34,714 bases of DNA from a virus. Location of the stretch: IMG/VR virus record IMGVR_UViG_3300025769_000405, positions 1 through 34,714 of that record, one strand, 5' to 3'. Below, in pieces: positions 1 to 34,714 of the stretch (within the stretch, counting starts at the first letter, position 1; the number at the start of each line of letters is the position of its first letter). The notes beneath the pieces are model-generated. The model was not told where the DNA came from, searched no databases, and saw only the letters and a program-made list of their open reading frames with translations. The translations under genes and the position numbers were made by a program.

Positions 1-10
1 CGAGTGCCAT
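1..10 (-). CDS. 5' edge of a CDS running out of the window
   Basis: Only an ATG (positions 10-8) and two further codons (Met-Ala-Leu) are visible before the window ends. The ATG lies just after the stop codon of the chaperone gene at 12-605 and has a plausible Shine-Dalgarno AGGA about 7 nt upstream. In this phage most starts overlap or abut the previous stop in this way, so a real gene probably starts here. It may be the missing 5' end of the second chaperone copy that is truncated at the right edge of the window; that is an inference. Confidence 0.4.
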
Positions 11-11
11 G

Positions 12-560
12 TTAGATTCCTATAGTTATCCAGCCAGTAGTGTTGTCTTCTTGGTAAGCATCTTCATCCCAATACGCTTCACCTTCAGGTTTAGGCAGTG
101 GGGCATTCCAGACAAATGCTGTGCTGTCGTATGTCCAAGAATCGTATGGTGACTCGTCAGGGCTTTCAGGCAGTGCGTTATCTGGGAAGCCAGCTTGTGC
201 AGGTACATCGCGTAGAGCTGCACGGTAGTTCTCGTAGACAGTCTTGTCTTCAGTTGACAGTGGGCTATCAGGGAGAACTGCCCAATCTGTTTTAGACAGC
301 TTGTCGTTACGCTGGATTCTTACATTAGCTTTCTTGTTAGCCAGTTCGTTAGCTATAGCTTCAGCAGGGCGATCTATCACGCTGTAAGTCTGATAAGCAA
401 CGCCATCGCGTACTTCTATGACACCTTCAATAACCTTTTCGGTAGCTGCGTCATAGGCTGGTTTGGTGTCGTCAGTCAGTCTGACCAAGTTTAAAGAAGC
501 CAGTGTCGCGTCACTGAAGGGTAACGCAAATGAAGTGTTAGGATTGGCTTTAACTACTTG
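12..560. repeat. Left copy of a long gene-sized direct repeat
   Basis: Most of the chaperone gene at 12-605 is repeated in the same orientation at about 34163-34714. Long runs are identical or nearly so, for example 155-345 against about 34295-34495, with a more diverged patch near 345-390. The repeat reflects a gene duplication rather than a mobile element: I see no terminal inverted repeats or transposase. A repeat of this length at both contig ends could also mark an assembly break. Confidence 0.85.
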
Positions 561-605
561 CCTCTCGCTAACCACTGTCTGTGATTCTGTGTTGTAGTAT
601 TTCAT
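12..605 (-). CDS. Tail-fibre assembly chaperone-like protein, copy A
   Basis: This 197-aa protein resembles the Phage_tail_APC family (PF16778), small chaperones thought to help fold or assemble tail fibres. The diagnostic part is roughly residues 95-155: a TDWAVLPDSPLS stretch, then an ENYRAALRDVPAQAGFP stretch and a proline/serine-rich segment. The C-terminal third is rich in Trp, Tyr, Pro and acidic residues. It lies 8 nt downstream of the long tail-fibre gene, the usual place for such a chaperone. A near-identical paralogue is cut by the right edge of the window; the two differ most around residues 75-85. The start is ATG at 605-603. Function is from family resemblance; which fibre it serves is inferred from adjacency. 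Confidence 0.82.
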   Translation of the reverse strand: MKYYNTESQTVVSERQVVKANPNTSFALPFSDATLASLNLVRLTDDTKPAYDAATEKVIEGVIEVRDGVAYQTYSVIDRPAEAIANELANKKANVRIQRNDKLSKTDWAVLPDSPLSTEDKTVYENYRAALRDVPAQAGFPDNALPESPDESPYDSWTYDSTAFVWNAPLPKPEGEAYWDEDAYQEDNTTGWITIGI

Positions 606-613
606 TATGTTAC

Positions 614-2944
614 CTATCGTGCGTTTGCGTATTTGAATGGGTTTTCTGCGAATGCCATGTAGATGTATGTAGCACCTGACGTATTTATACCGTTTGCTGA
701 CCCTCTTATTTTTATACCATTGCTTAAAAAATCAAGTTTTCCTGTAGAACTTCCTGTGGTTTCAGCAGTACTAAGATTAGCCCATAAAATGTCATCCGAT
801 ACGTTATAAGGGCTTCTTGAAGCGTCATGCGTATTCCAATCAGATGTGGAGTCTGTTCTTTTGAAAATTACAAAAGCGGGTTTGAACCCAGTAAAAACAA
901 AGGGGCCATCGGTTGCCGAGCCATTTCCGGTATAGCTTCCGAAGGAGCTGAAACCTTCTACTTCTGCAAAACAATATGCTACATAAGCGCCTCCGTTCAA
1001 ATTTCTTGCACCACTAGCCCCAGTAAAACCAATAACAGTAGAATTGTTCGTATGACATACAGAATCACTAAAAATCCCAATGTTTGAGTTAAGCGACAAA
1101 ATATAGGATGTACCATATACAGAAAATGGATGAACGACCCAGCCATCTGCTGTGTCTCTTTTTTTAACAAGCATAAAATCAACTGGTTGTCCTAACCCAT
1201 GCCCAAATGTCATGGACGATCCTGTGCCTGTGTAAGTAACAATACTAAACCCTGCGTCAGTATTAGCAGACACAGTAGATGTTATAGAGCCGTCTGTGTT
1301 GGTTACGCCAGAGCCGTTGCCCTTCCAGTTCCATGCTACATAGTCTTCAGCATTAGTATTTACTGCTACATTATTGCCAACAGAAAATCCATTGGAGTTA
1401 AAGCTAGATAGTGACTGCGCGTCTGTATTTTCTCCACTTGTTGTATTACTGCTTAGATATTTAGTCGCACCACGCAAGGCATCAAACAGCATGTGATTGT
1501 CAGCAGCGTCCCTATTCTTAATCCATGTGAAGTCAGGCTGGAACTCTAAAGTGCTTATGCTTTGGCTTGTGCCATTGCCTGTGTAGAGAATTGGTTCAAA
1601 GACTTCAGAAGTTATTGTTGCTGAGTTAGGGCCAATGGTTGGTTCTGGGAGGTTGGCTGTGCAAAGTGCTAAGGCGTCAGTAGGCGGTGTGTAGGTAAAA
1701 CCAAGTTGCCCAAAGTCAGTATTGTTGTATGACGCTGCACCATCTTGATAGACGAATGGGAAGTAATCAATATCCTGAATACTGGTGACTAAACTAATCG
1801 CTCCTTGGGATGAGTTGTTCTTATAGAATGTTATTGTGTCAGCATCAGAATCTACCAAAACACCAATTCTATCTCCAGTAGTAAATGCAGCCCCATAAGC
1901 AGATGGTACACCATTCACATATTTATTTCCGTTGTCAAAATAGTGAACATCTACCGTAGCCATACCAGAGTATGGTCGGGCATCTATCCCAATAAAGTAG
2001 TTCCCACTATCGTTATTTATATAGGTTTCCCAGTACCATTTACCTGTTTTAGGTATTGAAAAAGTTCCAAAAACACCAGAACCCGAACCTGCGCTTTGTA
2101 GATTGCCCTCTGATAAAACTCTGGAGGCAGGCACACTACCCAGCCATGTTGATATAGGATTCCATGTGCAAAAGCTATTAGTAGGCGTATCAATCATTTG
2201 GTCAGAACTTGTCAGCCCTGAAGTTGTAAAGTTATTACCGTTGCCTGATACGTCTGTGCCGAGTGCGCCAGAGTTTGAGAAGTCTAAGTAGAAGCCGTTG
2301 GTTCCGAAGGTGAGTCCTGATACGTCTTTTGGTACCCACACACCGTTTTTTTCTTCACCAAATGATGTTGGGTCTAGTGCTTGACCATCAATGAAACAGG
2401 TTTGAGCCATATAACCGTCAAAATAGTCAGACCCATTTGACTGTTTACCAATAGTATGAGCAGAAGTATTATTGATTTGAGTGTCACTGTTTTGAGTGAT
2501 TGCGTTATTAGTAGAAAAATTTGTTACCTGCACTCCGTTTACATATAGCTTAAACCTATCGTCAGCAGTTGCTTGTGTAGTATCTACAGCAAGAACAATG
2601 TGATACCAAGCAGAAGGGTCACGATAAACCGCACTTGTCTGTCTGTAAACAGTGTTCCATGCCTGTATTCTTAACTCCCCTGTGCTTCTTGTTGTTATGC
2701 CAAAAAACCCTGCGTCACTATTAGCAGCCCATGCTGAAAGTAAAAATCCACTGACAGGATTGCCTAATTTAGCCCAAGTTGAAAACGTCCAAACTGTACG
2801 ATTACCTGCACTTGCAGGGGTGCGTGTTAAATAAGCAGAATCGTTGTCATTAAATCGCGCAGAGTTATCCACTGTGTACGGGTAGAAGTCACTGCCAGCT
2901 ACATTACCAGCACTTGCTTGTATTAGTTTCTTAGAAGCTGTCAT
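614..2944 (-). CDS. Tail fibre/spike protein with LamG, SPRY-like and DUF7483-like domains
   Basis: This 776-aa protein is a probable receptor-binding or fibre protein. An N-terminal concanavalin-like LamG domain spans about residues 20-200, with the typical sequence FTFSTW-like strand (here WTFSTWAKLG), AWYHIVLAVD and LYVNGVQV. A SPRY-like segment follows at about 255-410 (GKWYWETYI, GDRIGVLVDSD). The C-terminal half (about 440-776) looks like the repeated beta-rich DUF7483 region of marine phage fibres and ends FAENPFKYANAR. Start choice: the frame is open to 2980, but the ATG at 2944 overlaps the TAA of the preceding fibre gene (TAATG), like most junctions here. It is followed by its presumed chaperone. 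Domain names are by pattern recognition, not a search. Confidence 0.82.
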   Translation of the reverse strand: MTASKKLIQASAGNVAGSDFYPYTVDNSARFNDNDSAYLTRTPASAGNRTVWTFSTWAKLGNPVSGFLLSAWAANSDAGFFGITTRSTGELRIQAWNTVYRQTSAVYRDPSAWYHIVLAVDTTQATADDRFKLYVNGVQVTNFSTNNAITQNSDTQINNTSAHTIGKQSNGSDYFDGYMAQTCFIDGQALDPTSFGEEKNGVWVPKDVSGLTFGTNGFYLDFSNSGALGTDVSGNGNNFTTSGLTSSDQMIDTPTNSFCTWNPISTWLGSVPASRVLSEGNLQSAGSGSGVFGTFSIPKTGKWYWETYINNDSGNYFIGIDARPYSGMATVDVHYFDNGNKYVNGVPSAYGAAFTTGDRIGVLVDSDADTITFYKNNSSQGAISLVTSIQDIDYFPFVYQDGAASYNNTDFGQLGFTYTPPTDALALCTANLPEPTIGPNSATITSEVFEPILYTGNGTSQSISTLEFQPDFTWIKNRDAADNHMLFDALRGATKYLSSNTTSGENTDAQSLSSFNSNGFSVGNNVAVNTNAEDYVAWNWKGNGSGVTNTDGSITSTVSANTDAGFSIVTYTGTGSSMTFGHGLGQPVDFMLVKKRDTADGWVVHPFSVYGTSYILSLNSNIGIFSDSVCHTNNSTVIGFTGASGARNLNGGAYVAYCFAEVEGFSSFGSYTGNGSATDGPFVFTGFKPAFVIFKRTDSTSDWNTHDASRSPYNVSDDILWANLSTAETTGSSTGKLDFLSNGIKIRGSANGINTSGATYIYMAFAENPFKYANAR

Positions 2945-4665
2945 TAGGCCATCGCCTGTCCGGCAGTGAAGCCGTACCAAGTTGTACCGCCATCATGCGT
3001 GATAAAAACAAAGTAGTCTGTCGCGCCACTGGCTGACAGTGTAGGAGCAGTAGCAGCGGGCCAATCAACTGAAGTAGGCCATGTAATAGCGTTGCCGTCA
3101 TTGACAACCTTCAGAGTAAAAGCAGACACTTTACCGCTTGTAGCTGCATTGCTGAAAGTATAAGTCACTGCACCTGCCATAGCTGTGGAGAAGTTGTTGC
3201 CTGTATCCAAGTCTACGGTAACAGCACCACTAGTGCCTGTTGCGTTGTATTCTTCAATGATACCGTTGTCAAATGTTTGGTTGGCAGTAAAAGTATTAGC
3301 GACATCGTTCTTTGTTGTGTCAGCATCGTAGGCTTGTACTGATACACCTATGTCAGCATCAACAACTATGGTTGCATCGTAAGCCTGGACAGTTACACCA
3401 ATGTCTGTGTCAACAACAACATCAGAACCACCTACATCCAAAGAGCTGAAAGAGCCAGTAGAAGGCGTAGTAGCACCAATAGTAGTACCATCAATAGCTC
3501 CGCCTGTAATAGCTACTGTGCTTTCATCGTAGGCTGATTGTGCAACAAAACTCAGTGTGCCAGCACCGTCTGTCTTCAGAACGTAGCCAGCAGTAGAGTC
3601 TGTTGTAGGAAGGGTAAAGGTTGTTACAAAAGATTGCAGGTTGCTGTCGTATGCTAATACATTAACACCAATGTCTGCATCAAGAAGGGTTGTTGGATCG
3701 TTGACTTCTGCGCCTACTGCTATGCCATCTAGCTTAGTCTCGTCAGCAGTTGTAAACGAAGCAGTAGTAGCAGCTAGTACAGCACTGTAGCCCTGTACAC
3801 TTACGCCTATGTCACTTGACTGTAATGCTGAGTCAGCCAGTGTACCTTGTGCAGCAGTAGCAAATGCTGTGGCTTCATTGCCATCAAGGAGGTCAGCATC
3901 TAACCCAGAGCCAGCTCCATCTACTGTCTTAACAGCAGTAAGTATCTCAGAGGCTGTCTGGTCTGCTGTAGCACCCGCTTCTATTGCATCTAGTTTAGTT
4001 TCGTCAGCAGTAGTAAAAGACGCTGTAGTGGCTGTTAGAACAGCACTGAGAGGCTGCTTATTATCAAGCTGTGTCTGTATGTTAGAGGTAACGCCATCAG
4101 TGTAGTTAAGTTCTGTGACGTCAGCTGTGATGCCATCGAGGGTGTTAAGTTCAGCACCAGTAGCGGTAATAGCAGTGCCAGCCAAATCAATAGAATCAAC
4201 ATACGCAACACCATTAATATAGATGTCTTTCCACTCTGCACCAGTAGCGCCAATGTCATAGGTATTGTCAGCAGATGGCAGTATGTTGGACGCAATGTCG
4301 GCAGCCAGGTTAATCGTGTCTGTAGCAGCATCACCAAAAGTAAGATTGCCAGATATTGTCGCATCGCCTGTAACACTAAGATTTCCTCCAACCGTGACAT
4401 TGGAACTAAAAGTAGCCCCACCAACAGCAGAGAATGCCCCAGACGCACTGAGGGTAGTAAAAGATCCTGTGCTTGCTGTCGTGGCACCAACCGTAGTGTT
4501 ATCTATGGTCCCACTGTTTATATCAATGCCCAGTACAGGCGTTGTGCCGTCCAGGAGATCATCCAGGGCGTCTAGGTTTGTGTTTAGTTTGGTTCCCCAG
4601 GTATCGTCAGATGCGCCGACTTCGGGCTTCGTGAGCGAATAGGTAGTGGTAGTTGTATCAGCCAT
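2944..4665 (-). CDS. Repetitive tail fibre protein
   Basis: This 573-aa fibre protein starts [20 protein letters not shown], an N-terminus seen in many phage fibres and probably the tail-attachment part. The central part is made of repeats: two copies of a [14 protein letters not shown] unit (about residues 210 and 300), two [20 protein letters not shown] units, and several [12 protein letters not shown]-type units. The C-terminal 110 residues ([18 protein letters not shown] onward) look like a compact beta-rich head domain ending in a Trp/Tyr/Phe-rich segment. Low-complexity Ala/Thr/Asp composition creates long shadow frames on both strands. It is the first of two consecutive fibre genes and sits 21 nt after the adaptor gene. 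Confidence 0.82.
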
Positions 4666-4686
4666 TTAATTTACCTCGATTCCTGG

Positions 4687-5307
4687 CTAGTAGGACCGTA
4701 TTCTGAGTCTCAGGCCTGAGACACTAGCTTTAGATTTATTACTCTCATTATTGATTGACCCAACTGCACCAGCATATAGCACGGACCATACCTGTATCCT
4801 GGCATCGTCCTTTAAGTATGGCGCTGACTGCAGCAATGCGCCGTAAAGATATATGTCAGGGTGATAATTCAATATCCAGTTTGACGCGACACTTGCGGAA
4901 AGCTTATCTATCTCTTCGTAATATAGAAATTCCGCTGTGTAGGATGCGTCAGGTGTTGGGAATACTTCGATGCTTTCGGCGTTAATGGCGTAGTACCTAG
5001 GCTTGCCCTGGGCATCTCCGGTATTAACGCGGTATTCAAGCATTGAGTCTAGGGTGGTTAGATTTAACCCGCTGCTCAGACCGTCATCTAAGTGCAATCT
5101 GACAGGTTGTATCATGTCAGCTGGTACTGATGTGTACCTGGAGTTTATAGTGATGTTAGCTCGCTTTTGACCGCGCCAGTGACGTATTTCACGCTCCATC
5201 TGGGCTTCGGCCAGGGAGATAAAATCAGGTATAACGGACGTCAGATCATCCCGGTTCAGGAAATCTGCGATGCTTGCCTTGAGTTCTGTATATGTAGTTA
5301 TAGCCAT
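4687..5307 (-). CDS. Head-tail adaptor protein (SU10-type)
   Basis: This 206-aa protein resembles the SU10 adaptor family (PF24175), which forms a ring beneath the portal and joins it to the nozzle. Visible signatures are the N-terminus TYTELKASIADFLNRDDL, then IPDFISLAEAQMEREIRH, a VPADMIQPVRLHL segment, and the C-terminal NYHPDIYLYGALLQSAPYL helix followed by a conserved Arg/Ser-rich tail. It is the first gene of the tail operon, with a candidate promoter directly upstream. Unusually it is separated from the portal and nozzle genes by most of the genome if the genome is linear as shown; in a circular map it lies shortly before them. Confidence 0.82.
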   Translation of the reverse strand: MAITTYTELKASIADFLNRDDLTSVIPDFISLAEAQMEREIRHWRGQKRANITINSRYTSVPADMIQPVRLHLDDGLSSGLNLTTLDSMLEYRVNTGDAQGKPRYYAINAESIEVFPTPDASYTAEFLYYEEIDKLSASVASNWILNYHPDIYLYGALLQSAPYLKDDARIQVWSVLYAGAVGSINNESNKSKASVSGLRLRIRSY

Positions 5308-5331
5308 TGGTTCTACCCTGTTTATGGACAG

Positions 5332-5340
5332 AGTATAGCA
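5332..5340 (-). promoter_or_regulatory. Leftward extended -10 promoter for the tail operon
   Basis: On the minus strand the sequence reads TGCTATACT, an extended -10 (TGn plus TATACT, the hexamer at 5337-5332). The start codon of the adaptor gene lies about 25 nt downstream and is preceded by an AGGG ribosome-binding site. The matching -35 position is poor (GTAAAA), which extended -10 promoters tolerate. A second TATAAT on the minus strand (5374-5369) is an alternative. Confidence 0.5.
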
Positions 5341-5349
5341 CCAAATAGG

Positions 5350-5378
5350 TTTATTTTTACGTTAGCCAATTATATAAT
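5350..5378 (+). promoter_or_regulatory. Rightward promoter of the moron-like gene
   Basis: A consensus TATAAT is at 5373-5378, with a weak -35 TTTATT at 5350-5355 (17-nt spacer). It lies 21 nt upstream of the only rightward gene, whose GGGAGG ribosome-binding site is about 6 nt before its ATG. The -10 sits in the palindrome ATTATATAAT, so it reads as a -10 on both strands. Confidence 0.5.
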
Positions 5379-5398
5379 CGGCCTCCGGGAGGTTGTTT

Positions 5399-5617
5399 AT
5401 GAAATTATTTCCAGTTATTAACACTGATGCAGAGATCCCAGAGGAACTCTCAATACCCTTGTTTCGCGTTGAAGTTAGGATGTCTCTAATAGGGCGCCCA
5501 TTGATGACAACAGAGCAAGTTGTCGAAAAACTTGAGGAAGTATGCGACAAAGAAACTGCCGCTTTATTTAAGCCTGAATACTTTCTTATCGCTGAGAAGC
5601 CATTCGATTTTGAATAG
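5399..5617 (+). CDS. Moron-like small protein, the only rightward gene
   Basis: This 72-aa protein starts MKLFPVINTDAEIPEELSIP and ends EKPFDFE. It has no family I recognise. It looks soluble, with no membrane segment or Cys; a likely helix covers about residues 40-55 (TTEQVVEKLEEVCDKE). The ATG at 5399 has a good GGGAGG ribosome-binding site and a TATAAT box just upstream. Its 3' end overlaps the convergent 664-aa gene by 32 bp. A single gene on the opposite strand with its own promoter, inserted between two late modules, is the classic layout of a phage moron (accessory cargo gene). A role in host takeover or defence is possible but not shown by the sequence. Confidence 0.65.
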   Translation: MKLFPVINTDAEIPEELSIPLFRVEVRMSLIGRPLMTTEQVVEKLEEVCDKETAALFKPEYFLIAEKPFDFE

Positions 5618-7580
5618 CGCGGAGCATATCTTCAGTTAAAATTCCCGTGTAAGGCTTCATCTGCAAGGCTCTCTTATCTGTTGCTGATGGCATCAATGGG
5701 TTCTGTAGTGCTGTTGATGTCTTAGCATTAGCCGCCCTAAATCTAGCCAATTCTGGCAGTAACTCGTATACACCGATATTTTCTTGAAGCCTTCCAATTC
5801 CTTCTCCTGGCAGGCCTGCGCCATATGTTGGGTGGCCAGATATATCTAATATACCTCTTTGAGTATTCACACTGCCCACATTTTGTAGGCCGGCATCCAT
5901 AGCGTTTAGTTGTAGTTGATCGCTGACAGCAAGCCTAGCCTGAGATAGTGAAAGTCCTCCGCTGTCCCTACCTTTTGTGTCCAATATTTTTAGTATTGCC
6001 TTGCGCTGATTTCCGGTTAGCTCTTTCATCTGCTCCCCAGCAAGTGGATTATCTAAACCTAGGAACTCAGGAACCTTAATATTAATCTTGATGGTTTTGT
6101 CTTTTTCCGGGTTTTTGGGATCCTTCCGCTTAACTGATACGTTTACACCATCTTCTCTAATTATTTTGTTTAGGCGATTTATATCCTCTGCACCCATACT
6201 CTGATTTGCGTACTTGACCATTGTCTCTGCCGTCATCGTTGCGTAGTCTCCGCCACTAGGCGCCATACGCCAAGGTAAAAATAGTGGTGATTCACCAAGA
6301 TCTTTTGCGGCAGCCATCATCTGCTCTACTACCTTGGGGTCTGATGCCCAGACTTGGCCGCTGTTCATGAGGTCAAACATGTAGTCCTGGCCGCCTCTAA
6401 GGTTTACAGGATTACTAAAGTTCACCCCATTCAAACCCGTAAGTAGACCGCCTGCTGCTGTCCTATCTGACATTGTGGTCATAAACGGCCTACCTTCAAA
6501 GTCAAATATACTAACTGTAGGTATACCTAGATTTCTGGATTCTATAGTGGGGAAGATTCCAGGTGCCATTGCGGTCTGTTCTGCGCCGCTCATCCCCTTG
6601 CTAGGGCTGTATCTAGGTGAGTACCTTGGGTCTATGTTACTTAACGCATAAGGGCTTTCTTGTTTTTTGACCAATACACCGGCCTGACCTATTTTAACGC
6701 CTGGTATGTTCTCAACGGCATATTGTGGCCCTAGCAATCCCCCTATATATTCCCTTAATTCTGGCTGCTTAAAACCCTTCTGGTATGTGTTGTCGGTCGT
6801 TATAACAGACATCTCTTCTGGTCCAGGGGCGCCTTTAGCGCTCATAACGTCCCTGCCCCTTGTGGTAATTACAGCCGTTCCACCCGGCTCCAAAATTCTA
6901 CCTATATCCATAACAGCGGCGTCTCTAACATCTTTTGGCATGACGTTTAAGACGTTAAGAGATGTAATATTTTTATATGAGTTTGACGGGATGTCAGAGG
7001 ATCTATCGTAGGTGGGGTTAAATCCTTCTCTGGGGAACGGTTCAAAAGTATCCGCACCTATTTTCTCTGCACCTATACCCCTGCCCGCTCCATAATCCAA
7101 TGTTTTGCCTTCACCTAACACGTTACCTGCTTTTTCGTAACTTGGGACTGTTGAAGTGCCTAGCTGGGTCTTTTGTGAGTTGATTGCTGGAGGTATATCA
7201 ACACTTTGCGCAATTTTCTGTATGGTCCTAGGAGTCTTCAAGGCTGTCCCAATAGTGCCACCTATCAATGGCCCTGCCGCATAGGTTGCATCTCCTAGCA
7301 AACCCAGCCCCTGCATAGCCGCAGTGCCGTAGTTACCCTGGCGGAAGTTCTCTACCATTGAGGGGTTTCTGTTCGTGTAATCTAGCAGTGATTGCGATGA
7401 TGATGGCGCTGACGGCATCCCTCCCATGGCATCCAATGCCCCAGCACCTGGAGCGAATTGCGTTGCTAGATATGCAGCTTGAGTTGGCGTCACCTGCGGG
7501 CCGGTCCAAGCGCCCGTATTCGCCATTGCCTGGCGTACCATGTCTTGCTGATCAGGAGTCAATCTGTTTAATAGCGCCAT
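5586..7580 (-). CDS. Polyvalent virion-type protein with embedded SAM-methyltransferase-like domain
   Basis: This 664-aa protein has an N-terminal Ala/Gly/Pro-rich region (1-150) like that of phage ejection proteins. Residues about 155-305 look like a class I SAM-dependent methyltransferase: motif I LDYGAGRG at 161-168, an acidic end of beta-2 in DTFEPFP (177-183), NVLNVM at 209-214, and RILEPGGTAVITTRG at 228-242. Residues about 340-640 form a second globular region (SIFDFEGRPFMTTMSDRTA, then VPEFLGLDNPLAGEQMKELT) reminiscent of the large-polyvalent-protein associated domains. The start overlaps the previous stop (TAATG at 7580). The methyltransferase assignment is from motifs; packaging into the virion is inferred from composition and from lying downstream of the terminase genes. 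Confidence 0.7.
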   Translation of the reverse strand: MALLNRLTPDQQDMVRQAMANTGAWTGPQVTPTQAAYLATQFAPGAGALDAMGGMPSAPSSSQSLLDYTNRNPSMVENFRQGNYGTAAMQGLGLLGDATYAAGPLIGGTIGTALKTPRTIQKIAQSVDIPPAINSQKTQLGTSTVPSYEKAGNVLGEGKTLDYGAGRGIGAEKIGADTFEPFPREGFNPTYDRSSDIPSNSYKNITSLNVLNVMPKDVRDAAVMDIGRILEPGGTAVITTRGRDVMSAKGAPGPEEMSVITTDNTYQKGFKQPELREYIGGLLGPQYAVENIPGVKIGQAGVLVKKQESPYALSNIDPRYSPRYSPSKGMSGAEQTAMAPGIFPTIESRNLGIPTVSIFDFEGRPFMTTMSDRTAAGGLLTGLNGVNFSNPVNLRGGQDYMFDLMNSGQVWASDPKVVEQMMAAAKDLGESPLFLPWRMAPSGGDYATMTAETMVKYANQSMGAEDINRLNKIIREDGVNVSVKRKDPKNPEKDKTIKINIKVPEFLGLDNPLAGEQMKELTGNQRKAILKILDTKGRDSGGLSLSQARLAVSDQLQLNAMDAGLQNVGSVNTQRGILDISGHPTYGAGLPGEGIGRLQENIGVYELLPELARFRAANAKTSTALQNPLMPSATDKRALQMKPYTGILTEDMLRAIQNRMASQR

Positions 7581-8050
7581 TATTTTTTACTCTTGGTATA
7601 TTCTTCTGCGTATCTTGCCGCAGCGTCTAACAGGTCATTGTATGGCATCCTGTAGCCCTTCTCGCGGTCCTTTATGCCTGCCTCAACTCCCACCATGTTT
7701 TGAATATAGTCTAGTTCTTCCTCTTCAGGAATGCGCCCTCCGAAATCTCGGAACATGGAATCATACATTTGATATGCCAACGCCATATCCCTGGCGTCCT
7801 TCGGTGACACCTCTGGCCTTGCTGACCAATCATATGCCCCAGCATAGTTAATAGCTGAATCTAATAAGCCTCCACTAACTCTAGGCCCAGGGAACCTCTG
7901 TGCGAGGTCTTGAACGTATCTGTCCTGGTTAAATTGGTGCCTGAGATATGGGTCACTACCAAAATATTTTGGGAGCAGGGTGGCGCCTTTCGCTATTGAG
8001 CCAATTCTGTCGAATAGCGATCTATCTTGAAAGGGAATATATTCTGCCAT
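7580..8050 (-). CDS. Hypothetical protein next to the terminase
   Basis: This 156-aa protein begins MAEYIPFQDRSLFDRIGSIA and is rich in Asp, Arg, Tyr and Pro, with no membrane segment, signal peptide or motif I recognise. Its C-terminal third is helical and charged (DLLDAAARYAEEYTKSKK). It is co-transcribed between terminase and the 664-aa polyvalent protein, sharing the TAATG overlap with the latter, and may be a virion or ejection partner of it. That role is inferred only from position. Confidence 0.75.
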   Translation of the reverse strand: MAEYIPFQDRSLFDRIGSIAKGATLLPKYFGSDPYLRHQFNQDRYVQDLAQRFPGPRVSGGLLDSAINYAGAYDWSARPEVSPKDARDMALAYQMYDSMFRDFGGRIPEEEELDYIQNMVGVEAGIKDREKGYRMPYNDLLDAAARYAEEYTKSKK

Positions 8051-8074
8051 GCGCTGAAGTTTAGCACATATTTC

Positions 8075-9427
8075 TTAAACTATGCCTTGAATGTTCCTGC
8101 GAATTGGACCGCCCCATACATGCCTGGGCTTGTATCCTACTGCAAGATATCTGAATGCGTCTGCAGCATGAGATGACCAATCGTGATGAGGTCTACCCCT
8201 CCATGCTTTACCGTTCTCATCCCAATCTCTGCGGTACTGGCGTAGGGCGTCTATCCCTCTCTCGCAGCGGTCTACATCAAACCAACACCTATCTAGCATT
8301 GTTCTTACCGCCTGGATCCCATCCTCTACCGGGAGCATAGGCGCTACCTCAACGCCGTTCAATCCTAGTGACTGTAACACCTCCATCCTAGACTTACCGG
8401 TTCCTAGCTCCTTAACCCTGACGTCATGCGGCAGGATGTGCTGCTCGTAGTTGTATCCCTTACTCTGCAAGATCTTGACGTAGTGGTCCAAGGCTAGTCC
8501 TGAGTTCTCATAGAAGTCTATGATGCGTATCTCCTGGCCTACATACTGGGCGAACCATATCGCTGTGGTATCTGCCATACCCAGGTCCCAGGCCGTGATT
8601 ACTGACGCCTGCCGGTCATACGGTACAACGGTAATCCTATCCTTGGCCTGCAGCATTTCATGGGCATAGTAGGCGCCTTCTGTGTGTATTAGGAAGTCTC
8701 CCTCCCATACATGCGTATATATCTCTGGGCGCTTCTTCTGGTCTTCCAGGCGCTCCAGTTCCAAAGGCGCAGGGAACCAGGGGTTGTCTTTAAAGTTACA
8801 TGAGACAATTTTACAGCTGTCTGGAGTGTTTAGCCTGAATCGTTTGTGGGTAGCCGACTCTTTGGATTCCGGGTTCCATGTCACCCAAATCTCAGATCCA
8901 TGCTCACGCACCGATGGTATTAGCTTCTGCCAAGCTGACTCAGAGACGCTCTCAGCTTCATCTACATAACACAGTAACAGCCTCGCTTTACTCTTGAGGG
9001 AGTCGAGGTTGCGGCGCAGGCCAGAAAACCCGTAGCTAATTTTACCATCCTTGGATCGGATGTATTTCTCCCCAACCTCGTAATAGTCGGCCAGAAACGG
9101 CACGCTTGAGATGGCGGCCTTGACCTCTTCCAGGGACGATTCATCAAGGGAGTTGAGATGTTCACGGGCGCAGAGAATTATACCTTCTCGCCCTTCCATG
9201 CCCCACTGGTAGCCCCTGACCGCTGTCATCATGGCAAAGGTTCTAGTCTTACCTGAACCCCTGCCGCCATAAGCACACCGATACCTGGCGTCTCCCTGGA
9301 ACACAGGGACCAGCTTAGTCGGTATCTGTAGCCGACTCTGGCGTGATTCCCTCAAGGATGATGTGGGTTGGTCTAAGTGAGTTGTCACTGGAGGTGACGT
9401 CTTGCTCGATCTTATCGCTGTATCCAT
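8075..9427 (-). CDS. terL: Terminase large subunit
   Basis: This is the ATP-driven DNA-packaging motor and nuclease. The N-terminal ATPase shows Walker A GGRGSGKT at 54-61, Walker B with catalytic Glu LLCYVDEAE at 151-159, and a WVTWNPES coupling motif at 181-188. The C-terminal RNase H-like nuclease shows ITAWDLGMADTTAIWF from about 277 (first Asp 281) and a final DWSSHAADAFRYLAVG with acidic residues. It resembles the PBSX-type Terminase_3 group. The ATG at 9427 gives 450 aa but overlaps the small subunit gene by 113 nt. A TTG at 9355 (residue 25) would give 426 aa and keep the whole ATPase. The nuclease metal-binding residues appear intact. Confidence 0.95.
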   Translation of the reverse strand: MDTAIRSSKTSPPVTTHLDQPTSSLRESRQSRLQIPTKLVPVFQGDARYRCAYGGRGSGKTRTFAMMTAVRGYQWGMEGREGIILCAREHLNSLDESSLEEVKAAISSVPFLADYYEVGEKYIRSKDGKISYGFSGLRRNLDSLKSKARLLLCYVDEAESVSESAWQKLIPSVREHGSEIWVTWNPESKESATHKRFRLNTPDSCKIVSCNFKDNPWFPAPLELERLEDQKKRPEIYTHVWEGDFLIHTEGAYYAHEMLQAKDRITVVPYDRQASVITAWDLGMADTTAIWFAQYVGQEIRIIDFYENSGLALDHYVKILQSKGYNYEQHILPHDVRVKELGTGKSRMEVLQSLGLNGVEVAPMLPVEDGIQAVRTMLDRCWFDVDRCERGIDALRQYRRDWDENGKAWRGRPHHDWSSHAADAFRYLAVGYKPRHVWGGPIRRNIQGIV

Positions 9428-9710
9428 GCTTAGTTAGCATCAGTTTAGTTATTGTTGAATTGAAATCGCCCATAAGGCCTGAGTTGACAAGGGTTTTAGC
9501 CTGGGTTGCCAGAATTCCCTCTAAGATGTCCGAAAATTCAGTTGATTCATCCCGCCACTTGTAGATAGAAGACCTGGCAACACTGAGACAAGCAGCCAGC
9601 CCCTCAATTGTGGGTATGACTTCGTTGTGACCAATGTAGCCGCCCCCAGCATATTCCGCTGCAGCAGCTAATACTTCATCAGTTAATTTACTTGGTCTTC
9701 CTACGCTCAT
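9315..9710 (-). CDS. terS: Terminase small subunit (gp3-like DNA-packaging protein)
   Basis: This 131-aa protein resembles the GP3_package family (PF16677). It starts MSVGRPSKLTDEVLAAAAEY, followed by an HTH-like segment VIPTIEGLAACLSVARSSIYKWRDE (about 31-55), then a helical oligomerisation part and the characteristic KLMLTKHGYSDKIEQDV at about 88-104. Small subunits bind phage DNA and present it to the large subunit. It sits directly upstream of, and overlaps, the large-subunit gene in the same direction. Its ATG overlaps the TGA of the preceding small ORF (ATGA). Confidence 0.9.
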   Translation of the reverse strand: MSVGRPSKLTDEVLAAAAEYAGGGYIGHNEVIPTIEGLAACLSVARSSIYKWRDESTEFSDILEGILATQAKTLVNSGLMGDFNSTITKLMLTKHGYSDKIEQDVTSSDNSLRPTHIILEGITPESATDTD

Positions 9711-9882
9711 CCATCGTTATCCCGTGCGCTCTTTCTATTATCCTGGCTACCCTGTACACCACTTCCATGAACTTTTCCTGGTGTGTCGGGTAACCGCTTC
9801 TGTCCATCAGGCTCTCTATTTCCATCCTCGTCAAAGGTACAGGGTCCGAATATTCTTTCCCAGTTTCGTTTGAACTCGCCAT
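9688..9882 (-). CDS. Small ORF overlapping 9707-9922 in another frame
   Basis: This frame encodes 64 aa. The part from about residue 18 (LTRMEIESLMDRSGYPTHQE) through VVYRVARIIERAHG looks like a real amphipathic helical protein of a type common in phage accessory gene sets. It overlaps almost entirely with another plausible ORF (9707-9922) on the same strand and overlaps the terminase small subunit start by 23 nt. Either the two frames are both translated, or one is read by a frameshift, or only one is real. No function can be assigned. Confidence 0.45.
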   Translation of the reverse strand: MASSNETGKEYSDPVPLTRMEIESLMDRSGYPTHQEKFMEVVYRVARIIERAHGITMDERRKTK

Positions 9883-9922
9883 GAGATATTGACCTCGGTC
9901 TTTGGTTCGATCCTTTGCTCAT
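9707..9922 (-). CDS. Small conserved-looking phage ORF (MSKGSNQRP type)
   Basis: This 71-aa ORF starts MSKGSNQRPRSISHGEFKRN and continues WERIFG, a start that resembles very short phage proteins usually of only 30-45 residues. Its ATG overlaps the stop of the zinc-ribbon ORF (ATGA) and its stop overlaps the terminase small subunit start (ATGA), fitting the operon's coupling. After about residue 30 the sequence becomes Gly/Asp/Arg-rich and less protein-like, exactly where the other frame (9688-9882) becomes more convincing. A natural or sequencing frameshift near 9840-9800 could join the two. Function unknown. Confidence 0.55.
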   Translation of the reverse strand: MSKGSNQRPRSISHGEFKRNWERIFGPCTFDEDGNREPDGQKRLPDTPGKVHGSGVQGSQDNRKSARDNDG

Positions 9923-10056
9923 AATATCACCACCGTTCTGGTTCTACCACATGCTAGACAGATGACCCGCTCATTCTCTTCACAGCCATATGGAATGTCG
10001 TATATGTCCTTATGACCCTTAAATATACACTTAATTCTGTTTAGTAATTTTATCAT
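9919..10056 (-). CDS. 45-aa zinc-ribbon-like protein
   Basis: This short ORF starts MIKLLNRIKCIFKGHKDIYD and ends CLACGRTRTVVIL. It carries a CxxC pair (Cys33, Cys36), with Cys10, His15 and Cys25 as possible additional metal ligands, suggesting a half or degenerate zinc ribbon. The ATG at 10056 has a good AAGGGA ribosome-binding site, and the TGA overlaps the next ATG (ATGA at 9919-9922). The tight coupling supports it as real. Its role is unknown. Confidence 0.65.
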   Translation of the reverse strand: MIKLLNRIKCIFKGHKDIYDIPYGCEENERVICLACGRTRTVVIL

Positions 10057-10192
10057 TGTATTTCCCTTTTATTATATCTAGCACTGTATAATATGGTATA
10101 CCAGTCATCTTGTATATTTTAATAGGCATTCTACCGTCTTCGTAATACAAAGCCTTAACCTTACGCAGATTCTTTAGCGATACTTTCAACAC
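10031..10192 (-). CDS. Possible small helix-turn-helix protein
   Basis: An ORF of 53 aa (GTG at 10192) or 32 aa (ATG at 10129) ends at 10031. The sequence RKVKALYYEDGRMPIKIYKM followed by TGIPYYTVLDIIKGKY has the pattern of a recognition-helix-containing HTH (a Gly turn, then a Tyr/Thr/Val helix). It bridges the gap between the methyltransferase stop and the zinc-ribbon ORF, and overlaps both by about 25-30 nt. Ribosome-binding sites are weak for both possible starts, so the call is tentative. Confidence 0.35.
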   Translation of the reverse strand: MLKVSLKNLRKVKALYYEDGRMPIKIYKMTGIPYYTVLDIIKGKYNDKITKQN

Positions 10193-11411
10193 CTTGTATT
10201 CTCTCCCCTATCCACTTCATTACAGGCACTGCCATACTGTTTCCCATAGCCTTGTACCTTGGGCCATCAGGGCAGTTTTCTGCTGGCTTGCCCCGGTACG
10301 GTATCTTTGTGAAATCATCAGGGAACCCTTGGAGCCTTTCGCACTCCACTGGAGTTAGTCTGCGAACCTGCGTCCCTTGTCTACAAGCCTGATAACCTTG
10401 CCCCGGTTTACCCCCTGCTGTAGCCAGCGAGCTCGTCACATCAGCTTCCCATACAGCACCCTGCTGGTTTTCTTTGATTGCTACTCCATGAACATCCAGA
10501 CAATTAGTGGTAAAGCAAACTTCTTCATTCCAGCCCGATTCTTGCGAGTTTTGGCTGGTCTTGCCAGCTCCTTGAAGGGCGTATGCTACACAAGGTTCCC
10601 TCTGACCACCGCCCATAGTGTTCAGCGTAGGACATACATCTTTGGAAATTCTTGGCACTCCGTCAGGTGAGCGTGGTTCAAAACATAAAAGATTCCTGTT
10701 GTGGACTATTTGTGTACTAACAGTAGCGTGCGATTCCTTTGAAACATACCCATTGTAAGCATCAACAGCCATAGGAATCATGTCAGATGAGCCTGATTGA
10801 TACTCTCCTGTAGTGCCAACTCCAGTGTCTCCGGCAGCTTCTTCCCCCGCTTCTCGGCGCGGCGTAGGATGCCCTGACAGGCTGTGTCGCTCAAACAAAA
10901 CCGCTGCAGGTGGTCGCCAGTTTCCAAGATATCCGACAACAAACACGCGTCTCCTTCGCTGTGGAACTCCGAAGTATTGAGCGTCAAGAACTCGGTAGGC
11001 GAACCCATACCCGATTTCCCCCAGCCCTCCGAGAAAGGCTCCAAAGTCCCGTCCTCCGTTACTTGACAGGACGCCAGGGACGTTCTCCCAAACCACCCAT
11101 GTGGGGCGTGTGCGTTGAGCAAGTTTAAGGAATTCGAGTGCCAAGTTTCCACGGTCATCTGCCATTCCTTTTCTAAGTCCTGCGATTGAGAAAGACTGAC
11201 AGGGGGTTCCTCCGACAAGAAGGTCAATTGGCTCATAATCATTTTCTCCGATGGTTGTGAAGTCACCATGTAGCGGTACTTCTGGATAGTGATGTTTTAA
11301 AACTGCACAGGGAAATGGCTCAATCTCCGAAAAGAATGATGGTTCCCAGGCCATGTGATGCCACGCCATTGTGGCGGCTTCTACACCACTACAAACTGAT
11401 CCATACCTCAT
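10161..11411 (-). CDS. DNA cytosine-5 methyltransferase
   Basis: This 416-aa protein is a C5-cytosine DNA methyltransferase. Motif I is SVCSGVEAATMAW (5-17), the catalytic Cys is in GGTPCQSFS (Cys71), motif VI is VVWENVPGV (107-114), and motif VIII is QRRRRVFVVG (151-160). The variable target-recognition region follows, and then RLTPVECERLQGFPDDF and the closing MGNSMAVPVMKWIGERI. All catalytic residues are present. No restriction partner is encoded nearby, so it is an orphan enzyme, probably protecting phage DNA from host restriction. The ATG has a strong GGGAGG site 4 nt upstream. An unusually long second open frame runs inside it (10778-11269). Confidence 0.95.
   Translation of the reverse strand: MRYGSVCSGVEAATMAWHHMAWEPSFFSEIEPFPCAVLKHHYPEVPLHGDFTTIGENDYEPIDLLVGGTPCQSFSIAGLRKGMADDRGNLALEFLKLAQRTRPTWVVWENVPGVLSSNGGRDFGAFLGGLGEIGYGFAYRVLDAQYFGVPQRRRRVFVVGYLGNWRPPAAVLFERHSLSGHPTPRREAGEEAAGDTGVGTTGEYQSGSSDMIPMAVDAYNGYVSKESHATVSTQIVHNRNLLCFEPRSPDGVPRISKDVCPTLNTMGGGQREPCVAYALQGAGKTSQNSQESGWNEEVCFTTNCLDVHGVAIKENQQGAVWEADVTSSLATAGGKPGQGYQACRQGTQVRRLTPVECERLQGFPDDFTKIPYRGKPAENCPDGPRYKAMGNSMAVPVMKWIGERIQGVESIAKESA
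10778..11269 (-). other. Long alternative frame inside the C5 methyltransferase gene
   Basis: On the same strand but in another frame, 163 codons are open over methyltransferase residues of about 48-211. The translation is not low-complexity: it includes LSDILETGDHLQRF and ACQGILRRAEKRGKKLPE, which look like ordinary protein. I recall similar translations listed as hypothetical proteins for other phage C5 methyltransferase genes, but such conservation may simply reflect the conserved overlapping gene. No good ribosome-binding site is visible for its first ATG, while an internal ATG at about 11233 is also possible. Translation is unproven. Confidence 0.25.
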
Positions 11412-11422
11412 AAATCCTCCCG

Positions 11423-11608
11423 TTATTTATGAATAAATTTTTTGTTAAATGTCTTTAATGATTTCTCAGCTACTTGATCACCGTTACTAAATACTTTTAT
11501 GGCACCGCCGGCCTCAAGATAAGCCTGTACATCTTTAGCTATCTCCTGCCGTAGCTTCTCCTTCTCGAACTCCTTCGCGGCTCCTGGCCAACCTGTATCT
11601 ATGAACAT
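11423..11608 (-). CDS. Small hypothetical protein upstream of the methyltransferase
   Basis: This 61-aa protein starts MFIDTGWPGAAKEFEKEKLR. The middle, IAKDVQAYLEAGGAIKVFSNG, resembles small phage proteins with a helix followed by a Gly-Gly-x-Ile strand, sometimes annotated as regulator-like. It ends with a basic Lys-rich tail. The ATG has an AAGG site 6-7 nt upstream. It overlaps the end of the primase-finger gene by 74 nt and ends 11 nt before the methyltransferase ATG, so it is likely co-transcribed. Function unknown. Confidence 0.65.
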   Translation of the reverse strand: MFIDTGWPGAAKEFEKEKLRQEIAKDVQAYLEAGGAIKVFSNGDQVAEKSLKTFNKKFIHK

Positions 11609-11933
11609 CTGTAGCCTTTATTCTTTGCCCTTCTCTTTTTGCTTTTTCGTAGATTGAGATAAACAGCTTATCTTCAACCCTAGTCTTGTCCAATTTGTAC
11701 TGTAACTTGTCGAAATCATTGGAATTGTCCTTGAAAATGACTGAAATTGGAAGACCCAGGGCCTGCATTATCTCTGGACCCTTAGCCTGGCATGAAAAGC
11801 AGTAGGCCAGTATCTTATCTCCGACATCTTTAATCGTCATGCTGGGGTTCTTATCGTCATGTACCGGGCAGCATGCTACATACCCGTCACCCTGTTTCCG
11901 TACCTTGTCAAGCCGCTGCAGTATCTGTTCCAC
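11535..11933 (-). CDS. Stand-alone primase-type (CHC2) zinc-finger protein
   Basis: This 132-aa protein matches the N-terminal zinc-binding domain of DnaG-type primases: GDGYVACCPVHDDKNPSM (Cys22, His25), then LAYCFSCQAKG (Cys45, Cys48) and a short helix. The TOPRIM catalytic domain is absent; the remaining 75 residues are charged and helical. It could recruit or position a host primase, or cooperate with the adjacent helicase in origin opening. The start is GTG at 11933 with a GAGGG site 6 nt upstream, overlapping the helicase 3' end by 26 nt. The finger is clear; the role of a finger without a polymerase domain is inferred. Confidence 0.8.
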   Translation of the reverse strand: MEQILQRLDKVRKQGDGYVACCPVHDDKNPSMTIKDVGDKILAYCFSCQAKGPEIMQALGLPISVIFKDNSNDFDKLQYKLDKTRVEDKLFISIYEKAKREGQRIKATDVHRYRLARSREGVREGEATAGDS

Positions 11934-13377
11934 TCTTAGCCCTCTTTATTCTTAAGTATGTAATATAATTTTTTACTTCCTGGTCTAGCTTTGTTGCTGG
12001 TCTTGGCCAGTTTTCAGGCGGCTCTACCTTAAACTTTTCTTTAAAGGTGTGATATATAAACCCTCTCTTGTAGCCTTTCTCATGAGCGTACAACTGTAAT
12101 CCTGCCAGGAACTTCTCTTGTGCCTTTGACTGCTCTATTTTCTTTAGGGTTTGGGTGTCAGTGAGTATCTGCTTGAGCTTGGGTCTTTCGTACCCACACA
12201 AGCACTTAACCTTAAACAACCTGGTGCATTGCGGGCAGGTTGCTGGCTCAATCTCTTTGCGCTCCTTTACCAGGCGCTTCTCTTGATAATTCCTTTCACC
12301 GGTGTCCAACCTGGATGGTATCAGGTCTTCTGGGAAAGCACCCATCCTGCTAATGTTCCCGGCGTGGTCCAAGTAGATGCCGCGCTCTTTGCCTGGTGCG
12401 GTCCTCCATACCCTACCAGCCACCTGTATATTTCTAATTAAACTTTTACTTGGGGTGATATCAATAATTATTTCAATGCCAGGATCATCAAAGCCGTAAG
12501 TGCATAGCTTTGAATTGCACATAACCTGGTATAACCCATCCTTGAAATCGTCATAAATTGCCTTTCTCAACTCAGAGTCCATAGTTCCATCAATATGGAC
12601 AGCTGGAATCCCTTGCTCATTAAACTCCAGGCACATCTGTTTTGAGTGGGCTACCGAGGGGGCGAACAACAGCGCACGTTTACGCTGAGATCCGCTAACC
12701 CGCCGGTAGTTCTCTATAATATCACCTGCCAGCAATTTATCATTCATAAGGGTTTTTTCTAATGACTTCTCATCATACTCAACTCCACCACTGGAAAGTC
12801 GTTTTAGTTTTACCTGTGAAACATCTGGCGTTCTTCCCCCATAGTAATCTGTAGGTGCCAAGTAGCCACCAGCAATAAGATCCCTGGGCGTTGCCGGCGT
12901 TACCAGGCTAGAAAACACGTTGCCTAATGATTTTGTAAAAGGAGTCGCACTGAGACCTATATGCGGCACAGCATTCAGTCGCTTCATTTGCTCCGCCATT
13001 GATTTATGAATCGTATGGCATTCATCAATAATCGCTAAATCATAATCCATTTGGTTTCTTCTGGCTGCGGTCTGAATTGATACAACCTGGATAAGCTTGT
13101 CGGGATCATACAACCAAAACTGATCGCCCTGGCGCACCGAGTAGTCGAGGCCCATCGCGTCAAGAGTATCAGTGGTTTGAGAAATCAGTTTGTTGCGATC
13201 TACAAAAAAAACACTTTTCTTGTTGTTAGCTGCAGCCCTCCTCATGATTTCACACGCAATGAACGTCTTGCCCATTGAGCATGGTGCAGCCAGGACGGGA
13301 TTTAAACTTCCTCTTTTAATCTCCGACCGTAACTGAGTGATGGCTTGCTCCTGATGGGGTCTAAGCTGCAGGCTCAA
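11908..13377 (-). CDS. Superfamily 2 DEAD/DEAH-type helicase
   Basis: This 489-aa protein has the SF2 helicase motifs: Q-like RPHQEQAI at the N-terminus, Walker A APCSMGKT (31-38), DECH box (118-121), SAT motif III (143-145), and motif VI QVAGRVWR (318-325). A Cys cluster after the core (Cys381, 384, 392, 394) forms a likely zinc finger. The C-terminus is basic. It probably unwinds DNA during phage replication or recombination, alongside the primase-finger protein encoded immediately downstream. The start is TTG at 13377, with a GAGGG site 7 nt upstream and overlapping the stop of the previous gene. No replicative DnaB-type helicase is seen in the window. Confidence 0.92.
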   Translation of the reverse strand: MSLQLRPHQEQAITQLRSEIKRGSLNPVLAAPCSMGKTFIACEIMRRAAANNKKSVFFVDRNKLISQTTDTLDAMGLDYSVRQGDQFWLYDPDKLIQVVSIQTAARRNQMDYDLAIIDECHTIHKSMAEQMKRLNAVPHIGLSATPFTKSLGNVFSSLVTPATPRDLIAGGYLAPTDYYGGRTPDVSQVKLKRLSSGGVEYDEKSLEKTLMNDKLLAGDIIENYRRVSGSQRKRALLFAPSVAHSKQMCLEFNEQGIPAVHIDGTMDSELRKAIYDDFKDGLYQVMCNSKLCTYGFDDPGIEIIIDITPSKSLIRNIQVAGRVWRTAPGKERGIYLDHAGNISRMGAFPEDLIPSRLDTGERNYQEKRLVKERKEIEPATCPQCTRLFKVKCLCGYERPKLKQILTDTQTLKKIEQSKAQEKFLAGLQLYAHEKGYKRGFIYHTFKEKFKVEPPENWPRPATKLDQEVKNYITYLRIKRAKSGTDTAAA

Positions 13378-13568
13378 ACCAGGTCCCTCGCACCGTAGAT
13401 CTTGGACGACAGCTTGCCCAGCGTGTCAGCCTTAAGGGTCTCCCTTGTGCATCCTTCATCGTTGCCAATCTGCGCGTTTAGCACGGCACTGTCCAGGGCC
13501 TCTTTTTCTGCGTGGTAAAGTGCGTTGCAAATAATGCGCTGCTCTTCAATGGTTATATCAATCTTCAT
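13374..13568 (-). CDS. Small hypothetical protein before the helicase
   Basis: This 64-aa protein starts MKIDITIEEQRIICNALYHA and is mostly helical and charged, with a single Cys in each half. The frame is open to 13631, but the ATG at 13568 is preferred: it has a GGAG site about 8 nt upstream and overlaps the stop of the 41-aa ORF. Its own stop overlaps the helicase TTG start. No known family. Confidence 0.7.
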   Translation of the reverse strand: MKIDITIEEQRIICNALYHAEKEALDSAVLNAQIGNDEGCTRETLKADTLGKLSSKIYGARDLV

Positions 13569-13683
13569 CTCTATACTCCAGGTCTGCCTCTCGCTCTTGG
13601 TGTTCCCAATAGTCTTGGATCTGCTGCTCACTGCTGCCGTACGTTTCCTGCCAATCTCGCTCTAGTTCTGCATATTCATTCAT
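13558..13683 (-). CDS. 41-aa acidic hypothetical protein
   Basis: A short ORF starting MNEYAELERDWQETYGSSEQ and ending EADLEYRDED. It is highly acidic, rich in Gln, Tyr and Trp, and likely a single helix. The ATG at 13683 has a GGGAG site about 10 nt upstream, and its stop overlaps the next gene's start by 11 nt. Translational coupling supports it. Function unknown. Confidence 0.6.
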   Translation of the reverse strand: MNEYAELERDWQETYGSSEQQIQDYWEHQEREADLEYRDED

Positions 13684-13703
13684 AATGTATCTCTCCCGGT
13701 TGA

Positions 13704-13721
13704 TGCCCCCCGTAGGGGGCA
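13704..13721 (-). other. Very stable UACG-loop hairpin between genes
   Basis: On the minus strand the sequence forms TGCCCCC, loop TACG, GGGGGCA: a 7-bp stem with a C(UACG)G loop, one of the most stable RNA hairpins. It lies between the stop at 13729 and the start at 13683. No T-run follows on either strand, so it is not a standard terminator. It may stabilise or punctuate the polycistronic mRNA. Confidence 0.6.
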
Positions 13722-13728
13722 GTTGATG

Positions 13729-13983
13729 TTAGCCTTGAATTATTTCGTAGGTGTGAAGGGCTTTGCCGTGGAAATTATTTTTTTCTTCTTTAAGTTCCTC
13801 TTCAACAGCTTCCACTGCGTCAGCCATTGTGTTGAAAGACATGTACAAAAAGAAACTTGCACCTAATTTAACGTGTTCTTCAGAAGTAGTCTGGCGATAA
13901 ACGCGAATTGGTAAAGTAGGTTCATAATTTCCAGCTTTAATGCGGCTTTCAGTTCTTGCTATGCTTTCGTGAATGTTGTTCAT
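13729..13983 (-). CDS. Hypothetical protein, 84 aa
   Basis: The protein starts MNNIHESIARTESRIKAGNY and ends GKALHTYEIIQG. It has an alternating strand/helix pattern (IRVYRQTT, then FFLYMSF, then a long acidic helix DAVEAVEEELKEEKN) consistent with a small alpha/beta fold. A GGGAGAG ribosome-binding site precedes the ATG by about 6 nt. It follows the zinc-ribbon gene after an 80-nt A/T-rich gap (13984-14062) that could hold an additional weak promoter (TAATAT on the minus strand near 14030). No family recognised. Confidence 0.7.
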   Translation of the reverse strand: MNNIHESIARTESRIKAGNYEPTLPIRVYRQTTSEEHVKLGASFFLYMSFNTMADAVEAVEEELKEEKNNFHGKALHTYEIIQG

Positions 13984-14062
13984 TTTTCTCTCCCGTTTGG
14001 CAGACTGTGTGTCTCGCCCATGTGTGTATATTATCTATCTGGCAGAAGAAAACAAGCTTTTG

Positions 14063-14260
14063 TCATGTTTTTTTATAAATTATTTCTCTGCCTACCGCTT
14101 TGTCAAAATTTTTGCAGCTTGGGCAGTACCATCCGGCCCGCGTAGGAGTCACCGGCTCACCGTCTCTGGTAACCCTAATCACCTGGTCCATTATAGCGCC
14201 GCACTGGCAGTTTTTTTCTTTTAAATTTTCCAATACTCCCTCCATTTGTTTTAGGCACAA
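14063..14260 (-). CDS. Small zinc-ribbon protein directly after the structured RNA
   Basis: This protein of up to 65 aa has two Cys pairs: KNCQCG near residue 18 and YCPSCKNF near residue 46, a zinc-ribbon pattern. The rest is basic and ends with YKKT. The start is uncertain. TTG at 14260 has an AGGG site 5 nt upstream; ATG at 14245 has none; a TTG at about 14233 has a very strong GGAGG site 5 nt upstream and would give MENLKEKNCQCG. It begins within 25 nt of the end of the candidate structured RNA, so the RNA could serve as its leader. Function unknown. Confidence 0.65.
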   Translation of the reverse strand: MCLKQMEGVLENLKEKNCQCGAIMDQVIRVTRDGEPVTPTRAGWYCPSCKNFDKAVGREIIYKKT

Positions 14261-14280
14261 TTCACCCTTTTCCCCCGGAA

Positions 14281-14664
14281 GGCCATGAGTCGATAGCTAC
14301 TCAATGGATCCGCCTGACATATGTCAAAGGTCCGTAGACCTGGTACTTAGTCTTCCGTCCAGCCTCGCGCTGAATCGGTCCCCCGCCCACTTCTGTGGGA
14401 TGCTATCACCTTGCCAGCGGCTCCCTTTCGGGCTTCCGGTTGCCTGTTGTCAGTGGCACGACAGCGCAGGACATTTTGCTGGTTCGGTCTTCACCTCGCG
14501 GCAGTTGGTTTTCTAGGTGTCAACTCACCATAAGCCAGAGTTGCGGTCAGGCTTTGCCACACCGAGGGAATACACAATATGTTGTGTTTATGGACGGGAG
14601 GTCGTACAATATAGACCGTAGACGTCCAGTGAGGGATTTTCCCCTTTCCCCTTGCTGCTTGTAG
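14281..14664 (-). ncRNA. Candidate large structured RNA, unassigned family
   Basis: These 384 bases have no credible protein gene but fold densely. Pairings visible on the minus strand, as plus-strand coordinates: 14591-14596 with 14623-14628; 14572-14577 with 14582-14587; 14516-14520 with 14559-14563 enclosing 14521-14526 with 14538-14543; 14414-14418 with 14478-14482 enclosing 14443-14446/14467-14470, 14448-14451/14460-14463 and a CCC/GGG stem capped by GAAA; 14386-14390 with 14395-14399 (loop AGAA); 14355-14363 with 14369-14378; 14328-14332 with 14337-14341 capped by UACG; 14315-14318 with 14323-14326; 14283-14290 with 14299-14307. C(GAAA)G and C(UACG)G loops exist only if the minus strand is the RNA. 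I could not match it to group I/II introns, tmRNA or RNase P. Confidence 0.6.
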
Positions 14665-14689
14665 CCCCCCACACCAGGGGGGTTTTTTT
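14665..14689 (+). terminator. Strong rightward intrinsic terminator
   Basis: Six C (14665-14670), loop ACACCA, six G (14677-14682), then seven T (14683-14689): a textbook intrinsic terminator on the plus strand. All nearby genes are leftward, so it would stop either an antisense transcript or a plus-strand version of the structured RNA. Its T-run overlaps the stop codon of the 56-aa ORF at 14688-14858. Read leftward it is a stable G/C hairpin without a T-run, at the 5' side of the candidate RNA. Confidence 0.7.
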
Positions 14690-14858
14690 AATGTACTACT
14701 TCTTCACTAACTTCCACACCGCTCATAATCGTTTCAATATCTTGTTCTAAGGTGCGGGCAAGAATTTTCTCCTGAATTGAAGAATCTTGCAACTCCGTTA
14801 GCAATCTTATTTTTACAAAACCATCAATCTCTTCAAAAATAATCTCAAGCTTTGCCAT
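14688..14858 (-). CDS. 56-aa acidic hypothetical protein
   Basis: The ORF starts MAKLEIIFEEIDGFVKIRLL and ends with an acidic/hydrophobic tail (SGVEVSEEVVH). A likely beta hairpin is followed by a long helix (about residues 22-48). A perfect GGAGG site lies 5 nt before the ATG at 14858, and the start overlaps the phosphoesterase 3' end by 14 nt, so translation is very likely. It is the last ORF before the structured RNA region. Function unknown. Confidence 0.7.
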   Translation of the reverse strand: MAKLEIIFEEIDGFVKIRLLTELQDSSIQEKILARTLEQDIETIMSGVEVSEEVVH

Positions 14859-16044
14859 TCAACCTCCTGACACCCACCTTGTATCGCAGCTCTTCGCCGT
14901 ATTCTTTGTGAAGTACCACGCAGGTCATCGTTCTCATCGACTCCGTTTGGGTGTACATGGCGTCTGCTGCCCAGGCATCGTTAGGCGGTAAAACATTCCA
15001 TCGCTCAAAATTCATTCCACCTAAGTCCAGGGCAAGCTTGCTATGCAAGTGTCCTGTCCAACAGACTCTATAAGATGTCTCACCCCACTCCTTACTGAGA
15101 TTAGCTGTAATAGCCTCGTAGAGCCTCTGTGGCTGGACCCTATCGCCGTGGTGCATCGTGACCAGGCATTGTCCCCACTTTTTCCACAGGAACTTTGAAT
15201 AGTTGTCCACAACAGTGACCCTGGGATCCTTTTCGTAATACCCTTGTAGCAACAAGTTCAGCATCATTGAAACGTCTGGGTCGTGGTTGCCCCTTACATT
15301 AAAAATAGTCACATGCTTATGTCTTTTTAACATCGTTGTGACCATGCGCTTGTAAAGCCGTGCTGCTACCCTGATGACACGCCCAAAACGCCCATCGGTA
15401 TCTAGCAAATTTTTTGAGGCCGGAGTCAAACTGGTTGTGTCGTTTGCGTGCGTAAAATCACCCAAATTTATAAGCCATCCGTGTTCGCTTTTGATTGATT
15501 GCGCGTCAACCAGCCTTTCAACGGCATCAGATAGCACTTTTTCTGCGATATCAGTGTCGTAATCATCGCCGCCTGTTTCCTCTGCCCAGGCATACATCCC
15601 CAAGTGGTGATCGCCAATCAAATAGCAACTAGCATAATCGCTGTCTGTGCTTTTTGGCGCTTTTGTAGGCTTGTGTACACCACGCATCTCATCAGTGTAA
15701 GACTCAACGAATTCGGCCAGTAGCTGGTCAATTTGGCGCTTTTCTGGCTCTTGAATGTGCCACTGGGTAGTTACCTCGCCTTTTGCGTTGTAGAGTGTAG
15801 AAACCCGTTTTGTGGCAAATCCTGGAGCTGTTGGGTGATTTAAGTCGTATTCTGGCGCGTTTCCACGCACCGCAGCCCTGGCGGCCAAAGCTTTGATATC
15901 CCTCCCCACATTTGATATTTGCCTACCCTGGCTGTCGGCAATCTCAGAAACCGATTGACCAGCATCATATTTAGCGGCCAGGTCCATCTGCATCTTTGTC
16001 TGCGCATATGGAAATAATTTTACAGTAGCCCTTTTGTGTTTCAT
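14845..16044 (-). CDS. Calcineurin-like metallophosphoesterase with N-terminal HTH-like region
   Basis: This 399-aa protein has the metal-binding motifs of the calcineurin/Mre11 phosphoesterase fold: GDHHLG (144-149), NLGDFTHAND (193-202), NVRGNHD (249-255), MHHGDR (297-302) and WTGHLHS (329-335), all intact. Residues about 10-60 include a putative HTH (AAKYDAGQSVSEIADSQGRQ). Such proteins are frequent in marine and pseudomonad phage recombination modules, and an Mre11-like nuclease or other DNA-end processing role is plausible. The fold is secure from motifs; the substrate is not. It overlaps the NinG-like gene by an ATGA junction and lies downstream of ERF and exonuclease in the same operon. 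Confidence 0.88.
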   Translation of the reverse strand: MKHKRATVKLFPYAQTKMQMDLAAKYDAGQSVSEIADSQGRQISNVGRDIKALAARAAVRGNAPEYDLNHPTAPGFATKRVSTLYNAKGEVTTQWHIQEPEKRQIDQLLAEFVESYTDEMRGVHKPTKAPKSTDSDYASCYLIGDHHLGMYAWAEETGGDDYDTDIAEKVLSDAVERLVDAQSIKSEHGWLINLGDFTHANDTTSLTPASKNLLDTDGRFGRVIRVAARLYKRMVTTMLKRHKHVTIFNVRGNHDPDVSMMLNLLLQGYYEKDPRVTVVDNYSKFLWKKWGQCLVTMHHGDRVQPQRLYEAITANLSKEWGETSYRVCWTGHLHSKLALDLGGMNFERWNVLPPNDAWAADAMYTQTESMRTMTCVVLHKEYGEELRYKVGVRRLNGKA

Positions 16045-16448
16045 GCGCCTATCCTTTTTTCGTGGTAACGAATTCTTTCTCTGAAATCACTTAGCATTTC
16101 TTCGTAATCTTTTTTGTAAAGTTTCAAAGGTAACTTTTTGCAGTCTAACATGTTTTGGACGTAATCCTTTCCATAGTAGTCCTGCATCCAAATGGTATAT
16201 GCCTGGGACGCCGTGCCGTGGCGCATGCCGAACATGTTGCAACCTGGACACTGTGGGTGGACATTCTCTTCCCGCAGCGCCCAGTAGCTGCTATTACCTT
16301 TCGGAATGAAGTGACCCCCTTGCATATCTTTGTAGTGGTCTTTCTTTCCACACGACACACACTGGACCCAGCCATGATCATCTGCAGCTGAAATCCTCGC
16401 TAAAAGTTGCAGCGCCTCTAGGCACTTAGTCCTGGGGGTCTTTTTCAT
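16041..16448 (-). CDS. ninG: NinG-like Holliday-junction/recombination endonuclease
   Basis: This 135-aa protein resembles lambda NinG (Rap), a structure-specific endonuclease that resolves recombination intermediates. Key features are a Cys pair WVQCVSCGK (Cys30, Cys33), a GGHFIPKGN metal/active-site motif (His46), a second Cys pair PQCPGCN (Cys67, Cys70), and a C-terminal basic helix (YEEMLSDFRERIRYHEKRIG). It is shorter than lambda NinG at the N-terminus. Its setting beside ERF, exonuclease, SSB-like and phosphoesterase genes fits a recombination module. ATGA overlaps join it to both neighbours. Confidence 0.88.
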   Translation of the reverse strand: MKKTPRTKCLEALQLLARISAADDHGWVQCVSCGKKDHYKDMQGGHFIPKGNSSYWALREENVHPQCPGCNMFGMRHGTASQAYTIWMQDYYGKDYVQNMLDCKKLPLKLYKKDYEEMLSDFRERIRYHEKRIGA

Positions 16449-16765
16449 TGCATGTTCATCTCTGCCCGGAGGGTTGCTTGCTTAGTCCTCCAGGTCTCAA
16501 ATTTAATTTTCAAAACTTCCATCTGGAACTTAAGCTTTAATGCTTTTTCGGTAGCTATTTTTAGCGCATCAATCAGCTCCAGATATTCTTCGTGTGCGTA
16601 TGCTTCTCTCTCCTGGCCAGCAGTTGTCTTGACGGTCGGCTCAACCATTTTCATGATGATCGCCTTCTTGCTTTTTTTAAACTCAGTCAGGTAAACGCGC
16701 TGCGCTTCTGCCTCAGCATAATCACTTGCCATCTTTTCCAGCTCGGCGAACTTTTCGTAACTCAT
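16445..16765 (-). CDS. Coiled-coil protein of the recombination module
   Basis: This 106-aa protein (MSYEKFAELEKMASDYAEAE at the start) is almost wholly helical and charged. The second half, AYAHEEYLELIDALKIATEK then KLKFQMEVLKIKFETWRTKQ and ATLRAEMNMQ, resembles a conserved phage family found next to NinG and ERF genes, to which I can attach no function. The frame is open to 16780, but the ATG at 16765 is preferred for its GGAG site 8 nt upstream. Its stop overlaps the NinG start (ATGA). It may be an accessory or bridging factor for recombination, inferred only from its neighbourhood. Confidence 0.75.
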   Translation of the reverse strand: MSYEKFAELEKMASDYAEAEAQRVYLTEFKKSKKAIIMKMVEPTVKTTAGQEREAYAHEEYLELIDALKIATEKALKLKFQMEVLKIKFETWRTKQATLRAEMNMQ

Positions 16766-16794
16766 AGGTAATCTCCACATGCTTTTTTACTAAA

Positions 16795-17052
16795 TCACGC
16801 AGGTGGGGAGGAACCTTCTCCAAGGCCTCCCTCCTCTGCTCCCTCGTCTTCATCGACAAAATATTCGCTGCATAATGTCTCGGCGCCACTTACTATCTCC
16901 AAAATCTTTTCGTTGGTGACAAGCTTTAAAGGCATCACGCCAAAATAAGGATGGTTATCAACAATCGCAAATTTACCCTTGTAAGTTTTGGCCGAAAATT
17001 CAGCCTCCTCCAGCGCCCAGGTCCAGGCGCTAAATTGCTGCGTATCATTCAT
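16795..17052 (-). CDS. Hypothetical protein, 85 aa, acidic tail
   Basis: The protein starts MNDTQQFSAWTWALEEAEFS. A compact N-terminal part with Trp and Tyr is followed by VMPLKLVTNEKILEIVSGAE and an acidic Gly/Glu-rich C-terminus ending in SSPPA. The ATG at 17052 is preferred over an upstream TTG because it overlaps the stop of the XRE gene by 8 nt, the operon's usual coupling. No family recognised. Confidence 0.68.
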   Translation of the reverse strand: MNDTQQFSAWTWALEEAEFSAKTYKGKFAIVDNHPYFGVMPLKLVTNEKILEIVSGAETLCSEYFVDEDEGAEEGGLGEGSSPPA

Positions 17053-17251
17053 CTCTAGCCCACTCCACAAAATTCTTTATGTCGATATCCAGGGCATTAC
17101 AAATTTTGTCGCACAACTTTAGTGTCGCATTATCTTTAGATCGCCACACCGAAACCTGCTGCGGGTAAACGCCCAGTTTTTTTGCCAGGGTGACGTTACT
17201 CACCCCAGCATTTATCTGTGCATGCCGTAAAGCTTTTCCGAAATTAACCAT
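17045..17251 (-). CDS. XRE/Cro-type helix-turn-helix regulator
   Basis: This 68-aa protein is little more than a single Cro/C1-type HTH: RHAQINAGVSNVTLAKKLGV (helix 2) then YPQQVSVWRSKDNATLKLCDK (recognition helix and following), and a final helix ALDIDIKNFVEW. It is probably a dimeric repressor. It is encoded inside the leftward operon that starts at the promoter at 19075-19103, so it could feed back on that promoter; a perfect inverted repeat overlaps the -35 there. The start at 17251 is chosen for its GAGGT site. It lacks a C-terminal cleavage domain, so it is Cro-like rather than CI-like. Confidence 0.82.
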   Translation of the reverse strand: MVNFGKALRHAQINAGVSNVTLAKKLGVYPQQVSVWRSKDNATLKLCDKICNALDIDIKNFVEWARDE

Positions 17252-17259
17252 AGCGCACC

Positions 17260-17493
17260 TCAAAAAGGAAGATCTTCATCGAAATCATCTGTTACAGGCG
17301 CAGGCTTCTCTACAGATTCTTTTTCTGTCACTGCCAGGGACATGAACTTTGTGCCTTTTTTGCTTGTCTTCAGCCACGCGGAAATCCAGTAATCCACACC
17401 GTTCACGTTGATATCGCCACGGTAGTCCGGGTGCTTTTCAGACTTCTTGTCGTTGCGGAACAGTGCGCCTGAGTTGGTGTTGTCATAAGTCAT
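17260..17493 (-). CDS. SSB-like / DUF736-like protein
   Basis: This 77-aa protein starts MTYDNTNSGALFRNDKKSEK, followed by HPDYRGDINVNGVDYWISAW and a KGTKFMSLAV strand, the pattern of the small DUF736-like OB-type family often found with phage recombinases. Its C-terminal tail DDFDEDLPF is acidic and ends in Leu-Pro-Phe, like the partner-binding tip of single-stranded DNA-binding proteins. A role protecting ssDNA in ERF-mediated annealing is likely but inferred. Its start overlaps the exonuclease stop (ATGA). Confidence 0.75.
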   Translation of the reverse strand: MTYDNTNSGALFRNDKKSEKHPDYRGDINVNGVDYWISAWLKTSKKGTKFMSLAVTEKESVEKPAPVTDDFDEDLPF

Positions 17494-18245
17494 ATGGTTA
17501 CTCCTGATTTATATTTTTTTGATAGCTGCCAATAAATGAGCAGCGCCTGAAACATACCTAGATGCCTGACATGCGTATCCTCTTCCCACACATGGGCCAA
17601 GACTATTTCGGTATCATCTCTGTCCACAAAGACAGATATTCTTTTTGGTGATTCTATTCCTAAGCCAGCAGCGTACGCTGATAGCTGCATACCATGCTCG
17701 TCATAAACTAGTTTGGCTGGGTCTTTGCCTTCCAGGTTGTCTTTTGTCTTAAAATCGACAACCCACCCATCTGGGTGATAAAGGTCAACTTTCCCGCCAT
17801 ACCCATACTCATGGCAAAAACTATCTTCTGCAACCCAACCATCGGGAATGCCTGTCAAGGTCACCAGCTGATCCTGAACAGCAACGTAGGTCTTTGAAAT
17901 AATTCCCTGAGAAAACCCCGACTCAATATAGGCATGAATCTCGGTTCCTCTTTTTGCTGCTTTAGTGGACTGCTCTTTAGCATCCTTTTTGGCACGCTTC
18001 ATAAAATCGTCTAGGGATTCGTCTTTTTCCCTTGGCAGGGTTAGTGCAGAAAGCAGTGCCTGGTCTATCTTCCAGTTCTCAAGACCTGGCTTTGCGGCAA
18101 CTCCCATCACACTTGTGACGCTGGGTACATACCCGTGTTCACGCGCATCTCGGATGGTAGTGCTGCGCTCTCGGCCATTCTTGCCGACTATCGTATATCG
18201 GGGATTGCCGTCCTGGTCGTACCAATGGGTTGATTCTTTGATCAT
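17490..18245 (-). CDS. PD-(D/E)XK exonuclease (RecB/Cas4-like)
   Basis: This 251-aa protein shows the RecB-like nuclease core: GTEIH (100-104), GGKVDLYHPDGWVVDFKTKD (150-169) holding the catalytic Asp154, Asp164 and Lys166, and a MQLSAYAAG motif (about 186-194). The N-terminal part (YVPSVTSVMGVAAKP, then LENWKIDQALLSAL) is typical of phage members. I see no Cys cluster for an iron-sulfur centre as in Cas4. It most likely resects dsDNA ends for the ERF annealing protein immediately upstream in the operon; the genes overlap by TAATG. Confidence 0.88.
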   Translation of the reverse strand: MIKESTHWYDQDGNPRYTIVGKNGRERSTTIRDAREHGYVPSVTSVMGVAAKPGLENWKIDQALLSALTLPREKDESLDDFMKRAKKDAKEQSTKAAKRGTEIHAYIESGFSQGIISKTYVAVQDQLVTLTGIPDGWVAEDSFCHEYGYGGKVDLYHPDGWVVDFKTKDNLEGKDPAKLVYDEHGMQLSAYAAGLGIESPKRISVFVDRDDTEIVLAHVWEEDTHVRHLGMFQALLIYWQLSKKYKSGVTI

Positions 18246-18838
18246 TAGAAAGGCGCCCCCAAGTTCTCAATTTCTTGTCTCAGGTCATCGGACAGAGAGT
18301 ATATTTTGGTGATTTCATTAATTAGATCGTCAGGGATAATATTTCCACTATTAAATAGCTTAATCCACTCATCCCTGTTTGCCGCAACCTGCTTGGCAGT
18401 GTACTCAGGCTTTGCTTCCGGCTTGGGGCTTTTCTTTTGCGCCTGTTTGGATTCATTGTGGAACTCATCGGTATCAGCGTCTTTGGTATCGTCAATTGCA
18501 AAAAGACCATTTAGAGCATACTTCCTGGCGTAGGATGAAGCTGTGCCGGTCATCTGGCTATCATCCATACCTTTCTTTTCCTGCGACTCTCTTGCAAATC
18601 CATTAGCACTAAACTTGACAGCGCCATCACTGTCAACAAGCTGTACTGTGGCCTTGATGTATGCGTTTCCAGCAACACCGACAATTTTATCTGACAGAAT
18701 CAAAGAATATCCATATGCATTCAGCAGTGGCTTAACCGCCTCCAATATGTCTTCGCAGCTGCGATATTTATATTTACCAAAGCTATTGGTGCGTGCTTTC
18801 GGCACATTTAGTTTCTGCTGTATCTCAATAAGACTCAT
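18245..18838 (-). CDS. erf: ERF-family single-strand annealing protein
   Basis: This 197-aa protein resembles the ERF superfamily of P22-type annealing recombinases. The conserved core spans about 1-125: LNVPKARTNSFGKYKYRSCE, LEAVKPLLNAYGYSLILSD, a strand pair around AYIKATVQLVDSDG, and the signature GMDDSQMTGTASSYARKYAL followed by NGLFAIDDTKDAD. The C-terminus is a Lys/Glu-rich linker with a short helical end. ERF proteins anneal complementary ssDNA, supporting circularisation and replication in phages that package terminally redundant genomes. It is the second gene after the early promoter and is followed by exonuclease and SSB-like genes. Confidence 0.93.
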   Translation of the reverse strand: MSLIEIQQKLNVPKARTNSFGKYKYRSCEDILEAVKPLLNAYGYSLILSDKIVGVAGNAYIKATVQLVDSDGAVKFSANGFARESQEKKGMDDSQMTGTASSYARKYALNGLFAIDDTKDADTDEFHNESKQAQKKSPKPEAKPEYTAKQVAANRDEWIKLFNSGNIIPDDLINEITKIYSLSDDLRQEIENLGAPF

Positions 18839-19044
18839 TTCATCATCCCCCTTTCTTTAAACCAGCTGTTGTTTTTTTCTAGCATCTCGGCAGCTGCATA
18901 GCCTCTGCCAAAACCGTCTTGATATTCCTGTGACGCAGTAGCAGGGCAATCGTCACCCTTCTGGCCGGCCAGGAATCCGTTTTCCCAATCTTGATTTTTA
19001 GGTCCACCGATGAACTCGGCAACCCTTTGTATATTTAGTTCCAT
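18835..19044 (-). CDS. First gene of the early operon, hypothetical
   Basis: This 69-aa protein starts MELNIQRVAEFIGGPKNQDW. The middle has a GFLAGQKGDDCP then QEYQDGFGRGYAAAE pattern: two similar Gly-Phe/aromatic-Gly-x-x-Ala helices that may be a small repeat. It sits about 24 nt behind the inferred transcription start of the leftward promoter, with a GGGAGG site about 6 nt before the ATG. Its stop overlaps the ERF start. No family I can name. Confidence 0.75.
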   Translation of the reverse strand: MELNIQRVAEFIGGPKNQDWENGFLAGQKGDDCPATASQEYQDGFGRGYAAAEMLEKNNSWFKERGMMK

Positions 19045-19074
19045 TTTTGCCTCCCGTGGTTGAATGGAAAGGCG

Positions 19075-19103
19075 ATTATAATGGCTATTTGTTTATAAAA
19101 CAA
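19075..19103 (-). promoter_or_regulatory. Main leftward sigma70-type promoter
   Basis: On the minus strand, TTGTTT (19103-19098), a 17-nt spacer and a perfect TATAAT (19080-19075). The start codon at 19044 gives a short leader of about 24 nt with a strong ribosome-binding site. It lies just downstream of the terminator that closes the lysis/structural operon. It is the best promoter in the window and should drive the recombination-replication-terminase operon. Confidence 0.75.
19089..19103. promoter_or_regulatory. Candidate repressor operator over the -35
   Basis: TTGTTT, spacer ATA, AAACAA: a perfect 6-bp inverted repeat with a 3-nt centre that covers the -35 of the leftward promoter. A dimeric HTH protein such as the XRE regulator at 17045-17251 could bind here and block RNA polymerase. 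The pairing is visible; the binding is an inference. Confidence 0.5.
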
Positions 19104-19238
19104 CACATTTGAGTATTTTTGATAGCAGGGGAAATTGGTATTATTGTTTTGCAGCAGTACCTCCCGTACCCACCACATGCTGCGGCCCTCGGAGAACCTC
19201 TCCTCTCCGGGGGTCACTCCTCTTTTGCAATATCTTTG
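19104..19238. other. Intergenic region upstream of the main promoter
   Basis: No protein gene is credible here. A 60-codon frame crosses it on the minus strand (19035-19217) but runs through the promoter and lacks a ribosome-binding site. A G/C-rich hairpin lies at about 19183-19212 (CGGAGA with TCTCCG, extended by CCC/GGG around it); it has no T-run on the minus strand. The A/T-rich part near 19104-19150 could hold further regulatory sites. Confidence 0.45.
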
Positions 19239-19262
19239 AAAAAATAGCCGTACAACCGGGCT
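19239..19262 (-). terminator. Intrinsic terminator after the lysis genes
   Basis: On the minus strand AGCCCG, loop, CGGCT (five pairs with one bulged C), then A and six T. It follows the endolysin stop by about 55 nt. A second hairpin, ACCGCA with TGCGGT, begins right after the stop (19299-19317) but lacks a T-run. Together they probably end the structural-lysis transcript before the next promoter. Confidence 0.55.
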
Positions 19263-19317
19263 GATAGGTTTTTTTTGCGGAATAATAGGCGGGGGTTTTT
19301 ACCGCAGACAAATGCGG

Positions 19318-19689
19318 TTAGTAGGACCAGATGGCTGTGCGGTCGTCAGTGTCCAGGTGGATAAATCTAGCATTACCTTTCTGATTGATTCCAACGCCTT
19401 TGATTCTGCCATCATTTAGAGCCATTTTAAGCAGTTCTAAGGCGCGTTCTCGGTTGACCCCTATATCCACCGCTAGCCCCCTGGAATGCGCTCCAGGAGT
19501 CGATTTTCTGGCTTCTATGGGGTGATTTGGGCATCTGTACCCAGAGGTGATGGGGAAGGGGAACCCCAGGGCAGTTCTGAAGTTCTGGACAGCCTGGAGG
19601 ATAGAGTCTTGCATCTCGGACCCGTCAGAGTCGCACCCGCACTTACAGGCAAACTCAGCCAGGGTGAAGTTCTTAAGATTTGCGGTCAA
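19318..19689 (-). CDS. Endolysin, M15 peptidase type
   Basis: This 123-aa protein resembles the Peptidase_M15_3 group (PF08291), which cut peptide cross-links in peptidoglycan. Zinc-site residues are visible: GAHSRGLAVDIG (His68, Asp75) and FIHLD (His111). The N-terminal LAEFACKCGCD and the ITSGYRCPNHPIEA segments are typical. There is no signal peptide, so it needs the holin encoded just upstream to reach the cell wall. The start is TTG at 19689, overlapping the holin gene by 17 nt, with an AAGG site 9 nt upstream. It is the last gene of the structural-lysis operon. Confidence 0.9.
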   Translation of the reverse strand: MTANLKNFTLAEFACKCGCDSDGSEMQDSILQAVQNFRTALGFPFPITSGYRCPNHPIEARKSTPGAHSRGLAVDIGVNRERALELLKMALNDGRIKGVGINQKGNARFIHLDTDDRTAIWSY

Positions 19690-20074
19690 CTTGTTTTACC
19701 TTTTCAACTGTCCTCATGGCGCCCAACCCTAACATGCCAAGCAAAACCGGCAAAAGGGTTTCCATGTCGATTAAAGGCAGCGCAACGTCATATCCTGCAA
19801 TTTCCAGAATCATGTTGGTAAAAGGTATCGTTATAAAGTTGCCGGCCATTCCAAGGGCGCAGATCCAACCGATTGCTGGTCTCCATCCTGAGACAAAAAG
19901 AGACGGGCTTGCGGCCTCAATCTTATTCACCTCAATCTGAGCCATAACCTGTTCCTGGGTATGCTTCTCAGCCATCGTGGCTATCTCATGCGCCAGGGCG
20001 GCCTTCTGGTCCTTGTCCTCGATTACCTTGTCAAGCAGCTGGCTGACAGGACCGATTAGTGAGCTTAGATTCAT
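19673..20074 (-). CDS. 3TM-type holin
   Basis: This 133-aa membrane protein resembles the GTA/phage holin family PF11351. An N-terminal amphipathic part (1-57) with TMAEKHTQEQVMAQIEVNKI is followed by the family hallmark LFVSGWRPAIGWICALGMAG (59-78) and hydrophobic segments at about 68-95 and 105-122. Its basic C-terminus ends KVKQVDRKS. Holins form lesions in the inner membrane to release the endolysin, whose gene follows immediately. Family match is by eye but the WRPxxGW motif is distinctive. Confidence 0.9.
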   Translation of the reverse strand: MNLSSLIGPVSQLLDKVIEDKDQKAALAHEIATMAEKHTQEQVMAQIEVNKIEAASPSLFVSGWRPAIGWICALGMAGNFITIPFTNMILEIAGYDVALPLIDMETLLPVLLGMLGLGAMRTVEKVKQVDRKS

Positions 20075-20208
20075 ACAACCACGGCCACGACTAAAATTAA
20101 AACGAAAGCCGCAATGCCTATAACCAGGTGCTTTGGATCCTGCTCTTGAACTTTTTGTTTTATGTAATTTCCAGCCTGTGTAACAGCGGCGATCAGTTTG
20201 TCGTTCAT
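20071..20208 (-). CDS. Small single-pass membrane protein in the lysis cassette
   Basis: This 45-aa protein starts MNDKLIAAVTQAGNYIKQKV and ends with one hydrophobic segment (HLVIGIAAFVLILVVAVVV). The frame is open upstream, but the ATG at 20208 overlaps the previous stop (TAATG) and is preferred. An N-in amphipathic helix plus C-terminal membrane span is seen in pinholin-like or antiholin-like proteins. Role inferred from location among lysis genes. Confidence 0.65.
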   Translation of the reverse strand: MNDKLIAAVTQAGNYIKQKVQEQDPKHLVIGIAAFVLILVVAVVV

Positions 20209-20447
20209 TATTTCACCTTCATATAAGCCGATGCGGCCAGAGCCACTAAGATGGCGGTCGTTACCCATCTTGCTATGGTCTGGCCTACCGTTTTTTTTGT
20301 GTCTCGCCAAGCCTCCAAAAGACCTCGCAATTCTCTGACATCGTCATAGGCGCTTTCATCTGAAAGACCTATTTTTAGTAATGCCTTCTCAGCAGCACGC
20401 TCTGCACACTTTTCAATCAGGACCTCAATCTCTGCTTCCGTCATCAC
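20208..20447 (-). CDS. Membrane protein of the lysis cassette (DUF6127-like)
   Basis: This 79-aa protein begins MMTEAEIEVLIEKCAERAAE, continues with VRELRGLLEAWRDTKKT, and ends with one transmembrane segment TIARWVTTAILVALAASAYM and a short basic tail. The order of a charged coiled region followed by a C-terminal membrane span resembles DUF6127/holin-associated proteins. It may act as a second holin or as an inner-membrane spanin-like component; no separate spanin lipoprotein is visible. Genes on both sides overlap it. Confidence 0.7.
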   Translation of the reverse strand: MMTEAEIEVLIEKCAERAAEKALLKIGLSDESAYDDVRELRGLLEAWRDTKKTVGQTIARWVTTAILVALAASAYMKVK

Positions 20448-20607
20448 TAAATTCCAATGCTACTATTTTTAAGTCGGGTCTTTCCTGTTCCTGCATTTCT
20501 TCTAAAATATATTCATAAAATGCAACAACGTCATCAATACACCACCTACCCTTAGTATACGCCACAATGGATAGTAACAGCTGCGCATATTGATTTTCTT
20601 CGTTCAT
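20425..20607 (-). CDS. Small acidic hypothetical protein
   Basis: This 60-aa protein starts MNEENQYAQLLLSIVAYTKG and continues RWCIDDVVAFYEYILEEMQE. It is acidic and mostly helical, with no membrane span. The start overlaps the previous stop by ATGA, and its end overlaps the next gene by 23 nt. Function unknown; its position is between the small basic ORFs and the lysis membrane proteins. Confidence 0.7.
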   Translation of the reverse strand: MNEENQYAQLLLSIVAYTKGRWCIDDVVAFYEYILEEMQEQERPDLKIVALEFSDDGSRD

Positions 20608-20882
20608 TGTCCCCTAACAAGCAAATTCTTGTAGTCTGGGTCTGCAAGTTTTTTCTTAATGTATTGTGCGTATTCTTTCGTGCCAATTGCTGCACCGCAT
20701 TCCCTGGACCACTCCTCGGCCATTACCAAGGGGATAGATCCTACCCACCTTGTGCGGTCCTGGCCTGAATGCCTGGGCGCAAGTTCTCGCATTTTCTTCA
20801 AGGTTTTTAGTAGACCAGCGCAATCCTGCTCCCTAACAACCTGAATCTTGCCATCTTCCTCTACAATCTTTTCGGTAATCAC
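20604..20882 (-). CDS. Conserved-looking phage protein, 92 aa
   Basis: The start is GTG at 20882, overlapping the TGA of the previous ORF. Features are EQDCAGLLKTLKKMRELAPR then DRTRWVGSIPLVMAEEWSRE and CGAAIGTKEYAQYIKKKL. This pattern (a long helix, a Trp-Val-Gly-x-Ile-Pro turn and a helix with Trp) looks like a widely shared small phage protein found between capsid and lysis genes, but I know no function for it. Confidence 0.75.
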   Translation of the reverse strand: MITEKIVEEDGKIQVVREQDCAGLLKTLKKMRELAPRHSGQDRTRWVGSIPLVMAEEWSRECGAAIGTKEYAQYIKKKLADPDYKNLLVRGQ

Positions 20883-21031
20883 TTCTTCTTTTTCCTTTTT
20901 ACAGTCTTTGCTGCCTGCTTAAACGCTTTAGCGGTGGGCGCACCTTTAGTTCCAGGCTTTCTCATTTTCTCTTTTGATCCGGCCTTGATCCGTTTACGTT
21001 TTTTGTGAATGTTGGAGTATAGCCCTGGCAT
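20879..21031 (-). CDS. 50-aa very basic small phage protein
   Basis: The ORF starts MPGLYSNIHKKRKRIKAGSK, continues EKMRKPGTKGAPTAKAFKQA, and ends in a poly-basic tail (KRKKKK). About 40 percent of residues are Lys or Arg. It resembles a small protein often seen just after capsid genes in aquatic podoviruses. Nucleic-acid binding or a minor virion role is possible. Its ATG overlaps the previous TAA (TAATG) and its TGA overlaps the next GTG. Confidence 0.7.
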   Translation of the reverse strand: MPGLYSNIHKKRKRIKAGSKEKMRKPGTKGAPTAKAFKQAAKTVKRKKKK

Positions 21032-21210
21032 TACTTCCACCCATTCCTAGCTTTAGCCTGAGCGGTTTTTGATAAATCGCCAAAGTGGTAAATTCTCTTG
21101 GACCGCTTAGACATTTTAGAACCTGTCATGAGAGTGCCGTCAGGATGTTTGTGCATTGATCCTTTGTGAACCTTGCCATCCTTGAAGTAGTGTTTGACAC
21201 CCATACCCAT
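21031..21210 (-). CDS. 59-aa basic small phage protein
   Basis: The ORF starts MGMGVKHYFKDGKVHKGSMH and ends TAQAKARNGWK. It is rich in Lys, His, Gly and Ser, and contains the motif SKMSKRSKRIYHFGDLS. It looks like a small basic protein coupled to the two basic ORFs around it (TGATG upstream, TAATG downstream). Function unknown; possibly a DNA-binding or virion-associated protein. Confidence 0.68.
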   Translation of the reverse strand: MGMGVKHYFKDGKVHKGSMHKHPDGTLMTGSKMSKRSKRIYHFGDLSKTAQAKARNGWK

Positions 21211-21248
21211 CAGTATGGTCTTCCCTTCTTCTTTTTACCTTTCTTCAT
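21210..21248 (-). CDS. Possible 12-aa lysine-rich leader peptide
   Basis: MKKGKKKKGRPY then TGA, which overlaps the next ATG (TGATG). It has one of the strongest ribosome-binding sites in the window, AGGAGG four nt before the ATG, directly after the post-capsid terminator. It may be a true micro-ORF, or it may exist mainly to load ribosomes that reinitiate at the next gene. Confidence 0.45.
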   Translation of the reverse strand: MKKGKKKKGRPY

Positions 21249-21258
21249 AAGTCCTCCT

Positions 21259-21291
21259 AAAAAGGGTAAGGCGGCCCCGAAAGACCGCCCT
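21259..21291 (-). terminator. Intrinsic terminator after the major capsid gene
   Basis: On the minus strand AGGGCGGTC, loop TTTCGG, GGCCGCCTT (nine pairs including G-U), then ACCC and five T. It starts about 11 nt after the capsid stop codon. The short gap before the T-run suggests partial termination, which would set a high capsid-to-lysis expression ratio. Confidence 0.65.
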
Positions 21292-21302
21292 ACCTACTCT
21301 TC

Positions 21303-22265
21303 TTAGCTTACGTCAGCTACTACACCGTGTGCAGCTTCGTTGTCGATCTGCAGGCCATACTCGACAGAAATCAGCCTGCGCTCCGCGTGACCTGTGCGGG
21401 CAAGTTCTTTCTGTGAGGTAGGCTTCAGATATGCAACGCGGGCGTAGTTCGGGTCAAGGACCAGAACGTCACGGCTACGGCTGAAACGCGAAGGCACAAT
21501 GGTAAGTTCACCAAAGTCTGATACATAGACGTCAATCGCGGCAGACAGAGTCTTGTCGCTGATGTCTTTGTACTTGGTAGCATTACCAGTAAAGGTTGAG
21601 ATTGTCTGCTTCTGTGAAGATCCACAGAGAACAATTGAAGGCTCTGCACCCTGGTCCCAGCAGTCAGCAATAACTGACTTCAACAAGGCCTCAGTTACAG
21701 TACGCTGTGTACCGTCAGTGGCGGCAGCATCAACGTAACCAGCTGTGCCAGTACCGGAAGTAGTACCATCAGCACCACCAGTTCCACGATCAGCGTTAGT
21801 ACGCAGGAACGCGGGCAGACCAGCAGTCTGACGAGCAGTACCGGAAGCACCAGCAGAAGCAGCCACGTTAGCAGTCAACATGGTTTCCATGTCACGCTTC
21901 AGTTCCTTCAGCTTGTATGCAACCTGCTTGGCAGTAGTCTGAGCATTACCAGCACCATTTACGGCGTTAGCGGTGTCAGATACTTCAACTACTTTGTCAG
22001 AGATCTGAGTGTAGTTAGCCTGGCGAATTGCGTTAGTAGCAGCGTCATTGCCTGGGGCTGATTCACCTTCAACAACACGGTTGGCGCTGTCAGCAGATGC
22101 AAGTTCTACAACGCCCCATTCAAAGTAAGTGTTATCGACACTTTTACGTCCGATAGCAGTCATGAAAGGAGTGTCAGTTGGAGAAATGCTAATCAAAGCA
22201 TCCTGGAGATCCTCGCGGATCGTTGAGACGTCATATGTCTCGTTAGTATTTGTATTAACGGCCAT
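21303..22265 (-). CDS. Major capsid protein (SU10/DUF5309-like)
   Basis: This 320-aa protein resembles the SU10 major capsid family (PF17236). Visible signatures are the N-terminal YDVSTIREDLQDALISISPT then DTPFMTAIGRKSVDNTYFEW (about 10-50), the ISDKVVEVSDTANAV strand, LKRDMETMLTAN helix, a Gly/Ala/Thr-rich insertion at about 150-180, GSSQKQTISTF, and the final LARTGHAERRLISVEYGLQI. It adopts an HK97-type fold in the family. A good AGGAG site precedes the ATG by 6 nt, and scaffold and portal genes lie immediately upstream, in the usual order. Confidence 0.92.
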   Translation of the reverse strand: MAVNTNTNETYDVSTIREDLQDALISISPTDTPFMTAIGRKSVDNTYFEWGVVELASADSANRVVEGESAPGNDAATNAIRQANYTQISDKVVEVSDTANAVNGAGNAQTTAKQVAYKLKELKRDMETMLTANVAASAGASGTARQTAGLPAFLRTNADRGTGGADGTTSGTGTAGYVDAAATDGTQRTVTEALLKSVIADCWDQGAEPSIVLCGSSQKQTISTFTGNATKYKDISDKTLSAAIDVYVSDFGELTIVPSRFSRSRDVLVLDPNYARVAYLKPTSQKELARTGHAERRLISVEYGLQIDNEAAHGVVADVS

Positions 22266-22282
22266 GATAGGCTCCTAGTTAG

Positions 22283-23266
22283 TTAGCTTAATAAAAATTT
22301 GGCAATATCTTCGACATTACCGGTTTTTTTCATCCGAGCTTGAATTTCCTGTGACCGCTTCTGAGAGGTTGCGCGGCTAGATTTCTTGGCGCCTGGTTTA
22401 ACAACTGGTCTGGCATTACTAACTTTCTGTTTTGCCTTGCCCTTACTTCCCTGCAAGTCATCCCATAGTTTAGCTTTGTGCAGAACCACGATAGCACGGT
22501 GATCTGTGACACCGCCTAGTTCCGCTTCAGAGTATCCTAGTCGCGTACCATAACTAACCAAGTCTTCCTTTAATTTGCCTCCTTTTTCTGGGTCGGCAAA
22601 CTCCGGTATAACCTGTGCCAGCTTGCCCATCTCTTGTTGCAGATTGGCTTGCTGTGCGAATTGCATGCGCTGTGCCTGTTGAGCTTGAGCCTCGGCAATT
22701 ACTTGCTGCTGGTTATCAAAATCAATCTTGGCCGCGTCATACTCTGCTTTCTTCTCCATGTATCCGATAGGGTCAGTCTTTACTAACTCACTATTAGGCG
22801 GTACTGGAGCCTTAAGCATTTCGCCACTTTGCAGCTGGTTCAAAAGCTGTGACATTTGTTCACGCTCTTGAAGGAGTGCGTGGTATACCTCTTCCGCTTG
22901 TTTCTTTTGCGCAGCGGCATCCTGCATTCCTTTCTGGATGTAAGCTTGGCCCGAATAGGATTGCTTAAGATCATTGAGGGTTACTTCGCGTTCTTCTCCG
23001 TCTACTTTGACGGCGTAAAGTTCCTCCTGACCGGCTTCCTCATGGTCTTGCTCTTCATCCTGGTCCTCCACCTCTTCATCGGTTTCATCGGTTTCATCCG
23101 ACTCATCGGTTTCGGGGTCTTCCAAAGCCTCTTCCGAGTCTTCAATTGCCTCTGGTTCTTCCAGGTCGGCAGCCTCATCTTCAGGCTGTGGATTTGAAAT
23201 TAGTGTATTTGCGACACTATCAACAGTGCCGTCATTATCTATAACTATCTCATCAGTCGATGTCAC
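22283..23266 (-). CDS. Capsid scaffolding protein
   Basis: This 327-aa protein has the features of a scaffold: a very acidic N-terminal half (about 30-85, runs of Asp/Glu such as DESDETDETDEEVEDQDEE), a central Gln/Ala-rich coiled coil (about 130-215), and a basic C-terminus (GSKGKAKQKVSNARPVVKPG then KSSRATSQKRSQEIQAR) suited to binding the capsid shell. Length and position between portal and capsid genes are typical. The start is GTG at 23266. Sequence family is not diagnostic, so the call rests on composition and synteny. Confidence 0.8.
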   Translation of the reverse strand: MTSTDEIVIDNDGTVDSVANTLISNPQPEDEAADLEEPEAIEDSEEALEDPETDESDETDETDEEVEDQDEEQDHEEAGQEELYAVKVDGEEREVTLNDLKQSYSGQAYIQKGMQDAAAQKKQAEEVYHALLQEREQMSQLLNQLQSGEMLKAPVPPNSELVKTDPIGYMEKKAEYDAAKIDFDNQQQVIAEAQAQQAQRMQFAQQANLQQEMGKLAQVIPEFADPEKGGKLKEDLVSYGTRLGYSEAELGGVTDHRAIVVLHKAKLWDDLQGSKGKAKQKVSNARPVVKPGAKKSSRATSQKRSQEIQARMKKTGNVEDIAKFLLS

Positions 23267-23277
23267 GGTCCTGACTC

Positions 23278-23514
23278 CTATTTACGCTTTTTGAGGATTT
23301 TCTCATCAGTAATAGCTGACTCTAAATGTGCCTCAATTTTATTTAATGCACTCATCATTGAGTACGCCTCTTCCCTCAACTCAGTATCGCTAGGTGCTGA
23401 ATTGAAGAAAATTTCTGTTTGCCGTTGCCTCAGTTCCTGCATCAGGGTTCTGAAATTATCATCGGCAAGAAGGGATCGCGCTTTTGATGCCCTTATCTGT
23501 ATATCATCCGTCAT
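23278..23514 (-). CDS. Small helical protein between portal and scaffold
   Basis: This 78-aa protein starts MTDDIQIRASKARSLLADDN, continues with LMQELRQRQTEIFFNSAPSD and TELREEAYSMMSALNKIEAH. The order of two helices joined by a Ser-Ala-Pro-x-Asp turn is a recurrent small phage protein at this locus. It may be a head-assembly accessory. It starts directly after the portal stop. Confidence 0.78.
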   Translation of the reverse strand: MTDDIQIRASKARSLLADDNFRTLMQELRQRQTEIFFNSAPSDTELREEAYSMMSALNKIEAHLESAITDEKILKKRK

Positions 23515-25572
23515 TTATTGCCTTGGAGCGTTCTGCGCCCTCTTTATATCTGCAACATCCACAGCGGTTCCGTACTTACCTAAAACCTCTGCAGCCTTAA
23601 CAATTAAATCTTGATCCATTTGGTCTCGCTTCAGGTCATCGTCAGCAGCGGCCTTCTGTGCATCTAGCTGTAGCTTCATCATGTCTGTCTGTGCTTTCGT
23701 TTGGGCCTTCATTTGTTCAGCCGCCAAGAATGCCTGGTTCGGGTCCTGCTGGCCCTGTGCCGCTTGCTGCTGCGTCATCTGAGCCTGCTGCATTAGCATT
23801 TGTTCAGTCTGTGGATCCATCGGCATGAAGTACCTGTCGGAGTTCCTTACTCCGCTCAAGGCTAACATATCCGCCATAGTATTGCGTATCTGTGTCATGG
23901 ATACTAGCCCATTGGCAGGACCGTAGTTTTGCCATATCTGCATCTGCATAGTCAGGGCTTGATTTAACGCGGCCATCTTCATGTCTTCCTTGCCAGTGCC
24001 AAGGCCCACATTAATTTGGACGTCCATTGAGGTATTCCAGACCCTGGGGTCAATAGGTACGAACTGCCCATTTAGACGCATGTGAACCTCGTCTGTGGAG
24101 TTCTTAATCATCTCCTCCAGCATCAGTTTAAACATGCGCTTCATACCACCCTCGGCAAAGTTTCTTGCGATAACTTCAACCTGGCCGGCGGCAGCCTGCA
24201 TAGTTGTGGCAACAGCAGTAGCGGTAGCATTCTGCAGCGCGTCAGGATCTAGTCCCATTGACGCCCTGGATACTCCGGTCTTTTCCTGTACCTGTTGGTC
24301 CATGTACTGTAAAGCCGGCAGTGTAGTGCCAGCAATAAACGGTACGGGATTTGCCTGGATAGCACCTATCTGCTTCATCCTACGGATAGCGCCTATCTCA
24401 TTATTGAGTACGTCATCCATATTTACCAGGTCTTCTACCACATCAATTGCAGGGTTGTTCGTTAGTGCTACGTTGTCCAAAACACCTCTAAGCATAGCTG
24501 TAGATGCGTCCTGGTCATTCATGATTAGGTCAGCGATAGACCTACCAAAGAACGCATGCGGTTCAGGGTCGCACTCAAAAATAGCGAATGGAACATTGTC
24601 ACAAGATTCCATATCCAGAATTTTATAACCAGTGCCTGCCGTCACAAACTTGTACATCATGGGGACGCCAGAACCCTCAACGTCCATTTTCATGTAAGCC
24701 TCTGTGACAAGAACTATCTTCATGGAAGGGTCCTTAGAATCTGCTTCATCCGTGTCCCGGCTATACCCGGTCCTGGCATAGACTTCCTCATCTACTAGTG
24801 TGTCGTTTTCTGTAATTCCAGCCAGGTCGATAACATCGTCAAAATCATATCCCATTGCTACTAGGTCACCAACGCGCATCTCTGCCCGGTGTGCAACAAT
24901 ATAAGCATCTTCAACAGACCTGGCGTTACGGTCCACAAAAAACTCCTCAGGGGGAACTGACTCAACGCATAATTTGCCACCTGTGGCACGCTTAATTACC
25001 TTGATGTCATGGCTCTTATTCTCGATCTCCATGCCCATCTGATCCATAGACATCTCTATAGACTCAGAGTGTTCTATAACGTCAATAGAATCTTCATTAA
25101 CTATAAGAGCAAACTCATCGTCATTTAGATTGGTAAAGGTGTATGTTTTACCAACTTCATAGTCTTCCCAATATACTTTTACAATGCCGGTCTTTTTTAC
25201 CAATGCGTCATGAAAGGCATCATTGAGAATCTCGTATCCACCCATCTCGCTGAATTTCCAGTGCATGTATGAGTTCGCCTGCTCTGCGCCAGCAAGATCC
25301 TCTGGGCCTTTAGGAGTGTACTCAACAGGGCGCTCAGTGGACAAAAATACCCTCATAAGACTAGGTTTGATCTGCCTGATTATGTCCCTTACTTTTGTTG
25401 AGACAACCTTGGACCTTCCTTCCTCATAGCCAATGTCTACCTCGCCATCAAAGTACCGCTGCGACTTGACACGTTCATCAGATATCTCAGACTCAACAAA
25501 ATCTACAGCGTCTTCAATGGCGTCTGCCACGATCTGCTGTATATCGTCTTCTGTCATTCGTTTCAGTTTCAT
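23515..25572 (-). CDS. Portal protein (P22/SU10-like)
   Basis: This 685-aa protein has the length and layout of large podoviral portals: an N-terminal DAIEDAVDFVESEISDERVK then YFDGEVDIGYEEGRSKVVST (about 15-55) and RDIIRQIKPSLMRVFLSTER; a stem and wing region with YIVAHRAEMRVGDLVAMGYD; and a crown ending in a long Gln/Ala-rich helix (about 590-660). The segment YFGRSIADLI-like (here FFGRSIADLIMNDQD) and MDQQVQEKTGVSRASMGLDP are also typical. It forms the dodecameric ring through which DNA is packaged and ejected. Adaptor, scaffold and capsid genes support the call. Confidence 0.93.
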   Translation of the reverse strand: MKLKRMTEDDIQQIVADAIEDAVDFVESEISDERVKSQRYFDGEVDIGYEEGRSKVVSTKVRDIIRQIKPSLMRVFLSTERPVEYTPKGPEDLAGAEQANSYMHWKFSEMGGYEILNDAFHDALVKKTGIVKVYWEDYEVGKTYTFTNLNDDEFALIVNEDSIDVIEHSESIEMSMDQMGMEIENKSHDIKVIKRATGGKLCVESVPPEEFFVDRNARSVEDAYIVAHRAEMRVGDLVAMGYDFDDVIDLAGITENDTLVDEEVYARTGYSRDTDEADSKDPSMKIVLVTEAYMKMDVEGSGVPMMYKFVTAGTGYKILDMESCDNVPFAIFECDPEPHAFFGRSIADLIMNDQDASTAMLRGVLDNVALTNNPAIDVVEDLVNMDDVLNNEIGAIRRMKQIGAIQANPVPFIAGTTLPALQYMDQQVQEKTGVSRASMGLDPDALQNATATAVATTMQAAAGQVEVIARNFAEGGMKRMFKLMLEEMIKNSTDEVHMRLNGQFVPIDPRVWNTSMDVQINVGLGTGKEDMKMAALNQALTMQMQIWQNYGPANGLVSMTQIRNTMADMLALSGVRNSDRYFMPMDPQTEQMLMQQAQMTQQQAAQGQQDPNQAFLAAEQMKAQTKAQTDMMKLQLDAQKAAADDDLKRDQMDQDLIVKAAEVLGKYGTAVDVADIKRAQNAPRQ

Positions 25573-27669
25573 CTATTGGTTCTCACCGTAAGGGGTACCG
25601 CTCAGTATACCCTGACCACCCTGTATAACTTGCTGGCCCGCTCCGGTTGGCAGACCGCCACCCAACCTCTCAGCAATCCTTGACACGCTGGAAGGCACCA
25701 TGCTCATATTTGCTAACCCTGGAGATATTGTTGACGCCATGCTGGCAATTTTGCGCCTAAGTTGATCCATGACGTTTTCATTTACCATTGCCTTAACAAG
25801 CATCTCTGGATCTTCACTAACCAATATGTTTGCAATAGTAGTTCTGTCTGCCTGACTAATTTCAACATCTCCCAACATTGAGCCTACTGCCTTTTTGGCA
25901 ACATTGATCATCGCCACTGGATCGCCGGCCACTGCGGCTCTTATTTCTTGCGCTGTTACAGGTAGAGCGGCTTCTCTCTGTCTCTGCCTTTGCAACACTG
26001 CCGTTTGACTTCCTGCTCTTTGTGGGGCGGCCTGAGCAGTTCTTCTTGCTTCAGCTGCTATATTTAGAGTTCTATCAAGCTCATCAAGGGACTCTTCTGG
26101 AGCAATAAGTCTAAGCAGCTCGCCAAGCTTTTCATCTTCATTAGCTAAATTAGTAATTGTGCGGGTTTTGGATGTGCGCAATTTGTCGCGTATAGCAGCA
26201 AATACGCCAGCCCTAAAGGCCATCTGCTCTTCTGCATTGTATTTACGCAAAGCTCTACGAGTCACATCTAAGTTCTTGCCTAGTGACTTTAGCCCTGCAT
26301 CAAATGCATCCTGCTGCTTAAATTGCTGTGAATAATTGGCTCTTGTTTGCGCCAGGTCTTCGTATGTGTTGTCCAAATTATTTTTAAGTTTTTCAGCATA
26401 CTCTTTGTAAACTTCACCCCTGGTTCCAGAGCCAGCAACGTATAACTTGTTTCCTTCATCTCTAAGAACTCTGTACGCAATATCAGCGTCCTCAACAGAC
26501 GGGGCTCTTACTAACCTTATTGCGCCATTTTCGTCCATGGCAAATAAAGGCACCAAATTCCTGGCAGTATAAATTTTCTCAAGTTCATCTCTAACTTCAG
26601 GGAATCTTTTTAATATCGTTTCTACATTGTCATATATTTGCCCAGTGACCTGCTGGTTGTCCGGATTTTTAAAAACAATGTCATAGGCTTGCGACTCCCT
26701 CTCACGGAGCCTATCAATATCATCAAGATATGAGTTCAAAACATCATCTGAGCGTCCTGGCGCCAATGCAGCCCTAACTGTTGAAACAGCCTCGCCAGTT
26801 GTATTTTTCGCTCTATCCCTAATGTATTGCAATAAAATGTTAGCGCCTTCACCGCCTTCCCTAATAAAACTGATTACCGCGGCATTTGCTGTTTCGTTAT
26901 CGGTAACCATTTTGCCTTCAGCAATGTCCGCGACAATATCATCTACTGATTTGCCCATTTGCTGCGCGAGTGAATTCAGATATGCAGACACAGTGTCGCT
27001 ATACCTTGTGCCGAACTTCTCAGATACGAAATTGCTAACCTTTTCGAATATACCTATAGCCGCCCTAGGACCACCGACAATGGCAAGTGGAGCCGCAGCA
27101 CCAATAGCAGTCGCTGTCCCAACATCTACAGCTGTTTGACCTATACCTTCCCTTTCTGAGGTGCCAAGGCCATATATACCGCCCTCTGTCGCACCTACGC
27201 CCATGAGCCTTGGCATAGTGGTTTTTGCTAATTGCCCGGATCTTACTGCGGCAACGCCAGGTATAAGGTTAGTGGTCATGGCGCCAACAATTTCTGCTGT
27301 TATAGCTGTTCCAGGATATGCTTGTCTAAATGATCTTATCTCTTGCCTTAACTGATCCCTGGCTTGCTCATACTCAGGACCGCCTGGCATTGCAGAGCGA
27401 ATCATAGCCTCGATTTCTTCGCCAAAGCCGAGTGTAAGACCTTGTGCGCCAGCCCTTAACGTACCCGATAGCGGGGGATAATTACCGCCCTGATACAAGT
27501 TTGCGTCCTGAATACTCGTCAAATTACTATTTGCAGTGGTCGGCTGATATTTATCTACAATACGGCGCTGGCCTTCCGTCAGACCGTCAGTGGCAGGCGC
27601 AGGACCACCTTCATATTTTTGAAGTATGGCTAACTGCTTCGGCGTAAGCTGTTCTTGTCTTTCAGCCAT
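25573..27669 (-). CDS. Large putative ejection (internal virion) protein
   Basis: This 698-aa protein starts MAERQEQLTPKQLAILQKYE, an N-terminal segment with repeats (LTPKQLAILQKYEGG, LTEGQRRIVDKYQP) that resembles other phage internal proteins. Ala/Gly-rich hydrophobic stretches at about 105-215 could cross membranes, followed by a long helical region (220-650) and a Gly/Pro/Gln-rich C-terminus. It sits directly upstream of portal in the transcript (TAATG junction with the next upstream gene). A role in forming the DNA-ejection channel is inferred from size, composition and location. Confidence 0.7.
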   Translation of the reverse strand: MAERQEQLTPKQLAILQKYEGGPAPATDGLTEGQRRIVDKYQPTTANSNLTSIQDANLYQGGNYPPLSGTLRAGAQGLTLGFGEEIEAMIRSAMPGGPEYEQARDQLRQEIRSFRQAYPGTAITAEIVGAMTTNLIPGVAAVRSGQLAKTTMPRLMGVGATEGGIYGLGTSEREGIGQTAVDVGTATAIGAAAPLAIVGGPRAAIGIFEKVSNFVSEKFGTRYSDTVSAYLNSLAQQMGKSVDDIVADIAEGKMVTDNETANAAVISFIREGGEGANILLQYIRDRAKNTTGEAVSTVRAALAPGRSDDVLNSYLDDIDRLRERESQAYDIVFKNPDNQQVTGQIYDNVETILKRFPEVRDELEKIYTARNLVPLFAMDENGAIRLVRAPSVEDADIAYRVLRDEGNKLYVAGSGTRGEVYKEYAEKLKNNLDNTYEDLAQTRANYSQQFKQQDAFDAGLKSLGKNLDVTRRALRKYNAEEQMAFRAGVFAAIRDKLRTSKTRTITNLANEDEKLGELLRLIAPEESLDELDRTLNIAAEARRTAQAAPQRAGSQTAVLQRQRQREAALPVTAQEIRAAVAGDPVAMINVAKKAVGSMLGDVEISQADRTTIANILVSEDPEMLVKAMVNENVMDQLRRKIASMASTISPGLANMSMVPSSVSRIAERLGGGLPTGAGQQVIQGGQGILSGTPYGENQ

Positions 27670-28844
27670 TATTTACGCCCTTCATTAAAAAATTCGACTT
27701 TTTCATCCCTTGTAAATTGATCCCATATTGCAGGACTTACCAGGAAGTTGCCTTCCATATCCTGCGGGGGAACCAGCGGAGTGTGCGGTATACTCTTGAT
27801 ATAATCGGAATACAAAACATCGCCAGATGAAAGTGTTTCGGCAATCTTTATATATTCATCGTAAAGCTTCTGACTTGCAGCAAGTCTCCTTCTCAGATCT
27901 TCCTGCAATTCTGCAGGTGGCAGAGACAAGTCTAAACCTGTTGAAAGCGCAAGATTTAACTCTGTTGCACTGAGAGCGCCAAATGTCGCGCTATTTATAA
28001 TATCTATACCAAGCAAACTGCCGAGCCTTCTTAGTTGAGCTGTTTGTGCGTCTAACGCAGGAAGAAATTGACGGATGGCTCCGCTCTGAGCCCCGCTTTC
28101 TGAAGCTTTTAACGCTTGTATGTATTTTTCGACATTTCCTTGCAATATATTTGCAGCGCCCATCGCTTCTACGCCGCGGCTCATGGCTGTTTGCCTGTCT
28201 TGCAGTGTAAGCTGAGCTTGCAGTTCTCTCTGACCTTCTGTCTCAGGTGTTTCGCCAAATTGCCCTGTCTTTAATATTTCAACTTCACCTGTTGGCGTGA
28301 CGCGGGTTACATAGTATTCCCCAGTTTTCGGATCCATTTGAGGTGCGTATGTGTTTCCTGCTCTAAACTCGGGAGCCAAAACCGTTGATGCTAACTCAGG
28401 ATTCCTCTCTACTAATGCTGCCTCGGCATGCCTGCCTCGACCCCTTAAATACTCCGCAATATCAGCAGCGCTAGCTGTAGCTAAGTCCTGCTCCTGAAGA
28501 CCCTTTATCTGCGCAGCATTGGATGTAATCAGAGCCTGGTTAGGATTCAGCGTCATAGCCGCAAAAGCATTCTGCCTTCTAAGCCTAGTGATTTCGTCAT
28601 CGCCATAGATTGCGCGTGAAGCTTGCTGTAGTCCAGGACCAACGGCGCGGCCAAGCCCACCAAGAAGCCCACCAATAGCGCCAACTATGCCCTGTCCTCT
28701 GGTGCGAACCGGCGATTGACTTACCATAGCTTGCTGCTCTGGAGTAACGGAAGGGAATGATGGTGGGCTATATCCGCCACCAAGTAAACCGCCCTGCGAT
28801 CCACCCTGCGCCATCATCATCTGTAGATATTCTTCTTCTGTCAT
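27669..28844 (-). CDS. Putative internal virion protein
   Basis: This 391-aa protein has a Gly/Ser/Pro-rich N-terminus (MTEEEYLQMMMAQGGSQGGL), a Gly-rich hydrophobic patch (IVGAIGGLLGGLGRAVGPGL, about 50-70), and then mostly helical sequence including a Gln-rich helix and an FLPALDAQTAQLRRLGSLLG segment. The C-terminus ends FTRDEKVEFFNEGRK. The run of Ala/Gln-rich proteins on either side suggests a set of ejection proteins. No enzymatic motif is seen. Confidence 0.68.
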   Translation of the reverse strand: MTEEEYLQMMMAQGGSQGGLLGGGYSPPSFPSVTPEQQAMVSQSPVRTRGQGIVGAIGGLLGGLGRAVGPGLQQASRAIYGDDEITRLRRQNAFAAMTLNPNQALITSNAAQIKGLQEQDLATASAADIAEYLRGRGRHAEAALVERNPELASTVLAPEFRAGNTYAPQMDPKTGEYYVTRVTPTGEVEILKTGQFGETPETEGQRELQAQLTLQDRQTAMSRGVEAMGAANILQGNVEKYIQALKASESGAQSGAIRQFLPALDAQTAQLRRLGSLLGIDIINSATFGALSATELNLALSTGLDLSLPPAELQEDLRRRLAASQKLYDEYIKIAETLSSGDVLYSDYIKSIPHTPLVPPQDMEGNFLVSPAIWDQFTRDEKVEFFNEGRK

Positions 28845-28852
28845 TTTGCTAC

Positions 28853-29161
28853 CTACCTAAATAAATCTAGTAATCCTGAGCCAACAGCTTTACCAGCTTC
28901 CATAATATTTCCAGGGACCGCCATTATGTTGCTAGGTATTTCTTTAAGTCTCTCACCAGCTACTTGAATCCTCATATCCGGTGTTATTTTATCTGTTGGA
29001 CCTAAACCCAATCTTCTTCGTATTTCTTCATCAGACACGCCCATATCTGTGTAACTGGCGCTCATATCAGGAACCTGTAGTAATCCTGCAGTAGGTAGCT
29101 GTAGGAGTCCCTGTGGCGCCTGGTACTGCTGCGCCATGACCATAGCGTCCATTGGGTTCAT
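28853..29161 (-). CDS. Small hypothetical virion-module protein
   Basis: This 102-aa protein starts MNPMDAMVMAQQYQAPQGLL and contains DEEIRRRLGLGPTDKITPDM, then KEIPSNIMAVPGNIMEAGKA and a C-terminal GSGLLDLFR. The end looks like a short amphipathic, possibly membrane-active helix. It is coupled by TAATG to the previous gene. Role unknown; likely a minor virion protein. Confidence 0.68.
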   Translation of the reverse strand: MNPMDAMVMAQQYQAPQGLLQLPTAGLLQVPDMSASYTDMGVSDEEIRRRLGLGPTDKITPDMRIQVAGERLKEIPSNIMAVPGNIMEAGKAVGSGLLDLFR

Positions 29162-30084
29162 TATGCGAACGATGCTCCAAGTTGGAGATAATCAAATAGA
29201 CCAGGTTGTTTAGCGGTGGTCTGTGTCTGTTCGCCGGTCTGAGATCCTGCATATGCACCCAGCTGCGTATTTAGAGCTGTCTGTGGTGCGCCTACAAACC
29301 CACCGTATTGTGTCTTAGCCGAATCAATAAGCGCCTGCTGTATTGCTTGCTCAAGCATGCCCTGCTGCATCAGATCCTGATTGACATCACGAACCATACC
29401 GAAGCCTAAATTACCCAAAGACCCTAGCTGACTAGCAGCAGATAACCTTTGCTGAGATCCTGCCAATCCTGCCTGCTGGTTGGCCTGTTGTGCGGCAAGC
29501 ATGTTAGCAGCGTTCTGCATAGAAGCCTGGTTGTACGCACCAGCACCAAACTGAGATGCCATGTTTTGTGCAGCAATATCCTGCAACGCTACATTCTGTG
29601 CTTGCTGGAAGCCTTGCTGGCGTAATCCTGCAGATGACTGTGCTAGTTGCTGCAAGACGTCACGGCCTAGTTCTGCCTCTGTGACAGCCTGCCTAGACCC
29701 ACCAAACGCCCTGGCTGCTTGTGCCTGTGCGCCTAGCTGGTTTAACCCCATAGTAGCGCCCCTAAGAATATCGCGCTCATTACCCCTTATAACCTGTTCG
29801 GTGTACGGGTTCATGTAAGGGTCCATTGATGTGCCGGCCAGTTGGCTTGCCTGGTAGCCGGTTGCTTGTGCCATCGGCGCCCCGATCTGACCTGGCTGAT
29901 AACCCATCTCAGTGGCTGCACCACGCATAGACTCAGCTATACCACCGGCCACACCACCCATTGGGCCGTAATTATTAAACCTTTGCTCAATTCTGTTAGC
30001 TGAATAGGGGTTAGCTGCACCCATGCCGCCTGCGGCTGTTGTCATAGGCGCTGGTATTACTGGTGTACCTGGAGAGCCTGCCAT
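29161..30084 (-). CDS. Gln/Ala-rich virion (ejection-type) protein
   Basis: This 307-aa protein is dominated by Ala, Gln, Gly and Met. A segment DPYMNPYTEQVIRGNERDIL (about 97-116) precedes a long helical region with LNQLGAQAQAARAFGGSRQA, LGRDVLQQLAQSSAGLRQQG and MLAAQQANQQAGLAGSQQRL. This NPYT-plus-Ala/Gln-helix architecture recurs in short-tailed phages next to portal and ejection genes. Likely packaged in the virion. Coupled to both neighbours by TAATG. Confidence 0.7.
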   Translation of the reverse strand: MAGSPGTPVIPAPMTTAAGGMGAANPYSANRIEQRFNNYGPMGGVAGGIAESMRGAATEMGYQPGQIGAPMAQATGYQASQLAGTSMDPYMNPYTEQVIRGNERDILRGATMGLNQLGAQAQAARAFGGSRQAVTEAELGRDVLQQLAQSSAGLRQQGFQQAQNVALQDIAAQNMASQFGAGAYNQASMQNAANMLAAQQANQQAGLAGSQQRLSAASQLGSLGNLGFGMVRDVNQDLMQQGMLEQAIQQALIDSAKTQYGGFVGAPQTALNTQLGAYAGSQTGEQTQTTAKQPGLFDYLQLGASFA

Positions 30085-30890
30085 TATATGTACCTGTCAA
30101 TTACTGATTCTTCGTAGGGTAGAATTGCGGCCAGCTCACCAGCTGTTAAACCAGTTTGGTTGGCCATATCAACTACCCGCTCTATTTTTTGCTGCGCGGA
30201 TAGAGATTTCCAATCTGGCGCACTTCTTAAGGATGCTACAGCCGCCTCAGCTGTTACTTGCTGCTGCTGCGGTTGTTGTGGTTGCTGTGGTTGCTGTGGT
30301 TGTTGTTGCTGCGTTACTGATGCGTTGTAATCTGTTTGATATTGAGCAAGTTGAGCTGGATCAGATAAATTGTATACCCTGCCATCCAAAACAATATTGC
30401 TTTGGGCTGGAGCCTGCGGACTATATGTGCTTGCATAACTTTCTACGCCAGGCGTATTTGTTGATGATGGCATCACTGGCTGAGATAGGTAGCTTGAATA
30501 TCTATCCTGTGGAGCGCCGCCGGTGTATGGATCCACGAAATTTTCCATCATCTTGCTATACTGGCCAGGCCTTCTGGCAGCCAATTCTTGTACAGCCTGA
30601 TCGTAAAGACCTCCAGATGAATATCCTGATATACCTCCAGCGTACTGCGTAGGCTGTGGTAGTGCTGATTCTTGCAGGCCTTGCATACCGAAAGCTTGAG
30701 CAAACTGGCCTATATTTGACCTGGCAGCCTGCTGGGTGGGGGTTAATGCTGCAACATCTGGACCATAATAAGGTGTGTATCCAATCTTAGATACATCCCT
30801 ACCCTGAGCCAGGTTGGCCTGTGCTGCGTTTGACAGCCATTGTGGGATTTCTACTTGTGTCGTCTGGCTACCGCCTTTTCCACCGCTCAT
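30084..30890 (-). CDS. Virion-module protein with Pro-Gln-Gln repeats
   Basis: This 268-aa protein starts MSGGKGGSQTTQVEIPQWLS, followed by NAAQANLAQGRDVSKIGYTP and YYGPDVAALTPTQQAARSNI, a beginning typical of a virion protein encoded next to the NPYT-type protein. In the middle is a run of (Pro-Gln-Gln) units (residues about 195-210, DNA 30260-30308), probably a flexible linker. The C-terminus ends LPYEESVIDRYI and contains a compact helical domain (AEAAVASLRSAPDWKSLSAQ). The tandem codon repeat may vary in length between relatives. Confidence 0.7.
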   Translation of the reverse strand: MSGGKGGSQTTQVEIPQWLSNAAQANLAQGRDVSKIGYTPYYGPDVAALTPTQQAARSNIGQFAQAFGMQGLQESALPQPTQYAGGISGYSSGGLYDQAVQELAARRPGQYSKMMENFVDPYTGGAPQDRYSSYLSQPVMPSSTNTPGVESYASTYSPQAPAQSNIVLDGRVYNLSDPAQLAQYQTDYNASVTQQQQPQQPQQPQQPQQQQVTAEAAVASLRSAPDWKSLSAQQKIERVVDMANQTGLTAGELAAILPYEESVIDRYI

Positions 30891-30891
30891 A

Positions 30892-31251
30892 TCAGATCTC
30901 TTTTGATAAATTAACTAGCTGTAGCTTCCAGCCAAACTTCTCTAATGCCTTGGACCATCCCCGCCTTCCTGACAGCGTTAAGGCGGAACAGTCCTGCTGC
31001 TTTGCCCACTTAATGACATCATCGTGCATATCAGTCAGCTGGTCTAATTCACCGCCTGCAAGAAATATGTGTAACACCTTTTTTCTAGGGTACACCAATA
31101 TTTCAGTAACTAAACAGCCCTTTTCTGTAGGCCATAGTTGCATGCGCCCTTCGAGTATAGCATGGAAAACATCATCTATGTTGTGTGTGCCGCCACTATA
31201 TGCCAGGGCAGCCTCAATCCATTCTTTGCATTTAACTAGATTATCAACCAT
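30892..31251 (-). CDS. GNAT-like protein of the virion module
   Basis: This 119-aa protein resembles the short acetyltransferase-like proteins found at the equivalent place in T7-type phages (as with T7 gp13). A strand/helix pattern is visible: VDDVFHAI-like helix (NIDDVFHAILEGRMQLWPTE), strands LVTEILVYPRKKVLHIFLAG, then MHDDVIKWAKQQDCSALTLS and GRRGWSKALEKFGWKLQLVN. The GRRGW-KALEKFGW segment is the most characteristic part. Whether it binds acetyl-CoA is doubtful, since the usual Gln/Arg-x-x-Gly-x-Gly/Ala loop is not clear. It may be a structural or assembly factor. It overlaps the previous gene by 8 nt. Confidence 0.65.
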   Translation of the reverse strand: MVDNLVKCKEWIEAALAYSGGTHNIDDVFHAILEGRMQLWPTEKGCLVTEILVYPRKKVLHIFLAGGELDQLTDMHDDVIKWAKQQDCSALTLSGRRGWSKALEKFGWKLQLVNLSKEI

Positions 31252-31900
31252 GTATTCTTGTTATAGATAAAGTCACCGCTGGCGTGGATGGGGCAAATGC
31301 AGTGGAAAGGGCGTTGCTTAAGTATCCGCTTGTAGAATCTACAGCCCACATAGCCTCTACATAGTCGTTTTCTTCCACAGTAAACAAGGCGGCCCTAGAT
31401 ACCACGGTGGTAGAGTTATTTTGGTGTAAAGATGACTTTATGGTGCTTCCAGTAACATCTACACCGTTCTTGCGTGGCCAGAACCAAAAATTAACAGTGC
31501 TAGATGATGTAGATGCAATCTGTGCTGTAAAGCTCAAAAGGTACTCTCCCGCCTCTGAAAACACTATTCTACTGGCTGGTGTCCCTAATGATATTCCCTT
31601 GGCATTTGTAGGAGTGTCAAATGTTAATGGGTATGCAGTATTTACTAGGGCTGCGGTGACGTCTGCAGATATGCCTAAATCAGCATGTCCATCTTCCAGG
31701 ATAATTTGTACATATTCCCCATCCCTGGATACTACTGGGTACTTCTTGTCCCTGTCCCATAATATAAGACCGTCATCAGACGCTGACTCATCTACTGTCT
31801 TTTGCCTTAGCTTTGACCTTATTTGCGCCAGGTACTTGTTAAGGCTATTAGCCCATGTCTGCCAGGTGTTTCCGCCTGGCTGTGGGATGTATTCGCTCAA
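31244..31900 (-). CDS. Virion protein with C1q/TNF-like jelly-roll domain
   Basis: This 218-aa protein has an N-terminal helix (NTWQTWANSLNKYLAQIRSK), a short repeat-like linker (GLILWDRDKKYPVVSRDGEY), and a C-terminal domain of about 140 residues whose pattern (IVFSEAGEYLLSFTAQIAST, FWFWPRKNGVDVTGSTI, LFTVEENDYVEAMWAVDS, TPAVTLSITRIHG) is that of a C1q/TNF-like beta jelly roll. Such domains often trimerise and decorate tails. The start is TTG at 31900 with a strong GGAGG site 6 nt upstream, overlapping the nozzle stop. Confidence 0.72.
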   Translation of the reverse strand: MSEYIPQPGGNTWQTWANSLNKYLAQIRSKLRQKTVDESASDDGLILWDRDKKYPVVSRDGEYVQIILEDGHADLGISADVTAALVNTAYPLTFDTPTNAKGISLGTPASRIVFSEAGEYLLSFTAQIASTSSSTVNFWFWPRKNGVDVTGSTIKSSLHQNNSTTVVSRAALFTVEENDYVEAMWAVDSTSGYLSNALSTAFAPSTPAVTLSITRIHG

Positions 31901-33378
31901 CGCCTACCTCCGGCCACTATTTCTACCCTATTAACACCAACACGCCAATCAGCGAGTCTTTGACCCTCCACCCGCATTCTGACCTGCCTACCTGTAAATC
32001 TCATGCTTGTTGGGTTCGACATAGAAAAAGGCCCATGAGATGTTTCTGTGTCGTTTGGATAAAACCTGGTCTTAAATGTCACATTAACATCACCCTGGGT
32101 TTTTTCATCAGGAATCATTTCAGTAATACTTGCTACCTGCTCACCATCCCCAATACTAATTGGACCCGACTCTGCAAATGGCGTTAAATTGTCATAAACA
32201 AAGCCCTTCTCATGATCGTAAAAATGGTTATCAGATGCTGCAGCATATAACGGGTATCTGAATGCGCCCTGGTCTACACCGGCGGTCCTGTCTAGCTGCC
32301 CTATGGACCAGGTGTTTTCTAAATAGTTAAAAGAGACGTACCTATTACACTCTGTAGCATCTTGCGATGGATAGAACCACCAGACCTCTGAATACCTAGA
32401 ATTGGTTACAGCAAAAGCCTTACTTATTTGGGATTCATTAATATCCGAAAAAACATAATCTGATACGTCTGACTGTATCCTGGAAACAGCACCACCGGAA
32501 TAGGTGAAGAATGCCTTCTTGCCCATCCATAGTGCGCCAAAATCTGTGTTGGCTACAGCTTTTTTAGATGCTATGCCACAAGATGTCCCAACTCGCTCAA
32601 AACCATACACATACGGTGGTCCCTGGTAAGTAGCAGAATGAGCATCTATATCTGTCAGTATTAGAGTCTGGCCTTTTACTTTAATACCGCACATTATGTT
32701 GCCGGCTGTCTGTAGCAATATGTCACCAGCTTCATTAGTTGCTGAAGGAGTCCAATCCGTATTGTTTTCTCTATCACACCACTGGACCTTCCTGGGGTCA
32801 CCAGATGCCCCTAGTGCAAAAATAAACCTTTCATCTGTTACAACTATGCCAACATTACCAGTTGGTGCGTTGCTCACAATATTAGCAGTGTAGGCTGTGT
32901 CAATTTCCCACTCATAGATCTTTCCATCGTCTGATGAACACGCAACCAGGTACTCTCCCCAGGTGTCTAAGGACCAGGTAGTGGCAGGGTCTATAGTTGT
33001 TATATCTTGCCTGCCAACACCATACTCATCATACCCATAGGCGCCAGAACCATAACCCGTGTAGGCATTTGCGTCCTCTCTGCCAGCAGTAAACCCAGCA
33101 GGGGTTATATCGTACCGTGTCCCTGCAGCGTTATAAGCGTAGAGGTTTGCATAAGTTCCTGCAGCCACAAACCGCACATCTGAATTCGTTGTCCAGGTAA
33201 GCAGTCCACGGATTTTGTTATCAGCGGCAATAACAGATCTTCTCTTCCATCCACCTACCGGCTGCATAGTGTTGTCTACCCACCGAACCAGGTTCGAATC
33301 GCGCCACCTACTTGACTGCTGTAGGTCCGTGCCATTTCTATATATACCTGGGGGTATTTCTAATGGTACTAATGCCAT
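31897..33378 (-). CDS. Tail nozzle / tail-stabilisation protein
   Basis: This 493-aa protein resembles the P22 gp10/T7 gp12-like nozzle class. It starts MALVPLEIPPGIYRNGTDLQ, followed by SRWRDSNLVRWVDNTMQPVG and GWKRRSV, the classic opening of this family, then beta-propeller-like repeats (VRFVAAGTYANLYAY, EYLVACSSDDGKIYEWE, IVVTDERFIFALGASG, RYVSFNYLENTWSIGQLDRT). The C-terminal domain (TFKTRFYPNDTETSHGPFS) matches the family end. It would form the tubular tail tip below the adaptor. In this map the adaptor gene is far away, unless the genome is circular. Confidence 0.85.
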   Translation of the reverse strand: MALVPLEIPPGIYRNGTDLQQSSRWRDSNLVRWVDNTMQPVGGWKRRSVIAADNKIRGLLTWTTNSDVRFVAAGTYANLYAYNAAGTRYDITPAGFTAGREDANAYTGYGSGAYGYDEYGVGRQDITTIDPATTWSLDTWGEYLVACSSDDGKIYEWEIDTAYTANIVSNAPTGNVGIVVTDERFIFALGASGDPRKVQWCDRENNTDWTPSATNEAGDILLQTAGNIMCGIKVKGQTLILTDIDAHSATYQGPPYVYGFERVGTSCGIASKKAVANTDFGALWMGKKAFFTYSGGAVSRIQSDVSDYVFSDINESQISKAFAVTNSRYSEVWWFYPSQDATECNRYVSFNYLENTWSIGQLDRTAGVDQGAFRYPLYAAASDNHFYDHEKGFVYDNLTPFAESGPISIGDGEQVASITEMIPDEKTQGDVNVTFKTRFYPNDTETSHGPFSMSNPTSMRFTGRQVRMRVEGQRLADWRVGVNRVEIVAGGRR

Positions 33379-33382
33379 AGTT

Positions 33383-33661
33383 TTACCATTTTACCTTGTC
33401 GGCCCAATATGCCGCGCTCATCTTGCCTTTAGATATATTCTTAGCGTGCCTAGCCTTAAACGATTTGCGTCTAGCCTTTTCCTTTTCTGTTTTAGGGCTA
33501 CTACCTGCTCCCTTAACTCCCTGCTGCCCAAAACGAATCGTTTTAACTTTATCCCCCTCTTTCGCTACAACAACGTGCGACTTGGTTGGATGCTTTGGAG
33601 TTCTTTTGGGCTTGTTATAACCACTAACACCTGCTTTTTCTAATTTTGAGTCTTTAGCCAT
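33383..33661 (-). CDS. Basic conserved phage protein
   Basis: This 92-aa protein starts MAKDSKLEKAGVSGYNKPKR, continues TPKHPTKSHVVVAKEGDKVK and TIRFGQQGVKGAG, and ends GKMSAAYWADKVKW. It is about one quarter Lys/Arg. I recognise it as a recurrent small protein in aquatic phages and cyanophage-like genomes, always near virion genes, but no function is established to my knowledge. DNA binding or a minor virion part is possible. It ends 4 nt before the nozzle start. Confidence 0.75.
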   Translation of the reverse strand: MAKDSKLEKAGVSGYNKPKRTPKHPTKSHVVVAKEGDKVKTIRFGQQGVKGAGSSPKTEKEKARRKSFKARHAKNISKGKMSAAYWADKVKW

Positions 33662-33663
33662 AA

Positions 33664-34161
33664 TTAAATATACAACTCTGGATTTGCACTAACCTGAGCA
33701 ATAAATCCTATCATTACAAAAACCATTGCGACAGACACCCCAAGACCTAATGCTATCATAACGATATCTTGAACATCTGCTTTTCGCCTTGCATCAATCC
33801 TAGCCTGCTCAAGCTTCCTGGTTTTTAGTATACGTCTTTGTTTTAGCATCTCCCTATATACGTCCCCATTATTGGTGTATATAAGAAGCATCTTTAGCTC
33901 TTTCTCGTAGGTCTCCATCTTTTTTTTGGCCATTGCAATTTCCAGGGCCTGCTCTTCAATAGATTTACCTGCGATAAGCCTGGCTGTTTTTGATCTTTCC
34001 CGACTCGCAACATTAGCTTCTGATATCTGCTCCTGGGCTGTAAAAAACTTACCTAGGGTCGCGCTCATATCATTAAGGTCTTTCCCTCGCTCAATAGCGG
34101 TCTTGATAGTTTTATATGCTTTATCAGCCACACCTAGAGCAAGAGTTATTTCACCTATCAT
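33664..34161 (-). CDS. Coiled-coil protein with C-terminal membrane span
   Basis: This 165-aa protein starts MIGEITLALGVADKAYKTIK, has a long charged helical region (about 40-125, including KSIEEQALEIAMAKKKMETY and RILKTRKLEQARIDARRKAD), and ends with a transmembrane helix (DIVMIALGLGVSVAMVFVMI). The same layout occurs in a small protein family of marine T4-like and pelagic phages with unknown role. A spanin-like or tail-associated role is possible. It directly follows chaperone copy B in the transcript. Confidence 0.72.
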   Translation of the reverse strand: MIGEITLALGVADKAYKTIKTAIERGKDLNDMSATLGKFFTAQEQISEANVASRERSKTARLIAGKSIEEQALEIAMAKKKMETYEKELKMLLIYTNNGDVYREMLKQRRILKTRKLEQARIDARRKADVQDIVMIALGLGVSVAMVFVMIGFIAQVSANPELYI

Positions 34162-34162
34162 G

Positions 34163-34714
34163 CTATGCGCCTATGGTTATCCAGCCAGTTGTATTGTCTG
34201 CTTGGTAAGCCTCTTCATCCCAAGACGCTTCACCTTCTGGTTTAGGCAGTGGGGCGTTCCAGACAAAGTTAGTGCTGTCGTATGTCCAAGAGGCGTATGG
34301 TGACTCGTCAGGGCTTTCAGGCAGTGCGTTATCTGGGAAGCCAGCCTGTGCAGGTACATCGCGTAGAGCTGCACGGTAGTTCTCGTAGACAGTCTTGTCA
34401 TCAGTTGACAGTGGGCTATCAGGAAGAACCGCCCAATCTGTTCTAGACAGCTTGTCATTACGCTGGATTCGTACATTAGCTTTCTTGTTAGCCAGTTCTG
34501 ATGCAATCTTCTCTGCCGACTTAGCTACCATCGTGTAAGTCTGATAAGCAACGCCATCGCGTACTTCTATGACACCTTCAATAACCTTTTCGGTAGCTGT
34601 GTCATAGGTTGGCTTGGTGTCGTCTGTCAGTCTGACCAAGTTGAGAGAGGCCAGTGTCGCGTCACTGAAGGGTAACGCAAATGAAGTGTTAGGATTGGCT
34701 TTGACTATCTGCCT
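34163..34714 (-). CDS. Tail-fibre assembly chaperone-like protein, copy B, 5'-truncated by the window
   Basis: The frame is open to the right edge of the window and encodes at least 183 residues. It begins (R)QIVKANPNTSFALPFSD and is almost the same as copy A from its residue 15 onward, including the TDWAVLPDSPLS and YRAALRDVPAQAGFP motifs of the Phage_tail_APC family. The clearest difference is MVAKSAEKIASE in place of VIDRPAEAIANE. About 15 N-terminal residues are missing. It precedes the coiled-coil membrane protein by 2 nt. Two tandem chaperone copies are common after fibre genes, which is why the two window ends may be neighbours. Confidence 0.82.
   Translation of the reverse strand, partial: RQIVKANPNTSFALPFSDATLASLNLVRLTDDTKPTYDTATEKVIEGVIEVRDGVAYQTYTMVAKSAEKIASELANKKANVRIQRNDKLSRTDWAVLPDSPLSTDDKTVYENYRAALRDVPAQAGFPDNALPESPDESPYASWTYDSTNFVWNAPLPKPEGEASWDEEAYQADNTTGWITIGA
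34163..34714. repeat. Right copy of the chaperone-gene direct repeat
   Basis: Same orientation as the left copy, with near-identical DNA through most of the gene. The copy is cut by the window edge within the region matching 558-520 of the left copy. No flanking mobile-element signature is seen. Confidence 0.85.

Follow-up and report, generated by a model that had tools for sequence, protein, structure and literature searches.

A little-noticed methyltransferase family of phages, exchanged as a cassette and probably delivered from the particle along with the phage DNA

What would a methyltransferase (MTase) domain do in a large protein encoded among the particle-assembly genes of a phage? Enzymes that are injected with phage DNA act ahead of any phage gene expression and, to our knowledge, few of them have known activities. 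We analyzed a stretch of 34,714 nucleotides (IMG/VR virus record IMGVR_UViG_3300025769_000405, positions 1 to 34,714; "the window"), in which an initial annotation, made from the letters alone, had placed an MTase-like domain inside a virion-type polyvalent protein. The open reading frame (ORF) list and the translation bear out a minus-strand gene for the 664-aa protein P0001; read on the plus strand, the frame is riddled with stops. The gene and its neighbors are:

10161..11411, minus strand: separate DNA methyltransferase, C5 type by sequence (phrog_116 DNA methyltransferase, E 6.6e-93)
8075..9427, minus strand: terminase large subunit (Pfam Terminase_3, 2.7e-22; phrog_3717, 1.5e-60)
7580..8050, minus strand: 156-aa protein directly upstream of the P0001 gene (ORF)
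5586..7580, minus strand: polyvalent-type protein gene P0001, 664 aa (ORF and translation; 100% identical copy in viral contig L001)
4687..5307, minus strand: SU10-type head-tail adaptor (Pfam SU10_adaptor, 1.8e-34; phrog_2941, 1.1e-47)

The P0001 gene lies downstream of the terminase large subunit gene and the 156-aa ORF, for which Pfam returned zero matches, and upstream of the adaptor gene; the multi-domain protein is thus encoded among particle-assembly genes, and the genome does carry a separate C5 MTase, as had been proposed. The P0001 region had zero megablast matches in phage records, and the protein had no significant phmmer match among PDB sequences and zero PADLOC matches. Tail-fibre-assembly-like genes lie at both window ends (12-605 and 34163-34714); they are paralogs with 91% identity across 552 bp, and the second one is cut off by the contig end. 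Within the P0001 gene, we distinguish the following parts:

7197..7580, minus strand: variable N-terminal region, residues 1-128 (low-confidence model; swapped in L002)
6648..7196, minus strand: predicted class I SAM-MTase domain, residues 129-311 (AlphaFold2, fold matches; absent from L002-L005)
7077..7100, minus strand: SAM-binding motif I LDYGAGRG, residues 161-168 (conservation among 80 viral members)
6942..6956, minus strand: NVLNV motif, residues 209-213 (found in 80/80 members)
6771..6788, minus strand: TYQKGF motif, residues 265-270 (Dnd-associated MTases have the form TFQKY)
6685, minus strand: downstream junction of the cassette swap relative to L002 (blastn and junction view)
5589..6542, minus strand: conserved C-terminal domain, residues 347-664 (115 viral-contig relatives)

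Given 31 aligned sequences (P0001 and 30 viral relatives, alignment A2), AlphaFold2 modeled residues 122-318 with a pLDDT of 92.7 and a pTM of 0.87. Foldseek matched this model to 630 PDB chains at E ≤0.001, with class I MTases as the best matches (E 6.9e-9), and VIA-align superposed it on solved MTases with Z up to 15.4 and an rmsd of 2.7-2.9 over 169-177 residues. The top structural neighbors are METTL6 (tRNA), toxoflavin N-methyltransferase, and further small-molecule MTases; the protein N-terminal MTase 7d8d was also among the Foldseek neighbors. Fold searches with the full-length P0001 model listed MTases only and are uninformative on other folds. Structure prediction thus yields the Rossmann-type MTase fold that had been anticipated; only the bounds of the domain move, from residues 155-305 to a slightly wider ~129-311. 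The second large globular domain is likewise present in the full-length model, at about residues 341-664 with pLDDT mostly 75-92. Of the supposed Ala/Gly-rich flanks, a mild enrichment at the N terminus is what stands (A+G 27% in residues 1-125 versus 18-19% elsewhere); residues 1-143 are mostly low-confidence, with pLDDT largely <50 in residues 1-128.

Motif I is present as annotated, and its D.G.G.G pattern occurs in 80/80 viral members, with D162, G164, G166, G168, and E180 each at least 97% conserved. E180 is the acidic residue after strand 2, which accompanies the glycine-rich motif I in class I MTases. The NVLNV motif is also invariant among the 80; the presence of QKGF in all 80 follows from the search pattern itself and is not counted as evidence. 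The median dN/dS of the family was 0.088 over 393 non-independent pairs, which points to purifying selection. On the strength of the model, residues ~129-311 of P0001 are a genuine class I SAM-MTase domain and, because the SAM motifs are conserved and dN/dS is low, the enzyme is probably active. P0001 taken alone scored 17.1 bits (E 0.0047) against Pfam Methyltransf_23, under the gathering cut-off of 27, and 18.7 bits (E 5.8e-4, model positions 25-151) against NCBIfam TIGR04096, short of the cut-off of 150; phrog_2774 matched at E 8.9e-5.

The MTase is an exchangeable cassette that is swapped between near-identical phages. Downstream of position 6685, contig L002 is 97.6% identical to the window over 2892 bp by blastn; it is also homologous upstream of the gene (79.8% over ~2.3 kb), and the ~60 bases immediately ahead of the start codon are near-identical. 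Between these stretches, from the start codon to residue ~299, ~362 unrelated bases replace ~890 bases of the window. L002 probably lost an MTase cassette that was formerly present, because it keeps the last MTase strand, AGVLVKKQ, as a scar. Proteins of 496-500 aa without the MTase are found in L003 and L004 (61-62% identical to P0001) and in L005 (46-48%).

With the C-terminal domain as query, 115 relatives turned up in viral contigs, 80 of which were kept; 70 of these have a complete N terminus. The MTase is present in only 3 of the 70 (the window-identical L113, plus L176 and L180, which have the same length), so it is non-essential to the core role of the protein. Other C-domain proteins have ART-PolyVal in their N-terminal part (L172, E 1.2e-10; L163 and L179, weaker). 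The C-terminal domain itself had no Pfam match, its profile matched nothing among PDB sequences, and its BFVD matches were unnamed Caudovirales proteins at 32-38% identity. Our guess is that this domain probably anchors the protein in the particle or contributes a shared ejection function. It is widespread in viral contigs and may have a shared role in packaging or ejection.

How far does the MTase domain extend beyond this protein? By tblastn, 12 phage records from 10 phages contain it with 32-58% identity, the hosts being Roseobacter, Rhodobacteraceae, Pelagibacter, Microcystis, and Mycobacterium; diverged viral proteins share 53-66% identity in its core. A profile scan of IMG/VR contigs gave 218 confirmed places, versus 2 matches in 84,980 prokaryote genomes, a contrast that is approximate since the peptide patterns differed between the scans; of the 2 prokaryote matches, L096 adjoins phage genes. 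Judged by sequence, the family is almost purely viral. Cultured phages that have the domain include Roseobacter CRP-738 and CRP-3, Microcystis MJing1, and Mycobacterium Bigswole and Myrna.

Proteins bearing the MTase are 207 to 1415 aa long, and the place of the domain within them differs; it is shared by structural-region proteins that are otherwise unrelated. It is fused to Phage_lysozyme in HTVC103P, to a cell-wall hydrolase in L079, and to ART-PolyVal in L022, and DUF7178 is its partner in CRP-738, L035, L076, L079, and L089; stand-alone ORFs of ~230 aa are found in MJing1 (231 aa), L070, and L071. Lysozyme, cell-wall hydrolase, and ADP-ribosyltransferase are hallmark domains of ejected proteins. 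Structural or packaging genes are adjacent at 65 of the 82 MTase loci (the m_portal and LS_* labels are the analyst's or depositor's), and in the CRP-3-like group the MTase gene lies between the portal and coat genes.

Some of these partners merit separate mention. DUF7178 recurs behind the MTase in HMO-2011-type phages (L006, 11485-13992, and the L035, L076, L079, and L089 contigs) and has the invariant motifs ALSP, KVRNF..NI, and a VTVDTH-like one. The last hinted at an HhH-GPD DNA glycosylase, for which a PDB profile search gave no support, leaving a lead only. The MTase gene is not discussed in the searched passages of papers on HMO-2011-type phages. In L031 (1696-5691), the MTase is found in a viral protein of 1331 aa together with weak matches to DprA_WH (5.4e-4) and RelA_SpoT (0.0024); by sequence, the latter is a possible alarmone-synthesis partner.

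In mycobacteriophages, the 1321-aa protein of Bigswole (L013, 3444-7409) joins the MTase to a prohead-protease-like N terminus, which was called by homology to Myrna gp97 (phrog_18299, E 9.1e-18); a Gordonia relative of this protein is annotated as a capsid maturation protease. Among close Bigswole relatives, the flanks of the MTase slot match and its content differs, and HyRo has a Phage_L5_gp82 domain (E 3.9e-23) where Bigswole has the MTase. There are 194 records that cover the Bigswole protein to at least 80%, yet only 6 Mycobacterium records have the MTase. These sequence comparisons mark mycobacteriophages as a second, independent case of same-slot exchange. More broadly, cluster C mycobacteriophages have a prohead-protease-like or scaffold-region protein with an exchangeable internal slot, filled by the MTase in some and by a Phage_L5_gp82-type domain in others (L013, L097-L101, L009, L014). 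Bixzunavirus proteins show FEA.VL-like repeats at module borders; Myrna, ScoobyDoobyDoo, and Stormageddon lack these repeats, so we claim no general packaging tag. Myrna gp97 and its mycobacteriophage relatives (phrog_2774) resemble P0001 in having the same MTase domain (41% identical) in a structural-region protein, but the host protein is another one, with a prohead-protease-like N terminus, and its gene precedes those for the minor and major capsid proteins. A published study of the Myrna capsid, in which mass spectrometry was run on Rosebush, does not mention gp97.

What the enzyme methylates is harder to read from its motifs. Of the 80 viral members, none has the [DNS]PP[YFW] motif; by our inference, NVLNV sits where DNA amino-MTases carry it. 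By hhalign, the domain has no detectable similarity to the C5 MTase of the same genome (probability 0.2%). Compared with the core of TIGR04096, a Dnd-associated putative MTase, hhalign gave a probability of 98.5% (E 3.3e-15), against 91% for UbiG and TehB, controls that were single sequences and make the contrast indicative only. The catalytic core of TIGR04096 is the nearest sequence relative found and, on this profile evidence, a homologous core. DYG.G.G, NLG.V.NV (NLNVLNV in the phage domain), and T[FY]QK..xQxEL..YI are common to both; the phage domain, however, is ~180 aa long, covers only about positions 16-153 of 478, and falls far below the 150-bit cut-off, and we therefore do not file it as a TIGR04096 member. 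The literature searched gives no known activity for TIGR04096. In Pseudoalteromonas (L107, 4001-8867), the TIGR04096 MTase is beside dndB, dndC, and dndD. On Synechocystis pSYSM (L103, 3986-6058), there are no dndBCD-named genes within ~4 kb on either side of it; a cysteine desulfurase family gene lies ~2 kb downstream.

We lean toward the reading, which we consider somewhat better than an even bet, that P0001 is a polyvalent virion protein built in modules, in which a constant C-terminal domain carries an exchangeable N-terminal cargo, here the MTase, and that it is delivered as an early effector. Gene position and partner domains argue well for virion cargo. Disparate domains are seen across the family (ART, lysozyme, cell-wall hydrolase, DUF7178); P0001 itself has the MTase and one unnamed domain. 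In the mechanism we propose, the C-terminal domain would anchor P0001 in the particle or serve ejection, with the N-terminal MTase riding as cargo; the protein would be built into the particle and enter the cell with the DNA, where the MTase may methylate a molecule shared by widely differing bacteria and thereby act early in anti-defense or host takeover.

The initial annotation had suggested modification of phage DNA or host targets by the injected protein. An injected DNA MTase that shields incoming phage DNA from restriction has a precedent in P1 DarB, a head-packaged anti-restriction protein with an N-terminal packaging signal (PMC9024508; excerpts of PMC5512222), and draws on the profile kinship to the Dnd-associated core, found beside dndBCD in Pseudoalteromonas, which is the sole and indirect pointer to DNA. 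Nonetheless, DNA modification is not supported as stated: [DNS]PP[YFW] and similarity to the C5 MTase are missing, the nearest solved folds are small-molecule, tRNA, and protein MTases, P0001 has no SF2 helicase, and ~180 aa include no recognizable target-recognition domain. DNA modification is possible, yet it is not what the motifs of the MTase favor, and we regard the shielding hypothesis as possible but unlikely. The target could instead be a host protein, in a role akin to that of the T4 Alt-type ADP-ribosyltransferases; ART-PolyVal fills the cargo slot in the same layout or co-occurs with the MTase (L022), in the mycobacteriophage slot a Phage_L5_gp82 domain can take the place of the MTase, and 7d8d is among the structural neighbors. 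On the other hand, the core identities between diverged viral proteins and across alphaproteobacterial, cyanobacterial, and mycobacterial phages are, we infer, higher than a host-specific protein target would lead one to expect, which leaves a host-protein effector rather doubtful.

The domain might also never be delivered, acting late inside the infected cell or only structurally. The stand-alone versions, which need not be packaged, would fit such a role; fusions to domains typical of entry or ejected proteins, the retained active-site motifs, and the location within a protease/scaffold protein in Myrna relatives all speak against it, and we hold it to be improbable. That the domain is a catalytically dead remnant or an annotation artefact, as the sub-threshold single-sequence Pfam and NCBIfam scores might hint, is very hard to square with the high-confidence fold, the invariant SAM-site residues, and the low dN/dS, and we give it hardly any weight. 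As a guess at the substrate within these readings, we would put DNA or another nucleic acid in front, though short of even odds, a host protein behind it, a small molecule as less likely again, and none last. A far more speculative proposal, to which we grant a small chance, is that these are previously undescribed, essentially virus-only, particle-borne MTase effectors, cartridge-swapped among ejected proteins from unrelated phages, which share with TIGR04096 a core and a substrate class and counter phosphorothioate-type or other modification defenses at entry.

Under the favored reading of P0001 as a virion protein with MTase cargo, the family is a little-noticed one that is probably packed in particles and delivered along with the phage DNA. 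It is frequent in viral contigs, near-absent in prokaryote genomes, conserved across hosts, and exchanged as a module. Since cultured phages have the domain, its packaging and activity are directly testable, and the answer may hint at the function of the Dnd-associated putative MTase as well.

Among known systems, polyvalent proteins are the closest in architecture, in that unrelated enzyme domains are combined in one late or structural-gene protein, with ART-PolyVal and lysozyme among the partners (excerpts of PMC5512222). The same excerpts describe polyvalent-protein MTases as mostly EcoKI/TaqI-like N6-adenine enzymes with NPP(Y/F), accompanied by LPD36 and an SF2 helicase, and P1 DarB as the archetype of polyvalent MTase-helicase proteins; the passages searched in this paper (Iyer et al. 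2017) do not mention the MTase domain studied here. DarB is packaged in the head and inhibits the EcoK and EcoB endonucleases (PMC9024508; excerpts of PMC5512222), and its N-terminal 30 residues suffice to package a reporter (PMC9024508). P0001 resembles DarB in placing an MTase within a large virion-type protein, and DarB is believed to enter the cell (PMC9024508; excerpts of PMC5512222). It differs in scale and equipment: DarB is a ~250-kDa protein with a DNA adenine MTase and a helicase, whereas the P0001 core is ~180 aa, lacks motif IV, is presumed from context to be packaged, and has no SF2 helicase match in Pfam at E up to 1. By sequence, the P0001 MTase is therefore another, smaller class I type than the EcoKI/TaqI-like and DarB MTases of polyvalent proteins described before in these excerpts.
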